This document shows, one piece after another, positions 1 to 64,000 of a stretch of 64,000 nucleotides of DNA. Made by a program: the position numbers and the translations under genes. Origin of the DNA: Lutibaculum baratangense AMV1 (GTDB taxonomy: Bacteria; Pseudomonadota; Alphaproteobacteria; Rhizobiales; Tepidamorphaceae); assembly GCF_000496075.1 (NCBI RefSeq), contig NZ_AWXZ01000040.1, forward strand, positions 186,001 to 250,000, written 5' to 3'. Each line of letters begins with the position of its first letter. The stretch's first letter is position 1. The notes beneath the pieces were generated by a model, which was given only the letters and a program-made list of their open reading frames with translations, did not search any database and was not told the DNA's origin.

Positions 1-1
1 G

Positions 2-379
2 CCGGGACCAGCGACGGGTCCGTTTCATTGGTCCAACCGCAAGCTTTCGGCGGTAGAGCTTGGACGAATTCAGACGTTTCCCGATGGCCTGACCTATGAT
101 TGCCGTCACGCCGACGTACAGCGGCTTGTTGGCAATGCTGTTCCATCTGCCCTCGGCGAATTGCTGGCACGCGAGATAAGTTACCAATTGCTTGGTTGCG
201 CGAAGATTGTCGCGCCTTTGTCGCTGATCCCGATGAAGCGTGGTGACATACCCGAGCCCGAGCCCATTGCACCTCTGCCAGCGAAGTACGCCTCAATGGT
301 CGGGGAGCATGAAGATCATCCGGGGACCGGTAAGGGCTATCGGGCAACTGGATGGGCTGCTGCCGCAGTGACTGGGTAG
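2..379 (+). CDS. DNA (cytosine-5) methyltransferase, C-terminal part (cut by window edge)
   Basis: The reading frame is open from the left edge and ends at 379, so only about 125 C-terminal residues are present. Two late C5-methyltransferase motifs are visible: RKLSAVELGRIQTFPDGL (motif IX type, from about 38) and LVGNAVPSALGELLAREI (motif X type, from about 125). The catalytic PCQ motif should lie to the left of the window. A C-terminal tail of about 65 residues follows motif X. The next gene is a vsr gene whose start overlaps this one by 28 bp, the usual dcm-vsr arrangement. Target sequence and completeness cannot be judged here. Confidence 0.85.
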   Translation, partial: PGPATGPFHWSNRKLSAVELGRIQTFPDGLTYDCRHADVQRLVGNAVPSALGELLAREISYQLLGCAKIVAPLSLIPMKRGDIPEPEPIAPLPAKYASMVGEHEDHPGTGKGYRATGWAAAAVTG

Positions 380-834
380 TGCAAAGACGCGAGCGTGTAG
401 TTCCTCAGGCCCCACCGCCGACATCAACGGGCGTCAGCGCGGTCATGCGCGGAAACAAGCGCTCGAACACAAAGCCCGAGATGATCGTGCGTTCGCTCTT
501 GCACGCGGCAGGCTACCGCTATCGCCTCCACGCATCCGATCTTCCAGGCAGACCGGACATCGTCTTCCGATCACGAAAGAAGGTGATCTTTGTGCATGGG
601 TGCTTTTGGCACCAGCATCCGGAACAGCACTGCCGTCTGCGAAAGCCCCCGAGGACGAATACGAGCTATTGGGGCCCTAAGCTCACTCGTAACGTGCAGA
701 GAGATGTGGCGAACCAGATGGCGTTGGCTTCGAGGGAGTATGCAGTGCTTGTCATATGGGAGTGCGAGCTTCGATACCCCGTGCTCCTGCGGTCAAAGCT
801 CGAGACGTTTCTCGGGCCCCCGCGGCGTGCCTAG
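352..834 (+). CDS. vsr: Very short patch repair (Vsr) endonuclease
   Basis: Vsr nicks next to T:G mismatches produced when 5-methylcytosine deaminates, and normally travels with a C5 methyltransferase. The 160-residue product has the family signature: a KPE-type N-terminal helix (NTKPEMIVRSLLHAAG), LPGRPDIVF with the catalytic Asp, VHGCFWHQH followed by a Cys (the structural zinc and active-site His/Cys residues), and the late WECEL Cys. It overlaps the upstream methyltransferase by 28 bp, which suggests translational coupling. A later internal start is possible because the family core begins near residue 30. A second, different Vsr lies at 6517. Confidence 0.9.
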   Translation: MGCCRSDWVVQRRERVVPQAPPPTSTGVSAVMRGNKRSNTKPEMIVRSLLHAAGYRYRLHASDLPGRPDIVFRSRKKVIFVHGCFWHQHPEQHCRLRKPPRTNTSYWGPKLTRNVQRDVANQMALASREYAVLVIWECELRYPVLLRSKLETFLGPPRRA

Positions 835-859
835 ACTAGCTTGTGCGGGCTGCCCCGCC

Positions 860-1453
860 TCACATCAGCATCGGCCAGAGCGAGAGGACCAGCAGCGCGC
901 CCATGGTGCGGTTGAACCATTTGAGGCGGGTGGGCTGTGCGAGCCAGGTCTTCAGCGCGGCGCCGAAGCCCGTCCAGGTCGTGACGCTGACGAGGGTGAC
1001 GAGGGTGAACACGACGACCATCACCGTGACGCTTCGCGCGTAGCGGGCGGGATCGGTGTAGGCGGCCGTCGCGGCGATCGCCATCGTCAGGCCCTTCGGG
1101 TTCACCCACTGGAAGGCCGCCGCCTGCAGGAAGCTCATCGGCGCGCCGGCGCGCTTCGCCTCGCCCATCGAGCGCGACAGCGCGATCTTCCAGGCGAGCC
1201 ACAGGAGATAGGCGCCGCCCAGGATTTTCACCGCGATCTGCAGCGCCGGCACCTCGCGGAAGATCGCGCCGAGCCCCAGCGCCACGACGAGCATCAGGAG
1301 CGCGAAGCCCCAGGTGATGCCCATCATGTGCGGGATCGTGCGGGTGAAGCCGAAATTCACCCCCGAGGTGACGAGCATCAGGTTGTTCGGCCCCGGCGTC
1401 ATCGCGCCCGCGAAGGCGAAGAGCGTGACGGCGAGGATCAGGTGCGCGTCCAT
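860..1453 (-). CDS. LysE/RhtB-family amino-acid exporter
   Basis: A 197-residue polytopic inner-membrane protein. It begins with the LysE/RhtB hallmark FAGAMTPGPNNLMLVTSG (the PGPN motif) and carries the second conserved element QWVNPKGLTMAIAA in the middle, with about six hydrophobic segments. Family members export amino acids or related compounds; the substrate cannot be predicted. Length is normal for the family (about 200). It sits downstream of ilvN on the same strand, but a 130-bp gap containing a structured repeat separates them, so co-transcription is doubtful. Confidence 0.88.
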   Translation of the reverse strand: MDAHLILAVTLFAFAGAMTPGPNNLMLVTSGVNFGFTRTIPHMMGITWGFALLMLVVALGLGAIFREVPALQIAVKILGGAYLLWLAWKIALSRSMGEAKRAGAPMSFLQAAAFQWVNPKGLTMAIAATAAYTDPARYARSVTVMVVVFTLVTLVSVTTWTGFGAALKTWLAQPTRLKWFNRTMGALLVLSLWPMLM

Positions 1454-1480
1454 CTCGGATGCCTGCGGGGTTAGATCACG

Positions 1481-1584
1481 ATGATGTCTGGTCGAACCGA
1501 CCAGACATCATGAACGTGATCGATTCCAGGTTTGGAGCGGGATGCGGGCGGAAAACCGGTTCCCACTTTTCCTCATCCCGCTCT
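1481..1584. repeat. Composite intergenic palindromic repeat (two stem-loops)
   Basis: This gap between the LysE gene and ilvN is filled by structured DNA. The first element is a perfect inverted repeat with 14-bp arms (1481-1494 and 1498-1511) around a 3-nt loop. The second has 10-bp arms GAGCGGGATG (1535-1544) and CATCCCGCTC (1574-1583), with inner GGAAAA (1550-1555) and TTTTCC (1567-1572) also able to pair. From memory, elements with this GAGCGGGATG...CATCCCGCTC core occur in many copies in Hyphomicrobiales genomes. The last arm touches the ilvN stop codon, so it may also act as a transcript end. Confidence 0.7.
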
Positions 1585-2098
1585 ACAGCGCCTGGGGCCC
1601 GCGCTGCAGCGCCGCGAGGCCGGTGCGGGCGACCTCGACGAGGCCGAGCGGCTTCATGATGGCGACGAACTCCTCGATCTTCGTCGCGCGGCCGGTGATC
1701 TCGAAGACGAGGTGGTTCGTCGTCGCGTCGACGACGCTCGCCTTGTAGGCGTCCGCGAGCCGCAGCGCCTCGACGCGGTTCTCGCCGCGGCCGGAGACCT
1801 TGACGAGGGCGAGCTCGCGCTCGAGCGGGCGGTTCGTCAGGGTGAGGTCGACGACCCGGTGCACCGGCACGATGCGCTCGAGCTGCGCGCGGATCTGCTC
1901 GATGACGGCCGGCGTGCCGGTGGTGACGATCGTGATGCGCGAGAGGTGCTTCTCGTGCTCCGTCTCCGAGACGGTGAGGGAATCGATATTGTAGCCCCGG
2001 CCCGAGAACAGGCCGATGACGCGGGCGAGCACGCCCGGCTCGTTGTCGACCAGCACGGAGAGCGTGTGCTGGGCGGTCTGGTCTGCGTCGTGCGTCAT
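1583..2098 (-). CDS. ilvN: Acetolactate synthase small (regulatory) subunit
   Basis: The 171-residue product begins TLSVLVDNEPGVLARVIGLFSGRGYNIDSL when read as two pieces: an ACT domain at residues 12-85 that binds valine and confers feedback inhibition, followed by the ACT-like C-terminal half (VEALRLADAYKASVVDATTNHLVFEITG). It activates the IlvB catalytic subunit in the first shared step of valine, leucine and isoleucine synthesis. ilvB lies upstream on the same strand, but a GST gene and a 360-bp repeat-rich gap lie between them, which is unusual because ilvB and ilvN are normally adjacent. Confidence 0.95.
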   Translation of the reverse strand: MTHDADQTAQHTLSVLVDNEPGVLARVIGLFSGRGYNIDSLTVSETEHEKHLSRITIVTTGTPAVIEQIRAQLERIVPVHRVVDLTLTNRPLERELALVKVSGRGENRVEALRLADAYKASVVDATTNHLVFEITGRATKIEEFVAIMKPLGLVEVARTGLAALQRGPQAL

Positions 2099-2133
2099 CG
2101 TGGTCCTCGTCTTCCCCGTGCCTTGTCGTCTTT

Positions 2134-2847
2134 TCAGAGTGCCGGCCGCAAATTCTCGATCGGCTGCTCGTCCACCTCGTCGTGGGCGAGCACCCAGGTC
2201 TCCCGAAGCGCGGCCTCGCGCCAGGCCTTAAACGCCGGCAGCGCCATGACGGCCGCCATGTAGTCGCGCACGACCTCGTAGGTAGGCTCGTAGGTAGCCC
2301 CGTCATTTTGCGTGACCACGCTGTAGGTATGAAAGCGCGTGACGACCGGCGCGAACATCGCATCGGCGGCAGAAAACCCGCCGAAAAGGAACTCTCCACC
2401 CGATCCGAACCGCTCCCGGGTGGTTTTCCAGATCTCCAAGACCCGTTTCACGTCGCCGGTCACGTCGTCTGGATGGACCTTCGCCGAGTACCGTTTTCCG
2501 AGGTTCATCGGCATCGCGCGCCGGAGCGCCTGGAAGCCCGAGTGCATCTCCGCCGAGATCGCGCGCGCATGCGCCCGCGCGGCCCGGTCCTCCGGCCAGA
2601 GCCTCGCCTCGGGGAAGCGTTCGGCCAGGTATTCGAGAATCGCCAGCGAATCCCACACCCTCACGTCGCCGTCCTTCAGCGCCGGCACCTTTCCGGCGGG
2701 GGAATGCTCGAGAATCCGCGCCTTCGTGTCCGGCTGGTCGAGCGGCACCATCACCTCCTCGAAGGGGATGCCGTGATGCTTCAGCGTGAGCCAGGGCCTG
2801 AGCGACCAGGAGGAATAGCACTTGTTGCCGATGACGAGGGTGAGCAT
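2134..2847 (-). CDS. Glutathione S-transferase family protein
   Basis: The 237-residue protein has an N-terminal thioredoxin-fold GST domain (LVIGNKCYSSWSLRPWL, residues 3-20; the Cys/Ser cluster is the expected glutathione-activating site), the GKVPALKDGD and DSLAILEYLAERFP glutathione-binding segments, and an all-helical C-terminal half. Such proteins conjugate or reduce small molecules with glutathione in the cytoplasm; the natural substrate is unknown. It lies 35 bp upstream of ilvN on the same strand and may be co-transcribed with it. The start at 2847 gives the normal GST N-terminus; an upstream extension would be repeat DNA. Confidence 0.85.
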   Translation of the reverse strand: MLTLVIGNKCYSSWSLRPWLTLKHHGIPFEEVMVPLDQPDTKARILEHSPAGKVPALKDGDVRVWDSLAILEYLAERFPEARLWPEDRAARAHARAISAEMHSGFQALRRAMPMNLGKRYSAKVHPDDVTGDVKRVLEIWKTTRERFGSGGEFLFGGFSAADAMFAPVVTRFHTYSVVTQNDGATYEPTYEVVRDYMAAVMALPAFKAWREAALRETWVLAHDEVDEQPIENLRPAL

Positions 2848-2899
2848 GCGGGTGATCCCGTGCGGGAGATGTGTAGCTACGCCGTCGTGATTAGTCCCC

Positions 2900-3200
2900 C
2901 GGCGCGGCCGCGTCGAGGGGGATGGGGCGGGGTGCCCCGTGTGGCCCTGGATCCCAGCTTTCGCTGGGATGAGCGGCTGGGGGGAGGGCGGTGCCCCTCG
3001 CCCCACTCCCCGCGGGAGGCGGGAGAAGGGCGACGCCCTTCCCGTGTCGCCCCTGGACCCTGAAACAAGTTCAGGGTGACACCGAGTGTGTGGCGAGGCC
3101 TTGCCACACGCGTGCCCCGGCCCCGAGCCGGGGCCCAGGGCCGGGTGGCACGAGCTCCCCGCATGGCCCCTGGGCCCCGGGTCAAGCCCGGGGCACGCGC
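2900..3200. repeat. Mosaic of short dispersed palindromes between ilvB and GST
   Basis: No gene is supported in the 360-bp gap 2848-3206. It is a string of hairpins: ATCCCAGC/GCTGGGAT at 2951-2970, CCCTGAA/TTCAGGG at 3058-3076, and GC-rich CCCCGG/CCGGGG units around 3112-3190. The unit order (hairpin, GAGCGGCTGG, a CCCGCGGGAGGCGGG block, then AAGGGC...GCCCTTCCC) recurs in part at 8530-8690, 9830-10000 and 60600-60720 in this window. These are dispersed non-coding repeats, with a possible transcript-end role. Confidence 0.7.
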
Positions 3201-3206
3201 TGCGGC

Positions 3207-5000
<1,794 letters not shown>

Positions 5001-5055
5001 GGCTTGCTCGCTTCGGGGCTTGTCGTCGTCGGGTCTGTGCTTCGAAATTTCAGGC

Positions 5056-5081
5056 AATAAAAAAGGGCCTCGTCGGGCCCT
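5056..5081 (-). terminator. Intrinsic terminator in the ilvB leader (attenuator)
   Basis: On the minus strand a 6-bp GC stem (AGGGCC/GGCCCT, 5064-5069 with 5076-5081) is followed directly by TTTTTTATT. This is a normal rho-independent terminator, but it lies between the leader peptide (ending 5111) and the ilvB start (5000), so it would cut the transcript before ilvB. That position is what an attenuator needs. Confidence 0.75.
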
Positions 5082-5110
5082 CGGGTGCGCACCATCGTTC
5101 GGAGAGGTCT

Positions 5111-5164
5111 CTATGCCCCTCCGCCCATGGCGCGCCAGCTTACGAGAATGAGAGTGCGGGCCAC
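5111..5164 (-). CDS. Leader peptide of ilvB attenuator
   Basis: A 17-codon open frame starting GTG at 5164, preceded by a GGAGG Shine-Dalgarno (5170-5174) at 5-nt spacing. It encodes MARTLILVSWRAMGGGA with the run Leu-Ile-Leu-Val, the three amino acids made by the ilvB pathway. A terminator follows 30 bp downstream. Ribosome stalling at the Leu/Ile/Val codons when charged tRNA is scarce would be expected to let transcription continue into ilvB. A TATATT -10 box lies at 5181-5186, although no clear -35 was found. Attenuation of ilv operons is established in proteobacteria; this instance is inferred. Confidence 0.7.
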   Translation of the reverse strand: MARTLILVSWRAMGGGA

Positions 5165-5344
5165 GAGGGCCTCCGTGTCGAATATACCGTGGCGCGGAGA
5201 GTAGGCCGGGGAGGGGCGGGCGTCAAGGGCTAGCAAGAGAACGCGACGTGTGGAACAATACAAGAACATTCAGATCCCTCCGATAGATGGTCATCGGGGG
5301 AGGAGAATCGGGTTAAGTGGGACGAGTCACTCGGGAGCTTGATA

Positions 5345-6520
5345 ATGAAAGTCGCGGGGCTCTTCGCGGGCATCGGTGGTATGGAGCTCGGCTTGGGACG
5401 GTCTGGGCACCACGCCACCGTGCTGTGCGAGATCTGGGATCCTGCGAAAGCGGTGCTGCGTCGGCATTTCCCTGAGGCCCGGCTCGAATCCGACGTCACT
5501 CGGTTGCGCTCTCTACCGGACGACGTCGAGCTGATCGCGGCCGGCTTTCCCTGTCAGGACCTGAGTCAAGCCGGGCTGACGGCCGGCATCGAAGGCGCGC
5601 GTTCGTCCCTCGTCGGGCAGGTGTTCAGGCTGATCGACGAGCGACGCGTGCCTTGGGTGGTTCTGGAGAACGTCTCGTTCATGCTGCATCTTCGTCGCGG
5701 GCAGGCGCTCGAGATGATCGTGCGCGCCTTGGAAGAGCGCGGCTATCGCTGGGCCTACCGCGTCGTCAATTCGCTGGCCTTCCTGCCGCAACGCCGGGAG
5801 CGGGTATATCTCGTCGCGACCACGACCGACGTGGACCCGGCAGACGTTCTCTTGGCCGACGATGTTCAGGCGCCGGACATGGCCACGAGCCTCGAGCGGC
5901 ATGCTCACGGGTTCTATTGGACGGAGGGAGTGCGGGGCCTGGGGTGGGCTCCCAACGCCGTTCCGACCCTGAAGAACGGCTCCACCGTCGGCATCGCCTC
6001 GCCGCCGGCCATTCTTCTTCCTTCCGGCGAGATCGTGACGCCTCATATCGGCGACGCGGAGCGGCTCCAGGGGTTCGCTACAGGATGGACCGCGGCCGCC
6101 GAGGCGGTGGGGCGTCCTTCGCTTCGATGGTCTCTCGTCGGGAACGCGGTGAGCGTGCCGGTGGCGGAGTGGCTCGGTGGTCGTCTCATGGAACCGGGAG
6201 ACTATGATGCCGCGCACGACAGACCGCTCGACCCGGCCAAGAGCTGGCCGAGAGCGGCACGCTTCGATGGTGTCCGCAGGGTAGGGGTCGACGTCGGCGC
6301 CTTTCCGTCGTGGCGCAATCGCCCGCACCTCCACGATTTTCTGCAGCATCCCGGTAAGCCATTGTCCGCCCGAGCGACGCGGGGATTCTTGGGGCGCACA
6401 CAGCGGAGCACCTTGCGCTTTCCCGCCGGCTTCCTAGATCGCGTGCATGCCCACTGGCTTCGGGTCGAGGACTTTCGCTCTTCCCCGTCCGAAAGAGTCT
6501 CCGTTTACGCCGCCGAATGA
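5345..6520 (+). CDS. DNA (cytosine-5) methyltransferase with C-terminal extension
   Basis: The 391-residue protein carries the C5-methyltransferase motifs in order: I (VAGLFAGIGGMELGL), IV with the catalytic Cys (GFPCQDLSQAG), VI (WVVLENVSFML), VIII (FLPQRRERVYLVA), and IX-X (GDAERLQGFATGW ... WSLVGNAVSVPVAEWL). About 110 residues follow motif X that I do not recognise; these may help recognise the target or contact a partner. ATG at 5345 was chosen for the GGAG at 7-nt spacing. The vsr gene at 6517 overlaps the stop by 4 bp (ATGA). The methyl target is unknown. Confidence 0.92.
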   Translation: MKVAGLFAGIGGMELGLGRSGHHATVLCEIWDPAKAVLRRHFPEARLESDVTRLRSLPDDVELIAAGFPCQDLSQAGLTAGIEGARSSLVGQVFRLIDERRVPWVVLENVSFMLHLRRGQALEMIVRALEERGYRWAYRVVNSLAFLPQRRERVYLVATTTDVDPADVLLADDVQAPDMATSLERHAHGFYWTEGVRGLGWAPNAVPTLKNGSTVGIASPPAILLPSGEIVTPHIGDAERLQGFATGWTAAAEAVGRPSLRWSLVGNAVSVPVAEWLGGRLMEPGDYDAAHDRPLDPAKSWPRAARFDGVRRVGVDVGAFPSWRNRPHLHDFLQHPGKPLSARATRGFLGRTQRSTLRFPAGFLDRVHAHWLRVEDFRSSPSERVSVYAAE

Positions 6521-6948
6521 CGCTCCCTCTCGAGACAGACGCAGCACGCAGCGCCCTGATGGGGCGAGTGCGGCAGAGGGGGACCAAACCTGAACTGCGG
6601 GTGGCGGCTATACTTCGGAGCATGGGGGCGCACTACCGGCTCAACGCGCGCGGATTGCCCGGATCACCTGATTTCTCGAACCGGCGTCGGCGCTGGGCCG
6701 TCTTTGTTCACGGCTGCTACTGGCATCACCACACTGACTGCAAGCGCGCCACGATTCCCACGCGGAACCGTGAGTTCTGGCTGGAAAAATTCCACGCCAA
6801 TCGGGCACGCGACGCCAAGGCTCTCAGGGCGCTGCGCCGAAGTGGGTTTCGGGTGGCGGTGGTCTGGGAGTGTGAACTGTCGGATCCGTCGCTCGTGGAA
6901 GCGAAGCTGTCAAAGATCCTTGAACCGCGTCGAGTAGATGTGCCCTAG
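6517..6948 (+). CDS. vsr: Very short patch repair (Vsr) endonuclease, second copy
   Basis: The 143-residue product has TKPELRVAAILRSMGAHYRL at the N-terminus as two short blocks, LPGSPDFSNRRRRWAVF with the catalytic Asp, VHGCYWHHHTDC (His/Cys metal and active-site cluster) and the final WECELSD Cys. Its ATG overlaps the methyltransferase stop (ATGA), so the two are translationally coupled. Its 3' end overlaps the convergent gene at 6910-7773 by 39 bp. It differs clearly from the Vsr at 352-834, so the two copies look like separate acquisitions and not a recent duplication. Confidence 0.9.
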   Translation: MTLPLETDAARSALMGRVRQRGTKPELRVAAILRSMGAHYRLNARGLPGSPDFSNRRRRWAVFVHGCYWHHHTDCKRATIPTRNREFWLEKFHANRARDAKALRALRRSGFRVAVVWECELSDPSLVEAKLSKILEPRRVDVP

Positions 6949-7773
6949 GCGGTCTATCATCGAGGCGTAGTGGAAGATGTCTCCTGGCTGCGGTGCGGGT
7001 TCTTTCTCGAATAATTCTACAGGCGTTCCATCATTGACGCACCTGACGACCGAGATGGCGAGGGCGTCATAGCCGACATCGCCCGTACGCGATCTGCGTG
7101 GTAGCTGCCTGACTTTCTCGACGGCGAGGGCGGCGTATCGCGGCTGCGGATCGCTGCTCCACTCTGGGTCTGTCGCTCGGTTCTTCTTGTTCAGGTCAGG
7201 GCTCAAGTAGCGTTCCGCGATATTGGCCATGAAGAAGCCGGCGGCGATGGCCTGGTCGCTCGCGCCGTGTACGGTCGCATGTGAGGAGTTGAGTTCGTCG
7301 TAAAGGCGCGGCAACGCGCGTTGATGAGCCGTCATGCAGGCCTTCGCCTCGAGCGCCATCAGAAGCCCTCCGACTGCGGAGCTGTTGAGCGTCGGAAGTT
7401 CGGCCAGCACTTCCCTCTCTGCCGGGACGAGTGCGATCGCGTACCGCTCGGCCATGGTTTCGAGTGAGAGCCGGTTCTTCCGCGGCGCTTCGCCCGCCGC
7501 CGGTGTACACAAGACGAGATCGAGATCCTTCTTTCGATCGTGAACGAAGTCGCGGATCTCGTGGTTTATCCCGAACGTCACCTTGCCGGATTCGACATGC
7601 GTCCGAAGCAACGTGCAGGTTCGGAGTAGATCGAAAATTATTCCCCAGCACGCGACCTTGGAATGGTGATCGCTTCTCGGGTGGTACTGCCAATGATTCC
7701 CGTGTTTGTCCCGGCGCGTCGTTTCGGACAGAGTTCGAACGAGGATTTGTGGGCCGAACATAAGATCCCGCAC
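6910..7773 (-). CDS. Candidate restriction endonuclease next to dcm-vsr
   Basis: I do not firmly recognise this 287-residue protein. It has features of a PD-(D/E)XK nuclease: D83/D85 in KKDLDLVLC and, after a helical segment, E142-A-K144 in LLMALEAKACMTAHQRALP. A conserved-looking helix (RLYDELNSSHATVHGASDQAIAAGF) follows. The gene points at, and overlaps by 39 bp, the vsr gene of a methyltransferase-vsr pair, the position where a cognate type II enzyme is often found. No signal peptide or membrane segment is visible. The assignment rests on motif plus context and could be wrong. Confidence 0.5.
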   Translation of the reverse strand: MRDLMFGPQILVRTLSETTRRDKHGNHWQYHPRSDHHSKVACWGIIFDLLRTCTLLRTHVESGKVTFGINHEIRDFVHDRKKDLDLVLCTPAAGEAPRKNRLSLETMAERYAIALVPAEREVLAELPTLNSSAVGGLLMALEAKACMTAHQRALPRLYDELNSSHATVHGASDQAIAAGFFMANIAERYLSPDLNKKNRATDPEWSSDPQPRYAALAVEKVRQLPRRSRTGDVGYDALAISVVRCVNDGTPVELFEKEPAPQPGDIFHYASMIDRLGHIYSTRFKDL

Positions 7774-7817
7774 CGAATCGATTTCTTCGGGTCACTATAA
7801 CGCATGAACGTGATCCC

Positions 7818-8459
7818 TCACCCACACCATCCCCGTCTCCGCCCCGTCCACTCCCGCGCCAGGCCCTCGGCCACCAGCACGGCGCCCAGGCTCCGCCCGT
7901 CGCGGGTGACGGTGCGCAAGCTTCGGCCGTAGCGGTCGGTGTCGCGGGCGCCGCGTTTAAGCTCGAACGGGCCTTCGCCCAGGAGGACCTGCAGCCTGTC
8001 GCGCGCCTGGACGGCGAGTTGCCGCTCGCGCGGGCAGGCGCCGTTCAGCTCCGGCGTGTCGATGTCGGCGATGCGGATCTTCTCAGGCCCGAGCCGGAAC
8101 GTGTCGCCGTCGATGACGCAGTCGCGCCGCGCGGCGCCGTTGCAGAGGGGCAAAGGGCGGCCCTCGCCGCGGCCGGCGGACGGGGCGCCCGGCAGGCCCG
8201 GCAGCGGGAAGCCCGTGATGTCGAGGGTGGGCAGGTCGAGGCCGGTCAGGTCCAGACCTGTCAGGTCCAGACCTGTCGCGGAGAGGCCGCGATCGACCCA
8301 TACCGGCGCCTCGAGCGCCGTGAGGCCGGCGAGGCCCAGCGCGACGAGGAGCGTGGGGAGCGCGGGCAGGCGGGCGAGGCGGCCGCGCCGGCGCTTCGGG
8401 GCGCCGCGCGACGGCGGCCTTGCCCGCCGCCGCCTGCCGAGCGGGATGATGTCGGCCAT
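7818..8459 (-). CDS. Thermonuclease (SNase-like) domain protein with membrane anchor
   Basis: The start at 8459 (MADIIPLGRRRR) has a GGAAGGGG ribosome-binding site. The 213-residue product has an Arg-rich N-terminus, one hydrophobic segment (about residues 31-50), a low-complexity linker with repeated LDLTG/LDLPT units, and a C-terminal SNase-like domain: RRDCVIDGDTFRLGPEKIRIADIDTPELNG, then RDTDRYGRSLRTVTRDGRSLGAVLVAEGLAREW. Asp and Arg residues matching the family active site are present. It is probably an envelope-anchored nuclease or a related extracytoplasmic domain. DNA repeats in the linker (GTCAGGTCCAGACCT twice near 8245) suggest slippage-prone length change. Confidence 0.8.
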   Translation of the reverse strand: MADIIPLGRRRRARPPSRGAPKRRRGRLARLPALPTLLVALGLAGLTALEAPVWVDRGLSATGLDLTGLDLTGLDLPTLDITGFPLPGLPGAPSAGRGEGRPLPLCNGAARRDCVIDGDTFRLGPEKIRIADIDTPELNGACPRERQLAVQARDRLQVLLGEGPFELKRGARDTDRYGRSLRTVTRDGRSLGAVLVAEGLAREWTGRRRGWCG

Positions 8460-8519
8460 GTCGGGTCCCCTTCCGGTCGTGCGATGGGTCAGTGAAGCCG
8501 GCGAGGGGTTAATGGAGGC

Positions 8520-8700
8520 TTTGGGGGAAACGAGGCGTTTTCCGTGCGGCCCCTGGGCCCCGGCTCGGTGGCCGGGGCACGCCGTGCGTGCGGCTTGGGG
8601 GGAGGGCGGTGCACCTTGTTCCACCCCCGCGGGAGGCGAGGGCGGGTGAAGGGCCATGCCCTTCCCGCGTGGCGCCGGGGCGGCAAGTCTCCGGGCGGCC
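8520..8700. repeat. Dispersed repeat mosaic upstream of amidase gene
   Basis: No gene is supported in the 313-bp gap 8460-8772. Most of it resembles the 2900-3200 element: a CCCGG/CCGGG hairpin (around 8550-8580), CTTGGGGGGAGGGCGGTGC, a CCCGCGGGAGGCGAGG block and AAGGGC...GCCCTTCCC. The last 70 bp before the amidase are less GC-rich and may hold its promoter (CTTGCGTAAACTTCG...TATACTTG near 8711-8747), with a strong GGGAGGGG ribosome-binding site. Confidence 0.6.
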
Positions 8701-8772
8701 GGGATCATACATTCCCTTGCGTAAACTTCGCTCCCGTTCCTATACTTGCCAAGTAAAAATCGGGAGGGGATC

Positions 8773-9798
8773 ATGCAGTACACGGACGAGTTCAAGTCGA
8801 TGGTGGCTGCCTTCATGCGGCTGCCGACCGAGTTTCCCAACGTGCGGCCGGCCTCGGTCGCGCAGTTCATCCTGGAGAGCGGGCGGGGAAGCTCGCTTCT
8901 GGCGCGCGAGCACAGGAACTTCGCCGGCATGAAGTGGCGCCCGGAGATGGCCGGGGTGGCGACGAAGAAGCTCGTGATCGCGCCGAGCGAGACGGCCGAT
9001 TTCTGCAGCTTCGAGAGCCTGGAGAAGTTCGCCGAGGGCTACTGGATCTTCCTGAACCGGGCGCCCTACGAGGGCTGGAAGGCGCACGCGGACGACCCTT
9101 ACGACTTCATCGGCTTCGTCGGCCGGATCTGGGCCGCCGACCCCGCCTACACCGAGAAGGTGCAGAACCTGATCGGCGAGGCGGAGGCGCTGATCGCCAC
9201 GCTGCGCGAGCCGCACGTGCACACCGACGGCGCGCCCTGCTGCGGCGGCATGATCGACCCGCCGGAGCCGATGGCCCACCGCGAGAAGCCGGCGGTGCGC
9301 TGGGACCCCTCGCCGTTCAACTGGTCGCGCGGGGGGACGCGGATCGACACGGTGGTGATGCACTACACGACCTCGCGGAACCTGCAGGGCACGATCGACT
9401 GGTTCAAGAGCCCGAACAACATCCACAAGACGGCGGCCCACTACGTGATCGGGCGGGACGGCACGATCGTGCAGATGGTGAAGGACGCCGACGCCTGCAC
9501 CCACGGCAACAGCCAGAACAGGCGCTCGATCGGCATCGAGCATTCCGCAGCCCCGGGCGACCCGATGACCGAGCCGCAGGAGCGGGCCTCCGTCGCGCTC
9601 GTGCGCTGGCTGATGCAGGAATACGCGATCGCGCCCGAGCGGGTGATCGGCCACAAATGCGCGCCGCGCGCGACGAGCTGCCCCGGCGACCTCTTCGCCG
9701 CCTACGGCGCGACCTCTGCGTCGGACTGCGCGGCGGTGACGAGGGCGATCCAGACCTGGGTGCGCGAGAGGGTGCTCGCGGAGGGCGTGATCGCCTGA
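8773..9798 (+). CDS. Two-domain cell-wall hydrolase: glucosaminidase-like plus N-acetylmuramoyl-L-alanine amidase
   Basis: The ATG at 8773 has a GGGAGGGG ribosome-binding site. In the 341-residue product residues 1-145 resemble the N-acetylglucosaminidase/flagellar-type lysozyme fold ([24 protein letters not shown], with a Glu in the expected place). Residues 185-335 form an Amidase_2/PGRP domain with zinc ligands in [15 protein letters not shown] and SCPGDL, plus [16 protein letters not shown]. No signal peptide is seen, which fits a phage-type endolysin or a protein released by another route. It would cut both glycan and peptide links of peptidoglycan. Neighbours do not reveal a prophage. 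Confidence 0.8.
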
Positions 9799-9829
9799 GG
9801 ACACGAGGCGGGGAGGGGCGAAGGGGCTC

Positions 9830-10010
9830 GTCCTCCCTTGACCCGGGCCGTGAGGGCGGCTCGCAAGGGCTCCCCGCGTCGCTCTCACATCCCGGCCTTT
9901 GCCGGGATGAGCGGCTGGAGTGGACACGGTGCCCAGCGCTCCACCCCCGCGGGAGGCGGGAAGGGGTGAAGGGCTTTGCCCTTCCGGCCCTTCCCGATTG
10001 CCCGCGATCC
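9830..10010. repeat. Dispersed repeat mosaic upstream of leuB
   Basis: The 284-bp gap 9799-10082 has no supported gene. It contains a hairpin with 9-bp arms CATCCCGGC (9888-9896) and GCCGGGATG (9901-9909), then GAGCGGCTGG, a CCCGCGGGAGGCGGGAAGG block and AAGGGCTTTGCCCTTCC. The order matches the elements at 2900-3200 and 8520-8700. Confidence 0.65.
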
Positions 10011-10082
10011 CGGATTGCGCTACGCCCGCCCGTGGTACACCAAGAAGAGCCGCGGGGGCGCGGCCCGGGAAGGACACGGGAC

Positions 10083-11195
10083 ATGGCGAGCTACAAACTG
10101 CTTCTGTTGCCGGGCGACGGCATCGGCGTCGAGGTGATGGCCGAGGTCGAGCGGGTGATCGACTGGTTCAACCGGCGCGGCGCGGTCTCCTTCGAGACCG
10201 AGAGCGACCTCGTGGGCGGCGCGGCCTATGACGCGCATGGCCAGTCGATCTCCGACGAGACGATGCGCCGCGCGGACGAAGCCGACGCGATCATCTTCGG
10301 CGCGGTGGGCGGGCCGAAATGGGACAGCGTTCCCTACGACGTGCGGCCGGAGGCCGGGCTCCTGCGGCTGAGGAAGGACCTGAAGCTCTTCGCCAATCTG
10401 CGCCCCGCCGTCTGCTACAAGGCCCTGGCGCAGTCGTCGTCCCTGAAGACGGAGCTCGTCGAGGGGCTCGACATCCTGATCCTGCGCGAACTGACCGGCG
10501 GGGTCTATTTCGGCGAGCCGAAGGAGATCACGGAGCTTGGCAACGGCCAGAAGCGGGCCGTCGACACGCAGGTCTACGAGACCTACGAGATCGACCGCAT
10601 CGCGCGCGTCGCGTTCGAACTGTCGCGCGCCAGGCAGAGCCGCGTGACGTCGGCGGAAAAGCACAACGTGATGAAGTCGGGCGTCCTCTGGAAGGAGGTC
10701 GTGACCCAGACGCACAAGGACGGCTTCGAGGACGTGACGCTCGACCACATGCTGGCCGACGCGCTCGGCATGCAGCTCGTGCGGCGCCCCAAGCAGTTCG
10801 ACGTGATCCTGACCGACAATCTGTTCGGCGACATATTGTCGGACGTCGCGGCGATGCTGACGGGCTCGCTCGGCATGCTGCCCTCGGCCTCGCTCGGCGC
10901 GCCTGACGGGCAGACGGGGCGGCGCAAGGCGCTCTACGAGCCGGTGCACGGCTCGGCGCCGGATATCGCCGGGCAGGGCAAGGCGAACCCGCTGGCGATG
11001 ATCGCGAGCTTCGGCATGGCGCTGCGCTATTCCTTCGATCGCGGCGCGGAGGCCGATCTCGTGGAGCACGCGGTGTCGGCGGTGCTCGACGAGGGCTATC
11101 GCACCGGCGACATCATGGCCGACGGCTGCCGCCTCGTCGGCACGCAGGAGATGGGCGAGGCCGTCGTCAAGGCAATGGACCGGCTCGCCGTCTGA
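10083..11195 (+). CDS. leuB: 3-isopropylmalate dehydrogenase
   Basis: NAD-dependent oxidative decarboxylation of 3-isopropylmalate, the third step of leucine synthesis. The 370-residue product shows the family elements in order: [16 protein letters not shown] (N-terminal nucleotide-side loop), [27 protein letters not shown] (substrate-binding Arg residues), [15 protein letters not shown], the catalytic Lys/Asp region [18 protein letters not shown], and [17 protein letters not shown] for NAD. Length is typical. No leuC or leuD lies alongside; a terminator-like hairpin follows, so it is probably a single-gene unit. Confidence 0.96.
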
Positions 11196-11201
11196 TCTTC
11201 C

Positions 11202-11248
11202 GGAGGTTCCCCGCGGGGCGGCCGCGCGCCGCCGGTCGGGGAACCTCC
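11202..11248 (+). terminator. Stem-loop after leuB
   Basis: Perfect 12-bp arms GGAGGTTCCCCG (11202-11213) and CGGGGAACCTCC (11237-11248) start 7 bp after the leuB stop. A pyrimidine-rich tail (CGCTTCTTCCTC) follows, with no long T run. It is a likely transcription end or 3' mRNA-stabilising structure. Confidence 0.65.
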
Positions 11249-11322
11249 CGCTTCTTCCTCACGTTGCAAAGCGTGGAGAGCGGCCGTCCGTCCGGGGCGG
11301 CCACGCGAGGGAGGAAGACCCC

Positions 11323-12312
11323 ATGACCGCACGATACGCAGTGCCGGCGCTTGCCGCCGCGCTTCTCGCCGGCGCCGCCGCGCCGGCCGCCGCCGATTGC
11401 GCCGCCGACGTCGAGCAGGCGCGCGAGGCCTATGCCGACACGCTGGCCGCAGCCACGCAGCCCGGCATGAAGCCCGAGGAGCCGTCGCCTGAGAACGAGC
11501 CCTCCGGCTATTCGAGCTCGGGCGGACCGGCGCCCAACCTGCCGGGCGAGGCGCCGGGCGGGCAGCAGGGCGAGACCACGCCGGGCGAGCAGCCGGCGCA
11601 AGGCGAGGCCGAACAGGCACAGGACCCCGCGCCGGCGCAGCAGGCCGATTCGTCCGCTCCGGCCGCGCAGGATGGCACGGTCCCGCCCGCCGCCGATCAG
11701 CAGGCGGATGCCGAGCAGGACGACGAGCAGGCAGGTGAGGCCGTCGAGGTGACGGTGGTCGAACCGACGGACGGGCAGGCCGCGCCGGAGACGGGCGACG
11801 CCGCCGACGCCGGCGCCGCCGCGCCGGAGGCGGGCGAGCCTGCCGAGATGGAGACGGCCGCGCCCGCCGGCGACGCGCAGCCCGCGACGGATCAAGGTCA
11901 GACGGCCGAGGGCGAGCAGCCTGCCGATCAGCCCGCGGACATGCAGGCCGATGCGGCCCAGCAGGGCGGCGAGACGCCGCCCGCGGCCGATCAGGCGCAG
12001 ACGCCCGAAGGCCAGGAGCCCGCCGACATGCAGGCGGCCGCGGGCCAGGAGGGCGACGACCCGAACGAGGCGAAGCAGGCGGATCTCGCCCAGGCCGAGC
12101 GCAATGGCAACCCGCCGTCGAGCGGAGATCCCAGGACCAACCCGACCGAGGAGGCCGAGGCCGACCTCGAGAAGGAGAAGCCGGTTCTCGGTCTCGCTCT
12201 CATGAACCTGAACTACGCCCACGCCTTCGCCGTCGCCGGCAACGAGGAGGCCTGCCAGGCCTCGCTCGCGAAGGTCGAGGAGACGCTGAGCGCCTGGCGC
12301 GAGGGCTCGTGA
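11323..12312 (+). CDS. Secreted low-complexity (Pro/Ala/Glu/Gln-rich) protein
   Basis: I do not recognise this 329-residue protein. It has a clear Sec signal peptide (hydrophobic core to about residue 22, cleavage near AAA-DC), a short N-terminal segment with one Cys (CAADVEQAREAYADTL), then about 230 residues of disordered acidic sequence rich in A, P, E, G, Q and D, with repeated words such as ADQ, PADMQA and EGEQPA. A compact C-terminal segment with one Cys ends it (NLNYAHAFAVAGNEEACQASLAKVEETLSAW). GGAGG-type ribosome-binding site. The next gene has the same layout and overlaps its stop, so they probably act together in the periplasm. Confidence 0.75.
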   Translation: MTARYAVPALAAALLAGAAAPAAADCAADVEQAREAYADTLAAATQPGMKPEEPSPENEPSGYSSSGGPAPNLPGEAPGGQQGETTPGEQPAQGEAEQAQDPAPAQQADSSAPAAQDGTVPPAADQQADAEQDDEQAGEAVEVTVVEPTDGQAAPETGDAADAGAAAPEAGEPAEMETAAPAGDAQPATDQGQTAEGEQPADQPADMQADAAQQGGETPPAADQAQTPEGQEPADMQAAAGQEGDDPNEAKQADLAQAERNGNPPSSGDPRTNPTEEAEADLEKEKPVLGLALMNLNYAHAFAVAGNEEACQASLAKVEETLSAWREGS

Positions 12313-12881
12313 TGCGCAGACCGATCGCGGTCCTCGCCGCAGGGCTCCTCTGCAGCGCGGCCGGCGTGGGCGTCGCCCGCGCCGACTGCGGCTGGGACAT
12401 CCAGATGACGGTGGGCGAGATCGCCGAGGTCGAGGGGGCGATCCCGCTCGCGGAGAACCCCCGCCTGCCGCTCGGGCCCGGCACGGAGCTGCCGCCGCAG
12501 CAGCGCAGCACCCGCGACGGAGAAAGCGAGACGGCGGCCGAGGGAGCGGAGGGCTTCGTCAGCGGGGCCACTCCCTCCGGGCAGGAGGTGGTGCCGGACG
12601 CCGCAGCGCTGACAGGCCACGCGACCGAAGGCGCGGTGCCGGGGCCCGCGGAAGAGACGGTGGCCGCGAGCCCCGATCCCGAGGGCGGGCTTCTCGACGC
12701 GCCCTCCGCGCAGAACGAGGCGGCGCGCCATCTCGCGGGGGCGAAGCTCAAGGTGCGGGACGCGCGTGCCGCGTGGGACCGCGGCGACCGGCAGGCCTGC
12801 TACGGCGAGATCGACCAGGCGAAGGACCTCGTCGCGAGGGCCCGGGCGGCGATCGCGGAGGCGGCGAAAGGCGGCGCCTGA
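12312..12881 (+). CDS. Secreted partner of the upstream low-complexity protein
   Basis: The ATG at 12312 shares one base with the upstream TGA stop (TGATG; a GTG at 12309 is also possible), showing coupling. The 189-residue product has a signal peptide (cleavage near ARA-DC), a Cys right after it (DCGWDIQMTVGEIAEVEGAIPLAENP), a Pro/Glu/Ala-rich disordered middle, and an alpha-helical end with a single Cys (HLAGAKLKVRDARAAWDRGDRQACYGEIDQ). The last segment resembles the end of the preceding protein (ACxxxIxxAK against ACxxSLxKVE), so the two look like diverged paralogues. Function unknown; two Cys each allow a disulphide linking the folded ends. Confidence 0.72.
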   Translation: MRRPIAVLAAGLLCSAAGVGVARADCGWDIQMTVGEIAEVEGAIPLAENPRLPLGPGTELPPQQRSTRDGESETAAEGAEGFVSGATPSGQEVVPDAAALTGHATEGAVPGPAEETVAASPDPEGGLLDAPSAQNEAARHLAGAKLKVRDARAAWDRGDRQACYGEIDQAKDLVARARAAIAEAAKGGA

Positions 12882-12903
12882 CGCCGCCTTTCCATCTTCA
12901 CAC

Positions 12904-14298
12904 TCAGGCCCTGTCGGCCAACGCCCCGAAGACGCGCGCCCACGAGCGGATGCCGTGGCGGAAGCTCGCGAGGTCGTATTTCTCGTTCGGCGAATGGATG
13001 CGATCGTCGTCGAGCCCGAAGCCGATCAGGATCGAATCCATGCCGAGCGTCGACTTGAAGTCGCCGACGATCGGGATCGAGCCGCCGCAGCCCATCATGA
13101 CGGGCGCCTTGCCGAACTCCGCTCGAAGCGCGCCGGCGGCCTTCGCCATCTCCGGCCTGTTCATGTCGACGACGAGCGCGGGGCTCGCCGCATGGCCGAT
13201 GAACTCGACCTTGCAGTCCGTCGGCACGCGCTCGCGCACGAAGGCGCGGAACGCCTCGCGGATCTTCTGCGGGTCCTGCGAGCCGACGAGGCGGAAGGAG
13301 ATCTTCGCGGAGGCCCGGCTCGCGATCACCGTCTTCGAACCGGCACCGGTATAGCCGCCGATGATGCCGTTCGCGTCGCAGGTCGGGCGCGACCAGATCT
13401 GCTCGAGCGTCGAGCGGTCCTTCTCGCCGGCCGGCTCCTTCAGCCCGACGCCGCCGAGGAAGGTCTCGTCGGAGAAGGCGAGCCCGTCCCACTGCGCCTT
13501 CACCTCGGGCGGCAGCTCCGGCACGCCGTCATAGAAGCCCGGCACCGTGACGGCGCCGTTCTCGTCGTGCAGGTTGGCGATGATGCGTGCGAGGATGTTG
13601 ATCGGGTTCTTCGCCGCCCCGCCATACATGCCCGAATGCAGGTCGCGGCTCGCCGCGGTGACGATCACCTCGTCGTAGACCATGCCGCGCAGCATGGTGG
13701 TGATCCCCGGCGCGCCGCGGTCCCACATGCCGGTGTCGCAGACGAGGGCGAGATCCGCCCTCAGCTCGTCCCTGTTGGCCTCGAGGAAGGGGCCGAGATT
13801 GCCCGAGCCCGATTCCTCCTCGCCCTCGATCAGCACCGTGACCGGCAGCGGCACAGAGCCGGTGGTCTCGGCCCAGGCGCGCAGGGCCTCGACGAAGGTC
13901 ATGAACTGGCCCTTGTCGTCGGCCGCGCCACGGGCGACGATCTCCTTGCCGTGCGGCGCGTCGACGAGGCGCGGCTCGAAGGGATCGGTCTCCCAGAGGT
14001 CGAGCGGATCGGCCGGCTGCACGTCGTAGTGGCCGTAGAGCAGGACGCGCGGCGTCTTGCCGTCGGGCGCGGGCCCGCCATGCGCGACGACCATCGGCTT
14101 GCCGCCGGTCTCGCGCAGCGAGGCGTCGAGGCCGATGCCCGCGAGCTGGTCGACGACCCACTGCGCCGCCTTGCGGCAGTCGCCGTCGAAAGCGGGGTCG
14201 GTCGAGATGCTGGGGATGCGCAGGAGCTGAAACAGCCGCTCCAGGCTCTTGTCGAGGCCGCTTTCGGCCGTGGCGAGCACCTTGTCCATGTCGCTCAT
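12904..14298 (-). CDS. M20-family metallopeptidase (dipeptidase)
   Basis: The 464-residue product is a dinuclear zinc exopeptidase of the M20 family. Visible are the first metal ligand and catalytic Asp (VLLYGHYDVQPADP), the bridging region GRGAADDKGQFMTF-type (here ARGAADDKGQ), the catalytic Glu-Glu (LIEGEEESGSGN), the DTGMWDRGAPGITTMLRG segment and the dimerisation domain, and a late His (IHSPNEKYD). The start at 14298 (MSDMDKVLA) was preferred over an upstream extension because GGAG lies 11 nt before it and family homology begins there. It probably hydrolyses dipeptides in the cytoplasm. Confidence 0.9.
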   Translation of the reverse strand: MSDMDKVLATAESGLDKSLERLFQLLRIPSISTDPAFDGDCRKAAQWVVDQLAGIGLDASLRETGGKPMVVAHGGPAPDGKTPRVLLYGHYDVQPADPLDLWETDPFEPRLVDAPHGKEIVARGAADDKGQFMTFVEALRAWAETTGSVPLPVTVLIEGEEESGSGNLGPFLEANRDELRADLALVCDTGMWDRGAPGITTMLRGMVYDEVIVTAASRDLHSGMYGGAAKNPINILARIIANLHDENGAVTVPGFYDGVPELPPEVKAQWDGLAFSDETFLGGVGLKEPAGEKDRSTLEQIWSRPTCDANGIIGGYTGAGSKTVIASRASAKISFRLVGSQDPQKIREAFRAFVRERVPTDCKVEFIGHAASPALVVDMNRPEMAKAAGALRAEFGKAPVMMGCGGSIPIVGDFKSTLGMDSILIGFGLDDDRIHSPNEKYDLASFRHGIRSWARVFGALADRA

Positions 14299-14415
14299 CG
14301 AGGCTTGATCTCCTGGACTTCGTGGAAAGACTTCGGGGACGCCGGAGAGGGCCGACGGCGGCCCGGCGATCATGCCGGCCGCTTTACCATCGCGCCGGAG
14401 CGATGGCGAGCCGGC

Positions 14416-15897
14416 TCAACGCCGGCGCAGACTGCCGAGGATGCCGCGCACGATCTCGCGACCGATCGTCGAGGCGACGGTGCGGGTGAGCGACTTGACC
14501 GCCGCCTCCGCCACCGTCTGCCGGCCGGAGCCGCCGCCGAGGTCGAAGATCGAGCCTCCGCCACGCCGCGCGGCCGCCTGCTCCTGCTTCGCGGCCTCCG
14601 CGGCCTTCAGCTTCTCCTCCGCGCGGCGGCTCAGGATCTCGTGCGCAGACTCGCGGTCGACCGGCCGGTCGTAGATGCCGCGCACGGGGCTGTCGGCCAT
14701 CACCGCCTGCCGCTCGGCCTCGGTGATCGGGCCCATGCGGGAGGAGGGCGGGCGGACGAGCGTGCGCTCCACGACCGACGGCACTCCCTTGTCCTGAAGC
14801 GTCGAGACGAGCGCCTCACCGACGCCGAGCGTCGTGATCGCCTCCTCGGTGTCGAAGGCGGGGTTCGGGCGGAAGGTCTCCGCCGCGACGCGGACGGCCT
14901 TCTGCTCGCGGGGCGTGTAGGCCCTGAGCGCGTGCTGAAAGCGGTTGCCGAGCTGCGCGAGCACGGTGTCCGGCACGTCTGCGGGGTTCTGCGTGACGAA
15001 ATAGATGCCGACGCCCTTCGAGCGGATCAGGCGGACGACCTGCTCGACCTTCTCCAGGAGCGCCTTCGGGGCCTCGTCGAAGAGGAGGTGGGCCTCGTCG
15101 AAGAAGAAGACGAGCTTCGGCCGGTCGGGATCGCCGACCTCCGGCAACTCCTCGAAGAGCTCCGACATGAGCCAGAGCAGGAACGTCGCGTAGAGGCGGG
15201 GCGCCTGCATGAGCGTGCCGGCCGAGAGCACGTTCACGTAGCCGCGGCCCGAGCGGTCGACTCGCATGAGGTCGCGTATGTCGAGGGCGGGCTCGCCGAA
15301 GAGGCTCTCGCCGCCCTGCTGCCGGAGCACGAGCAGGCGCCGCCGGATGGCGGCCGTGGTGGCGCGCGAGACGCCGCCCTGCCGCAGCGACCCTTCCGCC
15401 GAGCGCTCCTCGACGAGGGACAGGAGCGCCTCGAGGTCGTTCATGTCGAGGAGGAGGAGCCCCTCCTCGTCGGCCAGGTGGAAGGCGAGGTTGATCGCGC
15501 CCTCCTGCGCGTCCGTGCAGTCGAGGAGGCGCGACAGGAGGAGCGGGCCCATGTCGGAGATCGTCGTGCGCAGCGGGTGGCCCTCGCGGCCGAAGAGGTC
15601 CCAGAAGACGACGGGGCTACCTTCGAAGGCGAGGTCGGCGAGCCCGATCATCTCCGCGCGCTCGGAGAGGAAACCCTTCGGCTCTCCGGCCACAGCGACG
15701 CCCGACAGGTCGCCCTTCACGTCGGCGCAGAAGACCGGCACGCCGGCGCGGGAGAACTGCTCTGCGAGGACCTGCAGCGTCACCGTCTTGCCGGTGCCGG
15801 TGGCGCCGGTGACGAGGCCGTGGCGGTTGGCGAAGCGCAGCTCCATGTGCTGCGGCTCCGCGCCCGCGCCGATGAAGATCGTGTCCGTCGCGGTCAT
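14416..15897 (-). CDS. HerA/VirB4-like ATPase (DUF853, YjgR-type)
   Basis: The 493-residue product is a RecA-fold ATPase with Walker A GATGTGKTVTLQ (about residue 32), Walker B LVFFFDEAHLLFD, a sensor-like YFVTQNPADVP and an arginine-bearing NRFQHALRAYTP. This is the layout of the DUF853/YjgR group related to the HerA helicase. The C-terminus is a charged linker plus a Gly/Arg tail (GGGSIFDLGGGSGRQT). The start at 15897 has GGGGGAAACC before it. Cellular role is not established; HerA relatives pump or translocate DNA. No NurA nuclease partner is adjacent. Confidence 0.88.
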   Translation of the reverse strand: MTATDTIFIGAGAEPQHMELRFANRHGLVTGATGTGKTVTLQVLAEQFSRAGVPVFCADVKGDLSGVAVAGEPKGFLSERAEMIGLADLAFEGSPVVFWDLFGREGHPLRTTISDMGPLLLSRLLDCTDAQEGAINLAFHLADEEGLLLLDMNDLEALLSLVEERSAEGSLRQGGVSRATTAAIRRRLLVLRQQGGESLFGEPALDIRDLMRVDRSGRGYVNVLSAGTLMQAPRLYATFLLWLMSELFEELPEVGDPDRPKLVFFFDEAHLLFDEAPKALLEKVEQVVRLIRSKGVGIYFVTQNPADVPDTVLAQLGNRFQHALRAYTPREQKAVRVAAETFRPNPAFDTEEAITTLGVGEALVSTLQDKGVPSVVERTLVRPPSSRMGPITEAERQAVMADSPVRGIYDRPVDRESAHEILSRRAEEKLKAAEAAKQEQAAARRGGGSIFDLGGGSGRQTVAEAAVKSLTRTVASTIGREIVRGILGSLRRR

Positions 15898-16028
15898 GGT
15901 TTCCCCCGCTGCCCCAGCCACCGACGTTTCTAGGCCCGGGCGGGGCCGGCGGCAATCGGGCTCGCCTTGTGCCGCCGGATCCGGCCCGGCAGAATGCGGC
16001 GGCGCATCGAGAGGAAGGCTGTCGGCAG

Positions 16029-16382
16029 ATGGACGAACTGGTCGGGCGGGTGATGCAGGCCGCCGAGGTCGACGCCGGAACGGCGCGGCGGGTGATCGAG
16101 ATCGAGCTCGCCTTCATCAAGGATCACGGGCCGGACGAGAAGGTGGGGGAGCTCCTGCGCCGTATCCCCGGCGGCGAGGCGATCGAGACGCCGGAGGCCG
16201 GATCGTTCGGGGGGATGATGGGGGCGATGTCGGCCTACGCGAAGCTTCAGGGCCTGGGCCTCGGGACGTCGCAGCTCCGCAGCGCGACGAAGGAGATCCT
16301 GACGTTCGCGCGCGAGCATGGCGGGGACGACGATGTCGACGACATCGTTCGGGCGATCCCGCTTTTGAGCCAGGTCATGTGA
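16029..16382 (+). CDS. Small helical protein, DUF2267-like
   Basis: The ATG at 16029 is preceded by GAGAGGAAGG. The 117-residue soluble protein begins MDELVGRVMQAAEVDAGTARRVIEIELAFIKDHGPDEKV and continues with a Gly/Met-rich hinge (GSFGGMMGAMSAYAKLQGLGLG) and a second helical half. The pattern resembles small DUF2267/DUF2780-type proteins, but the match is from memory and weak. It lies between the divergent HerA-like ATPase and mutA. Function unknown. Confidence 0.6.
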   Translation: MDELVGRVMQAAEVDAGTARRVIEIELAFIKDHGPDEKVGELLRRIPGGEAIETPEAGSFGGMMGAMSAYAKLQGLGLGTSQLRSATKEILTFAREHGGDDDVDDIVRAIPLLSQVM

Positions 16383-16452
16383 CGGGGCCGGGACGGGCGC
16401 CATGCTGGACGGGTTGGCGGGTCCCGACGCCGGTGACGGAAGGAAACGGTCG

Positions 16453-18288
16453 GTGAGCGATCTGAGACTGGCCGAGGGCTTCGCCCCGGCCGACGAGGAA
16501 CGGTGGCGGGCTCTGGCGGAGGCGGCGCTGAAAGGCCAGCCTTTCGAGCGCCTGAGGACCCGCACGCATAACGGGTTCGGGATCGAGCCGCTCTACGGCC
16601 AGACCGCGCATGGGCCCTCGATCGGCGTCGACGGCGGGTGGTGGCCGCTGGGGCGGGTCGACCATCCCGACCCGGAGGCGGCGCGCGAGATCGCCCGCGC
16701 CGAGATGGACGGCGGGGCAGGCGGGCTCGTCCTCGTGTTCGCCGATGCCGGCGGCGGACCCTGCCTGCCGGCCGACCTCAGCACCTCGTTCCTCGCCCGC
16801 GAGCTCGACCTCTCGGCCTCCGCGCTGCACGCCGAGGTGGGGCCGCGCGCCGACGCGCTCCTGATCTCGCTCCTCGCCTCCGCCGGCACGGGCGGGGCGG
16901 CCGAGATCGTCCTGCGCTCGAGCCTCGGGGCCGGTATCCTCGCCTTCGGCATGGACGCCGCGGCATGGCGGGAGGGCGCCGGCCACCTTCTCAGCGGCGC
17001 TTCGAGCGACTTGAAGGTCAGGCTGTTCTGCGCCGACGGGCGGGTGGCCCACAATGCCGGCGCCTCGGAGGCGCAGGAACTGGCCGTCATGCTGGCGGAC
17101 CTCGTGGCGCAGCTCCGGCTGCTCGAGGAGGACGGCACCGCGCCGGGCGAGGCGGCGCATCGCCTGTCGCTCGCGCTGGCCGCCGACACCGACGAGTTCA
17201 TGACGATCGCGAAGCTGCGCGCGGCGCGGCTGCTCGCGAGGCGGGTGATGGAAGCCTGCGGCGTGGCGGAGGCGCGGCTGCCGCTCCACGTCGAGACGTC
17301 GCGGCGCATGCTGTCGCGGCGCGACCCGTGGACGAACATGCTGCGCACGACGGCGGCCGTGGCGGCGGCGGGGCTCGGCGGGGCCGACAGCGTCTGCGCG
17401 CTGCCGCACACGACGATGCTCGGGGTGCCGCCGCTGACGGCGCGGCGGCTTGCGCGCAACACGCAGCTGATCCTGCTCGAGGAGAGCGGGCTCGGCCGGG
17501 TCGGCGACCCGGCTGCCGGCTCCGGCTATGTCGAGGGGCTGACGGCGAGGCTCTGCGAGGCGGCGTGGGCGCTGTTCCGCGAGATCGAGGCGCGCGGCGG
17601 GCTCGTGGAGAGCCTGCGCGACGGCTGGCTGCAGCGCGCCGTGTCGGAGGTGCGGGAGGCGCGCCTCGCCGACATCCGCACGAGGCGCCAGCCGCTGACC
17701 GGCACCTCGGAATATCCGTGGCTCGACGAGCCGCAGGCGCGGCTGCACCCGAAGGGCGACGTCGCACCGCCGGCGACCGGGCCGTTCCCGGGCGTCGCGC
17801 CGCTGCCGCCGATGAGCCTCGGCGCGGAGTTCGAGCGCCTGCGCGACCTGTCGGACGAGATGCGCGCGCGGACCGGGGAGAGGCCGGCTGTGTTCCTCGC
17901 CCCGCTGGGGCGGCTGGCGGAGCACTCGGCGCGGACGGAGTGGACGCGCGCGGCCTTCGCCTCCGGCGGCTTCGGGTCGGTCGCGGGACCGGACGAGGCG
18001 GAGCCCGAAGCCCTGGCGGACGCGTTCGGGGAAGCCAAGTGCCGCATCGCCTGCCTCTGCGGCACGGACGAGGCCTACGCAGAGCGGGGCTCGGCGGTCG
18101 CCTGGGCGCTGAAGGCCCAGGGTTGCGAGCGGCTCTACCTCGCCGGGCGGCCGCACGGGGCGATGGACGGCCTGCGGGCCGCCGGCGTCGACGCCTTCCT
18201 CCATGCCGGCTGTGATATGATCGAGGCGCTGGAGGACGCCTATCGCACGCTCGGCGAGGAGCCGGGCAGGAAGGGAGCGCCGGCATGA
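16453..18288 (+). CDS. mutA: Methylmalonyl-CoA mutase small subunit
   Basis: The small subunit of the B12-dependent enzyme that interconverts methylmalonyl-CoA and succinyl-CoA. The product (611 residues from GTG 16453) has the mutase TIM-barrel half ([56 protein letters not shown]) and a C-terminal cobalamin-fold half that lacks the DxHxxG ligand motif, as expected for the non-catalytic subunit. GTG at 16453 has GGAAGGA at 8-nt spacing; an ATG at 16402 in frame is a weaker choice. It overlaps mutB by 4 bp. Confidence 0.9.
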
Positions 18289-20444
18289 GCAGGATCCCGC
18301 GTTTCGCCGAGCTCGACTTCGAGATGCCGGCCGAGGGGCCGCCCTCGGCAGGGCCCGGCTTCGGGACGCCCGAGGGCATCGACCTCAAGGGCAGCTACGG
18401 CCCCGGGGACCGCGACGGGCTCGACTTCCTGCAGAGCTATCCCGGCGTCGCGCCGTTCCTGCGCGGGCCGTACCCGACGATGTACCGCACGAGGCCGTGG
18501 ACGATCCGGCAATATGCGGGCTTCTCCACCGCCGAGGCGTCGAACGCCTTCTACCGCCGCAACCTCGCGGCCGGGCAGCGGGGCCTGTCGATCGCCTTCG
18601 ACCTCGCGACCCACCGCGGCTACGACAGCGACAATCCGCGCGTGAAGGGCGACGTCGGCATGGCCGGCGTCGCGATCGACTCGATCTACGACATGCGCAC
18701 GCTGTTCGACGGCATCCCGCTCGACAAGATGAGCGTCTCGATGACGATGAACGGCGCGGTGCTGCCGATCATGGCGCTGTTCGTCGTGGCGGGCGAGGAG
18801 CAGGGCGTGCCGCCGGAGAAGCTGACCGGGACCATCCAGAACGACATCCTGAAGGAGTTCATGGTCCGCAACACCTACATCTTCCCGCCGACGCCATCGA
18901 TGCGGATCGTCTCGGACATCTTCGCCTACACCTCGCAGAGGATGCCGCGCTTCAACTCGATCTCGATCTCCGGCTACCACATGCAGGAGGCGGGGGCGAC
19001 GGCGGATCTCGAGCTCGCCTACACGCTGGCCGACGGCGTCGAGTACGTGCGGGCGGGGATCGCGGCGGGCCTGCCGGTCGACGCCTTCGCGCCGCGCCTG
19101 TCCTTCTTCTTCGCGATCGGCATGAACCACTTCATGGAGATCGCGAAGCTCAGGGCGGCGCGGCTGCTCTGGGCGAGGCTGATGCGGCAGTTCGAGCCGC
19201 AGGACGAGCGCTCGCTCAGCCTGCGCACCCACTGCCAGACCTCCGGCTGGAGCCTGACGGCGCAGGACGTCTACAACAACGTCGTGAGGACCTGCATCGA
19301 GGCGATGGCGGCGACGCAGGGGCACACCCAGTCGCTGCACACGAACGCGCTCGACGAGGCGCTCGCCCTGCCGACCGACTTCTCCGCCCGCATCGCCAGG
19401 AACACCCAGCTCTTCCTGCAGCACGAGGCCGGCACGAACCGCGTCATCGACCCGTGGGGCGGCTCGTACTTCGTGGAGCGGCTGACGCAGGAGCTCGCGG
19501 CCCGGGCCTGGACGCATATCGAGGAGGTCGAGGGCCTCGGCGGCATGGCGAAGGCGATCGAGGGCGGCCTGCCGAAGCTCAGGATCGAGGAGGCCGCGGC
19601 CCGGACGCAGGCGCGGATCGACAGCGGTCGCCAGACGGTCGTCGGCGTCAATCGCTGGCGGACGGAGGAAGCCGACGAGATCGAGATCCTCAAGGTCGAC
19701 AACTCCGCCGTGCGGGCGAGCCAGATCGAGAAGCTCGACCGCCTGCGCGCCGAGCGCGACCAGGGCGCGGTCGAGGAGAGGCTCCAGGCGCTGAGCCGGT
19801 CGGCCGGGAGCGGCGAGGGCAATCTCCTCGCGCTCGCCGTCGACGCCGCGCGGGCCAAGGCGACGGTCGGCGAGATCACCTCGGCGCTCGAGAGCGCGTG
19901 GGGGCGGCACCGGGCGGAGATCAAGGCGATCACGGGCGTCTATGCGCGGGAGGTCGGGCAGATGGACGAGAAGCTCTCCCGCGTGCGGCGGCTGGTGGAG
20001 GCGTTCGAGGAAAACGAGGGGCGGCGGCCGCGCATCCTCGTCGCGAAGATGGGCCAGGACGGCCACGACCGGGGCCAGAAGGTGATCGCCTCGGCCTTCG
20101 CCGATCTCGGGTTCGACGTCGACATCGGCCCCCTCTTCGCGACCCCGGAGGAGACGGCGCGCCAGGCGGTCGACAACGACGTGCACATCGTCGGCGTCTC
20201 CTCGCTCGCCGCCGGGCACCTGACGCTCGTGCCGGACCTGAAGGCCGCGCTCGAGGGGCAGGGCCGCGGCGACGTCATGATCGTCGTCGGCGGGGTGGTG
20301 CCGCCGCAGGACCATCAGGCGCTGATCGAGGCCGGCGCCTCGGCGATCTTCCCGCCGGGTACCGTGATCGCCGACGCGGCGGCCGATCTCCTGCTCGAAC
20401 TCGGCCGCCGTCTCGGCCACGAGCCCGCCCAGGCCGCGGAGTAG
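18285..20444 (+). CDS. mutB: Methylmalonyl-CoA mutase large (catalytic) subunit
   Basis: The 719-residue product has the substrate barrel ([65 protein letters not shown]) and a C-terminal B12-binding Rossmann domain with the axial histidine motif [14 protein letters not shown] (DxHxxG) and [15 protein letters not shown]. It starts at the ATGA overlap with mutA. The pathway links propionate, odd-chain fatty acid and branched-chain amino-acid breakdown to the TCA cycle, and in some alphaproteobacteria the ethylmalonyl-CoA cycle. The GTPase chaperone meaB lies 2.5 kb downstream. Confidence 0.97.
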
Positions 20445-20450
20445 GCTGCC

Positions 20451-21020
20451 TCAGAAGGGCAGCCTCGGCAGCGGCAGGCCCTGCATGGCCGCGGCGGCCG
20501 GCATGTCCATGACGGTGAGGCCCGCCGGCGGGGAGAAATGCGCCGCCTCCTGCGGTTCCCGCTTCAGGTCGTGCAGCTCGGCGGTCGTCCCGTCGACCTC
20601 GACCCGCAGGGGCACGTTGCCTTCGCCGAGGCAGGCCCTGCCTTCGTCGACCTGCCAGATCTCGCATGTCTCGCCGCGGACGGTCTCGGTCTCGCCGGTG
20701 GCCGTGGCGTTCACCCTCGACTCGACGTCCGCCGGCGTCTTCACGCGCATACCCATGCCGGGCATCTGCGACGTCCACATCACGATGTCGCCGGACTGCA
20801 TGTCCCGGATCGCCGAGATCTGCATCCCCGCGGGGGAGATCTCGACCCGCATCGCGCCATCGGCCGCGGAATAGCGCATCGCCACCTTCATCTCGTCGCC
20901 GCTGCCGTCGCGGACCACCCACGTGCCGGAGAAGTCGGTCTGGGGCAGAGGCGGCTCCGCCATGGCGGGGGCGGCAAGGGAGATCGCGGCGGCGAAACAG
21001 CCGGCAAGCAGGAGGCGCAT
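20451..21020 (-). CDS. Secreted DUF4412-like protein
   Basis: The 189-residue product has a Sec signal peptide (MRLLLAGCFAAAISLAAPAMA, cleavage after AMA) and a beta-rich mature part: TDFSGTWVVRDGSGDEMKVAMRYS, a Met-rich stretch (SQMPGMGM) and a Cys pair in ETCEIWQVDEGRACLG that could form a disulphide. The layout resembles DUF4412-type periplasmic proteins. Its 3' end is 6 bp from the convergent mutB stop. Function unknown; start chosen for a GGAAG ribosome-binding site. Confidence 0.65.
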   Translation of the reverse strand: MRLLLAGCFAAAISLAAPAMAEPPLPQTDFSGTWVVRDGSGDEMKVAMRYSAADGAMRVEISPAGMQISAIRDMQSGDIVMWTSQMPGMGMRVKTPADVESRVNATATGETETVRGETCEIWQVDEGRACLGEGNVPLRVEVDGTTAELHDLKREPQEAAHFSPPAGLTVMDMPAAAAMQGLPLPRLPF

Positions 21021-21165
21021 CTGGTCTTCCCTTCGGATTAGCTCGACAGAGTGGTCGCCGGGGACTGGCGCCACGGCAGGTAAGCGAGGATAGATTGGCG
21101 CCAGAGGCAAGGCGACCACAAACCGCCCGGACAGGGGCTCCGGCGGCGGCGCGGGAGACACGAAG

Positions 21166-22272
21166 ATGACGGGACGCTGTTTCATTGCCGTTTGCGCCGG
21201 GCTCCTCGTCTCCGGCGCGGCATCGGCGCAGGACGACCGGGCGCTCGAGCTCAGGGACATGTCCGAAGCCGCGGAGATCAGGGTCGTCCTGCCGCCGGCC
21301 GCCGCCGACCACCCGGCCCTTCGCGACGAAATGCTCGCCGAGGGGAGAGAGCTCCTGGCCAAGTTCAGGTCCGAAGCGCAGGCGGCTATGGCCGAGGCGG
21401 AGACGGACCCGGACTATCCCTGGCACCCGTGGTCGCTCGACTACGTCTACGAGCCGCGCTATCTCGGCCCCGTGTACGGGAGCTTCCTCGTCAATATCTT
21501 CACCTTCCAGGGCGGGGCGCATCCGCAGCTCGCCTTCGAGACGGTGACACGGGATCTCGAGACGAACACGCCCGTGACCCTCGACGATCTCTTCTTCGAC
21601 GCGAGCGACGGCTCGCCCGCGCTCGTCGCCATCTCCGATCACGTGCAAAACGACATCGCGAGGCAGAAGGAGCAGCGCACGGGCGAGCCGGCGGATCTCG
21701 GCTCCGCCGACTGGCTGGACGCGGTGGCGCCGCGGCCGGAGAATTTCGAGCTCTTCACCTTCGTGCCGGCGAGACAGCGCGGCATGGTCGCGGGCCTCAC
21801 CTTCCACTTTCCGCCCTACGCGGTCGGCGCCTACGCCGAAGGGCCGTTCGAGTCCTTCGTGCCGGCCTCCGTGTTCTCGGGCGAGCTCGCGGACTTCTTC
21901 CCGCAGGTCTTCGGCGGCGAGCCGCTGCGGGTGTGGCCACTTTCGAGCTACGAGGAGCCCGGCGTCTTCGCCTTCCTCGAGGCGCCGGAGCCGGAAACGC
22001 TCGTGGCGTCGCCGCTGCAGGTCGCGGGGGAGGTGCCGCGCATGTGGTTCGACGGCGGCGCGCCGCTCGTGCGGGTCGCCGACTTCGACGGCAACGTCCT
22101 GGGGGAGGCGGAGGCCGTGATGCAGCCGGACCGGCCGGCGGCCGAGGTGAGCGTCGGCACCGTGCCCTTCCAGGCGACGGTCGAGTTCGGCCGGAGCGAG
22201 GCCACGGAAGGCCAGCTCGTGATCGTGCCGCCGGGGGAGGGCAGCGAGGTGAGCACCTTCGTGCGCTTCTGA
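21166..22272 (+). CDS. Periplasmic DUF3298 protein with Gmad2-like C-terminal domain
   Basis: The 368-residue product has a signal peptide (cleavage near SAA-SAQ). Residues 60-250 match the DUF4163/DUF3298 (RsiV/PdaC-type) pattern: YEPRYLGPVYGSFLVNIFTFQGGAHP, TVTRDLETNTPVTLDDLFF, then FTFVPARQRGMVAGLTFHFPPYAVGAYAEG. Residues 270-368 resemble the immunoglobulin-like Gmad2 domain (SPLQVAGEVPRMWFDGG, VRVADFDGNVLGEAEA). RsiV-type domains can bind lysozyme, but no sigma factor is adjacent here. It is divergent from the DUF4412-like gene and may share its promoter region. Confidence 0.75.
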   Translation: MTGRCFIAVCAGLLVSGAASAQDDRALELRDMSEAAEIRVVLPPAAADHPALRDEMLAEGRELLAKFRSEAQAAMAEAETDPDYPWHPWSLDYVYEPRYLGPVYGSFLVNIFTFQGGAHPQLAFETVTRDLETNTPVTLDDLFFDASDGSPALVAISDHVQNDIARQKEQRTGEPADLGSADWLDAVAPRPENFELFTFVPARQRGMVAGLTFHFPPYAVGAYAEGPFESFVPASVFSGELADFFPQVFGGEPLRVWPLSSYEEPGVFAFLEAPEPETLVASPLQVAGEVPRMWFDGGAPLVRVADFDGNVLGEAEAVMQPDRPAAEVSVGTVPFQATVEFGRSEATEGQLVIVPPGEGSEVSTFVRF

Positions 22273-22364
22273 GAGGCTGAACCCTTGCCCGCGCGAGCCG
22301 GCTTCGTGTACCCGGAGGCCCGACCGGCGCGGTATGTCCGCGCTTTGCTGGCGGAGATTCGCGA

Positions 22365-22946
22365 ATGATCCCGAGAGTTGCGGCGTTCCTGTCCCTGGGG
22401 CTCGCCCTGGCCGGCTGTGCGAGCGAAGGGGGGCCGCCATCGGTCAGCTCCGCCACCTCGATCATGCCCGTGGCCTATGCGATCGAGGCGGATTCGGCGG
22501 GACCGATCACCGCCACCACCTCCTACTCCCGCCAGGCCCTGCAGGCGCTGTTCCCCGGCGACCGGATCGACGTGATCCAGACGGCCGACGAGACGGGGGT
22601 CGTGAGCGCGCTGACGATCTTCGAGGAAGGCCTGCAGACGCTGATGGTGATCCCCACCTCGAACCGCCGGGAGATCAAGGCCGTCCACGGGGCGGGGCTG
22701 GCGGTGGCGGGCCCCGGCGGCGAGCGGCTCGGCATGACGTTCCGCGAGCTCGGCATGGACCGCGGCACCTGCCGGCTGGGGCAGGGCCCCTGGGTGGGCA
22801 TGGCCGTCTGCCGGTCGCGACAGGCCCCGAATGTGAGCCTCGTCTTCGACCCCGGCGAGTGGAGCGAGCCGAACGAGCTCGCCCCCGCCGAGGTGCTCGC
22901 GGAGGGCCGGCTCCAGCGCATCGTCTGGTCGCCCCCCGGGGCGTGA
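22365..22946 (+). CDS. Lipoprotein, DUF1131 (YfeY-like)
   Basis: The 193-residue product has a lipoprotein signal with lipobox LAGC (Cys at about residue 18). The mature part contains ITATTSYSRQALQALFPGDRIDVIQTADETGVVSALTIFEEG, which resembles DUF1131, the family of the sigma-E-regulated E. coli lipoprotein YfeY. GGAG precedes the ATG. It ends 10 bp before meaB, so the two may share a transcript. Molecular role unknown. Confidence 0.7.
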   Translation: MIPRVAAFLSLGLALAGCASEGGPPSVSSATSIMPVAYAIEADSAGPITATTSYSRQALQALFPGDRIDVIQTADETGVVSALTIFEEGLQTLMVIPTSNRREIKAVHGAGLAVAGPGGERLGMTFRELGMDRGTCRLGQGPWVGMAVCRSRQAPNVSLVFDPGEWSEPNELAPAEVLAEGRLQRIVWSPPGA

Positions 22947-22956
22947 GGGCACGAGG

Positions 22957-23958
22957 GTGAGCGGCCGCCCGATCGACACCGACGACCTCGCCCGACGGCT
23001 GCGGGCGGGCGAGCGGGGCGCTCTCGCCCGGGCCATCACCCTCGTGGAGAGCCGCAAGCCGAGCCACCGCAGGCAGGCGGCGGAGCTCCTGCAGGCTGTG
23101 CTGCCGGACACGGGGCGCGCGCGCCGGATCGGCATCACGGGCGTGCCGGGCGTCGGCAAGTCGACGACGATCGAGCAGCTCGGGCAGAACCTCATCGCCG
23201 CCGGGCACCGGGTGGCCGTGCTCGCCGTCGACCCGTCCTCCTCCCGCAGCGGCGGCTCGATCCTCGGCGACAAGACGAGAATGGCCGCGCTCGCCTGCGA
23301 CGAGCGGGCCTTCGTGCGGCCCTCGCCCTCCGGCGGCACGCTCGGGGGTGTCGCGGCGCGCACGCGGGAATCGTTGCTTCTCTGCGAGGCGGCGGGCTTC
23401 GACGTCGTGATCGTCGAGACGGTCGGCACCGGCCAGTCCGAGGTCGCCGTCGCCGACATGGTGGACGTGTTCGTGCTGCTCGCCCTGCCGGGGGCCGGTG
23501 ACGAATTGCAGGGCATCAAGAAGGGCGTGCTCGAGCTCGCCGACATCATCGCGGTGAACAAGGCCGACGGCGACAACGAGGGCCGCGCGCGGCAGGCGGC
23601 GGCGGAGCTCAAGGCGGCGCTGCACATCCTGACGCCCGCCTCGCCCGACTGGACGCCCGAGGTCGTGACGGTCTCGGGCCTCGCGAACAGGGGCCTCGAC
23701 CGCCTCTGGGAGACGATCGGACGGCACCGGGAGGCGCTTGTGGCCTCCGGCGGCTTCGCGGCGCGGCGGCGGGAGCAGCAGGTGAAATGGATGCGCACGC
23801 TGCTCGAGGAGCGGCTCCTGGGCCTCGTGCGGGGCAACCGGGCGGTGGCGGGCCGGCTGAAGGAGCTCGAGGCTCGGGTGGCCGACGGCGATCTGACGCC
23901 CGCGCTCGCGGTCGAGGAGCTGGCGCAGGCGCTCGACCTGCCGGAGGCGACGACATGA
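22957..23958 (+). CDS. meaB: MeaB, GTPase chaperone of methylmalonyl-CoA mutase
   Basis: A G3E-family GTPase that protects mutase and gates delivery of adenosylcobalamin. The 333-residue product has Walker A GVPGVGKSTTIEQLG, the switch region with DPSSSRSGGSILGDKTRM, the ETVGTGQSE motif and the base-specificity motif NKAD. The start is GTG at 22957. It clusters with mutA/mutB, the normal association, though three other genes lie between. Its stop overlaps the next gene by 4 bp. Confidence 0.95.
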   Translation: MSGRPIDTDDLARRLRAGERGALARAITLVESRKPSHRRQAAELLQAVLPDTGRARRIGITGVPGVGKSTTIEQLGQNLIAAGHRVAVLAVDPSSSRSGGSILGDKTRMAALACDERAFVRPSPSGGTLGGVAARTRESLLLCEAAGFDVVIVETVGTGQSEVAVADMVDVFVLLALPGAGDELQGIKKGVLELADIIAVNKADGDNEGRARQAAAELKAALHILTPASPDWTPEVVTVSGLANRGLDRLWETIGRHREALVASGGFAARRREQQVKWMRTLLEERLLGLVRGNRAVAGRLKELEARVADGDLTPALAVEELAQALDLPEATT

Positions 23959-24605
23959 GCGCGCCAACCGTCCTCGTCACGGGCTTCGGGCCGTTTCCCG
24001 GCGCCCCGGTGAACCCGAGCGCGGCGCTCGTGCGCGCGCTGCCAACCGGCACGATGTCGCGGCGGCACGGCATCGCGCTCCACACCGAGATCATGCCGGT
24101 GAGCTATGCGGCGGTGGCGGAGATCCTGCCGCGGCTGTGGCGGGACCTGCGGCCCGACGCCGTGCTGCATGTCGGGCTGCACGGCCGGGCGCGCATCCCG
24201 CATGTCGAGCTTCGCGGCAAGAACCACAGGAGCCCGCTCGCGCCCGATGCCGGCGGCGCGCTGCCGAACCACCCGGCGATCGACCCGAAGGGCCCGGCGA
24301 TCCGCCACGCCTCGCTGCCGGCACCGCAGATCCTCGCCGCGATCCGCGCGAGCGGCGCCCGGGCGCGGACCTCCCACGACGCCGGGAGCTATCTCTGCAA
24401 CTTTGCGACCTACCTCTCGCTGGGACTGGCGCGCGAAGGGGCGATCGCGGGCTTCCTGCACGTGCCGTGGCCGGCGGAGGAGCGGGGCCGGGCGCGGCGG
24501 GCGCCGGCCGATCGGCCCGGCTGGAACGAACTGTCGGTGGCGCTCGAGGCGACGATCGGTGCGGTGGCGCTCGAGGCGAAGCGGCGGGCACGGGGCGGCC
24601 GGTAG
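23955..24605 (+). CDS. pcp: Pyroglutamyl-peptidase I (peptidase C15)
   Basis: It removes N-terminal pyroglutamate from peptides. The 216-residue cytoplasmic protein has the N-terminal [17 protein letters not shown], the catalytic Cys in [12 protein letters not shown] (residue about 143) and the catalytic His in GFLHVPW. The third catalytic residue (a Glu) is less certain; a candidate lies in [13 protein letters not shown]. It overlaps meaB by 4 bp (ATGA), so it is translated from the same mRNA. Confidence 0.88.
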
Positions 24606-24630
24606 GTCTTCCGCCCCGCGGGCCACGGAA

Positions 24631-25095
24631 TCACCCCTTCGGGCGCACGCCATAGGTGTCGTAGGCCTCGTTCATCCGCTCCTCCTCGCTCCGCTCGGGG
24701 AGGAGCGTATAGCTCGGTGCCCAGATGCGCGCGATGCGGGCGATCTCGACGACGATCACGTTGCGGACCGGCTAGGCCTCCCCGGCGAGGCGGAGAAGGT
24801 CGGCCGCGACCGCCGCGAACTCCTCCGTGTCCTTCGGCACGATCCGCGCCCGGCCGGTGATCTTGAAGCCGCGCTGGCGGAAGACGTCGACGAAGCTGAC
24901 GCAGACATCCGGGTTCGCGGCGACGTTGCGCACGCTGTTCGACGAGGCGATGTCGGCGACGACGATCCGGTCGTCGCCGAGGGTCGCGAAGATCTCCTTC
25001 GGCGTCACGTTCGGCACCCCCTCGGGGCTGACGGTCGCGAGCCAGCAGAGGACGGAGTTCGCGATGTCGGTGCGGACGGCGTCGTTGAGCTTCAC
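24631..25095 (-). pseudogene. Pyridoxamine-oxidase-like flavin protein gene interrupted by an in-frame amber codon
   Basis: The first 107 codons (25095 down to 24775) encode a PPOX split-barrel protein ([49 protein letters not shown]). A TAG at 24772-24774 then stops it. The same frame continues without a break for 46 more codons to a TGA at 24631-24633 and encodes a sensible family C-terminus ([40 protein letters not shown]). Together they give about 154 residues, the usual family size. TAG could come from a Tyr codon by one change. Options are recent inactivation, a working truncated protein, or readthrough. Confidence 0.8.
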
Positions 25096-25116
25096 GCGGG
25101 CCGTCTCCGGACCAGA

Positions 25117-26334
25117 TCAGAAGAACGCCTGGATGCCCGTCTGGGCGCGGCCGAGAATCAGGGCGTGGACGTCGTGCGTGCCCTCGTAGGTGTTCACCGT
25201 TTCGAGGTTCGCGAGGTGGCGCATGACGTGGAACTCGTCGGCGATGCCGTTGCCGCCGTGCATGTCGCGGGCCATGCGGGCGACGTCGAGCGCCTTGCCG
25301 CAGTTGTTGCGCTTGACGAGCGAGATCATCTCCGGGGCAACCTTGCCCTCGTCGAAGAGCCGGCCGACGCGCAAGGACGCCTGGAGGCCGAGCGCGATCT
25401 CGGTCTGCATGTCGGCGAGCTTCTTCTGGACGAGCTGCGTCGCGGCGAGCGGCCTGCCGAACTGCTTGCGGTCGAGCGTGTACTGGCGCGCGGCGTGCCA
25501 GCAGAACTCGGCCGCGCCCATCGCGCCCCAGGAGATGCCGTAGCGGGCGCGGTTGAGGCAGCCGAAGGGCCCTTTCAGGCCCGCGACGTTCGGCAGGAGG
25601 TGCTCCTCGCCGACCTCGACGCCGTCCATCACGACCTCGCCGGTGACCGAGGCGCGCAAGGAGAGCTTGCCCTCGATCTTCGGCGCGGTGAGACCCTTCA
25701 TGCCCTTCTCGAGCACGAAGCCGCGGATCTGGTCGTCATGCGCCTCGGACTTCGCCCAGACGACGAAGACGTCGGCGATCGGCGAGTTCGAGATCCACAT
25801 CTTCGAGCCCGAGAGGACGTAGCCGCCGTCGGTCTTCCTCGCGCGCGTCTTCATGCCGGCGGGGTCGGAGCCGGCGTCGGGCTCGGTCAGGCCGAAGCAG
25901 CCGACCCACTCGCCCGAAGCGAGCTTCGGCAGGTACTTCCTGCGCTGGCTCTCGTCGCCATAGGCGTAGATCGGGTACATGACGAGCGAGGACTGCACGC
26001 TCATCATCGAGCGGTAGCCCGAATCGACGCGCTCGACCTCGCGGGCGACGAGGCCGTAGGCGACGTAGCTCGTGCCGGCGCCGCCATATTCCTCGGGCGT
26101 CGTGGGACCAAGCAGGCCGAGCTCTCCCAACTCGTCGAAGATCTCGCGGTCGGTGCGCTCCTCGCGATAGGCCGTCAGGACGCGCGGCAGGAGCTTCTCC
26201 TGCGCGTAGTCGCGCGCCATGTCGCGGATCATCCGCTCCTCCTCGGAGAGCTGCTCCTCGAGGAGGAACGGATCCTCCCACTGGAATGCCCCGTACTTGG
26301 AGTGCGACTGCTTCTGGTCCTCGGCGAGCGACAT
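25117..26334 (-). CDS. gcdH: Glutaryl-CoA dehydrogenase (acyl-CoA dehydrogenase family)
   Basis: The FAD enzyme that oxidises and decarboxylates glutaryl-CoA to crotonyl-CoA in lysine and tryptophan breakdown. The 405-residue product has the acyl-CoA dehydrogenase signatures [18 protein letters not shown] and the C-terminal [13 protein letters not shown], and the GCDH-type catalytic glutamate in [20 protein letters not shown]. The N-terminal [20 protein letters not shown] is also typical. Length fits. It stands alone; its 3' end is 21 bp from the interrupted flavin-protein gene on the same strand. Confidence 0.93.
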
Positions 26335-26401
26335 GGCGGAACTCCGACTGCTGTGGCGGAGCCGGGCCCGCGGCCCGGCTATCCTCTCATGGGCCCCATG
26401 C

Positions 26402-28507
26402 TTACTCCCGATCGGCGAGGCCTGTCACCTTCAGCGCGAAGGCATAGACGAGGGCGACCTCCTTCAGCCGGTCGAACCGGCCGGAGGCGCCGGCATGGCC
26501 GGCCGACATGTTGACCTTCAGCGCCAGGATGTTGTCGTCGGTCTTCTCGTTCCTCAGGCGCGCGACCCACTTCGCGGCTTCCCAGTAGGTGACGCGCGGG
26601 TCGGTGAGGCCCGCGAGCGCGAGGATGTGCGGATAAGCCTGCGCCCTCACATTGTCGTAGGGGCTGTAGGAGGCGATGAGGTCGTAGTCCTCGACGCGCT
26701 CGATCGGGTTGCCCCATTCGGGCCACTCGGGCGGGGTGAGGGGCAGCGTGTCGTCGAGCATCGTCGCGAGCGTGTCGACGAACGGCACCTCGGCGACGAT
26801 CGCGAGGAACCTCTCGGGCGCCATGTTGGCGACGGCGCCCATCAGCATGCCGCCGGCCGAGCCGCCATGGGCGACGATCCGGTCGTGGGCGGTGTAGCGC
26901 TCCGCTGCGAGATGGTCGGCTGCCGCGATGAAGTCGCTGAAGGTGTTGAGCTTCTTCGCCGTCTTTCCCTCGCGGTACCAGCGCTGGCCCTTGTCCCGGC
27001 CGCCGCGGATATGGGCGAGGGCGAACACGAAGCCGCGGTTCACCAGCGACAGGATGTTCGTGTTGAAGCCGGCGGGGATGGTGATGCCGTAGGAGCCGTA
27101 GCCGTAGAGCAGGCACGGGGCCGAGCCGTCCCGGGGCGTGTCCTTCAGCATGAGGACGGAGATCGGCACCGTCTCGCCGTCGGGAGCGGGCGCGTGGACC
27201 CGGCGCACCACGTAGCGCTCCGGATCGTGACCGGACGGCACCTCCTGCTCCTTGCGCAGGGTGCGCTCGCCGGTCCCGATCGCGTAGTCGTAGACGCGCG
27301 CCGGTGTCGTCAGCGAGGAGTAGCTGAAGCGGATCTCGTCGGTCTCGTACTCGTAGCCGTGCATCACGCCGAGCGCGTAGGCCTCCTCGGGGAAGGAGAT
27401 CTCGTGCTCGGTGCCGTCGCTCCAGCGGCGGATCACGATGCGCGGCAGCCCGTCCTCGCGCTCGAGGCGCACGAGATGGTCTGCGTAGGGCACGGCGTCG
27501 ATGACGTAGCGGCCCTCGCGGTGGGGCACGAGGTCGCGCCAGTTCGCGACGGCGGGATCCTCGACCGGCGCGGTGACCAGCTTGAAGTCCTCCGCGTCGT
27601 CGCGGTTCGTCAGGATGACGAGGTCGGTCCCATGATGCTCGACATGGTACTCGATGCCCGTCTCGCGCGGCGCGACGAGGCGGGGCTTCGGGTCCGGCGA
27701 TGCCGTGTCGATCAGCCAGACCTCGCTCGTCTCGTGGTCGTGCGCGTCGATGACGACGAAGCGCCGCGACTGCGTGCGGCCGACGCCGACGAAGAAGCCG
27801 GCATCGGCCTCCTCGTAGACCAGCTCGTCCTTCGCGGCATCCTCGCCCACGACGTGTCGGAAGACCTGGCGCGGCCGGTGGTTCGCGTCGAGTCTCGTGT
27901 AGTAGAGCGCCCGCCCGTCGGGCGACCAGACGGCGCCGCCGGTCGTGTCGGTGATCTCGTCGGGAAGGTCCTCGCCCGTCGCGAGGTCGCGGATGCGGAT
28001 CGTGTAGAACTCCGAGCCGGCCGTGTCGGTCGCGTAGTAGAGGAGGCGGTGGTCGGGCGCGTGCCCGGCGCCGCCGAGGCGGAAGTAGCCGCGGCCTTCG
28101 GCCAGCGCGTCGCCGTCGAGAAGCGTCTCCTCCTCGCCGCCGCCACGCGGGGTGCGCACGAGGAGAGGGTGCTCCCCTCCCGTGCGGTAGCGCGTCGCGT
28201 AGGCATAGGGGCCGTCGGGAGAGGGAACGCTCGAATCGTCCTCCTTGATGCGCCCGCGCATCTCGGAGAACAGCCTCTCCTGAAGCGCCTCCGTGCCCGC
28301 CATCACCGATGCCGTCCACGCGTTCTCGGCCTCGAGCTGCGCGCGGATCTCCGGCGCGAGGCTCGAAGGGTCGTGCATCACCTCCTGCCAGTTCTCGGCC
28401 CTCAGCCAGGCATAGGGGTCGCGGCGGGTTCGGCCGTGGTGGCTCGTCTCGAGGGCGCGCCCTTCCGCGCGCGGCGGCGTGGCGGCGGCGTCAGCTAGGG
28501 ACTTCAT
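26402..28507 (-). CDS. ptrB: Oligopeptidase B-like S9A serine peptidase
   Basis: The 701-residue product has an N-terminal beta-propeller (about residues 70-400) and a C-terminal alpha/beta hydrolase with the triad: nucleophile in [12 protein letters not shown], Asp in [12 protein letters not shown], His in [11 protein letters not shown]. The [17 protein letters not shown] and [18 protein letters not shown] segments are typical of oligopeptidase B/prolyl oligopeptidase. It would cut short peptides after basic residues in the cytoplasm. No signal peptide is visible. Confidence 0.92.
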
Positions 28508-28558
28508 GTTGCGGCGGTTTTTCCTTCGTGCAGTGCGGTCGGGTTCACGCGACCGCCG

Positions 28559-28975
28559 TCACGCGAGCTTCCGGTCGAAGCTCAGCGCGTGGCCGTTGAT
28601 GCAGTAGCGCAAGCCCGTGGGCGGGGGTCCGTCCGGGAAGACGTGACCGAGGTGAGCGTCGCATGTCGCGCAGCGCGCTTCCACCCGGCGCATGCCGTGG
28701 GAGAGATCCTCGTGCTCGCTCACGCGGCCCTCCGCAATCGGCGCCCAATAGCTCGGCCAGCCGGACCCCGAATCATATTTCTGCTCCGAGCTGAAGAGCG
28801 GGGTGCCGCAGCAGACGCAGGCATAGGTGCCCGCGGCCTTCTCGTCCCAGTACGGCCCGGTGAACGGGCGCTCCGTGCCCTGGCAGCGGGTCACCCGATA
28901 CTGCTCGGGCGTCAGTTCCTCCTGCCACTCGCGGTCGCTCTTCTCGACGCGGCCGGACGTCTCGGTGTCGCTCAT
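28559..28975 (-). CDS. msrB: Peptide-methionine (R)-S-oxide reductase
   Basis: It repairs the R form of methionine sulfoxide. The 138-residue product has two zinc CxxC motifs (ACVCCGTP and [14 protein letters not shown]), the [11 protein letters not shown] substrate pocket and the catalytic Cys in [11 protein letters not shown]. The start at 28975 was chosen because GGAGG lies 6 nt upstream; an ATG two codons earlier abuts the GGAGG. Confidence 0.95.
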
Positions 28976-29056
28976 CTTCATCCTCCGGGAACCTTTCCGT
29001 GGGCATACATAGTGTGCTGATCCGACTTCGCAATTCAGCATCATCTACATCATCAG

Positions 29057-29068
29057 CTGGTATACCAG
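29057..29068. promoter_or_regulatory. 12-bp palindrome CTGGTATACCAG, GntR-type operator candidate
   Basis: A perfect palindrome in the msrB/antiporter intergenic region, 82 bp upstream of msrB and 25 bp before the putative antiporter -35 box. Its TGGTATACCA core resembles the GntR-family operator pattern. No GntR gene is present in the window, so the link is only by motif. Confidence 0.4.
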
Positions 29069-29092
29069 ATGCCGCCCGGCGTCGGGTTTTCG

Positions 29093-29120
29093 TTGACGGC
29101 ACTTGTCAATTGCGTATTTT
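29093..29120 (+). promoter_or_regulatory. Putative sigma-70 promoter of the antiporter operon
   Basis: TTGACG at 29093-29098 and TATTTT at 29115-29120, separated by 16 bp, lie 73 bp before the GTG start of mrpE. They are the best match to a housekeeping promoter in the 217-bp gap between msrB and the operon. Confidence 0.5.
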
Positions 29121-29192
29121 CCCCCAGGGGTCGATACGGGGCATGTGAACCTCGAGGGCCCCGTCGACGGTATCTCCCGGGGGAATTTCGAC

Positions 29193-29678
29193 GTGGGCAT
29201 TCGAGGCCTGAGCCTGATCGCGGCGCTGTTCGCCTTCTGGCTGCTCCTGTCCGGCCACTACGACACCTGGCTCGTGTCGGTCGGCTTCGTCTGCTCGGCA
29301 CTGGTGGGCGCCTTCATGTGGCGCCTCAAGGTGCTCGACCAGGAGGGCTACCCGGCCGGGTTCCTGGTCGGCGCCGTCACCTACTGGCCCTGGCTCGCCT
29401 GGGAGATCGTGAAGTCGGCGCTCGACGTCACGAAGGAGATCCTGAAGCCGCGGCTGGAGATCTCTCCGACGGTGGTGCGGGTGACGGCTTCCCAGAAGAC
29501 CTCCGTCGGCTTCACGACCTACGCCAATTCCATCACGCTCACGCCCGGCACCATCTCCACCACCGTCTCCTTCGACGACCACACGATCCTCGTCCACGCG
29601 CTGACGCGCGAGGGGGCGGACGCGACCGCCGAGGGCACGATGGACCGCCGCGTGAGCCGCTTCGAGAGCGGTCTCTGA
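29193..29678 (+). CDS. mrpE: Mrp-type Na+/H+ antiporter subunit E
   Basis: The first gene of a ten-gene antiporter operon. The 161-residue protein begins with two membrane segments (LSLIAALFAFWLLLSG, LVSVGFVCSALVGAFMW) and has the MrpE pattern YWPWLAWEIVKSALDVTKEILKP followed by a cytoplasmic domain (SITLTPGTISTTV). GTG at 29193 was chosen because GGGGGAA lies 7 nt before it and the length (161) then matches the family; an earlier TTG at 29103 would add 30 residues that overlap the promoter. mrpF starts 1 bp after its stop. Confidence 0.88.
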   Translation: MGIRGLSLIAALFAFWLLLSGHYDTWLVSVGFVCSALVGAFMWRLKVLDQEGYPAGFLVGAVTYWPWLAWEIVKSALDVTKEILKPRLEISPTVVRVTASQKTSVGFTTYANSITLTPGTISTTVSFDDHTILVHALTREGADATAEGTMDRRVSRFESGL

Positions 29679-29679
29679 C

Positions 29680-29961
29680 ATGTTCGCGACTGCCGCCTTC
29701 GCCATATTGGTGGCGCTCGGCCTCGCCGTGGCGCGTGCCCTCCTGGGGCCGACCGTGTTCGACCGCATGCTCGCGGTGAACTCGATCGGCAACTTCGCGA
29801 TCCTGATGCTCGCGGTCTTCGGCTTCCTGACGGGGCGCCCGGAGTTCCTGGATATCGGCATCCTCTACGCCCTCCTGAACGTGATCGGCACGATCGCCGT
29901 CCTGAAGTTCTTCCGCTTCGGCGATCTCGCCCATTCGGGCGGCGAGGAGCCGAGCTCATGA
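29680..29961 (+). CDS. mrpF: Mrp-type antiporter subunit F
   Basis: A 93-residue protein with three membrane helices and the MrpF/PhaF core ARALLGPTVFDRMLAVNSIGNFAILMLA and DIGILYALLNVIGTIAVLKF. Small core subunit of the Mrp complex, needed for assembly. It overlaps mrpG by 4 bp (ATGA). Confidence 0.92.
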   Translation: MFATAAFAILVALGLAVARALLGPTVFDRMLAVNSIGNFAILMLAVFGFLTGRPEFLDIGILYALLNVIGTIAVLKFFRFGDLAHSGGEEPSS

Positions 29962-30455
29962 CCTCTATCCTCGTCGAGATCCTGCAGTGGGCGATGCTGC
30001 TGGCCGGGAGCTTCTTCCTCGTCGTCGGCGCCTTCGGCGTCGCGCGGATGCCCGACATCTTCACGCGGATGCACGCCGCCTCGGTCGCCGACACGCTCGG
30101 CGCCGGGCTCCTGATCCTCGGCATGTGCCTCGAGAGCGGGTTCTCGCTCGTGACCGTGAAGCTCCTGATGATCCTCGCTCTCTTCTTCTTCACGAGCCCG
30201 CTGTCGAGCCACGCGCTCGCGCGGGCCGCGCTCGTCGTCGGCGTGAAGCCGCTGCTCGCCGGGGAGGGCGGCCGGCTCGAGAGACGGGCGGTGGAGGTCC
30301 TTCCGCCGCGGCCGGCCGGCCATCTCTGGGAGATCGACGAGACGGAGGGCGAGGGGCGCGCGGCCGTGAAGCGGCGGCTCGACGAGCAGGACATCGGGAG
30401 CGGAGACAGCGGCACGCTCGGCCTCGGCCAGGACGGAAAGGAGCGACCGGAATGA
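29958..30455 (+). CDS. mrpG: Mrp-type antiporter subunit G
   Basis: The 165-residue protein has three membrane helices with the MrpG core GVARMPDIFTRMHAASVADTLGAGLLILG and FFFTSPLSSHALARAAL. The C-terminal 60 residues (from about 105) are a hydrophilic, acidic tail not needed for the family core. It overlaps the next gene by 4 bp. Confidence 0.92.
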   Translation: MTSILVEILQWAMLLAGSFFLVVGAFGVARMPDIFTRMHAASVADTLGAGLLILGMCLESGFSLVTVKLLMILALFFFTSPLSSHALARAALVVGVKPLLAGEGGRLERRAVEVLPPRPAGHLWEIDETEGEGRAAVKRRLDEQDIGSGDSGTLGLGQDGKERPE

Positions 30456-31006
30456 TCGAGGCCCTCATCAACATGGTCCTCCTCACCCTGCTCGCCGCGA
30501 TCATGATCGGGGTCGTCAGGCTGAGGAACCTCTTCGCCGTCGTGATCCTGTCGAGCGCCTACAGCTTCATCATCGCGACGGTGCTGATCGTGCTCGACGC
30601 GGTCGACGTGGCGATGACCGAGGCGGCGGTCGGCGCCGGCATCTCGACCGTCCTGATGCTCGCCGTGCTCTTCCTCACGAAGACCGAGGAGCAGAAGCCG
30701 AAGCACTCGCCGGCCCTGCCGCTGTTCGTCGCGACGGTGACGGGCATCGCGCTGATCTACGGCACGCTCGACCTGCCGGCCTTCGGCGTCCCCGACCAGC
30801 CGATCCACACCCATGTCGGCGCCTACTATCTGGAGAAGTCGGTGGAGGAGACGGGCATTCCGAACGTCGTGAGCTCGGTTCTCGCGAGCTATCGCGGCTT
30901 CGACACGCTGGGCGAGACGACCGTCGTCTTCACAGCCGGGATCGGCGTGCTGCTGCTGCTCCGCCGCAACCGCAGGCGCAACGGCAAGAACGGAGAGACG
31001 TCATGA
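30452..31006 (+). CDS. DUF4040 (MrpA C-terminal/MbhD-like) plus MbhE-like antiporter subunit
   Basis: The 184-residue membrane protein corresponds to the part of MrpA that follows its NuoL-like body. Residues 1-75 carry the DUF4040 pattern (IMIGVVRLRNLFAVVILSSAYSF, DVAMTEAAVGAGISTVLMLAVLFLTKT); residues 80-184 resemble MbhE, with a final helix and a basic tail. In canonical Mrp these domains are fused to a large antiporter subunit (about 950 residues); here they stand alone, as in the Mbh/Mbx branch. ATGA overlap with both neighbours. Confidence 0.82.
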   Translation: MIEALINMVLLTLLAAIMIGVVRLRNLFAVVILSSAYSFIIATVLIVLDAVDVAMTEAAVGAGISTVLMLAVLFLTKTEEQKPKHSPALPLFVATVTGIALIYGTLDLPAFGVPDQPIHTHVGAYYLEKSVEETGIPNVVSSVLASYRGFDTLGETTVVFTAGIGVLLLLRRNRRRNGKNGETS

Positions 31007-31419
31007 GACTGGACGTCATCCTCCGCGTCATCTCGAAGCTGTTGCTGCCGTTCATGCTCGTCTTCGCGCTCTACGTGCAGTTCCACGGCGACTACGGGCC
31101 GGGCGGCGGCTTCCAGGCGGGCGTGATCGTCGCCGCGGCGGTGATCCTCTACGCCATCATGTTCGGCCTCGACGCCGCGCTAGAGGCCGTGCCGGTGCGG
31201 GTCGTGGAGATCATGGTGCCGCTCGGCGTGCTCATCTACGCCGGCGTCGGCGTGGCGAGCCTCCTCCTCGGCGCGAACTTCCTCGACTACGACGTGCTCG
31301 GCCACGACCACCACCACGCGCAGGAGCTCGGCGTCATGCTCGTCGAGATCGGCGTGCTCGTCTCCGTGTCCGGCACCATGCTCGCGATCTTCTACGCCTT
31401 CGCCGGTAGGGGGCGCTGA
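31003..31419 (+). CDS. mrpB: Mrp-type antiporter subunit B (MnhB domain)
   Basis: The 138-residue protein has four membrane helices and the MnhB signature LLPFMLVFALYVQFHGDYGPGGGFQAGVI, followed by LGVLIYAGVGVASLLLG and ELGVMLVEIGVLVSVSGTM. A His-rich loop (GHDHHHAQE) sits on one face. It overlaps the preceding gene by 4 bp and the next by 1 bp. Confidence 0.92.
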   Translation: MRLDVILRVISKLLLPFMLVFALYVQFHGDYGPGGGFQAGVIVAAAVILYAIMFGLDAALEAVPVRVVEIMVPLGVLIYAGVGVASLLLGANFLDYDVLGHDHHHAQELGVMLVEIGVLVSVSGTMLAIFYAFAGRGR

Positions 31420-31784
31420 TGGACTTCTTGCAGACAGTCGTCTCCCACTACAACCAGTGGATCGCCGTCTTCCTGATGGTGTCGGGGCTCTACATCGTCG
31501 TCGCCCGCGGCAACATGGTGAAGAAGCTCGTCGGCCTGAACCTGTTCCAGACCTCCGTCTATCTCCTCTACATCTCGCCGGGGAAGATACTCGGCGGGAC
31601 GCCTCCGATCCTGGCGGCCGAGTTCGCGGTCTACTCGAACCCGCTGCCCCACGTTCTCATCCTCACGGCCATCGTCGTCGGCGTCGCGACGCTCTCGCTC
31701 GGCCTCGGCCTCGTCGTGCGGATCAACGAAGCCTTCGGGACGATCGAGGAAGAAGAGCTCTTCGCCCGGGACCCCGAAGCATGA
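31419..31784 (+). CDS. mrpC: Mrp-type antiporter subunit C (NuoK-like)
   Basis: The 121-residue protein is a NuoK homologue with three helices: GLYIVVARGNMVKKLVGLNLFQTSVYLLYI, DPL-type loop replaced by NPLPHVLILTAIVVGVATLSLGLGLVVRI. The conserved intramembrane Glu of NuoK is not obvious in this short read; the NPLPHVLILTAIVV segment is. The ATG shares one base with the mrpB stop (TGATG). Confidence 0.92.
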   Translation: MDFLQTVVSHYNQWIAVFLMVSGLYIVVARGNMVKKLVGLNLFQTSVYLLYISPGKILGGTPPILAAEFAVYSNPLPHVLILTAIVVGVATLSLGLGLVVRINEAFGTIEEEELFARDPEA

Positions 31785-33262
31785 TCCTCGACAACCTGCC
31801 TGCCCTGCAGGTGGTGATCCCGCTCGTCGGGGCCACGATCTGCGCGCTCATCGACCGCCGCCGCGTCGCGTGGCCGATCGCGCTCGCGATCAGTCTCGTG
31901 GGGATCGTGATCTCGGTCGCGCTCCTCGCCCAGGTGCTGGCTGGCGGCCCGATCTCCTACGCCATGGGCGGCTGGGCGCCGCCCTACGGCATCGAGTACC
32001 GGGTCGACGTCGTCAACGCCTACATCCTCGTCCTCGTCTCGGTGATCGGCGCGGTGATCATGCCCTACGCGCCGCGGAGCGTGGCGGCGGAGCTGGCGGA
32101 GAACAAGCAGGCGTGGTTCTACACCATGTACCTCTTGAACCTGACCGGCCTGCTCGGCATGGCGATCACGGGCGACGCGTTCAACGCCTTCGTCTTCCTC
32201 GAGATCTCGTCGCTGTCGTCCTACGTGATGATCGCGCTCGGGCGGGACCGGCGGGCGCTGCTGGCGGCCTACCAGTACCTGATCCTCGGCACGATCGGCG
32301 CGACCTTCTACGTGATCGGGGTCGGCCTGCTCTACGCGATGACGGGGACGCTGAACTTCGTCGACATGGCCGAGCGGATCGTCGACGTGGAGAGCTCGCG
32401 CTCGGTGCTCGCTGCGCTCGCCTTCCTGACGGTCGGCATCAGCCTGAAGCTCGCGCTCTTCCCGCTGCATGTCTGGCTGCCGAACGCCTACGCCTACGCG
32501 CCCTCGGTGGCGACGGTGTTCCTCGCGTCGACGGCCACGAAGGTCGCGGTCTACCTCTTCCTGAGGTTCTTCTTCTCGATCTTCGGCGCGCGCTTCGTCT
32601 ACGCGGACCTGCCGCTGACGGAGATCCTACTCGTCCTGTCGGTCGCCGCGATGTTCATCGCCTCGATCATCGCGATCTTCCAGGACGACGTGAAGCGGAT
32701 GCTCGCCTACTCCTCGGTGGCGCAGATCGGTTACATGACGCTCGGCATCGGCATCGCGAACCTGAACGGCCTGACCGGCACGATCGTGCACCTGTTCAAC
32801 CACGCGGTGACGAAGGGCGCGCTGTTCATGGCCGTCGGCGCGGTCGTCATGCGCGTGGGGCGCCACGACCTGGAGGGGCTCGCCGGCATCGGCCGGCGGA
32901 TGCCCGTGACGATGGCGGGCTTCGTGATCGCCGGGCTGTCGCTGATCGGCGTGCCGGGCACGGTCGGCTTCGTCTCCAAGTGGTATCTCGCCGCCGGCGC
33001 CTTCGAGAGCGGGGCGTGGCTCCTGTCCTTCCTGATCATGGCGAGCTCGTTCCTCGCGGTCGTCTATGTCGGCCGGGTCGTCGAGATCGCGTGGTTCCGC
33101 GAGCCGACGCAGGCCGTCGCGTCCGTGGAGGAGGCGCCGCTCTCCCTTATTATCCCGACCTGGGTGCTCGTGGCGGCATCCGTCGTCTTCGGCCTCGACG
33201 CGGCCTTCACGGCGGGCGTCGCCGAACGGGCGGCCGAGGCACTTCTCGCGGGGATCCTCTGA
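31781..33262 (+). CDS. mrpD: Antiporter subunit D, first of three (ND2/4/5-like)
   Basis: The 493-residue protein has about 14 membrane helices and the Proton_antipo_M domain. Key ionisable residues of the pump family are present: Glu in FVFLEISSLSSYVM, Lys and His in GISLKLALFPLHVWLPNAYAYAP, Lys in STATKVAVYLF, and the DDVKRMLAYSSVAQIGYMTLG loop with a later Lys in HAVTKGALFMAVGA. It is closest in length and pattern to MrpD. It overlaps mrpC by 4 bp and the next gene by 1 bp. Confidence 0.92.
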   Translation: MILDNLPALQVVIPLVGATICALIDRRRVAWPIALAISLVGIVISVALLAQVLAGGPISYAMGGWAPPYGIEYRVDVVNAYILVLVSVIGAVIMPYAPRSVAAELAENKQAWFYTMYLLNLTGLLGMAITGDAFNAFVFLEISSLSSYVMIALGRDRRALLAAYQYLILGTIGATFYVIGVGLLYAMTGTLNFVDMAERIVDVESSRSVLAALAFLTVGISLKLALFPLHVWLPNAYAYAPSVATVFLASTATKVAVYLFLRFFFSIFGARFVYADLPLTEILLVLSVAAMFIASIIAIFQDDVKRMLAYSSVAQIGYMTLGIGIANLNGLTGTIVHLFNHAVTKGALFMAVGAVVMRVGRHDLEGLAGIGRRMPVTMAGFVIAGLSLIGVPGTVGFVSKWYLAAGAFESGAWLLSFLIMASSFLAVVYVGRVVEIAWFREPTQAVASVEEAPLSLIIPTWVLVAASVVFGLDAAFTAGVAERAAEALLAGIL

Positions 33263-34785
33263 TGGACTCGACCCTCGTCCTTCTGGCGCTCCTCGTGCCG
33301 CTGGTGGCCGCCGTGCTCATTCCGCTGGCCGGCGGGCAGCCGAACCTGCGCGAAGGCATCACGCTCGCCTCCGCCGGCATCCTCTTCGTGATCGTCGCGA
33401 GCCTCGTCGGCCCGGTGCTCTCCGGCGCGCGGCCGGAGCTCGGCGGGTTCGAGGTGCTTCCGGGCCTCGTCGTCGGCTTCAGGGTGGAGCCGCTCGGGAT
33501 GCTCTTCGGCCTCGTCGCCTCGACCCTGTGGATCGTGAACTCGATCTACTCGATCGGCTACATGCGCGGGAACGGGGAGCCGAGGCAGACGCAGTTCTAC
33601 GTCTGCTTCGCGGTGGCGATCGCCGCGACGATGGGCGTCGCCTTCTCCTCGAATCTCTTCACCCTCTTCCTCTTCTACGAGGTGCTGACGCTCTCGACCT
33701 ATCCGCTCGTCACCCACAACGGCAACGCGGAGGCGCGGGCGGCGGGGCGGGTCTACCTCATGCTCCTCCTCGGCACGTCGATGCTCCTGCTCCTGCCGGC
33801 GATCATCTGGACGGGCATCCTGGCCGGCACGCTCGACTTCGCCCCGGGCGGCATCCTGGCCGGCAAGGCGGGGCCCGTGCTGACGGGCGTGCTGCTCGGC
33901 CTCTTCGTCTTCGGGATCGGCAAGGCGGGCGTCATGCCCGTGCATTACTGGCTGCCGGCGGCGATGGTCGCGCCGACGCCGGTCAGCGCGCTGCTCCATG
34001 CCGTCGCCGTCGTGAAGGCCGGCGTCTTCACGCTGACGAAGGTCGTCGTCTACGTCTTCGGCGTGGAGAACCTCGCCTCGCTCGGCACGGCCGACTGGCT
34101 CGCCTGGGTCGCGGGCTTCACGATCCTCGCCGCCTCCGTCGTCGCGCTGCAGCAGGATCACCTGAAGCGGCGGCTCGCCTACTCGACGATCAGCCAGCTC
34201 TCCTACATCGTGCTGGCGGCCGCGATCCTCACGCCGATCTCGCTCGTCGGCGCGGCCATGCATATCGCGGCCCACGCCGTGTCGAAGATCACGCTCTTCT
34301 TCGCCGCGGGCTCCGTGCACACGGCCGCCCATGTCGACCATATCAGCCGGATGAACGGCATCGGGCGGCGCATGCCGTGGACGATGGGTGCCTTCACGGT
34401 CGCCTCGCTGTCGATGATCGGCGTGCCGCCGACGGCGGGGTTCCTCTCGAAGTGGTTCATCCTCGAAGGCGCCTTCTCGAGCGGCCGGTGGGTCCCCGTC
34501 GCCGTCATCATCGGCTCGACCGTGCTCAATGCGAGCTATTTCCTGCCGATCGTCTACCGGGCCTTCTTCCGCGAGGAGGAGCCGCACCCGGCAGGAGCGC
34601 ACGGGCACCACGGCCATGGCGAGCCCCACGCGCACGACACCCACGCGCACGGCGGCGGCCACGGCGAGGCGCCGCTGCCGATGGTGATCGCGATCGTCGT
34701 CACGGCGAGCCTGACCGTGCTGATGTTCCTCTTCCCCGGACTGCCGCTCGGCCTGTCCGAGGCCATGATGGAGACAAGGCCATGA
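33262..34785 (+). CDS. Antiporter subunit, second ND2/4/5-like protein with His-rich loop
   Basis: The 507-residue protein has about 14 helices and resembles the NuoL/MrpA N-terminal body more than MrpD (VNSIYSIGYMRGNGEPRQTQFYVCFAVAIAATMGVAFSSNLFTLFLFYEVLTLSTYPLV as successive short elements). Ion-path residues: Glu in FLFYEVLTL, Lys and His in GKAGVMPVHYWLPAAM, Lys in AVVKAGVF, LKRRLAYSTISQLSYI. Near the C-terminus a cytoplasmic or periplasmic loop (DNA 34584-34668) holds about ten His residues between Gly/Ala/Glu, a likely metal-binding stretch. It may supply the MrpA body that is missing elsewhere. Confidence 0.88.
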   Translation: MDSTLVLLALLVPLVAAVLIPLAGGQPNLREGITLASAGILFVIVASLVGPVLSGARPELGGFEVLPGLVVGFRVEPLGMLFGLVASTLWIVNSIYSIGYMRGNGEPRQTQFYVCFAVAIAATMGVAFSSNLFTLFLFYEVLTLSTYPLVTHNGNAEARAAGRVYLMLLLGTSMLLLLPAIIWTGILAGTLDFAPGGILAGKAGPVLTGVLLGLFVFGIGKAGVMPVHYWLPAAMVAPTPVSALLHAVAVVKAGVFTLTKVVVYVFGVENLASLGTADWLAWVAGFTILAASVVALQQDHLKRRLAYSTISQLSYIVLAAAILTPISLVGAAMHIAAHAVSKITLFFAAGSVHTAAHVDHISRMNGIGRRMPWTMGAFTVASLSMIGVPPTAGFLSKWFILEGAFSSGRWVPVAVIIGSTVLNASYFLPIVYRAFFREEEPHPAGAHGHHGHGEPHAHDTHAHGGGHGEAPLPMVIAIVVTASLTVLMFLFPGLPLGLSEAMMETRP

Positions 34786-35027
34786 CACCCGAACAGGATC
34801 ACTGGCTCGTCCGCCCCGCCTCGATCCGCAAGTTGTGGGCCGGCTTCATCGTCGTGCTCGCGCTGACGGTGCTGGCCGATCTCTTCGTCGAGCACCATCC
34901 GCATTTCGGCATCGACGGCACGTTCGGCTTCGGCGCCTGGTACGGCTTCATCTCCTGCGTCGCGATGGTCTTCTTCTCGAAGGGCCTCGGTCTCCTCCTC
35001 AAGCGGCGGGACGACTACTATGAGTGA
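34782..35027 (+). CDS. Small two-helix membrane protein of the antiporter operon
   Basis: I do not recognise this 81-residue protein. It has two membrane helices (LWAGFIVVLALTVLADLFV and FGAWYGFISCVAMVFFSKGLGLLL) separated by a loop with HHPHFGIDG. It overlaps the upstream gene by 4 bp and the downstream one by 8 bp, so it is tightly embedded in the operon and probably an accessory subunit. Confidence 0.75.
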   Translation: MTPEQDHWLVRPASIRKLWAGFIVVLALTVLADLFVEHHPHFGIDGTFGFGAWYGFISCVAMVFFSKGLGLLLKRRDDYYE

Positions 35028-36702
35028 CATCGTTATTCCGCCCGGCCTCGTGCTGATCGTGGGCGCGTTCGCGCTGCCCTTCGTCAGCCTCAGGCTCCGC
35101 AACGTCCTGCTGCTCGGGCTGCCGCTTGTGGCGCTCGCCCTCGTCTGGATGGTGCCGGACGGAGAGGCGCTGCGCCTCTCCTGGTTCGGCTACGAGCTGA
35201 CCCCCGTGCGCGGCGACGCCCTGGCGCGCGTCTTCGGCACCGTGTTCGCGCTCATGGTGTTCGGCGGCGGGCTCTACTCGCTGAACCAGCCGAGGACGCT
35301 CGAGCTGACCTCGGCCTACGCCTATGCCGGGTCGGCGCTCGGCGTCGTCTTCGCGGGCGACCTTCTGTCTGTCTTCGTCTTCTGGGAGCTCATGGCGCTC
35401 GCCTCGACCATGGTCATCTGGTCGGCCGGGCGGGAGGCGTGGGGGCCCGGCATCCGCTACGCGATCATCCATCTCCTCGGCGGCGTCATCCTGATGGCGG
35501 GCGTCGCCGGGCAGATCTGGACGACGGGCGACATCGGCTTCCACGCGATGGCGACAGACGGCTGGCCGCGCTGGCTCATTCTCGCGGGCTTCCTGATCAA
35601 CGCGGGCGCCCCGCCGCTGCAGGCCTGGCTGCCCGACGCCTACCCGGCCGCCTCCTGGTCCGGCATGGTCTTCCTCTCCGCCTTCACGACGAAGACCGCC
35701 GTCTACGTCCTGATGCGGGGCTTCCCGGGCGCGGAGATCCTCCTGTGGGTCGGCCTGTTCATGGCCTGCTACGGGATCGTCTTCGCGATCCTCGAGAACG
35801 ACATGCGCCGCATCCTCGCCTACTCGATCATCAACCAGGTCGGGTTCATGGTGACCGGCATCGGCATTGGCACGGAGCTCGCGCTGAACGGCGCGGCGGC
35901 GCACGCCTTCGCCCACATCATCTACAAGGCGCTGCTCCTCATGTCGGCGGGCTCCGTCCTCTACATGACGGGCAAGAGCAAGTGCACGGATCTCGGCGGG
36001 CTGTTCCGGACGATGCCGGTGACCACCGTCTGCGGCACGATCGGGGCTCTCGCCATCTCGGCCTTCCCGCTGACCTCGGGCTTCGTCTCGAAATCCATGA
36101 TCAACTCGGCCGCCGGCGAGGAGCACCTCGCGGTCGTCTGGTTCGTGCTCGCCGCGGCCACCGCCGGCGTCTTCCTGCACGCGGGCATCAAGTTCCCCTG
36201 GTTCGTGTTCTTCCAGAAGGACTCCGGCATGCGCCCGCCGGATCCGCCGGCGAACATGCGCTGGGCCATGTATCTCCTGTCGGCGATCTGCATCGGTCTC
36301 GGCGTCTTCCCGCAGCCGCTCTACGCGATCCTTCCCTATCCGGTGGACTACGAGCCCTACACGGGCAGCCACGTCGTGCAGCAGCTCCAGCTTCTGTTGT
36401 TCTCCGGCCTCGCCTTCTTCCTCCTGCTGAACGCGCTGAAGCGCACCAGGACCATCACGCTCGACGTCGACTGGCTCTGGCGGGGGCTCGCCCCCGGACC
36501 GGCCGTGCGCCTTGCGCGCTGGGTCTCGGCGTGGCGTGCCGTCGCGCTCGAGCGGCTCGGCGGCAGCCTCACCTTCGTCGTCGGCTCGCTGCGCCGGCAT
36601 CATGGTCCGGAGGGAATCGTCGGCGGCACCTGGCCCACCGGAGTCATGGCCTTCTGGACGACAGTGCTGCTCGCAGGTCTGCTGGTCGTCTATTACATCT
36701 AG
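35020..36702 (+). CDS. Antiporter subunit, third ND2/4/5-like protein (lacks the mid-membrane lysine)
   Basis: The 560-residue protein has about 14-15 helices and the Proton_antipo_M fold: Glu in SVFVFWELMALASTM, NDMRRILAYSIINQVGFMVTG, HIIYKALLLMSAGSVLYMTG. At the helix where the other two subunits have Lys and His before the WLP motif, this one reads FLINAGAPPLQAWLPDAYP, so both residues are missing; the next-helix Lys (AFTTKTAVYVL) is retained. A hydrophilic C-terminal domain with a final helix extends beyond the family core. It is the last gene of the operon. Confidence 0.88.
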   Translation: MSDIVIPPGLVLIVGAFALPFVSLRLRNVLLLGLPLVALALVWMVPDGEALRLSWFGYELTPVRGDALARVFGTVFALMVFGGGLYSLNQPRTLELTSAYAYAGSALGVVFAGDLLSVFVFWELMALASTMVIWSAGREAWGPGIRYAIIHLLGGVILMAGVAGQIWTTGDIGFHAMATDGWPRWLILAGFLINAGAPPLQAWLPDAYPAASWSGMVFLSAFTTKTAVYVLMRGFPGAEILLWVGLFMACYGIVFAILENDMRRILAYSIINQVGFMVTGIGIGTELALNGAAAHAFAHIIYKALLLMSAGSVLYMTGKSKCTDLGGLFRTMPVTTVCGTIGALAISAFPLTSGFVSKSMINSAAGEEHLAVVWFVLAAATAGVFLHAGIKFPWFVFFQKDSGMRPPDPPANMRWAMYLLSAICIGLGVFPQPLYAILPYPVDYEPYTGSHVVQQLQLLLFSGLAFFLLLNALKRTRTITLDVDWLWRGLAPGPAVRLARWVSAWRAVALERLGGSLTFVVGSLRRHHGPEGIVGGTWPTGVMAFWTTVLLAGLLVVYYI

Positions 36703-37003
36703 AGCGTGACTCGGCCGGCAGTCGGGTTCTGCAGCAGTCTTCCGTTAATATTGCTCCAGTAAAGACTTATCGTTCATATAGATTGACTAGACTGCGGTAT
36801 ATTCCGGGCTGCGCTGTAGTGCTGCAGCTTAGTCCGGAGCGTGCCGGTTCTATCTTGCCTGTGGCGGGGCGTGCCCGTATGTAAAGCGCGTGGTCGAAAG
36901 ACGGTGCGGGGCCTAGCGATTCCCGCTTCACCTACTGTTAGCCCTTTGCCGGGCAGGAGTTCGTTCGTCGGCCTCTACGAAACAAAAAAAGGTGCCCCTA
37001 GCC
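36703..37003 (+). promoter_or_regulatory. AT-richer upstream region of mucR
   Basis: The 301-bp gap has no supported gene and is clearly less GC-rich than its surroundings, with short A/T tracts (TTAATATTGCTCC, AAAGACTTATCGTTCATATAG near 36745-36785, GCGGTATATTCC near 36791). MucR/Ros proteins bind A/T-rich upstream DNA and often repress their own gene, so operator sites are likely here. Any short frames in it lack codon support. Confidence 0.5.
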
Positions 37004-37417
37004 ATGGAAAACACAGAGCAGAACAGCGAGCTCATCGAGCTGGCAGCGGAGATCGTGTCGGCCTATGTCAGCAACAATCCGGTCCAGTCGACCGACCTGC
37101 CGAACCTCATACACGAGGTGCACCAGGCGCTGTTGAAGGTCGGGACGAACGAGGTCGAGCAGCCCAAGGAAGAGCTGAAGCCCGCCGTGCCGGTGCGAAA
37201 ATCGGTGACGCCGGAATACATCGTGTGCCTCGAGGACGGAAAGAAGTTCAAGTCGCTCAAGCGGCATCTCCGGACGCATTACGACCTGTCGCCGGAGGAG
37301 TATCGGGAGAAGTGGGGACTTCCGGGGGACTACCCGATGGTGGCTCCGAACTACGCCGCGGCGCGCTCGGCACTTGCGAAGAAGATGGGCCTCGGCCAGC
37401 GCCGCCGCCGCGGCTGA
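37004..37417 (+). CDS. mucR: MucR/Ros-family zinc-finger transcriptional regulator
   Basis: The 137-residue product has an N-terminal oligomerisation segment ([28 protein letters not shown]) and the Ros-type zinc finger [33 protein letters not shown] read as two pieces, with the Cys and two His visible, then the basic C-terminus GLGQRRRRG. Such proteins are global H-NS-like regulators of surface polysaccharide, motility and the cell cycle in Hyphomicrobiales. ATG at 37004 gives the normal MENTEQ N-terminus. A divergent-strand gene overlaps its 3' end. Confidence 0.95.
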
Positions 37418-37784
37418 TCGCGGCGGTGTGGCGTGCGGCCGTCGCGGCCGGCGCCACCGGGCGGTCCAATTCGCCCAGTCGCAGGCGCTCCGCCGCGAGC
37501 GCCTGCGACAGCGCGATGTGGCGGTTTAGATCGTAGGCCCAGTGAGCCGACCGGGCCCGACGCCGCTCCCGGCGCACGGCCGCGCACAGTCGCTCCACGA
37601 TGAAGCGGCTCGCATCCGGCTCCTCCCGCGGAACTTCGCCCGGAAACAGCCGGATGAGGCCCGGCAGATGCCGCGACCGTTCGTAGCGGATGGCCCCGCT
37701 CCGGATCGTGGCCCCGATTGCCGCCCCAGCGCGGTCGTCCAAGCCTGGCCAATTCTCCCGCCGCCGAACGTCGTGCACCGTCAT
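37257..37784 (-). CDS. Hypothetical protein, DUF6477-like
   Basis: Start ATG at 37784 has an excellent GGAGGGAAGATC ribosome-binding site. Residues 1-100 look real: [21 protein letters not shown], then [41 protein letters not shown], similar in pattern to small DUF6477-type proteins. The last 75 residues are Pro/Ser/Ala-rich and run antisense through the 3' half of mucR (161-bp overlap), so the tail may be an accident of a missing stop. Function unknown. Confidence 0.55.
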
Positions 37785-37934
37785 GATCTTCCCTCCGATG
37801 GAGGAACGAAGTTTGACGCGGGCGGGGGAGGTGTGACTTCATACCTATCCGGGCGCCGGCGGAACGCCGGCAAACCCTGGCTATTCCGGCCTTGAAGTCC
37901 AGCTTTTATTCACCCACTTAGCCGCCACTGCATG

Positions 37935-37952
37935 ATAGGATATTAATCCTAT
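37935..37952. promoter_or_regulatory. 18-bp inverted repeat ATAGGAT-ATTA-ATCCTAT
   Basis: A perfect AT-rich palindrome with 7-bp arms (37935-37941 and 37946-37952) in an otherwise GC-rich area, 14 bp upstream of the DnaA-like gene. It overlaps where a -10 box or the transcript start would be, so it reads as an operator for a dimeric repressor. Confidence 0.55.
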
Positions 37953-37966
37953 AATGGAGTGGGCGG

Positions 37967-38335
37967 ATGCCGGTATCGGTGGAGTGCGAGGTGGATCGGG
38001 CGCGCCGTGTGCCGCGGCGTGGGCACGGCGATCATGGCGTGGCCCGTCTCGTCGAGAGATACGTGGCGCGCCATCACGGGGTCGCGCTGTCGGAGATGAT
38101 GGCGCCGGGCAGGGCGACCGCGCGCGCGAAATGGGCGCGGCACACGACCATGTATCTCGAGCGCGTGGTGCTGCAACTCACCTGCGAGGAGATCGCCGCC
38201 CGCTTCGGACATCACCGCACGTCGGTCACCCATGCCTGCCGGAAGGTCGAGGAGCGACGGGACGAGGCCGCGTTCGACGCGCGGCTGCAGGCTCTCGAGG
38301 CACGCGTGGGGCGCTATCTGGAGGCATCGCGATGA
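37967..38335 (+). CDS. Stand-alone DnaA domain-IV-like DNA-binding protein
   Basis: The 122-residue protein matches the DnaA C-terminal domain: LVERYVARHHGVALSEMMAPGRATARAKWARHTTMYLERVVLQLTCEEIAARFGHHRTSVTHACRKVEE, read in parts as a helix-turn-helix followed by the DHTTV-like HRTSV box. DnaA's AAA+ domains are absent, so it cannot be the replication initiator. The box HRTSVTHA replaces DHTTVLHA, keeping most DNA contacts. It may bind DnaA-box-like sites as a regulator. It overlaps the DUF6456 gene by 4 bp. Confidence 0.8.
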   Translation: MPVSVECEVDRARRVPRRGHGDHGVARLVERYVARHHGVALSEMMAPGRATARAKWARHTTMYLERVVLQLTCEEIAARFGHHRTSVTHACRKVEERRDEAAFDARLQALEARVGRYLEASR

Positions 38336-39165
38336 ACGCCGTGGACCTACACGACGAGCAGCACTTCGTCCGGCTCCTCGCAGCCCTGGCACGACCGGGC
38401 ACCCGACTCCTGCGCGAGGACGGGCTGAACAGGGCGGAAGTGGCGCGTGCCGGACGGGACGCGCCCCTTCTCGTGGTGCCGGACGAGATCGTGAGGCGGG
38501 CCTTCTCGCGTGGGCTTCTGCGCGGCTTGCCCGACGGCGACGCCGAGGTCAGCGCGGAGGGACGCGCCTTCCTCCGCCGCCTGGCGGCGGGAAGGGCGGA
38601 CGATTCCTACCGCCGCCAACATCTGGAGGTGCGGCAGGTCTCGGGGCGCCCCTCGAGCGCGCCCGGGCCCGACATCGTGGAGAACGAGAGCCCGCTCGCA
38701 TGGCTTCACCGCCGAAAGGGTCCGAACGGCGAGCCGATGATCAGCGAGGCACAGTTCCTGGCCGGCGAGAGGCTGCGGGCGGATTACACGAGGGCCGGCC
38801 TCATGCCGAGGCTCGGGGTCGACCTGAGCCTCCCGCCGACGCCGCGGGGACAGGCCGGCGTCGGCAACCGGGTCGCCGAAGGTCTCGACCATGCGATCGA
38901 CGCGCGCGACCGCGTCGACCGGGCGATGCGGTTCGTCGGACACGAGCTCGGGTCGCTCCTGATCGACGTGTGCTGCGACCTCGTGGGGCTCGAGGAGGTC
39001 GAACGGCGGAGGGGCTGGCCGCGCCGCTCCGGCAAGCTCGTGCTGCGCATCGCGCTCGACAGGCTCGTCGAGCATTACGGCATAGGGGTGCGGGCGACGG
39101 GGGCGGCGCGGGCCGCGCTGCGGCACTGGGGCGCGGAGGGCTACAGGCCGGCGGGGGAGGGGTGA
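38332..39165 (+). CDS. DUF6456 domain protein
   Basis: The 277-residue protein has the DUF6456 core near its C-terminus: GLMPRLGVDLSLPPT, then VGHELGSLLIDVCCDLVGLEEVERRRGWPRRSGKLVLRIALDRLVEHYG read in pieces, plus a middle stretch SPLAWLHRRKGPNGEPMISEAQFLAGERLRADY. The N-terminal part resembles a helix-turn-helix (residues 40-60). Translationally coupled to the DnaA-like gene (ATGA, GGAGG ribosome-binding site), so the two likely act together. Function unknown. Confidence 0.78.
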   Translation: MNAVDLHDEQHFVRLLAALARPGTRLLREDGLNRAEVARAGRDAPLLVVPDEIVRRAFSRGLLRGLPDGDAEVSAEGRAFLRRLAAGRADDSYRRQHLEVRQVSGRPSSAPGPDIVENESPLAWLHRRKGPNGEPMISEAQFLAGERLRADYTRAGLMPRLGVDLSLPPTPRGQAGVGNRVAEGLDHAIDARDRVDRAMRFVGHELGSLLIDVCCDLVGLEEVERRRGWPRRSGKLVLRIALDRLVEHYGIGVRATGAARAALRHWGAEGYRPAGEG

Positions 39166-39184
39166 GACGACCTCGCGGCGCCGG

Positions 39185-39619
39185 TCAGGAGACGGTTTCT
39201 GCGACCGCGGCGGCATCGCGGCGGACGCGCTGCACCATCGCGGCGAGACCGTTCGAGCGCTGGGGCGTCAGGTGCTCCTTCAGTCCGAGACGCGAGAAGG
39301 CGTCCTCCGCGTCCGTCTCCAGGATCTCGTGCGGCGTGCGGCCGGAATAGAGCGAGAACAGGATGGCGATCAGGCCGCGGACGATCAGCGCGTCGCTGTC
39401 GCCCCGGAAGGTGAGGAGGGGACCCGCCGGCCGGTCCTCCCGGTTCGTCTCGAGCCACACCTGGCTGACGCAGCCCTGCACCTTGTTCTCGGCCGAGTGG
39501 GCCTCCTCGGGCAGAGGCTCGAGCGTCCGCCCGAGCTCGATCACGTAGCGATAGCGCTCCTCCCAGTCGTCGATGAAGGAGAAGTCGTCGTAGATCTGTT
39601 CGATCGGGGGGGTGCTCAT
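39185..39619 (-). CDS. sufE: SufE cysteine desulfuration protein
   Basis: It accepts sulfane sulfur from SufS for iron-sulfur cluster assembly. The 144-residue product has IYDDFSFIDDWEERYRYVIELGRTLEPLP and the sulfur-accepting Cys in NKVQGCVSQVWL, then GDSDALIVRGLIAILFSLYSGRT. The start at 39619 gives the standard N-terminus. No other suf gene is adjacent. Confidence 0.95.
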   Translation of the reverse strand: MSTPPIEQIYDDFSFIDDWEERYRYVIELGRTLEPLPEEAHSAENKVQGCVSQVWLETNREDRPAGPLLTFRGDSDALIVRGLIAILFSLYSGRTPHEILETDAEDAFSRLGLKEHLTPQRSNGLAAMVQRVRRDAAAVAETVS

Positions 39620-39698
39620 CGGCCGCCTGGCTCCTCGTCCTGCCCCGACATATAGGCGCCAAGCCGCGCCCATGTAACCCGGCGCCAGAGCCGGGCCG

Positions 39699-40118
39699 TC
39701 AGCCGTTCAGAGGGCCGCGCCACGAGACCTGGCGGTCTTCCTCGGAGAGCGTGTCGAGGGAAGGCCGCAAGGGTGCCGCCACGCCGCTGTCGGGACCGGC
39801 CTGCGGGTCGGGGCCCTCCGGCGCGTCGGGACCCGCCAGCGAGGGGTCCGTGTCGGGCTCCGCCGACAGGCTGCGGTAGACGAGCTGGGAGCCGTAGATC
39901 GCCTTCTCCCGAAGGGTGCCGATGAGCATCGCCCCGGTCTCGCAGGCGCGCGGGTTCCGATCGCAGAAGCCGGCGACGTCGCTGACCGCCGACTGCGCGA
40001 AGCCGAGCGCGTCGAAGGCCGAGATCGTGGTGCCGGAAGCCTCGCCGGTCTCGCTGCGCGGCATCGGCAAGACGAGCAGCACCAGGGTCAGCCAGAAAGC
40101 CAGACGGATGAGGAACAT
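39699..40118 (-). CDS. DUF5330 small membrane-anchored protein
   Basis: The 139-residue protein has an N-terminal membrane helix or uncleaved signal (FLIRLAFWLTLVLLVLPMP), then AFDALGFAQSAVSDVAGFCDRNPRACETGAMLIGTLREKAIYGSQLVYRSL with two Cys, the DUF5330 pattern of Hyphomicrobiales, and a Pro/Asp-rich tail. Function unknown. It faces the sensor-kinase gene, sharing its upstream region. Confidence 0.8.
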   Translation of the reverse strand: MFLIRLAFWLTLVLLVLPMPRSETGEASGTTISAFDALGFAQSAVSDVAGFCDRNPRACETGAMLIGTLREKAIYGSQLVYRSLSAEPDTDPSLAGPDAPEGPDPQAGPDSGVAAPLRPSLDTLSEEDRQVSWRGPLNG

Positions 40119-40349
40119 CGCCTTCGTCCCGAGAGAACAGGTTCAACTATCGGTGGGTCCACTCTGCCAGACAGGATTTTCAGCCCCGTTTTGACTTTCT
40201 CGAAAATTCTATCTTTCGCAGAACTTCGCCCGGCACACGGGGCGGGAGCGGGCGCGGGCGGCTTTTCAGCGTTCCTTAAGACGCCTCTGAGACAGTGCCG
40301 ACGGGTCGGGCACGAGTGTTTGTCTTCAAGAACCCGATCGGAGTGTCGA

Positions 40350-42125
40350 GTGTCTGCAGGCGCGTTCCTATCATCCTTCAGGCGGGGCATCGTGGCCGCG
40401 GTGGCGCCACAGCTGCGCGCCGATCCGGCCGAGTGCCTGCGCCAGGAAACGTTCCTCGCGAGCCAGCTCCTGCTGACCCTGGCGACGCTGCTCGCCTTCC
40501 CCGTCTATCTCTACGCCTGGGGCAAGCCCGATGTCGCGGAGGTCGCGGTGTTCGCGCTCTCGCTCGGCCCCGCGCTCTGCGCCCTCCACGTCTCGCGCAC
40601 CGGCAACCTGGAGCGCGGCGTGGTGCTCGCGGGGGGCGCGGCCGCGCTGCTCGTGACGGCCGTCGTCCTGTCGACCGGCGGGCTCGCTTCGCCGGCGCTC
40701 GTCTTCATGGCGGTGCTGCCGGGCCTGATCATGTTCGCGCGGAGCCGGCTGGCGACGGTCGCCGTCGCCGCGGCACCGGTCGCCGCCATCTCGGCCGTCG
40801 CCGGCCTGGCGGCCACGGGCGCGGCTGAGGCTGGCCCCGCCCCCGGCGCGGCCCTCACCGCCGCTCTCGCCGCAGCCGCGATGGCCTCGCTCCTCGGCTG
40901 GAGCGCGAGGCGGAGCTTCAGCGGGCAGCTCGCGCAGTCCCTCAGCCGCGGCGGCGCGGACGCGGAGCTCCTCGACCATGCGCCCGATCTCGTCGTGAGG
41001 CTGCGCCGCAACGGCAATCTTCTCGCCGCGAATGCTGCCGCGCGGCGCCTCCTCGGCCTGGCGCCGGAGGACCTGGCGGGAGAGGGGCTCGTTCGCTGCA
41101 TCCATGTGCAGGACCGTCCCGTCTACCTGCAGGCGATGGACACGGCCTGGCTCGACGGCTCCGCGACTGCGGGCATCCGGCTCAAGGACGGGGACGGGGC
41201 CTTCGAGCAGGTGGAGCTGCGCGTGCGCCGGATCGGCGAGCGGCGCAAGGATGCCGACCTCGTGGGCATGCTCCGGAACGTGCAATCGCAGGTCGAGAGC
41301 GAGGCGGCGCTCCGGTCGGCGCTGGCGGCGGCCGAGCGGGCCTCCATAGGCAAGGGGCGGCTGCTGGCCAATATGAGCCACGAGCTGCGCACGCCGCTGA
41401 ACGCGATTCTCGGCTTCTCGGAGATCCTCGCGACGGAGCTCATGGGCAAGTTCGAGCAGGAGCGTCACCGCGAATACGCGCAGCTGATCCACGACAGCGG
41501 CAGCCACCTGCTCGACGTGGTGAACGCGATCCTCGACATGTCGAAGCTCGAGACGGGCCGCTTCCAGGTGTTCCCGGAGCCGTTCCACCTCGACGAGGCG
41601 ATCAAGGCCTGCCGGCAGCTGATGGAGCCGCAGGCCGCGCAGGGCGGGATCCTGCTCGAGGCCGACGGCCTCGGCCCGGAGGAGGAGGTGACCGCCGATC
41701 CGCGCGCGGTGAAGCAGATCCTGCTCAACCTGATGTCGAACGCGATCAAGTTCACGCCGCCGGGCGGCAAGGTGATGGTCGGCGCGTATCGCACCGAGAC
41801 CGGCGCGGTCGCGCTCTATGTCGCCGACGAGGGCCGCGGGATCGCGCCGGAGGACATCGATCGCCTCGGAGAGCCCTTCGTCCAGCTGAAGACCGGATAC
41901 GATCACGGCGGGGGCACGGGCCTCGGGCTCTCCGTCGTGCGCGGCCTGGCGCAGCTGCACGACGGCACGATGCGGATCGAAAGCACGCTCGGGCGCGGCA
42001 CGCGCGTCACGATCGTCCTGCCGCAGGCGGACCGGATGGAGACGGTCGTGCCGGTCCGGCCGGCGCGCGCCGCGACCTTGCGGCCCCCGGTGGACGCGGA
42101 CCTGCCGGACCGCCTGACCGCATGA
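40350..42125 (+). CDS. Membrane sensor histidine kinase of the DivJ/PleC/PdhS group
   Basis: From GTG 40350 (GGAG about 6 nt upstream) the product has 591 residues: about five to six membrane helices (residues 35-190), a PAS-like domain (LLDHAPDLVVRLRRNGNLLAANAAARRLLGLAPEDL), an H-box typical of the DivJ/PleC group with phosphoacceptor His344 (LLANMSHELRTPLNAILGFSE), and an ATPase domain (N box LNLMSNAIKFTPPGG, G boxes DEGRGIAPED and GGGTGLGLSVV). Kinases of this group act on DivK and control the cell cycle. No response regulator is adjacent. Earlier in-frame starts at 40191 lack a ribosome-binding site. Confidence 0.9.
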   Translation: MSAGAFLSSFRRGIVAAVAPQLRADPAECLRQETFLASQLLLTLATLLAFPVYLYAWGKPDVAEVAVFALSLGPALCALHVSRTGNLERGVVLAGGAAALLVTAVVLSTGGLASPALVFMAVLPGLIMFARSRLATVAVAAAPVAAISAVAGLAATGAAEAGPAPGAALTAALAAAAMASLLGWSARRSFSGQLAQSLSRGGADAELLDHAPDLVVRLRRNGNLLAANAAARRLLGLAPEDLAGEGLVRCIHVQDRPVYLQAMDTAWLDGSATAGIRLKDGDGAFEQVELRVRRIGERRKDADLVGMLRNVQSQVESEAALRSALAAAERASIGKGRLLANMSHELRTPLNAILGFSEILATELMGKFEQERHREYAQLIHDSGSHLLDVVNAILDMSKLETGRFQVFPEPFHLDEAIKACRQLMEPQAAQGGILLEADGLGPEEEVTADPRAVKQILLNLMSNAIKFTPPGGKVMVGAYRTETGAVALYVADEGRGIAPEDIDRLGEPFVQLKTGYDHGGGTGLGLSVVRGLAQLHDGTMRIESTLGRGTRVTIVLPQADRMETVVPVRPARAATLRPPVDADLPDRLTA

Positions 42126-42153
42126 TCCCGACTTCGATGAAGACAGGACAAGC

Positions 42154-42840
42154 GTGGTGATACGTTCGATGCTGCGACATCCGTCGCGTCTCATCGGTGC
42201 CATGGCCTTCGCCGCCCTGTGGATGGCGACGGCGGTGAATGCGCTGTGGATGCAGGCGGGGCACCACCCGGCCCCGCTCGTGCAGAGCGTGCCGTGGGAC
42301 GGCCCCGACCTGACTGCCGGGGCCGGAGACGAGCCGTCCCGGCTGCCCGACTACGACCGGGGTCTCGTCCGCGACATACAGAGCGCGCTGGCCGAGCGAG
42401 GCTTCTACTCGGGTGAGCTCGACGGCCTCTACGGCCCGGGGACGCAGGCCGCCATCGAGCGCTACGGCGACGCGGCCGCGGGCTCGATCGACCCGCAGCC
42501 GACGCCGGCGCTCCTCGCGCACATCCAGCTGTCGGGCATCGACGCCTCGGCGCCGGCCGGCGGCACGGGCCAGGAGCACGCCTCCCTGGAGACCGCGATG
42601 CCGGCGCCGGCCGAGCCGAAGCCCCGGCCCGAGGTCCAGGGCGATCCCGCGATCGCGAAGATCCAGCGCGTCCTGGCCGATCTCGGCTATGCGCCCGGCC
42701 CGATCGACGGGCAGTGGGGCAACTCGACCAGCGGCGCCATCCGCCGCTTCCAGGCCGATCGCGGGCTCGTGACCACCGGGGAGATGGGCGACGAGGTGCT
42801 GGCCGAGCTCTCCCGCGTCTCGGGGGTGGAACTGCGTTAG
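42154..42840 (+). CDS. Peptidoglycan-binding (PG_binding_1) membrane-anchored protein
   Basis: The 228-residue protein has an N-terminal signal or anchor (GAMAFAALWMATAVNALWM) and two peptidoglycan-binding repeats: DIQSALAERGFYSGELDGLYGPGTQAAIERYGDA (about residues 72-105) and KIQRVLADLGYAPGPIDGQWGNSTSGAIRRFQADRG (about 167-203), joined by a Pro-rich linker. It starts at a GTG pair 42154/42157 with AGGA upstream. It probably binds the cell wall in the periplasm; no catalytic domain is present. Confidence 0.85.
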   Translation: MVIRSMLRHPSRLIGAMAFAALWMATAVNALWMQAGHHPAPLVQSVPWDGPDLTAGAGDEPSRLPDYDRGLVRDIQSALAERGFYSGELDGLYGPGTQAAIERYGDAAAGSIDPQPTPALLAHIQLSGIDASAPAGGTGQEHASLETAMPAPAEPKPRPEVQGDPAIAKIQRVLADLGYAPGPIDGQWGNSTSGAIRRFQADRGLVTTGEMGDEVLAELSRVSGVELR

Positions 42841-42905
42841 ACGCCGCGCCTCCGAGCGCCCATCCTCGCCCGAGGTCCGAATCGGGGAAGGAACGGAGGG
42901 CGGAG

Positions 42906-43253
42906 TTGCGGGTGAAGTCCGGCGTTTGGGTGGGAGCCTACCTGAGACGGGTCGCGGCCGAGGGCATGTTCGCGGTCGTCGCGAAGAAGGGCGCCGAAGA
43001 GGCCGGGGCGATCTTCGTGAAGGTCAACCGGCTCGACGGCACGGCCGAGCTCTACGGCCCCGCGCCCCAGACAGCGTTCGACGAGGGCGAGGCGGACGAC
43101 CGGCGCTGGCGGGCCATCGTGCCGACGCCCGGAGCTCCAGAGAGCGAGGTCGACGGGCGCCTCGAGCGGGAGAGGCGGTTCGACGGCGACCTCTGGATCG
43201 TCGAGATCGACAGCCGCGAGGGTCGGCATCTGCTCGATCCCGTGGTGGAATGA
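42906..43253 (+). CDS. DUF1491 family protein
   Basis: The 115-residue product begins MRVKSGVWVGAYLRRVAAEGMFAVVAKKGAEEAGAIFV and continues RLERERRFDGDLWIVEIDSREG, the DUF1491 pattern. TTG at 42906, 5 nt after GGAGGG, gives the family N-terminus; GTG at 42912 is the alternative. Small cytoplasmic protein; function unknown. A 65-bp gap separates it from the preceding gene. Confidence 0.85.
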   Translation: MRVKSGVWVGAYLRRVAAEGMFAVVAKKGAEEAGAIFVKVNRLDGTAELYGPAPQTAFDEGEADDRRWRAIVPTPGAPESEVDGRLERERRFDGDLWIVEIDSREGRHLLDPVVE

Positions 43254-43354
43254 ACACCTCGCCCTGGAGCGAGGCGCAGGTCCCCGGGGGTTGTCTCCGC
43301 CGCGGTCCGTGCTAGGTGCAGCCTCTTCAAGCTCATCCACACGGGAGACAGACG

Positions 43355-44374
43355 TTGCCGGACGACATGGCGCTGGGCACGACCACCCCCAAAACGCGCG
43401 CGGACACTGCCGGGACGATGCGGGCCGTGCGGCTGACGGGCCCCGGCCAGATCGCCGTCGAGACGGTGGCGATGCCCGAGCCGGGGCCGGGCCAGGTGCG
43501 GCTGAAGCTCGAGGGCTGCGGGGTGTGCGCGTCGAATCTCGGCCCGTGGGCGGGGCCGGAGTGGATGCAGTTCCCGACGCCACCGGGCGATCTCGGCCAT
43601 GAAGGCTGGGGCGTCGTGGACGCGGTCGGCGAGGGCGTGAGCGAGGTTCGGCCGGGCGACCGGGTCGCCGCGCTCAGCTACAACGCCTACGCCGAGTACG
43701 ACCTGGCCGATGCGGACAAGGTGGTGGGGCTGCCGCCCGCCCTCGACGGACAGCCATTCCCCGGCGAGCCGCTCGGTTGCGCCATGAACATCTTCCGCCG
43801 CAGCGATATCCGGGCCGGCCAGACCGTCGCGATCATCGGTATCGGCTTCCTCGGCGCGCTCCTGACGAAGCTCGCGAGCGATGCCGGCGCGCGCGTGATC
43901 GCGATCTCGCGCCGTCCCTTCGCGCTTGCGCTCGCGAAGAAGATGGGAGCGGCCGAGACGATCCCGATGGAGGATCACTGGGTGATCATGGAGGAGGTGC
44001 GCCAGATGACCGGCGGGGTGTTCTGCGACCGCGTCATCGAGGCCGTCGGCAAGCAGTGGCCGATCGACCTCGCGGGCGAGCTGACGCGAGAGCGTGGCCG
44101 CCTCGTCATCGCGGGCTTCCACCAGGACGGGCCGCGACAGGTGAACATGCAGCTGTGGAACTGGCGGGGCCTCGACGTGATCAACGCCCACGAGCGCGAC
44201 CCGGCCATCTACATGCAGGGCATCCGAGAAGCCGTCGACGCGGTGGCGAGCGGGCGGCTCGACCCGGCGCCGCTCTATACGCACGAGTATCCCCTCGAGC
44301 GGCTGGACGAGGCGCTGAACGCCACCCGCGACAGGCCCGACGGCTTCCTCAAGGCGCTGGTGACCTACAAATGA
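43355..44374 (+). CDS. Zinc-type (MDR) alcohol dehydrogenase family protein
   Basis: The 339-residue product is a medium-chain dehydrogenase: catalytic-domain elements GCGVCASNLGPWAGPEW and GHEGWGVVDAVGEGVSEVRPGDRVAAL, then the NAD(P) Rossmann motif VAIIGIGFLGALLTKLASDAGARVIAISRR. TTG at 43355 has GGGAG at 7-nt spacing; the ATG at 43367 does not. It overlaps the following oxidoreductase gene by 4 bp, so the pair probably works in one carbohydrate or polyol pathway. Substrate unknown. Confidence 0.87.
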   Translation: MPDDMALGTTTPKTRADTAGTMRAVRLTGPGQIAVETVAMPEPGPGQVRLKLEGCGVCASNLGPWAGPEWMQFPTPPGDLGHEGWGVVDAVGEGVSEVRPGDRVAALSYNAYAEYDLADADKVVGLPPALDGQPFPGEPLGCAMNIFRRSDIRAGQTVAIIGIGFLGALLTKLASDAGARVIAISRRPFALALAKKMGAAETIPMEDHWVIMEEVRQMTGGVFCDRVIEAVGKQWPIDLAGELTRERGRLVIAGFHQDGPRQVNMQLWNWRGLDVINAHERDPAIYMQGIREAVDAVASGRLDPAPLYTHEYPLERLDEALNATRDRPDGFLKALVTYK

Positions 44375-45396
44375 GCGAGGTGCTGGAACGGGCCGGCGGT
44401 GAAGCGTCCACGGCGCGGCCGCGACTGGGCTTCCTCGGCGTCGGCTGGATCGGCCGCCACCGCATGGAGGCGGTTCTCGCGACCGGCCAGGCCGACATCG
44501 TCGGGATCTCGGATCCTAATCCCGAGATGGCCGGCGCCGCCGCCGAGCTTTCGAAGCAGGCGGAGGTCGTGGGCTCGATCGACGAGCTTCTGGCGCTCGA
44601 CCTCGACGGCCTCGTGATCGCGACGCCGAGCGCGCTGCACGCCGAGCAGTCGATCCGGGCCCTCGAGGCGGGCGTCGCGGTCTTCTGCCAGAAGCCGCTC
44701 GGCCGCACGGCGGCGGAGGCGCGCGCCGTGGTGGATGCGGCGCGGAGCGCCGACCGTCTCCTCGGTGTCGACTTCTCCTACCGCTTCACCGAGGGGATGC
44801 GGCGCATCCGCGAACTGATCGCGGGCGGCGAGCTCGGCGAGATCTTCGCCGTCGACCTCGTGTTCCACAACGCCTACGGGCCCGACAAGGACTGGTTCTA
44901 CGACAAGTCGCGCTCGGGCGGGGGCTGCGTGATGGATCTCGGGGTGCATCTCGTCGATCTCGCCCTCTGGTGCCTCGACTTTCCCGCGGTCGACGACGTG
45001 TCGGCGAAACTCTTCGCGGGCGGCAGGCCGCTTCCGGCCGATGCCGCCGAGGTGGAGGACTACGCCACCGCCACTCTCGGACTGGCGAGCGGCACCGCCG
45101 TCGACCTCGCGTGCTCCTGGCGCCTGCAGGCGGGCCAGGATGCGATCATCAAGGCGTCCTTCTACGGCACCGGTGGCGGTGCCTCGCTGCGCAATGTCGG
45201 CGGCTCGTTCTACGACTTCGTGGCCGAGCGCTACCACGGCACGGCGACCGAGGAGCTGGGCGGCCCGCCCGACGCCTGGGGTGGCCGCGCGGCGGCGGAC
45301 TGGGCATCGAGGCTGGCGGCGGGGGAGCAGTTCGGTGAGGAGGCCGAGCGGCTCGTCGAGGTGGCGAGCGTTCTCGACCGGGTCTACGGCCGCTGA
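44371..45396 (+). CDS. Gfo/Idh/MocA family oxidoreductase
   Basis: The 341-residue protein has the NAD(P)-binding GFLGVGWIGRHRMEAV, the EKP-like motif here CQKPLGRTAAEAR, and GGGCVMDLGVHLVDLALWCL with the substrate-side His. The family oxidises sugars or inositol derivatives. The ATGA overlap with the MDR gene implies joint action. Glu of the classical EKP motif is replaced by Gln (FCQKP), a common variant. Confidence 0.88.
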   Translation: MSEVLERAGGEASTARPRLGFLGVGWIGRHRMEAVLATGQADIVGISDPNPEMAGAAAELSKQAEVVGSIDELLALDLDGLVIATPSALHAEQSIRALEAGVAVFCQKPLGRTAAEARAVVDAARSADRLLGVDFSYRFTEGMRRIRELIAGGELGEIFAVDLVFHNAYGPDKDWFYDKSRSGGGCVMDLGVHLVDLALWCLDFPAVDDVSAKLFAGGRPLPADAAEVEDYATATLGLASGTAVDLACSWRLQAGQDAIIKASFYGTGGGASLRNVGGSFYDFVAERYHGTATEELGGPPDAWGGRAAADWASRLAAGEQFGEEAERLVEVASVLDRVYGR

Positions 45397-45430
45397 AGCG
45401 CGCGCCGGCCGCGATCGGGCGCGTGTCGCC

Positions 45431-46573
45431 TCAGCCCCGCGAGCGGGCGCGGTCCCGTACCTCGCCCTGGGCCGGCTGAGCGCCCGTCCGGACCCCCGGC
45501 CGCGCGGTCGGCGGATGCCCGGCCACGCCGAGCGGCTCGCGATGGGCGGCGGTGGAGGCCATCGTCGTCCCCTGCCAGACACGGACGAGCCCGAGGGCCG
45601 CTTCCGGCGACAGCCTCTCGGCCAGGTCGACCAGCGCGCGGATATGTGCTCCCGAGACGGGACCCTCTTCCGGCGTCGGCATCAGGACGAGGATGCTCGT
45701 CAGCTGCGAGACCCCGACCCCTGCCGCACGGCAGATGACGACCGCCGCCTCTCCCGTGGGATCGGCGAGACAGCGCTGCGCCAGCGTGCGCGGCACGCGG
45801 AGCGCCGCTGCGAGGTGGCGCGCCATGTCCTGCGGGCGCCGGGAGGCCGCCGCCGCGAAGAGGGTGCTGCCGAGCTCGAGATCGGTCTTCCTCGCCGCGA
45901 CGCTCTGGGGTGGCGCCTCGGCCGTCCGGCGGCCGGCCCGCTCGATGAGGATCCGGCGGGTCTGCGGCTCCGCCGACCAGAAGAGCCTGGCGAGCGCGGT
46001 GAAGCCGAGCTCGCTCCAGGTCACCAGCCGCTCCGTCGCGGCGGGCGAGAGCTCCGGCGTCTCGGCCAGCCGCTCGGCAACGTCGTTCTCGATCGGGCCG
46101 GGCTGGCCCGAGAGCATCGCCTCCGCGATCACCGGGTCGCCGCGTCCAGCGAGGGCGAGACGGGTGGCGGGGGACAGATCCGACCGGGCGGCGACGCAGC
46201 GCGCCCGCTGGACGTCCCCACCCTCGGCGACCGCCAGCAGCGTCGGCTCGTCGAGCAGAGGACTTTGACGCAGGAGCGTCCCGGCCACCTCCATCACGTC
46301 CGCCGCGAACCAGGCGACGATCTCGCGCGGGAGAGCCGCGCTGTGGGCGATGCGGCGGGCGATCTCCGCGCGATCGGCGACGCCCACCCGCGGGAGAAGG
46401 GCGAGGAACAGCTGGGTGAAGTGCCGGGGCAGCGGCGAGGCGGGTGCGCGGGCATGGGTGAAGACCAGCGCGACCAGCATGTCGAGCGTCTCCCGCGCGG
46501 ACGTGGAGGCGGGCGGCTTCGCCTGTGCCTCCGCGAAGGCTCTCTTCATCTCCTCGTCCGATGCGACGTCCAT
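45431..46573 (-). CDS. DUF2336 family protein
   Basis: The 380-residue, Ala/Leu-rich helical protein has HEAT-like repeats in the DUF2336 pattern (LDMLVALVFTHARAPASPLPRHFTQLFLALLPRVG, AARSDLSPATRLALAGRGDPVIAEAMLSG, LAETPELSPAATERLV). No enzyme motif is visible. The C-terminal 50 residues are Pro/Arg-rich. Some DUF2336 proteins in this class belong to general-stress or cell-cycle circuits, but no specific role is shown here. The ribosome-binding site is weak. Confidence 0.75.
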   Translation of the reverse strand: MDVASDEEMKRAFAEAQAKPPASTSARETLDMLVALVFTHARAPASPLPRHFTQLFLALLPRVGVADRAEIARRIAHSAALPREIVAWFAADVMEVAGTLLRQSPLLDEPTLLAVAEGGDVQRARCVAARSDLSPATRLALAGRGDPVIAEAMLSGQPGPIENDVAERLAETPELSPAATERLVTWSELGFTALARLFWSAEPQTRRILIERAGRRTAEAPPQSVAARKTDLELGSTLFAAAASRRPQDMARHLAAALRVPRTLAQRCLADPTGEAAVVICRAAGVGVSQLTSILVLMPTPEEGPVSGAHIRALVDLAERLSPEAALGLVRVWQGTTMASTAAHREPLGVAGHPPTARPGVRTGAQPAQGEVRDRARSRG

Positions 46574-46726
46574 GTGCTCAAGCGTCCCCTGCTGCCCACA
46601 CTCCGAGAATAAGGTGCAATCCGTTAGCAGTCTGTTAACCCTGTTGGCGGGAAGAAAGAAGGTGAGGGGCAGTGATCCCGTAAGGGAAGAAGCCCCGGCT
46701 GCACGCAAGCGCAGGAGGGCGAGCGA

Positions 46727-46903
46727 ATGGCAGCTGCACTGTTGAACTTCGAACCGGCGAAGCGCCGGGCGCAGGAAGAAAGGCCACATCGCGCGGCGTG
46801 GCAGGGGGAGGCGGAAATCCTCTTCTTCACCGGCGTGCGCATCGAGCGGTGGACCGAGGAGGCGCCGGTCCGCCCGCGCCCGGACGCCGAGCAGGCGGGC
46901 TGA
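46727..46903 (+). CDS. Small conserved protein with EILFFTGVR motif
   Basis: A 58-codon gene with a strong GGAGGG ribosome-binding site 7 nt before its ATG. Product: MAAALLNFEPAKRRAQEER, then WQGEAEILFFTGVRIERWTEE and an acidic/Pro-rich end. I recall small Hyphomicrobiales proteins with the same EILFFTGVRYE core, so it is likely real despite its size. No membrane segment or metal motif. It lies between divergent DUF2336 and a lipoprotein gene 35 bp downstream on the same strand. Confidence 0.65.
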   Translation: MAAALLNFEPAKRRAQEERPHRAAWQGEAEILFFTGVRIERWTEEAPVRPRPDAEQAG

Positions 46904-46938
46904 CGCGGACGGGCACGTAGAGGACGACGAACCAACCC

Positions 46939-47700
46939 ATGCGGCTGACCGCACCGACCGCGCTCGTGGGGGCGATCACCGCGGCAATACTCGCCGGCTG
47001 CGCCGCGCCGACGGGCGATTTCGGGCGACCCGCGCCGTCCTACGTGAACGACACGGTCTACCCCGCCGTCGGCGCGCGCCTCGCGCGCCTGCGCGAGGAC
47101 CCGGTTTCCTCGTTCGCGATGACCGACGCGGAGGAGGAGCTGCGCGACCGCACCTACCGCTTCGTCATGCCGATCCACCGATACGGCTTCCTCGCGAGGA
47201 GCCGCACCGAACTCGTGCGCACGCGGCTGTGGTCCGACGAGATCTATGCGGTCGATCCCGCGGCGTATTACCGGCACCTGCGCGGCGAGCGATTCCGCTC
47301 CGAGATCGGACGGTACAACGCCATGATCGACGAGATCAGGGCGGACACCGACCTCATCGGCCCCTACCTGGCGGTCGTGGAGCAGGTCTACCGCGCCGAC
47401 GCGGCGCGCCTCATGTCGCTCGACCGGGTGCGGGGATTGACGGCGGAGGAGGAGGACGACGCGATCGCGCGGGTCTACGAGAACCGGCGGGTCGTGACGT
47501 GGGCGGTGGCCGCGCTCCGGTGGCGGGTCGCGTCATACGCGTTCGCGCTCGAGCGCAGCCGCATCGAGATACCCTCCGAGAGGGCGTTCGACACGGAGCT
47601 CGTCCTCTACGATCTCCAGAGGCGCGTCGACGAGCTGGCGGCGGAAGTGGCGAGGCTGAGCTACGATCCCGCCGCGCGGCCGCTCGTCACGAAGGGTTGA
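46939..47700 (+). CDS. Lipoprotein of unknown function
   Basis: The 253-residue product has a lipoprotein signal with lipobox LAGC (Cys at about residue 21), then a long helical mature part (ARLARLREDPVSSFAMTDAEEELRDRTYRFVMPIHR, YNAMIDEIRADTDLIGPYLAVVEQVYRADAARLMSLDRVRGLT). The end (LQRRVDELAAEVARLSYD) could form a coiled coil. I do not recognise the family. It may be co-transcribed with the 58-residue gene upstream. Confidence 0.75.
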   Translation: MRLTAPTALVGAITAAILAGCAAPTGDFGRPAPSYVNDTVYPAVGARLARLREDPVSSFAMTDAEEELRDRTYRFVMPIHRYGFLARSRTELVRTRLWSDEIYAVDPAAYYRHLRGERFRSEIGRYNAMIDEIRADTDLIGPYLAVVEQVYRADAARLMSLDRVRGLTAEEEDDAIARVYENRRVVTWAVAALRWRVASYAFALERSRIEIPSERAFDTELVLYDLQRRVDELAAEVARLSYDPAARPLVTKG

Positions 47701-47710
47701 TGGCGCAGCC

Positions 47711-48184
47711 TCAGTCCGGTCCGAGGCAGAGCGGCCAGTCGACGATCCGGTCCTCCAGATCCTCCTCCGGCACATCCGCCTCGCGCACCGTCCGCCCCCG
47801 CACCGACATGCCGGCGAGGTGGACGGATTCCGCCGTGCCGGACACGAGAGGGTGCCACCAGGGCAGGTCCGCCCCTTCCTGCAGGCGGCGATAGGCGCAG
47901 CTCGGCGGCAGCCACGACAGCTCGTCGAGGCGCTGCGGCGTGAGCTTCACGCAGCTCGGGATCACGGCCTGCCTGTTCTCGTAATCCGTGCAGCGGCACG
48001 TGCCCTCGTCGAGAAGGCGGCAGGCGACGTCGGTGGCGTAGATCTCGCCCGTGTCCTCGTCCTCGAGCTTCAGGAGGCAGCAGCGACCGCAACCGTCGCA
48101 CAGCGATTCCCACTCCGCGCGCGTCATGTCGCCGAGGCGCTTCGTCTTCCAGAATGGCAGCTCGTCCGATACGGGACCGTTCAT
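47711..48184 (-). CDS. YcgN/UPF0260 cysteine-cluster protein
   Basis: The product (156 residues from 48184; a start at 48220 would add 12) has the YkgJ/UPF0260 Cys clusters: [44 protein letters not shown], read in parts, and a later PSCVKLTP and PPSCAYR. Eight or more conserved Cys suggest zinc or iron-sulfur binding. Function is unknown. It converges with the lipoprotein gene and is divergent from the PBP gene. Confidence 0.9.
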
Positions 48185-48316
48185 GGCTCGCGCGATTAAC
48201 TCTCGGTTCAGGCGTCGCATACCCGCACTTGCGTGAAGCTGCTAAAATCGTCAAGAACCGACACCCCGTTATGCCGGGCGGCGAAGGCGGTCGTTTCCCT
48301 CCGCGAGGATGACCAC

Positions 48317-50509
48317 GTGCGTGATCTCTTCCGTTCGATTGCAGGCTCCAGGCGCTGGACGCGGCTGAAGGAGAACCTGCTCGCCTTCGACTCGTGGCTC
48401 GACAGCTTCTTCTACGGCGTGCTCGAGAGCGGGCGACGCTCGGTCGAAGGCTATTCGGCGCGGCTGGAGCGGCTAAAAGTCAAGGGGCCCGCGCGGGCGG
48501 TGACCGAGCTCGCCTCCGACGCGATGACGGTGGGAGCCGGCGGCGCGGTGCTCATGCTCGCCCTCGCCCTGCCGGCCTTCGACGAGACCTCCACGGACTG
48601 GCGCTCGACCCAGGAATACTCGGTGACGTTCCTCGACCGGTACGGCAACGAGATCGGGCGGCGCGGCGTCCTGCACAACGCCACCGTGCCGCTCGAGGAG
48701 ATCCCCGACCACATGATCAAGGCGACGCTCGCCACCGAGGACCGTCGCTTCTACGAGCATTTCGGCATCGACGTGCTCGGCACGGCGCGCGCCCTGATCG
48801 AGAACATGCGGGCGAACGGCGTGGTCCAGGGCGGCAGCTCGATCACCCAGCAGCTCGCCAAGAACCTGTTCCTCTCGAACGAGCGCACCATCGAGCGGAA
48901 GATCAAGGAGGCCTTCCTCGCCGTCTGGCTCGAGGTCAACCTGACGAAGAACGAGATCCTGAAGCTCTATCTCGATCGCGCCTACATGGGGGGTGGCACG
49001 TTCGGCGCCGACGCCGCGGCCGAGTTCTACTTCGGCAAGTCCGTGCGCGACATCAACCTCGCCGAAGCCGCGATGCTCGCCGGCCTCTTCAAGGCGCCCG
49101 GCCGATATGCGCCTCATATCGACCTGCCTGCCGCGCGGGCGCGGGCGAACGAGGTGCTGCAGAACCTCGTTCAGGCGGGGTTCATGACGGAGGGGCAGGT
49201 CTACGCCGCCCGCCGCAACCCCGCCACGCCGATAGAGCGCGGCGGCAACACCGCGCCGGACTATTTCCTCGACTGGGCCTTCGAGGAAGCCAAGCGCCTC
49301 TCCAGGGGACGCTCCTTCACGCTGACCGCGAAGACGACGCTCGATCCGGCGCTGCAGCGGGCCGCGGAGGAGGCGGTGACCGACAATCTGCGCCAGCACG
49401 GCGAGCGCTACGACGCCCAGCAGGCCGCGCTCGTGTCGATGGAGCCCGACGGCATGGTGCGGGCGCTCGTCGGCGGAAGGGACTACGGCGAGAGCCAGTT
49501 CAACCGCGCGACGGCCGCGTTGCGGCAGCCGGGCTCGTCCTTCAAGGCCTATGTCTACGCCGCCGCGCTCATGAACGGCTATACGGCCGACAGCGTGGTG
49601 CTGGACGGCCCCATCACCATCGGCAACTGGTCGCCGCGGAACTACGGGCGCTCCTATCGCGGCAACGTCACGCTGATGACGGCGCTCACGCTGTCGATCA
49701 ACACGGTCCCGGTGCGGCTCGCGCAGAAGATCGGCCGCGACACGATCGTGGAGACGGCGGAGAAGATGGGCGTGCGGACGCCGCTGCGCATCAGCCGGGC
49801 GCTGGAACTCGGCGTCTCGGAGGTCACCGTGCTCGACCAGGCCTCCGGCTACGCCTCGATGGCGAACGGTGGGTTCCATGTCGATCCCTACGGCATCACC
49901 GAGCTGCGCAACGGCGAGGGCACCGTGATCTATCGCCACGACCGGGACGAGAAGAAGCCGGAACAGGTGCTGCCGCCACCGGCGGTGGCCGACATGAACC
50001 GCATGCTGCACAACGTGGTTGAGAACGGCACGGGGCGGCGCGCGCTCCTGAACGGGATCCCGGCCGCGGGCAAGACAGGCACCAGCCAGTCCTACCGCGA
50101 CGCGTGGTTCATCGGCTTCACCGGCAACTACGTCACGGCCGTCTGGATGGGCAAGGACAACTTCACCTCGACGAACCGGATGACCGGCGGCTCGCTCCCC
50201 GCCATGGTCTGGCAGCAGTACATGACATACGCCCACCAGGGCATCGAGCTGAAGCCGATCCCGGGGCTCGACGGGCCGATCGGGCAGACCCCGCCGGCCG
50301 TGGCGGACGCCGAGCTCGGCGCCGAGAGGCGCGACGGGCTCACGCTGTCGCGGCAGTCGCAGAGCCTGCTGTTCGAGATCGAGCGCATGATGCGGGAGGC
50401 GGCGCCGGTGGCGATGCCCGAGAGCCTTTCCTCGGCCTCCCTGGAGGCGGATGCCGAGGAGGAGCGCACGGCCCGCTACGAGGCGCAGGCCTTGCCGAGC
50501 GAGCGATAG
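48317..50509 (+). CDS. Class A penicillin-binding protein (transglycosylase/transpeptidase)
   Basis: The bifunctional peptidoglycan synthase has a short cytoplasmic tail, one membrane helix (AGGAVLMLALALPAF), a GT51 transglycosylase domain with the catalytic Glu (ATEDRRFYEHFGID) and QGGSSITQQLAKNLFLSNERTIERK-type motifs, and a transpeptidase domain with SSFK, SIN (here LSINTVPVRLA) and KTGTS. The start GTG at 48317 has AGGA at 7 nt; GTG at 48233 in frame would add 28 residues but has no ribosome-binding site. Length from 48317 is 730. It is followed 11 bp later by two small membrane genes. Confidence 0.92.
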   Translation: MRDLFRSIAGSRRWTRLKENLLAFDSWLDSFFYGVLESGRRSVEGYSARLERLKVKGPARAVTELASDAMTVGAGGAVLMLALALPAFDETSTDWRSTQEYSVTFLDRYGNEIGRRGVLHNATVPLEEIPDHMIKATLATEDRRFYEHFGIDVLGTARALIENMRANGVVQGGSSITQQLAKNLFLSNERTIERKIKEAFLAVWLEVNLTKNEILKLYLDRAYMGGGTFGADAAAEFYFGKSVRDINLAEAAMLAGLFKAPGRYAPHIDLPAARARANEVLQNLVQAGFMTEGQVYAARRNPATPIERGGNTAPDYFLDWAFEEAKRLSRGRSFTLTAKTTLDPALQRAAEEAVTDNLRQHGERYDAQQAALVSMEPDGMVRALVGGRDYGESQFNRATAALRQPGSSFKAYVYAAALMNGYTADSVVLDGPITIGNWSPRNYGRSYRGNVTLMTALTLSINTVPVRLAQKIGRDTIVETAEKMGVRTPLRISRALELGVSEVTVLDQASGYASMANGGFHVDPYGITELRNGEGTVIYRHDRDEKKPEQVLPPPAVADMNRMLHNVVENGTGRRALLNGIPAAGKTGTSQSYRDAWFIGFTGNYVTAVWMGKDNFTSTNRMTGGSLPAMVWQQYMTYAHQGIELKPIPGLDGPIGQTPPAVADAELGAERRDGLTLSRQSQSLLFEIERMMREAAPVAMPESLSSASLEADAEEERTARYEAQALPSER

Positions 50510-50520
50510 CCGGCGGACAG

Positions 50521-51183
50521 ATGTCGATCATCGGTTCCAGCGGCGCGTTCCGGGGCCTGCGCAGCTTCGTGACCAGGGGCGGCAGAGGCGCCCGGCGCGG
50601 CACGTTCACGCCGCTGGCGGCCGTGCTCATCGTCGTCGTCGCGGCCGCGCTCGGCATCGGCAGCGCGTGGTGGGCGATCGACAGCGACGTCAGCCTCGAG
50701 CGCGTGACCGTCGGCGTGTGGACCTCCTGGCCCACCGCCGGGCAGGATCACGCCGATCCTTACCTCCAGGCGCGCCTTGCGCGTTCCGGCGAGCTCGTCA
50801 TGAGCAGGGCGGAAGGAGCCTCGCTGACGGCGCACACGGACGAAAGCGGCGAGCCGCTTCTGGCGACCTGCACCTACGAGATCGCGGGGCGCATTCCGGG
50901 CGCCCAGTGGTGGACGCTGACCGTCTACCGCGAGGAGGATCTGAGCCTGATGCGGACCCCGGCCGAGCGAACGTCCTTCCGGTCGGACCTCGTTCTGCGG
51001 AACCGCGACGACAGCATCCTCGTCACGATGTCTCCTCGCGCGCGCCCCGGAAACTGGCTGCCCGTCGATCCGGATGCGGGGGAGGTACGGCTGGTGCTGC
51101 GTCTCTACGACACGCCGATCGCGACGGGGGGCAAGCTCACCGACGTCGAACTGCCGACGGTGGAGCGTCGCTCGTGCGAATAG
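50521..51183 (+). CDS. DUF1214 membrane-anchored protein
   Basis: The 220-residue protein has one N-terminal helix (LAAVLIVVVAAALGIGSAWWAI) and a DUF1214-type beta domain (TCTYEIAGRIPGAQWWTLTVYREED, NWLPVDPDAGEVRLVLRLYDTPI). It lies 11 bp after the PBP gene and overlaps the DUF1254-like gene by 10 bp, so the three are likely one transcript. DUF1214 and DUF1254 domains often occur in one protein; here they are separate. Confidence 0.78.
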   Translation: MSIIGSSGAFRGLRSFVTRGGRGARRGTFTPLAAVLIVVVAAALGIGSAWWAIDSDVSLERVTVGVWTSWPTAGQDHADPYLQARLARSGELVMSRAEGASLTAHTDESGEPLLATCTYEIAGRIPGAQWWTLTVYREEDLSLMRTPAERTSFRSDLVLRNRDDSILVTMSPRARPGNWLPVDPDAGEVRLVLRLYDTPIATGGKLTDVELPTVERRSCE

Positions 51184-51818
51184 GCGCTCTCGTCGTCGCC
51201 GGCGCCATCACGCTCGTGCTGGCCGCGATCATCCACCTCGCGACCGTCATGGCGGTCCCGTACACGGCCCCACGCGACGCCTGGTCCCGGCTCGCCGGCC
51301 TGATGGAAGAGGAGCGGGTTGCCCGGCTCCCGCCGGCACGGCCGGGCGAGGAGATCCTGCCCCTGCTCGATCCCAACCTCGTCTACGGCGTCTGCCGCTT
51401 CGACGTGAGCGAGGGGCCGTTCGCGATCAGCGCGCCGATGCCGCCCGCCTACTGGGCGATCTCCCTGCAGACGCCCCGCGGGCACGTCTTCTACGCGATC
51501 GACGACGAGGCGGCTCTCGACGGCGCGCTGGAGATCGAACTGAGATCGCCGGAGGCGATGCGCCGCTATCAGCTCGCGCGCGCCGGCGAGGTGGGGCCGG
51601 TGATCGCGGTGGAGGCGCCTTCGGCCACCGGATACGTCCTCATGCGCGCGCTCGTCGGGCGGGGCGCCCGCCGAGAGGTTCTCGAAGCGATGATGGACGA
51701 CACGTTCTGCGGCCAGATCGAGGAAACGGCTCTGCCGGAGCCCGAGGCGACCCCGGAGCCGGAGCGTCCGCGCTTCCCGTTCCCGCCGCCGCGGCCGGAG
51801 ATGCCGGGCCGCGACTGA
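51174..51818 (+). CDS. DUF1254-like membrane-anchored protein
   Basis: The 214-residue product from GTG 51174 (GGAG upstream) has one helix (ALVVAGAITLVLAAIIHLATVMAV) and the DUF1254 pattern LLDPNLVYGVCRFDVSEGPFAISAPMPPAYWAISLQTPRGHVFYAI in parts, then a Pro/Glu-rich end. It overlaps the DUF1214 gene by 10 bp. The two probably form a membrane complex; activity unknown. Confidence 0.78.
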   Translation: MRIGALVVAGAITLVLAAIIHLATVMAVPYTAPRDAWSRLAGLMEEERVARLPPARPGEEILPLLDPNLVYGVCRFDVSEGPFAISAPMPPAYWAISLQTPRGHVFYAIDDEAALDGALEIELRSPEAMRRYQLARAGEVGPVIAVEAPSATGYVLMRALVGRGARREVLEAMMDDTFCGQIEETALPEPEATPEPERPRFPFPPPRPEMPGRD

Positions 51819-52024
51819 CCGTGGACGGATTTTGACCTCCCGCGGGAGGCGGCCGACCGAAGTGGTTACGGAAGTCCCAATTTTTGCAGGTGCGAGGGTC
51901 GCGCGCGGTGCATCGCTGCGTTGCAGCATTCCCCGGTACTCCTAGGGCGCGAGGAGGACTACCTAATGTCTCGAACGGGGACGGTCCCCGGGACTTCGCA
52001 ACTGCACCTGAACGGAACGAACCA

Positions 52025-52381
52025 ATGTCCGCCTACCGCCGTCACGACACGGCCATCGACATCACCCGTATTGAAGCCGAGGCTCACGCCATGCGTTCTG
52101 CTGTTATCGCCCAGGCCGGCGCCAATCTCGTGCGCCGCTTCACGTCCTTCGTCTCCACGATCGCCCAGACGTTCGCGGATGCCCGCCGTATGGATGCCAC
52201 CTATCGTGAGCTGTCGCTCATGACCGATCGCGAGCTTCGCGACATGGGCATCACCCGCGCCGACATCCCGGCCGTCGTCGCCGGCACCTACACCCGTCCG
52301 GCCGTCGAGCCGGTGGCCGTCGCGCCGGTCCAGACGACCCGCCCGGTCGCGGAGAACGACGACCTGCGCATCGCCGCCTGA
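52025..52381 (+). CDS. DUF1127 domain protein
   Basis: The 118-residue product is arginine-rich with the DUF1127 core RRMDATYRELSLMTDRELRDMGITRADIPAVVAG at about residues 58-92. DUF1127 proteins are small, often stress- or RNA-associated proteins in this class; a precise role is not shown. An N-terminal 57-residue extension (SAYRRHDTAIDITRIEAEAHAMR) is longer than in the minimal family. Two strong stem-loops follow its stop. The 51819-52024 gap upstream holds a 14-bp palindrome CCTCCCGCGGGAGG and no gene. Confidence 0.88.
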   Translation: MSAYRRHDTAIDITRIEAEAHAMRSAVIAQAGANLVRRFTSFVSTIAQTFADARRMDATYRELSLMTDRELRDMGITRADIPAVVAGTYTRPAVEPVAVAPVQTTRPVAENDDLRIAA

Positions 52382-52403
52382 GCGGCAGCGCCACGACGAC
52401 ATT

Positions 52404-52437
52404 GGTCCGCGCGGGGGCATGACCCCCGCCACGGACC
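52404..52437 (+). terminator. Stem-loop after the DUF1127 gene
   Basis: GGTCCG (52404-52409) pairs with CGGACC (52432-52437) and an inner GGGGG pairs with CCCCC, closing a CATGA loop. It starts 22 bp after the DUF1127 stop. No T run follows, but a second hairpin does, so the pair may end transcription together. Confidence 0.55.
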
Positions 52438-52440
52438 GCG

Positions 52441-52489
52441 ACGGGACGGACGAGGGGCCGCGACACAAGCGGCCTTTCGTCCGTCCCGT
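52441..52489. terminator. Long 21-bp stem-loop, possibly bidirectional
   Basis: Outer arms ACGGGACGGACG (52441-52452) and CGTCCGTCCCGT (52478-52489) and inner arms GGCCGC (52456-52461) and GCGGCC (52469-52474) pair almost without a break around a 7-nt loop GACACAA. It lies only 3 bp from the previous hairpin, between the DUF1127 gene and the convergent DUF6455 gene, where a shared terminator would be expected. Confidence 0.6.
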
Positions 52490-52602
52490 AGCCGTTTCCG
52501 GAGGCGCTGCCGCCCGCCGCGCCCGGCCTCGGCCGCCCATTGCGGTCCGGTCGATCCGACGTGGCCGAGGTGACGCGCTGTCGCGCGCGCCGTCCGCCGT
52601 GA

Positions 52603-52863
52603 TTATTCCGCGCGCTCGAACCGGGCGAAGAGCCCCTGGTTGGGGCAGAAGGCCGGCGCGTCCCCGCGCGGCTCCCCTGCAAGATACGCCTCGCACTCCG
52701 CCGTCGACCGGCAACCCCGGCATCGCTCGATCGCCGCTCGGAGCGCCCCGCCGCGACCGTCGGCCGCCAGAGCCGCGACGTCGACACCGAGCCGCTCGAC
52801 CATCCGGCCGAACCGCAATGCCCTGCGGTCTTCCTGCTCGATTGCTTCCCGGACGACACTCAT
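52603..52863 (-). CDS. DUF6455 Cys-rich small protein
   Basis: The 86-residue product has the DUF6455 cluster ERCRGCRSTAECEAYLAGEPRGDAPAFCPNQGLFARF with four Cys, preceded by a helical half (RMVERLGVDVAALAADGRGGALRAA). The Cys arrangement suggests metal or redox binding. It is divergent from betT, and an FNR-type palindrome lies 58-77 bp upstream of its start, hinting at oxygen- or NO-linked control. Confidence 0.8.
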   Translation of the reverse strand: MSVVREAIEQEDRRALRFGRMVERLGVDVAALAADGRGGALRAAIERCRGCRSTAECEAYLAGEPRGDAPAFCPNQGLFARFERAE

Positions 52864-52920
52864 CGCCGACTCTCCCCGCATCGTGTGGACCGCCGAGCAT
52901 CCGCCCGCCGATCCGCGCGT

Positions 52921-52940
52921 GCCTTGACGCACGTCAAGGC
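52921..52940. promoter_or_regulatory. FNR/CRP-type operator palindrome
   Basis: A perfect 20-bp inverted repeat GCCTTGACG-CA-CGTCAAGGC; its TTGAC-N4-GTCAA core fits the half-sites of FNR/FixK/NnrR-type regulators. It is 58 bp upstream of the DUF6455 start and 143 bp upstream of the betT start. Confidence 0.6.
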
Positions 52941-53082
52941 AGAGAGGGCGGTAGCCCGGAGGGGGAGGGGAGGGGAGCGCCCTCGCCGCCGCACCGCCTC
53001 CTGAAAGTACGGTACGGGGCGGAACCTTCTTGAAAGCGCCACATTCCTGATCGGTGGCTGAACAGAAGCGGGAGCAGTGCAC

Positions 53083-55146
53083 ATGACCCAAGCGGCGGAA
53101 GAAGACGCGGGCGACCGCATCAACCCCACGGTCTTCTACGGATCCGCCGTCGCTATCGTCGCCTTCGCCCTCTTCGTCATGATCTTCACTGACGCCGCGA
53201 ATGCCGCGATCGGCGCGGCGCTCGGCTGGATCTCGAACAGCTTCGGCTGGTTCTACTTCATCGCCGTGGTGATCTACCTGGCTTTCGTGGTCGCCGTGGG
53301 CCTCTCGCGCTTCGGCAAGATCAGGCTCGGCCCCGAGCACTCGCGCCCGGAGTTTCCGCTGCTGACCTGGGCGGCGATGCTGTTTGCCGCCGGCATCGGC
53401 ATCGATCTTCTCTTCTACTGCGTGGTCGAGCCCGTCACGCAGTTCCTCGCGCCGCCCGAAGGCGACCCCGAGACGGTGGCCGCCGCGCGGCACGCGATGC
53501 AGCTCACGTTCTTTCACTGGGGTATCTCGGGCTGGGGCATCTACACGCTCGTCGGCATGTCGCTTGCCTATTTCAGCTACCGGCACGGCCTGCCGCTGAC
53601 GATCCGCTCCGCTCTCTTCCCGATCTTCGGCAACCGGATCGAGGGCTGGATCGGCCACCTCGTCGACATCGCCGCCGTGCTGGGCACGGTGTTCGGCATC
53701 GCGACGAGCCTCGGCATCGGCATCATCCAGCTGACCTACGGCCTCGAATACATGTTCGGGATCCCCGACAACCAGCTGACCCAGGCGACGCTGGCGGTGG
53801 CGATCGTCGCCTTTGCCGCGCTTTCGGCGGCGACGGGCGTGGAGCGCGGCATCCGCCGGCTGTCGGAGTTCAACATGCTCCTCGCCGTGCTGCTCGTCCT
53901 GTTCGTGCTGTTGGTCGGCGAGACGCGCTTCCTCCTGAACGCGCTCGTGATGAATGTCGGCGACTACGTCACCGGCTTCGCGGGAATGTCGTTCAACACC
54001 TATGCCTTCGACCCGCCGACCGACTGGCTGAACGCGTGGACCGTCTTCTTCTGGGCCTGGTGGATCGCCTGGGGGCCGTTCGTCGGGCTCTTCCTCGCCC
54101 GCATCTCGCGCGGCCGCACGATCGGCCAGTTCGTGGCGGGAACGCTTCTGCTGCCGCTCGGCTTCATGATGGTCTGGATGTCCGTCATGGGAAACAGCGC
54201 CATCGGCATGATCATGGAGGGCGCCGCCGGCTTCGGCGAGGCGGCGATGGAGAATCCGGGCTCTTCGATCTATCTCTTCCTCGAGACCCTGCCGTGGACG
54301 GCGCTGACGACAATCGCGACGACGATCCTCGCCATCGTCTTCTTCGTGACGTCGGGCGATTCGGGCTCGCTCGTGCTCTCGAACTTCACCTCGGTCCTGA
54401 AGGACCCCAACAGCGACGCGCCGGTGTGGATGCGCATCGTCTGGGCGGTGATCATCGGCCTCCTGACGGTCGCGCTGCTCTTCGCCGACGGGCTCGGGGC
54501 GCTGCAGAGCACGACCGTCATCATGGGCCTGCCCTTCTCGATCGTGCTCTTCCTCGTGATGGCGGGGCTCTTCAAGGCGCTGAGGGTCGAGGCGCTGAAG
54601 GAGAAGAGCCACGTCCACAGCCTCTCGGCCTATCTCTCCGGCCGCACGAGCCCGGCCGTCCATCCGGGTGCCGAGAGCTGGGCGCAGCGGCTCGAGCGCG
54701 CGGTGAGCTATCCCACGCGGCGGGAGGCCATCGACTTCCTGCGCGACACGGCGCGGCCCGCCATGGAGGCGATCCGCGGCGAGCTCGAGCCGAAGGGGAT
54801 GGGCGTCGCGATCGAGGAGGAGACCGACGGCGACACGCGCCTGACGCTCAGGATCTCGCACGAGGACGCGGAGGACTTCGTCTACCAGCTCTGGCTCCGC
54901 CGCTCGATGGTGCCGAGCTTCGTGCCCCGCGCCCAGAGCGAGAGCGCCGCCTACTACCGCGCCGAGGTGTGCCTGTTCGAGGGCGGCCAAGGCTACGACG
55001 TGATGGGCTATACCCGCGAGCAGCTGATCGACGACATGCTCGACCAGTACGAGAGACACCTCGCCTTCCTGCACATGCAGGCGCGCGAGGTGGGCCGCAC
55101 GGGCGTGCTGCCGGACGACGATGCCGCTCCCGGCAAGGCCGGCTGA
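53083..55146 (+). CDS. betT: BCCT-family choline/betaine transporter
   Basis: The 687-residue product has about 12 helices and the BCCT core: GIGIDLLFYCVVEPVTQFLAPPEG, FFHWGISGWGIYTLVGMSLAYFSYRHG and TVFFWAWWIAWGPFVGLFLARISRGRTIGQFV with the conserved Trp box. A cytoplasmic C-terminal domain of about 180 residues (from near residue 510) is typical of high-affinity BetT and tunes activity to osmotic strength. GGGAG lies 8 nt before ATG 53083. betA follows 44 bp later, so uptake and oxidation of choline are coupled. Confidence 0.92.
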   Translation: MTQAAEEDAGDRINPTVFYGSAVAIVAFALFVMIFTDAANAAIGAALGWISNSFGWFYFIAVVIYLAFVVAVGLSRFGKIRLGPEHSRPEFPLLTWAAMLFAAGIGIDLLFYCVVEPVTQFLAPPEGDPETVAAARHAMQLTFFHWGISGWGIYTLVGMSLAYFSYRHGLPLTIRSALFPIFGNRIEGWIGHLVDIAAVLGTVFGIATSLGIGIIQLTYGLEYMFGIPDNQLTQATLAVAIVAFAALSAATGVERGIRRLSEFNMLLAVLLVLFVLLVGETRFLLNALVMNVGDYVTGFAGMSFNTYAFDPPTDWLNAWTVFFWAWWIAWGPFVGLFLARISRGRTIGQFVAGTLLLPLGFMMVWMSVMGNSAIGMIMEGAAGFGEAAMENPGSSIYLFLETLPWTALTTIATTILAIVFFVTSGDSGSLVLSNFTSVLKDPNSDAPVWMRIVWAVIIGLLTVALLFADGLGALQSTTVIMGLPFSIVLFLVMAGLFKALRVEALKEKSHVHSLSAYLSGRTSPAVHPGAESWAQRLERAVSYPTRREAIDFLRDTARPAMEAIRGELEPKGMGVAIEEETDGDTRLTLRISHEDAEDFVYQLWLRRSMVPSFVPRAQSESAAYYRAEVCLFEGGQGYDVMGYTREQLIDDMLDQYERHLAFLHMQAREVGRTGVLPDDDAAPGKAG

Positions 55147-55190
55147 GGCCCGACGCCCCCCGCGACACGAGAACAGCAGGAGCCGATGGA

Positions 55191-56882
55191 ATGGCCGCAC
55201 AAGCCTTCGACGAGGAGTTCGACTTCGTGGTGGTCGGCGCCGGATCGGCCGGATCGGTGCTCGCCGACCGGCTGAGCGCCGACGGCACGAACAGGGTGCT
55301 CGTCCTCGAATTCGGGGGCAGGGACAACTCGATTTACATCCAGATGCCGACCGCCTTCTCGATCCCGCTCGGCATGAAGCGCTTCGACTGGGGCTACCAT
55401 TCCGAGCCCGAGCCGGGGCTCAAGGGCCGGCGCATCCACCAGGCGCGCGGCAAGGTGATCGGCGGCTCGTCCTCGATCAACGGCCTCGCCTATGTCCGTG
55501 GCAATGCCGGCGACTTCGACGAGTGGGAGGAGCACGGCGCGGCGGGCTGGGGCTACCGCCACGTCCTGCCCTATTTCGTGCGCGCGGAGGACTGCCTCTA
55601 CGGCGCCGACGAGTATCGCGGCGCGGGCGGCCCGCTCGGCACGAACAACGGCAACAACATGGAGAACCCGCTCTACCGCGCCTTCATCGAGGCGGGGCGG
55701 CAGGCGGGCTACGGCGAGACGCGCGACTATAACGGCTACCGGCAGGAGGGCTTCTGCCGGATGGACATGACGGTGCGCAACGGCGTCCGGTGCTCGACGG
55801 CGAACGCCTACCTCAAGCCCGCGATGACGCGGGCGAATCTCGACGTGAAGACGCACGCGCTGACGACGCGCATCCTCTTCGAGGGCAGGCGCGCCGTCGG
55901 GGTCGAGTACCGGCGCGGCGGCGAGACGCGGCGCGCGAAGGCGAGGGGAGAGGTGATCCTCTCGGCCTCGAGCTTCAACTCGCCGAAGCTCCTGATGCTG
56001 TCGGGCGTGGGGCCGGCCGCGCACCTGAAAAGCCACGGCATCGACGTCCTGCACGACCTGCCGGGCGTCGGCCGCAACCTGCAGGACCATCTCGAGGTCT
56101 GGGTGCAGCAGCTCTGCACGCAGCCGATCACGCTGAACCGGCGGCTCGGCCTCGTCGGCCAGGGCCTGATCGGCGCGCGCTGGCTTCTCACGAAGACCGG
56201 GCTCGGCATCAGCAACCAGTTCGAGTCGAACGGCTACATCCGAACGCGGGCCGGCCTGCGCTTTCCCGACCTCCAGTACCATTTCCTCGCCGGCGCGATC
56301 TCCTATGACGGCAAGCCCGCGACCAAAGGCGACGGCTTCCAGGTGCATCTCGGCCACAACAAGCCGAAGAGCCGCGGCTATGTCGAGCTTTCCTCGCGCG
56401 ACGCGGAGGCGCAGCCGAAGATCGTCTTCAACTACCTCTCCGAGGAGGAGGACAAGGAAGGCTTCCGCGCGGGGCTTCGCCTGACGCGCGAGATCTTCGC
56501 GCAAGGGGCCTTCGACCCCTATCGCGGCGACGAGCTCTCGCCCGGCAGGGACGTGACGACCGACGACGAGATCGACGACTGGGTGGCGGAGACGGCCGAG
56601 ACCGCCTACCACCCGGCCGGCAGCTGCCGGATGGGGACGGACGAGATGGCCGTCGTCGACCCCGAATGCCGGGTCCACGGGATCGAGGGCCTGCGCGTCG
56701 TCGATTCCTCGATCATGCCGACGCTGACGAACGGCAACATCAACGCGCCGACGATCATGATCGGCGAGAAGGGCGCCGACCTCCTGCTCGGCCGCGAGCC
56801 GCTGCCGCCCTCCGACGCGCCGTCCTGGGTGGCGCCGGACTGGGAGACGAAGCAGCGGACGGGGAAGCCGGAGCGGCGGTAG
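55191..56882 (+). CDS. betA: Choline dehydrogenase (GMC family)
   Basis: It oxidises choline to betaine aldehyde. The 563-residue FAD enzyme has the dinucleotide motif FVVVGAGSAGSVLADRLS, GMC signature 1 (GKVIGGSSSINGLAYVRG), signature 2 (GEVILSASSFNSPKLLMLSG), and the catalytic His/Asn region YHPAGSCRMG and NGNINAPTIMIGEKGADLLL. ISNQFESNGYIR and LQYHFLAGAISYDG match BetA specifically. No betB or betI is in the window. Confidence 0.92.
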   Translation: MAAQAFDEEFDFVVVGAGSAGSVLADRLSADGTNRVLVLEFGGRDNSIYIQMPTAFSIPLGMKRFDWGYHSEPEPGLKGRRIHQARGKVIGGSSSINGLAYVRGNAGDFDEWEEHGAAGWGYRHVLPYFVRAEDCLYGADEYRGAGGPLGTNNGNNMENPLYRAFIEAGRQAGYGETRDYNGYRQEGFCRMDMTVRNGVRCSTANAYLKPAMTRANLDVKTHALTTRILFEGRRAVGVEYRRGGETRRAKARGEVILSASSFNSPKLLMLSGVGPAAHLKSHGIDVLHDLPGVGRNLQDHLEVWVQQLCTQPITLNRRLGLVGQGLIGARWLLTKTGLGISNQFESNGYIRTRAGLRFPDLQYHFLAGAISYDGKPATKGDGFQVHLGHNKPKSRGYVELSSRDAEAQPKIVFNYLSEEEDKEGFRAGLRLTREIFAQGAFDPYRGDELSPGRDVTTDDEIDDWVAETAETAYHPAGSCRMGTDEMAVVDPECRVHGIEGLRVVDSSIMPTLTNGNINAPTIMIGEKGADLLLGREPLPPSDAPSWVAPDWETKQRTGKPERR

Positions 56883-56974
56883 GGGGAGGCGCGCTCAAGC
56901 GGCACTCGATCTCCGTTTCGGATATTGCGTTTATTCGCGCCACACCTCATATCTGTCATGCGGAGGTGAAGGAC

Positions 56975-57421
56975 ATGAGCGTGCTCCTGGATCGCGACGA
57001 CACGATCATTCCGGACGAGGCCGAGACGGAGCTTGCCGTCGAGCTCAGCCGTGCGCTGTCGCTGCGCAAGAACGGCCCTCTTCGCGTGCGACTGGACGAT
57101 GGAACGGAATTGGCCCTGCCGCGCTCGGCATCGCGGCTGCTGGAGCATCTGTTGGCCGAGATGTCGCGCGGGAATGCGGTGACCCTCATCCCGGTTCATG
57201 CCGAGCTGACGACGCAGGAGGCCGCGGACTTCCTGAATGTCTCCCGCCCGTACCTGATCAAGCTCCTGGAGAGCGGGGACGTGCCCTACCACAAGATCGG
57301 CACGCACAGGCGGGTGCGCTTCGCGGATCTGGAAGCCTACCGCCGACAGATCGAAAGCCGGCGCAACAGGGCCATGGACGATCTCGCGGACCAGGCGCAG
57401 GATCTGGAGCTGGGATATTAG
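56975..57421 (+). CDS. Excisionase-type helix-turn-helix protein, probable antitoxin
   Basis: The 148-residue product ends in a MerR/excisionase-like helix-turn-helix: ELTTQEAADFLNVSRPYLIKLLESGDVPYHKIGTHRRVRFADLEAYRRQIE in parts. The N-terminal half is acidic and helical (DTIIPDEAETELAVELSRALSLRKNG). GGAGGTGAAGGAC precedes ATG 56975. The next gene is a PIN-domain ribonuclease that overlaps it by 5 bp, so it most likely is the antitoxin and autorepressor of that pair. Confidence 0.85.
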   Translation: MSVLLDRDDTIIPDEAETELAVELSRALSLRKNGPLRVRLDDGTELALPRSASRLLEHLLAEMSRGNAVTLIPVHAELTTQEAADFLNVSRPYLIKLLESGDVPYHKIGTHRRVRFADLEAYRRQIESRRNRAMDDLADQAQDLELGY

Positions 57422-57992
57422 GTCGTCGAGCTACACCGTCCTGCTCGACGCCAATGTTCTCTACCCGGCGCCTCTTCGGGACATTCTGCTCGAACTCTCC
57501 GCGAGGGGCCTGTTCCGGGCCAAGTGGACCTCGCAGATCAACCGGGAGTGGATCGAAGCCCTGCTCGAGCACCGGCCCGACATCGAGCGGGCCAAGCTGC
57601 TGAGGACATGCGCTCTGATGGAAGAGGCGGTGCCCGATTGCCTGATCACGGGATACGAAGCGCTCACGGAAGCCCTGACCCTTCCGGATCCGGATGACAG
57701 GCACGTGCTGGCAGCCGCGATCGTCGGAAAGTGCAGCGCGATCATCACGAGGAACGTGCGGGACTTTCCGCGAGCGACGCTCGCCTCCTACGACATCGAG
57801 GCGATGCACCCCGACGACTTCATCCACCACCAGGTGGGGCTGGACCGGGCCGCGGTGATCGTATCCGCCCGAAACTGCCGCATGCGGTTGCGCAATCCCC
57901 CATCGTCGGCCGAGCAGTATGTCGAGACGCTCAGGCGCCAAGGCCTCCCCAAGACCTGCGCCGAACTCGCCGAATATGTCTCGATCATCTGA
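57417..57992 (+). CDS. PIN-domain ribonuclease toxin, apparent ATT start
   Basis: The 191-residue product has the PIN acidic residues: first Asp in YTVLLDANVLYPAPLRD, then Glu in INREWIEALLEHRPDIE, and Asp in LPDPDDRHVLAAAIVGKCSAIITRNVRDFP. No ATG, GTG or TTG is in frame before codon 68 (57618). A GGAG at 57406-57409 is 7 nt before ATT 57417, which overlaps the antitoxin stop (ATTAG), so ATT is the best start. Starting at 57618 would remove the first Asp. It probably cleaves RNA and is held in check by the upstream protein. Confidence 0.8.
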   Translation: MRSSSYTVLLDANVLYPAPLRDILLELSARGLFRAKWTSQINREWIEALLEHRPDIERAKLLRTCALMEEAVPDCLITGYEALTEALTLPDPDDRHVLAAAIVGKCSAIITRNVRDFPRATLASYDIEAMHPDDFIHHQVGLDRAAVIVSARNCRMRLRNPPSSAEQYVETLRRQGLPKTCAELAEYVSII

Positions 57993-58029
57993 TCGTTACG
58001 GGGTTTGCGACCCGCGTTGCATCGTCCTG

Positions 58030-58176
58030 TTGGAGCACCGTGCTTGCGCCCGCGAGAGCCTCTACCGCTCGCTCTCGGCCAGCGGCAACCCGGAGTTCGC
58101 GACGGTGCTGAAGGTGCTCAAGGCGTTCGGCCTGCGGCTGGAGGCGACGCCGGAGAGCGAGCGCGAGGGGGCTTGA
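58030..58176 (+). pseudogene. HigA-like antitoxin remnant (C-terminal part)
   Basis: The frame ends with ARESLYRSLSASGNPEFATVLKVLKAFGLRLEA, the second half of the HigA-like addiction-module antidote helix-turn-helix. The N-terminal half of the usual 95-105 residue protein is missing, and upstream sequence belongs to the PIN gene's end. A TTG at 58030 could open a 48-codon frame but has no clear ribosome-binding site. No HigB toxin lies next to it. It is likely a decayed toxin-antitoxin locus. Confidence 0.65.
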
Positions 58177-58449
58177 GCGGCGGGGGTTCCAAGGCTCACG
58201 CCTCCCACGGCGCCTTGCGGGTGGCGCGGGCGCGGCGCCTGCGCTTGACCGCGCGGCGCTGGTGCGCCGCCCGTGGTCCTGTCTCCCGTCATGGCCGGCA
58301 GAGCAAGGAGCGCAAACTATTTTTGGTTCCCTAGGGTAAGCAACGGGGGTACTGTAGAAATCGGCTGACGAGCGGCTTGCCGACTTCCAGCATTGCCGTT
58401 CCTCGGGCGTCTCGTGACTTGTGCTTTGCGCGCAACATGGAGGATCGGG

Positions 58450-59085
58450 ATGGCGGATCTTCAATGGACGATCCAGGGTCGCGAATTCATCAACTGCAAT
58501 TGCGACTATGGTTGCCCCTGCCAGTTCAACAGTCGTCCAACCCATGGAAACTGCCATGCGGTGGTGGCCGTCATCATCGAGAAGGGCCATCACGGGGACG
58601 TGCGGCTCGACGGGCTGAGGATAGCGGCCATCGCCACCTGGCCGGGGGCGATCCACGAGGGGCACGGCGCGATCGTGCCGATCGTGGACGAGCGGGCCTC
58701 CGCCGAGCAGAGAGAGGCGCTGCTCCGGATCATGAGCGGCGAGGACACGGAGCCCGGTGCGACGTTCTTCCAGGTCTTCTCCACGACGTTCGAGACGATC
58801 CACGAGCCGGTCTTCGCGCCCATCGATCTCGAGGTGGACGTGCAGGGCAGGCTGGCGAGGCTTTCGGTGCCCGGATGGATCGACGCCCGGGGGGAGCCGA
58901 TCAGGAACCCCGTCACGGGCGAAGCCCACCAGGCGAGGATCGATCTGCCCCACGGCTTCGAGTACTCGATCGCCGAAGTGGGGCGGGGCTGGGCGAAGAC
59001 GGCTGGACCGATCAGCCACGCCCTCGACGACTCGCACGCCCACTTCGCCGAGCTTCACATGACGCAGAGCGGCGTCGTGCGGTAG
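58450..59085 (+). CDS. DUF1326 protein
   Basis: The 211-residue protein begins MADLQWTIQGREFINCNCDYGCPCQFN, the DUF1326 signature with the CNCxxxCPC cluster. It continues with GHHGDVRLDGLRIAAIATWPGAIHEGHGAIVPIVDE and a beta-rich domain. Four closely spaced Cys/Asn with flanking His suggest metal binding, but no activity is established. GGAGG lies 6 nt before ATG 58450. The DUF2182 gene follows 4 bp later. The 58177-58449 gap upstream has no supported gene. Confidence 0.85.
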   Translation: MADLQWTIQGREFINCNCDYGCPCQFNSRPTHGNCHAVVAVIIEKGHHGDVRLDGLRIAAIATWPGAIHEGHGAIVPIVDERASAEQREALLRIMSGEDTEPGATFFQVFSTTFETIHEPVFAPIDLEVDVQGRLARLSVPGWIDARGEPIRNPVTGEAHQARIDLPHGFEYSIAEVGRGWAKTAGPISHALDDSHAHFAELHMTQSGVVR

Positions 59086-59089
59086 CGCG

Positions 59090-59884
59090 ATGGCCGCGCC
59101 GTCCGTCGACTGGGCGCTTCGCCACGAGCGGCACGTCATCCTGATCGCGATCGGAGGCGTGGCCGCCCTGGCGTGGGCGTACATCGTGTGGCTCGCTCTC
59201 CACATGGACATGGGAGGCGAGCGCCTCGGGCAGATGTCCGGCATGATGATGCCGGATATCACGGGCTGGGCACCGCTCGACTTCGCGGAGATGTGGGCGA
59301 TGTGGGCCGTGATGATGGTGGGCATGATGCTGCCATCCGTCGCGCCGATGGCGCTCGTCTATGCGCGGGTCGAGGAGCATGCGCGGGCGCAGGGCAAGGC
59401 CTTCGCCTCGGTCGGATGGTTCCTCTCCGGCTATCTCGCGGCATGGGCGGGCTTCTCCGTCTTCGCGACCCTCGCCCAGTGGGCGCTCGAGCGGGCGGCC
59501 CTCATGTCTCCCATGTCGATGGCCCTTGCCGCCGAGGCCGGTGGCGTCGTACTGGTCGCTGCGGGCCTCTATCAGTGGACGCCCCTGAAGGAGGCGTGCC
59601 TTGCGCAGTGCCAGGCGCCGCTCGTCTTCATCCAGCGGCACGGCGGCTTCCGACGGACGGTCGGCGGGTCCTTCCAGCTCGGCTTCACGCACGGGCTCTA
59701 CTGCATCGGATGCTGCTGGGCGCTCATGGCGCTGCTCTTCGTGGCCGGCGTGATGAACCTCCTGTGGGTGGCGGTGATCGCGATCTTCGTGCTCCTCGAG
59801 AAGGTGGTGCCGTGGGGCAGGACGCTGTCGCGGCTGGCGGGTGCGGCGCTGGTGGCGGCGGGGGCCGTCCTCCTGCTCCACTGA
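59090..59884 (+). CDS. DUF2182 predicted metal-binding membrane protein
   Basis: The 264-residue protein has about six membrane helices and the DUF2182 motifs: WAMWAVMMVGMMLPSVAPMALVYAR, rich in Met, and CLAQCQAPLVFIQRHGGF with a Cys pair, then GLYCIGCCWALMALLFVAGVMNLLWV. The Met/Cys/His content fits metal or thiol chemistry. It sits 4 bp after the DUF1326 gene, a recurring pairing, so the two probably act together at the membrane. Confidence 0.85.
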   Translation: MAAPSVDWALRHERHVILIAIGGVAALAWAYIVWLALHMDMGGERLGQMSGMMMPDITGWAPLDFAEMWAMWAVMMVGMMLPSVAPMALVYARVEEHARAQGKAFASVGWFLSGYLAAWAGFSVFATLAQWALERAALMSPMSMALAAEAGGVVLVAAGLYQWTPLKEACLAQCQAPLVFIQRHGGFRRTVGGSFQLGFTHGLYCIGCCWALMALLFVAGVMNLLWVAVIAIFVLLEKVVPWGRTLSRLAGAALVAAGAVLLLH

Positions 59885-59970
59885 GCGCTTCCTCGCCGGC
59901 GCGTCGCCCTGGCCTCGACGCCCGCGATGCGGGCTTCCGGCGCCGGCAGAGAATCATAGGAATTATATCC

Positions 59971-59999
59971 TTGACAGCGTGACGCTGGTCCTGTAGGGT
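59971..59999 (+). promoter_or_regulatory. Sigma-70-like promoter upstream of the GTA cluster
   Basis: TTGACA (59971-59976) and TAGGGT (59994-59999) are separated by 17 bp. It is the best housekeeping promoter match in the gap 59885-60086 and points towards the GTA head genes. Confidence 0.65.
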
Positions 60000-60029
60000 C
60001 TCTGCAACATCGACAATTGCGCCTGACGA

Positions 60030-60056
60030 GGTCGCCGGTTCCGCCGGCGGCCTTTT
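60030..60056 (+). terminator. Terminator-like hairpin before the GTA small terminase
   Basis: GGTCGCCGG (60030-60038) pairs with CCGGCGGCC (60044-60052, one G-U pair) around TTCCG, followed by TTTT (60053-60056). It lies about 25 bp after the expected start of transcription and 30 bp before the first gene. Confidence 0.6.
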
Positions 60057-60086
60057 CGTTTGGGCGGTGCGCGGGGAGGCGGTCGA

Positions 60087-60581
60087 ATGGCGCAGGAGGC
60101 GGAGCCGTTCGATCGCTGGGACCTGATCCGCCGGCTCTACGAGGGCGAGGTGCTGACGCTGCCGGAGATCGGCGCGCTGGCCGGGCTGAAGGCGCGCTCG
60201 ATCACGGGGGCGGCGGCCAGGGAGCGCTGGAACCGGCGGCAGCCCGGCGGGCGGCTCGGGCCCGACCCGCACATGCAGGCGCTGAGCCGGGTGGCCGGCG
60301 CGGGTGGCGCGGGTGGCTGTGACGCGGAGCCGGCGCTCGACCGCGCGGCTTTGGTGCGGCGGCTATGGGCGGCGATCGAGCGCCACATGGAAGACGAGGA
60401 GGCGGGGCTGCACGGCAGCGACCCGCGCTGGCCACAGACCCTCGACACGCTGGTGCGCACGGTGGAGCGGCTGAGCGCGATGGCGCCGGCGGGCGGCGAG
60501 GGGTCGCAGGTTTCCGCGCCCGACGCGGAGGCGCTGCGGGCGGAGCTGCTGCGGCGGATCGAGGGGCTGGCGCGGGGGTGA
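60087..60581 (+). CDS. GTA small terminase-like protein (g1)
   Basis: The 164-residue protein starts with a helix-turn-helix (WDLIRRLYEGEVLTLPEIGALAGLKARSITGAAARERWNRR) and has an oligomerisation-type helix later (DRAALVRRLWAAIERHMEDEEA). Size and position directly before the large terminase match GTA gene g1. It would recognise or recruit DNA for packaging. GGGGAGG ribosome-binding site. Confidence 0.8.
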   Translation: MAQEAEPFDRWDLIRRLYEGEVLTLPEIGALAGLKARSITGAAARERWNRRQPGGRLGPDPHMQALSRVAGAGGAGGCDAEPALDRAALVRRLWAAIERHMEDEEAGLHGSDPRWPQTLDTLVRTVERLSAMAPAGGEGSQVSAPDAEALRAELLRRIEGLARG

Positions 60582-60596
60582 GGGGGGCGGCGGAGG

Positions 60597-60725
60597 TCCG
60601 TCGTGGGGCCCCTGGGTCCTGAACCAAGTTCAGGACGACACAGAATTCGTGGCGCGGCTGTGCGGCTCGCCGCAGCAGTTCCCGGGCTCGACCCGGGGTC
60701 CGGGGCGGCTTGTGACGGCGGATCT
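60597..60725. repeat. Dispersed palindrome between GTA g1 and terminase
   Basis: The 170-bp gap 60582-60751 has no gene. It contains a hairpin with 8-bp arms GTCCTGAA (60616-60623) and TTCAGGAC (60629-60636) and a CCCGGGCTCGACCCGGGG hairpin further on, the same types as at 3058 and 3110. A repeat inside the GTA operon is unexpected. Confidence 0.6.
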
Positions 60726-60751
60726 TTGGACATCGTTGGGAGAGCGGGGCC

Positions 60752-62068
60752 GTGCCGGAGGCGGATGTGACGGAGCGGCTGCGGGGTGCGCTTCGCGAGG
60801 CGGCGGCGCGCGGGGAGGCCGAGGCGCTGCTTCGGGCGCTGTCGCCCGGGGAGCTGACGCGGCTCGAACGCGACTGGGCGCTTTGGGCGCGGGGCGCGCA
60901 GCTGCCGCCGCCGGGGGACTGGCGGGTCTGGCTGATCCTCGGCGGGCGCGGCGCGGGCAAGACGCGGGCGGGCGCCGAATGGGTGCGGTCGCTCGCGCTG
61001 TCGGACAAGGCGGCGCGCATCGCGCTCGTGGCCGAGACGTTCAAGGACGCCCGCGAGGTGATGGTGGAGGGCGTGTCGGGGCTTCTCTCGGTGCATGGGG
61101 CCGAGGAGCGGCCGAGGTTTCTCTCCAGCCGGCATCGGCTCGAATGGCCGGGCGGGGCGGTGGCGGAACTGTTCTCGGCCGAGGACCCGGAGGCGCTGCG
61201 CGGGCCCCAGTTCTCAGCCGCCTGGTGCGACGAGGTGGCGAAATGGGCGAAGGGCCGCGACACCTGGGACATGCTGCAGTTCGGCCTGCGGCTGGGGGCG
61301 CGGCCGCGTGCGCTCGCCACGACGACGCCGCGGCCGGTGCCGCTCCTGAAGGAGCTTCTGGCGCGGCCCGACGTGGCGGTGACGCGCATGGCGACGGCGG
61401 AGAACGAGGGCAACCTGGCGACGGGCTTCGTGCAGGCGATGCGGGCGCGCTATGGCGGCACGCGGCTCGGCCGGCAGGAGCTCGACGGCGAGCTGATCGA
61501 GGACCGCGAGGACGGGCTGTTCCCGCGCGCGGTGATCGAGGCGGCCCGGGTGGAGCGGGCGCCGGAACTCGCCCGGGTCGTGGTGGCGGTCGACCCGCCG
61601 GCGGGCGCCGGCGCGACATCGGACGCGTGCGGGATCGTCGCGGCCGGCGAGGCGGAGGGCGCCGTCTACGTGCTGGCGGATGCGAGCGCGCGGGGGCTTC
61701 GCCCCGACGCCTGGGCGCGGCGGGCGGTGGAGCTCTACGAGCGAATGAAGGCCGACCGGCTCGTCGCCGAGGCGAACCAGGGCGGCGAGATGGTGGCCGC
61801 CGTGCTGCGCCAGGTCGATCCGGGCCTGCCGCTGACGCTCGTTCACGCGACGCGGGGGAAGTGGCTCAGGGCCGAGCCGGTGGCGGCGCTCTACGAGCAG
61901 GGCCGCGTGCGCCATGTCGGCGCGTTTCCCGAGCTCGAGGACGAGATGTGCGACTTCGGCCCGGGCGGCCTGAGCGGCGGGGGCAGCCCCGACCGGCTCG
62001 ACGCGCTCGTCTGGGCCGTGACGGCGCTGGCACTGGGGCGTCCCGAGCCGAGGGTGCGGAGACTGTAG
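60752..62068 (+). CDS. GTA/phage large terminase (ATPase-nuclease, g2)
   Basis: The 438-residue protein has the packaging ATPase: Walker A LGGRGAGKTRAGAEW (about residue 67), Walker B-like SAAWCDEVAKW, and the C-terminal RNase H-fold nuclease with Asp in VVAVDPPAGAGATSDACGIV, Glu/Asp in LVAEANQGGEMV and PDRLDALVWAVTAL. It starts at GTG 60752 with GGGAG upstream. It would drive DNA into capsids. Similar genes head GTA clusters in Rhodobacterales and Hyphomicrobiales. Confidence 0.92.
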   Translation: MPEADVTERLRGALREAAARGEAEALLRALSPGELTRLERDWALWARGAQLPPPGDWRVWLILGGRGAGKTRAGAEWVRSLALSDKAARIALVAETFKDAREVMVEGVSGLLSVHGAEERPRFLSSRHRLEWPGGAVAELFSAEDPEALRGPQFSAAWCDEVAKWAKGRDTWDMLQFGLRLGARPRALATTTPRPVPLLKELLARPDVAVTRMATAENEGNLATGFVQAMRARYGGTRLGRQELDGELIEDREDGLFPRAVIEAARVERAPELARVVVAVDPPAGAGATSDACGIVAAGEAEGAVYVLADASARGLRPDAWARRAVELYERMKADRLVAEANQGGEMVAAVLRQVDPGLPLTLVHATRGKWLRAEPVAALYEQGRVRHVGAFPELEDEMCDFGPGGLSGGGSPDRLDALVWAVTALALGRPEPRVRRL

Positions 62069-62094
62069 CGCCTCTCGAACACCAGGAGACATCA

Positions 62095-63261
62095 ATGGCA
62101 GGTTTCACCGACGCGGTGCGGCGGCTGTGGGGGCGTGCGCCGGAGGCGAAGGCCTCGGCCGCGGCGCGGCTCGTGGCGCTGCATTCGGCCGGGCGGCCGC
62201 AATGGACGCCGCGCGACTACCGGGCGCTGGCGCGCGAGGGCTACCAGCGGAACGCCGTCGTCTACCGGGCGGTGCGGATCGTCTCGGAGGCGGCGGCGTC
62301 GCTGCCCTGGCTCCTGAGCGAGGGCGGCAGCGAGATCGAGGCGCATCCGCTGCTCGACCTCTTGGCGCGGCCGAATGCGAGGCAGTCGGGCGGGGAGCTG
62401 ATGGAGGCGGTCTACGGCCACCTCATGCTCGCCGGCAACGCCTACCTCGAGGCCGTGGAGGCCGGCGGCGAGGTGCGCGAGCTCCACGCGCTGAGGCCCG
62501 ACCGGATGCGCGTCGTGCCGGGCGCCGACGGCTGGCCGGAGGCCTACGAATACGACGTCGGCGGGCGGAAGATCCGCTTCGAGCAAAGCGGGCGGCAGGC
62601 GCCGATATTGCACCTGACGCTCTTCCACCCGACCGACGACCATTACGGGCTGTCGCCGCTCGAGGCGGCGCAGGTGGCGCTCGACGTGCACAATGCCGCG
62701 TCGGCCTGGAACAAGGCGCTGCTCGACAACGCGGCGAGGCCCTCGGGCGCGCTCGTCTACACGGCCGAGAACGGGCTTCTCGCGAGGGAGCAGTACGAGC
62801 GGCTGAAGGCCGAGCTCGAGGAGCAGTTCGCAGGCGCCCGCAATGCCGGCCGGCCGCTGTTGCTCGAGGGCGGGCTCGACTGGCGCGCGATGGGGCTCGC
62901 GCCGAAGGACATGGACTTCATGGAGGCAAAGAACGGCGCGGCGCGCGAGATCGCGCTCGCCTTCGGCGTGCCGCCGATGCTGCTCGGGATCCCCGGCGAC
63001 AACACCTATGCGAACTACCGCGAGGCGAACCGCACGCTGTGGCGCCAGACCGTGCTGCCGATGGCGAGCCGGGTGGCGCGGGGGATCGCGCAGTGGCTGG
63101 CGCCCGGCTTCGGCACGCTCGACCTCGCGCACGACCTCGACGCGGTGCACGCGCTCGCCGAGGACCGGGAGTCGCTGTGGCGCCGGGTGAGCGCCGCCGA
63201 CTTCCTGTCGGACGACGAGAAGCGGCAGGCAGTCGGCTACGGCATTCGGGAGGGCGGGTGA
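62095..63261 (+). CDS. GTA/HK97-type portal protein (g3)
   Basis: The 388-residue product has the HK97 portal pattern: YQRNAVVYRAVRIVSEAAASLPW, GNAYLEAVEAGGEVRELHALRPDRMRVVPG, HYGLSPLEAAQVALDVHNAASAWNKALLDN, IALAFGVPPMLLGIPGDNTYANYREANRTLW. It forms the ring through which DNA enters the capsid. AGGAG precedes ATG 62095; the gene is 26 bp after the terminase stop. Confidence 0.93.
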   Translation: MAGFTDAVRRLWGRAPEAKASAAARLVALHSAGRPQWTPRDYRALAREGYQRNAVVYRAVRIVSEAAASLPWLLSEGGSEIEAHPLLDLLARPNARQSGGELMEAVYGHLMLAGNAYLEAVEAGGEVRELHALRPDRMRVVPGADGWPEAYEYDVGGRKIRFEQSGRQAPILHLTLFHPTDDHYGLSPLEAAQVALDVHNAASAWNKALLDNAARPSGALVYTAENGLLAREQYERLKAELEEQFAGARNAGRPLLLEGGLDWRAMGLAPKDMDFMEAKNGAAREIALAFGVPPMLLGIPGDNTYANYREANRTLWRQTVLPMASRVARGIAQWLAPGFGTLDLAHDLDAVHALAEDRESLWRRVSAADFLSDDEKRQAVGYGIREGG

Positions 63262-63456
63262 ATGGACGCGCTTCAGAGCGTGATCGAGCGCGGCGACCTC
63301 GCCCATCTCGCGCTCTTCCTGTGGGCGAGCGGGACGAGCGGTCTGCTCGTCTGGACGCTGAAGGAGCTCGCGGCCTGCAACCGCCGCTTCAACGACTTCG
63401 TGACCGAGATCGCGCGGCTGAATGCGATGTTCCGACGGGACGGGAGAGAGGGATGA
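63262..63456 (+). CDS. Small protein between GTA portal and protease (g3.5 type)
   Basis: A 64-residue protein with one hydrophobic helix (LAHLALFLWASGTSGLLVWTL) followed by a charged amphipathic helix (CNRRFNDFVTEIARLNAMFRR). It begins directly after the portal stop (TGAATG) and overlaps the next gene by 4 bp. A small hypothetical gene (g3.5) is known in the same place in GTA clusters. Function unknown. Confidence 0.7.
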   Translation: MDALQSVIERGDLAHLALFLWASGTSGLLVWTLKELAACNRRFNDFVTEIARLNAMFRRDGREG

Positions 63457-63560
63457 CGTGGCTGATCGAGGTGGTGGGCAGGGGCCGGCGCGACCATCGC
63501 GCCGTGTTCCGAGAGTTTGCCGAGCACGTGGCGGAGTTCGTGGCGCGGAGGCGGGGATGA
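63453..63560 (+). CDS. Tiny coupled gene in the GTA cluster
   Basis: A 35-codon frame overlapping by 4 bp at both ends (ATGA). Product MTWLIEVVGRGRRDHRAVFR plus a short helical end. The double overlap argues that it is translated or bridges translation of the protease. No family recognised. Confidence 0.55.
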   Translation: MTWLIEVVGRGRRDHRAVFREFAEHVAEFVARRRG

Positions 63561-64000
63561 GCGGCGAGGGCGTCGAACGCGCGGCGGCGGATGCCCTGGC
63601 GCGCGAGACGAAGCGGGCGCCGGTCGCGCTCGAGGAGGTGACGGAGGACGGCACGTTCGAGGGCTATGCGAGCCTGTTCGGCAAGGCCGACCTGTCGGGC
63701 GACGTGATCGAGCCCGGCGCCTTCGCGGCGAGCCTGAGGAAGCGGGGGCCTTCGCGCATCAGGATGCTGTGGCAGCACGAGCCTTCCGAGCCGATCGGCG
63801 TGTGGATTTCGATCGCGGAGGACCGCCGCGGCCTGAAGGTCGCGGGGCGGCTGACGCCGGAGGTCATGCGCGCCCGCGAGGTCCTGGCGCTGATGCGCGA
63901 GGGCGGCCTCGACGGGCTGTCGATCGGCTTCCGCACGATCCGCGCCAGGCGCGACCGGCGGACGGGCCTGAGGCATCTCCTCGAGGTCGACCTCTGGGAG
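63557..64000 (+). CDS. GTA/HK97-family prohead protease, N-terminal part (g4, cut by window edge)
   Basis: The first 148 residues show the family: FEGYASLFGKADLSGDVIEPGAFAASL, then IRMLWQHEPSEPIGVW with the catalytic His, and MREGGLDGLSIGFRTIRAR with the catalytic Ser region (GLSIGF). It would cut scaffold and capsid precursors during head maturation. The frame runs off the right edge; a capsid gene should follow outside. Confidence 0.9.
   Translation, partial: MSGEGVERAAADALARETKRAPVALEEVTEDGTFEGYASLFGKADLSGDVIEPGAFAASLRKRGPSRIRMLWQHEPSEPIGVWISIAEDRRGLKVAGRLTPEVMRAREVLALMREGGLDGLSIGFRTIRARRDRRTGLRHLLEVDLWE

What the first reader, a model, noticed from the sequence alone, without database searches (positions are those of the whole stretch)
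6910..7773. Unannotated candidate restriction endonuclease converging on dcm-vsr
The protein has D83/D85 and E142-A-K144 spaced like a PD-(D/E)XK nuclease, and lies tail-to-tail with a Vsr gene, overlapping it by 39 bp. If correct it is a little-described REase family and the island is a full type II system. I could not name the family by sight.
Basis: inference. Interest (0 to 1): 0.6.

Follow-up and report, generated by a model that had tools for sequence, protein, structure and literature searches.

The report
Unnamed restriction enzyme beside its methylase
A gene labelled only 'hypothetical protein' in related plasmids looks like the DNA-cutting half of a bacterial restriction-modification defence system, from an enzyme family that the protein libraries searched do not yet hold.

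Summary
ORF 6910-7773(-) is a real gene with the stated features. AlphaFold2 gives a confident PD-(D/E)XK-type fold (pLDDT 95.4); the best structural neighbours are type II restriction enzymes (NgoMIV Z 8.4, BbvCI 8.1) and NucC (8.0). D85 and K144 are invariant in 63 of 63 aligned sequences; E142 is E in 62, D in one. Homologues were gathered by their own sequence only. Of 60 loci with at least 1.5 kb on both sides, 58 carry the same C5-methyltransferase family, in four gene orders; R and M distances correlate at r=0.86. Vsr is optional (42 of those 58). A distant subfamily lies beside or near an amino-methyltransferase instead. It is most likely the restriction endonuclease of a complete, horizontally acquired type II R-M-V unit. 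No library profile gave a credible match to any of 65 members. The target sequence is unknown: site avoidance in carriers equals that in non-carriers. A new family of a familiar kind: solid, moderately interesting.

The parts
6910..7761 (-). R: candidate type II restriction endonuclease, PD-(D/E)XK fold, 283 aa from the ATG at 7761 (287 aa from the GTG at 7773)
   Evidence: ORF; fold; conservation; neighbourhood; start
7519..7521 (-). codon of catalytic Asp (D85 GTG numbering / D81 ATG numbering), on the second core strand
   Evidence: sequence; invariant 63 of 63; strand 76-87
7342..7350 (-). codons of E142-A-K144 (E138-A-K140), the (D/E)xK element, on the third core strand
   Evidence: sequence; E 62 and D 1 of 63, K 63 of 63; strand 130-142
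7657..7686 (-). conserved motif YHPRSDHHSK just before and into the first core helix (Y, S, D and one H invariant); role unknown, perhaps DNA contact or active-site support (inference)
5345..6520 (+). M: cytosine-C5 DNA methyltransferase, 391 aa from the ATG at 5345
   Evidence: PF00145 E=1.5e-41; PADLOC MTase_II PDLC03324 E=1.2e-153
6517..6948 (+). V: Vsr mismatch endonuclease; its ATG overlaps the stop codon of M (ATGA)
   Evidence: PF03852 E=7e-25; TIGR00632 E=9.7e-35, above cut-off; sequence
6910..6948 (.). 39-bp tail-to-tail overlap of R and V; 30 of 39 opposite-strand R/V pairs overlap by 4-99 bp, 39 and 42 bp being commonest

Best explanation
The gene encodes the restriction endonuclease (R) of a type II restriction-modification system, most likely of the common type IIP kind. 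M methylates one cytosine (C5) in a short target on host DNA; R, probably as a dimer with one PD-(D/E)XK active site per subunit (D85, E142, K144 holding Mg2+), cuts the same target when unmethylated, as in incoming phage or plasmid DNA; V repairs T:G mismatches left when 5-methylcytosine in the target deaminates. M and V are coupled on one strand, R converges on them from the other. Shown here: gene, fold prediction, conserved residues, near-constant and co-diverging partnership with M, foreign codon usage. Inferred: cleavage, specificity, dimerisation, protection by M.
For: Fold: AF2 pLDDT 95.4, pTM 0.93; a distant haloarchaeal homologue gives the same core (pLDDT 85.8). VIA-align: NgoMIV Z 8.4, BbvCI 8.1, NucC 8.0; 40 of the 50 rows shown are restriction enzymes, NucC, Cdn1 or Can2; for the haloarchaeal model 45 of 50 rows, 22 chains at Z>=8, NgoMIV 9.4. 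Catalytic residues: D 63/63, E or D 63/63, K 63/63. Neighbourhood: 58 of 60 loci with both flanks >=1.5 kb carry the C5-MTase family (40 convergent, 15 M>R>, 2 R>M>, 1 divergent), 57 of the 58 within 500 bp; 8 of the 13 loci with a short flank also do, and the 5 that do not are cut by a contig end within about 200 bp after R. Co-divergence: Mantel r 0.86 over 63 R-M pairs, 0 of 2000 permutations as high. R without M is nearly absent while M without R is common: 7 of 9 plasmid records with a related M lack R within 4 kb, as expected if R is harmful without M. The distant homologue L009 lies directly behind an N6/N4 methyltransferase (PF01555, 3.4e-21). GC3 of R/M/V is 0.71-0.77 against 0.94-0.95 in ilvB and leuB.
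Against: No sequence match to any solved restriction enzyme. Foldseek found no PDB match at E<=0.001 and TM-scores near 0.2; VIA Z of 7-8 can mean only a common arrangement by the tool's own note, and 10 of 50 rows are mitoribosomal proteins. Two full-flank homologues have no C5-MTase beside them: L006 (haloarchaeon) and L072 (Polyangium, 42%), though the L072 genome holds the family M at L038. Relatives share ancestry, so the 58 loci are not independent. No activity data.
Confidence: 0.92

Rival explanations
1. A PD-(D/E)XK nuclease that serves Vsr repair or acts on modified or damaged DNA (type IV-like), not the cognate restriction enzyme of M.
For: R and V overlap tail to tail in the window and 30 of 39 opposite-strand R/V pairs overlap; NucC- and Can2-like nucleases are among structural neighbours.
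Against: V is not detected in 16 of the 58 loci that have R and M, while M is nearly constant and co-diverges with R. A modification-dependent enzyme should not travel with a protecting M.
Confidence: 0.04
2. A member of the CCGG family of restriction enzymes (NgoMIV, SgrAI, Bse634I, AgeI, Kpn2I), recognising a CCGG-cored site with a permuted active site.
For: NgoMIV is the best structural match of both models (Z 8.4 and 9.4), and SgrAI, AgeI, Bse634I, Kpn2I, PfoI and PspGI recur. E156 (ATG numbering), 16 residues after the Lys, is also near-invariant (E 62, D 1 of 63), so a permuted K...E is conceivable.
Against: The family's R-(D/E)R recognition motif (PMC6344858, passages) is absent from the helix after the (D/E)xK strand: 0 of 63 by R.[DE]R or R[DE]R. 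A canonical E-x-K is conserved. GCCGGC, ACCGGT and other CCGG sites are not specially depleted in carriers. Z values are tied with non-CCGG enzymes.
Confidence: 0.12
3. A degenerate, inactive relic of a restriction enzyme beside a still useful M-V pair.
For: Some homologues are broken (L009 has an in-frame stop; L065 and L069 match in two frames or pieces), so decay happens.
Against: The window copy is full length with all catalytic and near-invariant residues, and 63 sequences keep them.
Confidence: 0.04

Closest known systems
Type IIP restriction enzymes of the PD-(D/E)XK superfamily (NgoMIV, BbvCI, PspGI, BstEII, EcoRI, BsoBI)
   Same: predicted core fold, catalytic D...(D/E)xK order, size (about 31 kDa), adjacency to a separate methyltransferase
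   Different: no detectable sequence similarity to any solved enzyme; specificity unknown
CCGG-family restriction enzymes (Cfr10I, Bse634I, SgrAI, AgeI, PfoI)
   Same: closest overall structural arrangement among solved enzymes for both models
   Different: canonical E-x-K conserved instead of the permuted K...D/E; R-(D/E)R motif absent (family features from passages of PMC6344858)
dcm-vsr pairs and M-V gene pairs of E. coli and Neisseria
   Same: C5-methyltransferase overlapped by a vsr gene on the same strand
   Different: here a third, convergent gene for R completes the unit
NucC effector nuclease
   Same: similar PD-(D/E)XK arrangement (Z 8.0 and 9.4)
   Different: partner gene is a DNA methyltransferase; no cyclase gene seen in the ORFs around the window gene

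Membership tests
PD-(D/E)XK nuclease superfamily | alpha-beta-beta-beta-alpha-beta core | tested here: met
   AF2 model order H32-48, E62-71, E76-87, E130-142, H146-167, E172-180; restriction enzymes head the structural list, though Foldseek alone was weak
PD-(D/E)XK nuclease superfamily | Asp on the second strand and (D/E)xK on the third | tested here: met
   D81 63/63, E138 62 E + 1 D, K140 63/63, on the right strands
PD-(D/E)XK nuclease superfamily | metal-dependent phosphodiester cleavage | not testable with these tools
   needs an assay
Type II restriction-modification system | endonuclease gene linked to a separate DNA methyltransferase gene | tested here: met
   window and 58 of 60 loci with both flanks
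Type II restriction-modification system | R and M act on the same target and M protects from R | not testable with these tools
   indirect only: co-divergence r=0.86; R almost never without M, M often without R
Type II restriction-modification system | no translocase or specificity subunit needed | tested here: met
   only R, M and V lie between ilvB and the SNase-like gene in the window
CCGG-family restriction enzymes | permuted PD...K...D/E active site | tested here: inconclusive
   canonical E-x-K conserved, but E156 after the Lys is near-invariant too; no coordinates were available to measure
CCGG-family restriction enzymes | R-(D/E)R recognition motif at the helix after the catalytic Lys | tested here: not met
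   0 of 63 by two motif spellings; known members vary (PfoI, AgeI)
Vsr endonucleases | match to the Vsr profile | tested here: not met
   R: no Vsr match up to E=10 for the window protein nor among the 12 families listed for 65 members; V is the separate gene 6517-6948

The most novel reading that the evidence does not exclude
Probability: 0.25. Interest if true: 0.55.

Novelty: new member of a known kind. Interest (0 to 1): 0.4.

Why it matters
Restriction enzymes with unrelated targets generally share no sequence similarity (passages of PMC4081073), so profile annotation misses them: here the homologues in two annotated plasmids are 'hypothetical protein' beside an annotated dcm and vsr. Naming this family turns 58 of 60 apparently incomplete C5-MTase (often with Vsr) loci into full defence systems and warns that a methylase called solitary may have an unrecognised nuclease next door. 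It could also yield a usable enzyme if the target is new.

Tried and rejected
Target from site avoidance: CTCGAG, CGATCG and others looked depleted in carrier flanks, but 19 stretches of 20 kb from non-carrier genomes show the same depletion; the strongest carrier/control contrast is z -1.4. Rejected.

Profile libraries: single-protein searches in Pfam, NCBIfam, PADLOC and PHROGs gave nothing credible; all 65 members gave only scattered weak matches to unrelated families (best E 0.021 Pfam, 3.1e-4 NCBIfam for 5 members to an arsenosugar radical-SAM model, 0.0064 PADLOC), taken as chance. PHROGs was searched with the window protein only.

Wider search for distant homologues: plasmids gave 3 records, phages none; viral contigs one locus by two scans; a piece of the L009 homologue found only the haloarchaeal plasmid and only itself among 2 genomes.

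Naming the specificity through relatives of M: seven plasmid MTases with no R homologue within 4 kb carried no named nuclease in the records. A Caulobacter C5-MTase of known target (YGCCGGCR, PMC12907096, abstract and passages) could not be compared, as its sequence was not at hand.

Literature: searches returned no paper that I recognised from its listing as describing this family; only open-licence PMC papers are covered, and REBASE itself could not be searched, so it may list members as putative. Structural matches not found are no evidence of absence.

Full report
What is there. The window gene at 6910-7773 on the minus strand is an intact 287-codon frame (283 from the likelier ATG at 7761) that ends inside the 3' end of a vsr gene, overlapping it by 39 bp. 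Left of it on the other strand are a C5-methyltransferase (5345-6520; PF00145 E=1.5e-41; PADLOC MTase_II E=1.2e-153) and Vsr (6517-6948; PF03852 E=7e-25), coupled by an ATGA overlap. The frame is unlikely by chance (2 of 1000 shuffles reach its length). GC3 of the three genes is 0.71-0.77 against 0.95 and 0.94 in ilvB and leuB around them, and in four relatives of the same family the stretches of about 5 to 9 kb either side of ilvB hold no R, M or V, so the unit is probably acquired.

What kind of protein. No profile or solved structure matches by sequence. With 63 homologues AlphaFold2 gives a very confident model (pLDDT 95.4, pTM 0.93) whose elements run in the order of the PD-(D/E)XK core, with the invariant Asp on the second strand and E-A-K on the third. 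VIA-align places it next to type II restriction enzymes and related nucleases: NgoMIV Z 8.4 (177 aligned, 5.2 A), BbvCI 8.1 (165, 4.4 A), NucC 8.0 (175, 4.2 A); 40 of the 50 rows shown are restriction enzymes, NucC, Cdn1 or Can2, the other 10 mitoribosomal proteins. Foldseek alone was weak (best PDB E=6e-3, BbvCI; best viral model E=5e-4, a phage protein named restriction endonuclease). An independent model of the most distant homologue, from a haloarchaeal plasmid (25% identity), gives the same core (pLDDT 85.8) and stronger matches (NgoMIV 9.4, NucC 9.4, PspGI 8.8, BbvCI 8.6; 22 chains at Z 8 or more; 45 of 50 rows of these nuclease kinds). In the alignment of 63 sequences D85 and K144 never vary and E142 becomes D once, in that haloarchaeal protein, which is the exchange that the (D/E)xK motif allows.

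Who its neighbours are. Homologues were collected by the R sequence alone: 66 loci from about 85,000 species genomes, three plasmids, one viral contig and genomes sampled by kinship (own genome included: 2 of 101, 3 of 385, 2 of 398), so the family is rare but wide: many alphaproteobacteria, also Lysobacter, myxobacteria, planctomycetes, verrucomicrobia, acidobacteria, gemmatimonads, actinobacteria and an archaeon, by record titles. I dropped repeat fetches of the window copy (L001, L007, L083), the duplicate haloarchaeal locus (L075), L009, in which tblastn with the window R found nothing, and the M-only plasmid loci (L076-L082), which leaves 73 loci including the window. Sixty have at least 1.5 kb on both sides; 58 of them hold the same C5-MTase family, 57 within 500 bp: 40 convergent, 15 M then R, 2 R then M, 1 divergent. 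Of the 13 with a short flank 8 hold M; the other 5 are cut by a contig end just after or within R. Vsr is found in 42 of the 58 (36 within 250 bp of R). R and M distances correlate at r=0.86 over 63 pairs (0 of 2000 permutations as high). Conversely, 7 of 9 plasmid records with a related M have no R within 4 kb. M without R is tolerated, R without M nearly never seen: the signature of a restriction enzyme. Relatives share ancestry, so the 58 are not independent, but four gene orders require repeated rearrangement with the pair kept.

The exceptions. L072 (Polyangium) has no MTase beside it, but the same genome holds the family M at L038. The haloarchaeal gene (L006) has no C5-MTase on its plasmid, but an N6/N4 methyltransferase (PF01555, E=2.9e-38) lies 3.2 kb away on the same strand. 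The distant, broken homologue L009 lies directly behind a PF01555 methyltransferase (E=3.4e-21). A second branch thus seems to pair with amino-methyltransferases; two cases only.

How it most likely works. M methylates a cytosine of a short site, R cuts the unmethylated site in invading DNA with Mg2+ bound by D85 and E142 and with K144, and Vsr mends deaminated 5-methylcytosines. Cleavage, target and dimer state are inferred. The convergent layout puts R on its own transcription unit, away from M-V; whether this serves control (M before R after entry) is conjecture; no sigma-70-like promoter was found by the simple scan. Functional coupling of Vsr and C5-methylation has been shown in Caulobacter by others (PMC12907096, abstract and passages).

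What it is not shown to be. Best structural hits point to the CCGG family, but its R-(D/E)R motif is absent (0 of 63) and the canonical ExK is kept; I do not file it there. The target could not be read from site avoidance, since controls look the same.

Novelty. I found no profile for the family in four libraries and recognised no paper on it in the listings of nine searches, but REBASE was not searchable and the review literature says that thousands of such genes are listed from bioinformatics (PMC4081073, passages). Hence: new member, at family level, of a known kind.

Noticed in passing
window 1-834, continuing left (L132:3895-6834): A second candidate unit 4.5 kb from the first: MTaX1-domain protein (PF20296), C5-methyltransferase and Vsr in a row on the plus strand. 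Acetolactate synthase genes ilvN and ilvB lie between the two units; neither unit was found around ilvB in four relatives, so this may be a defence hotspot.
   Followed up: partly
own genome contig C42 (L133:2785-4603): A third Vsr plus C5-methyltransferase pair, with a 267-aa convergent ORF (4600-5403, minus) that overlaps the methyltransferase end and has no Pfam match: possibly another unrecognised restriction enzyme.
   Followed up: partly
L003:3609-5730: On a viral contig the R-M pair, without Vsr, sits between what look like capsid and head-tail genes (read by eye from ORFs), suggesting prophage carriage of the system.
   Followed up: no
L006:2108-2824 and 5974-6753; L009:1498-2646: Distant R homologues near or beside PF01555 amino-methyltransferases, a possible change of methylase partner.
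   Followed up: partly
L078, L079 (Bosea plasmids): Related C5-methyltransferases sit in a shared set of hypothetical genes with DUF488 and cold-shock proteins and no R homologue.
   Followed up: no
window 7818-8930 (-): SNase-like protein next to the island with a short TGLDL repeat before the nuclease domain.
   Followed up: no
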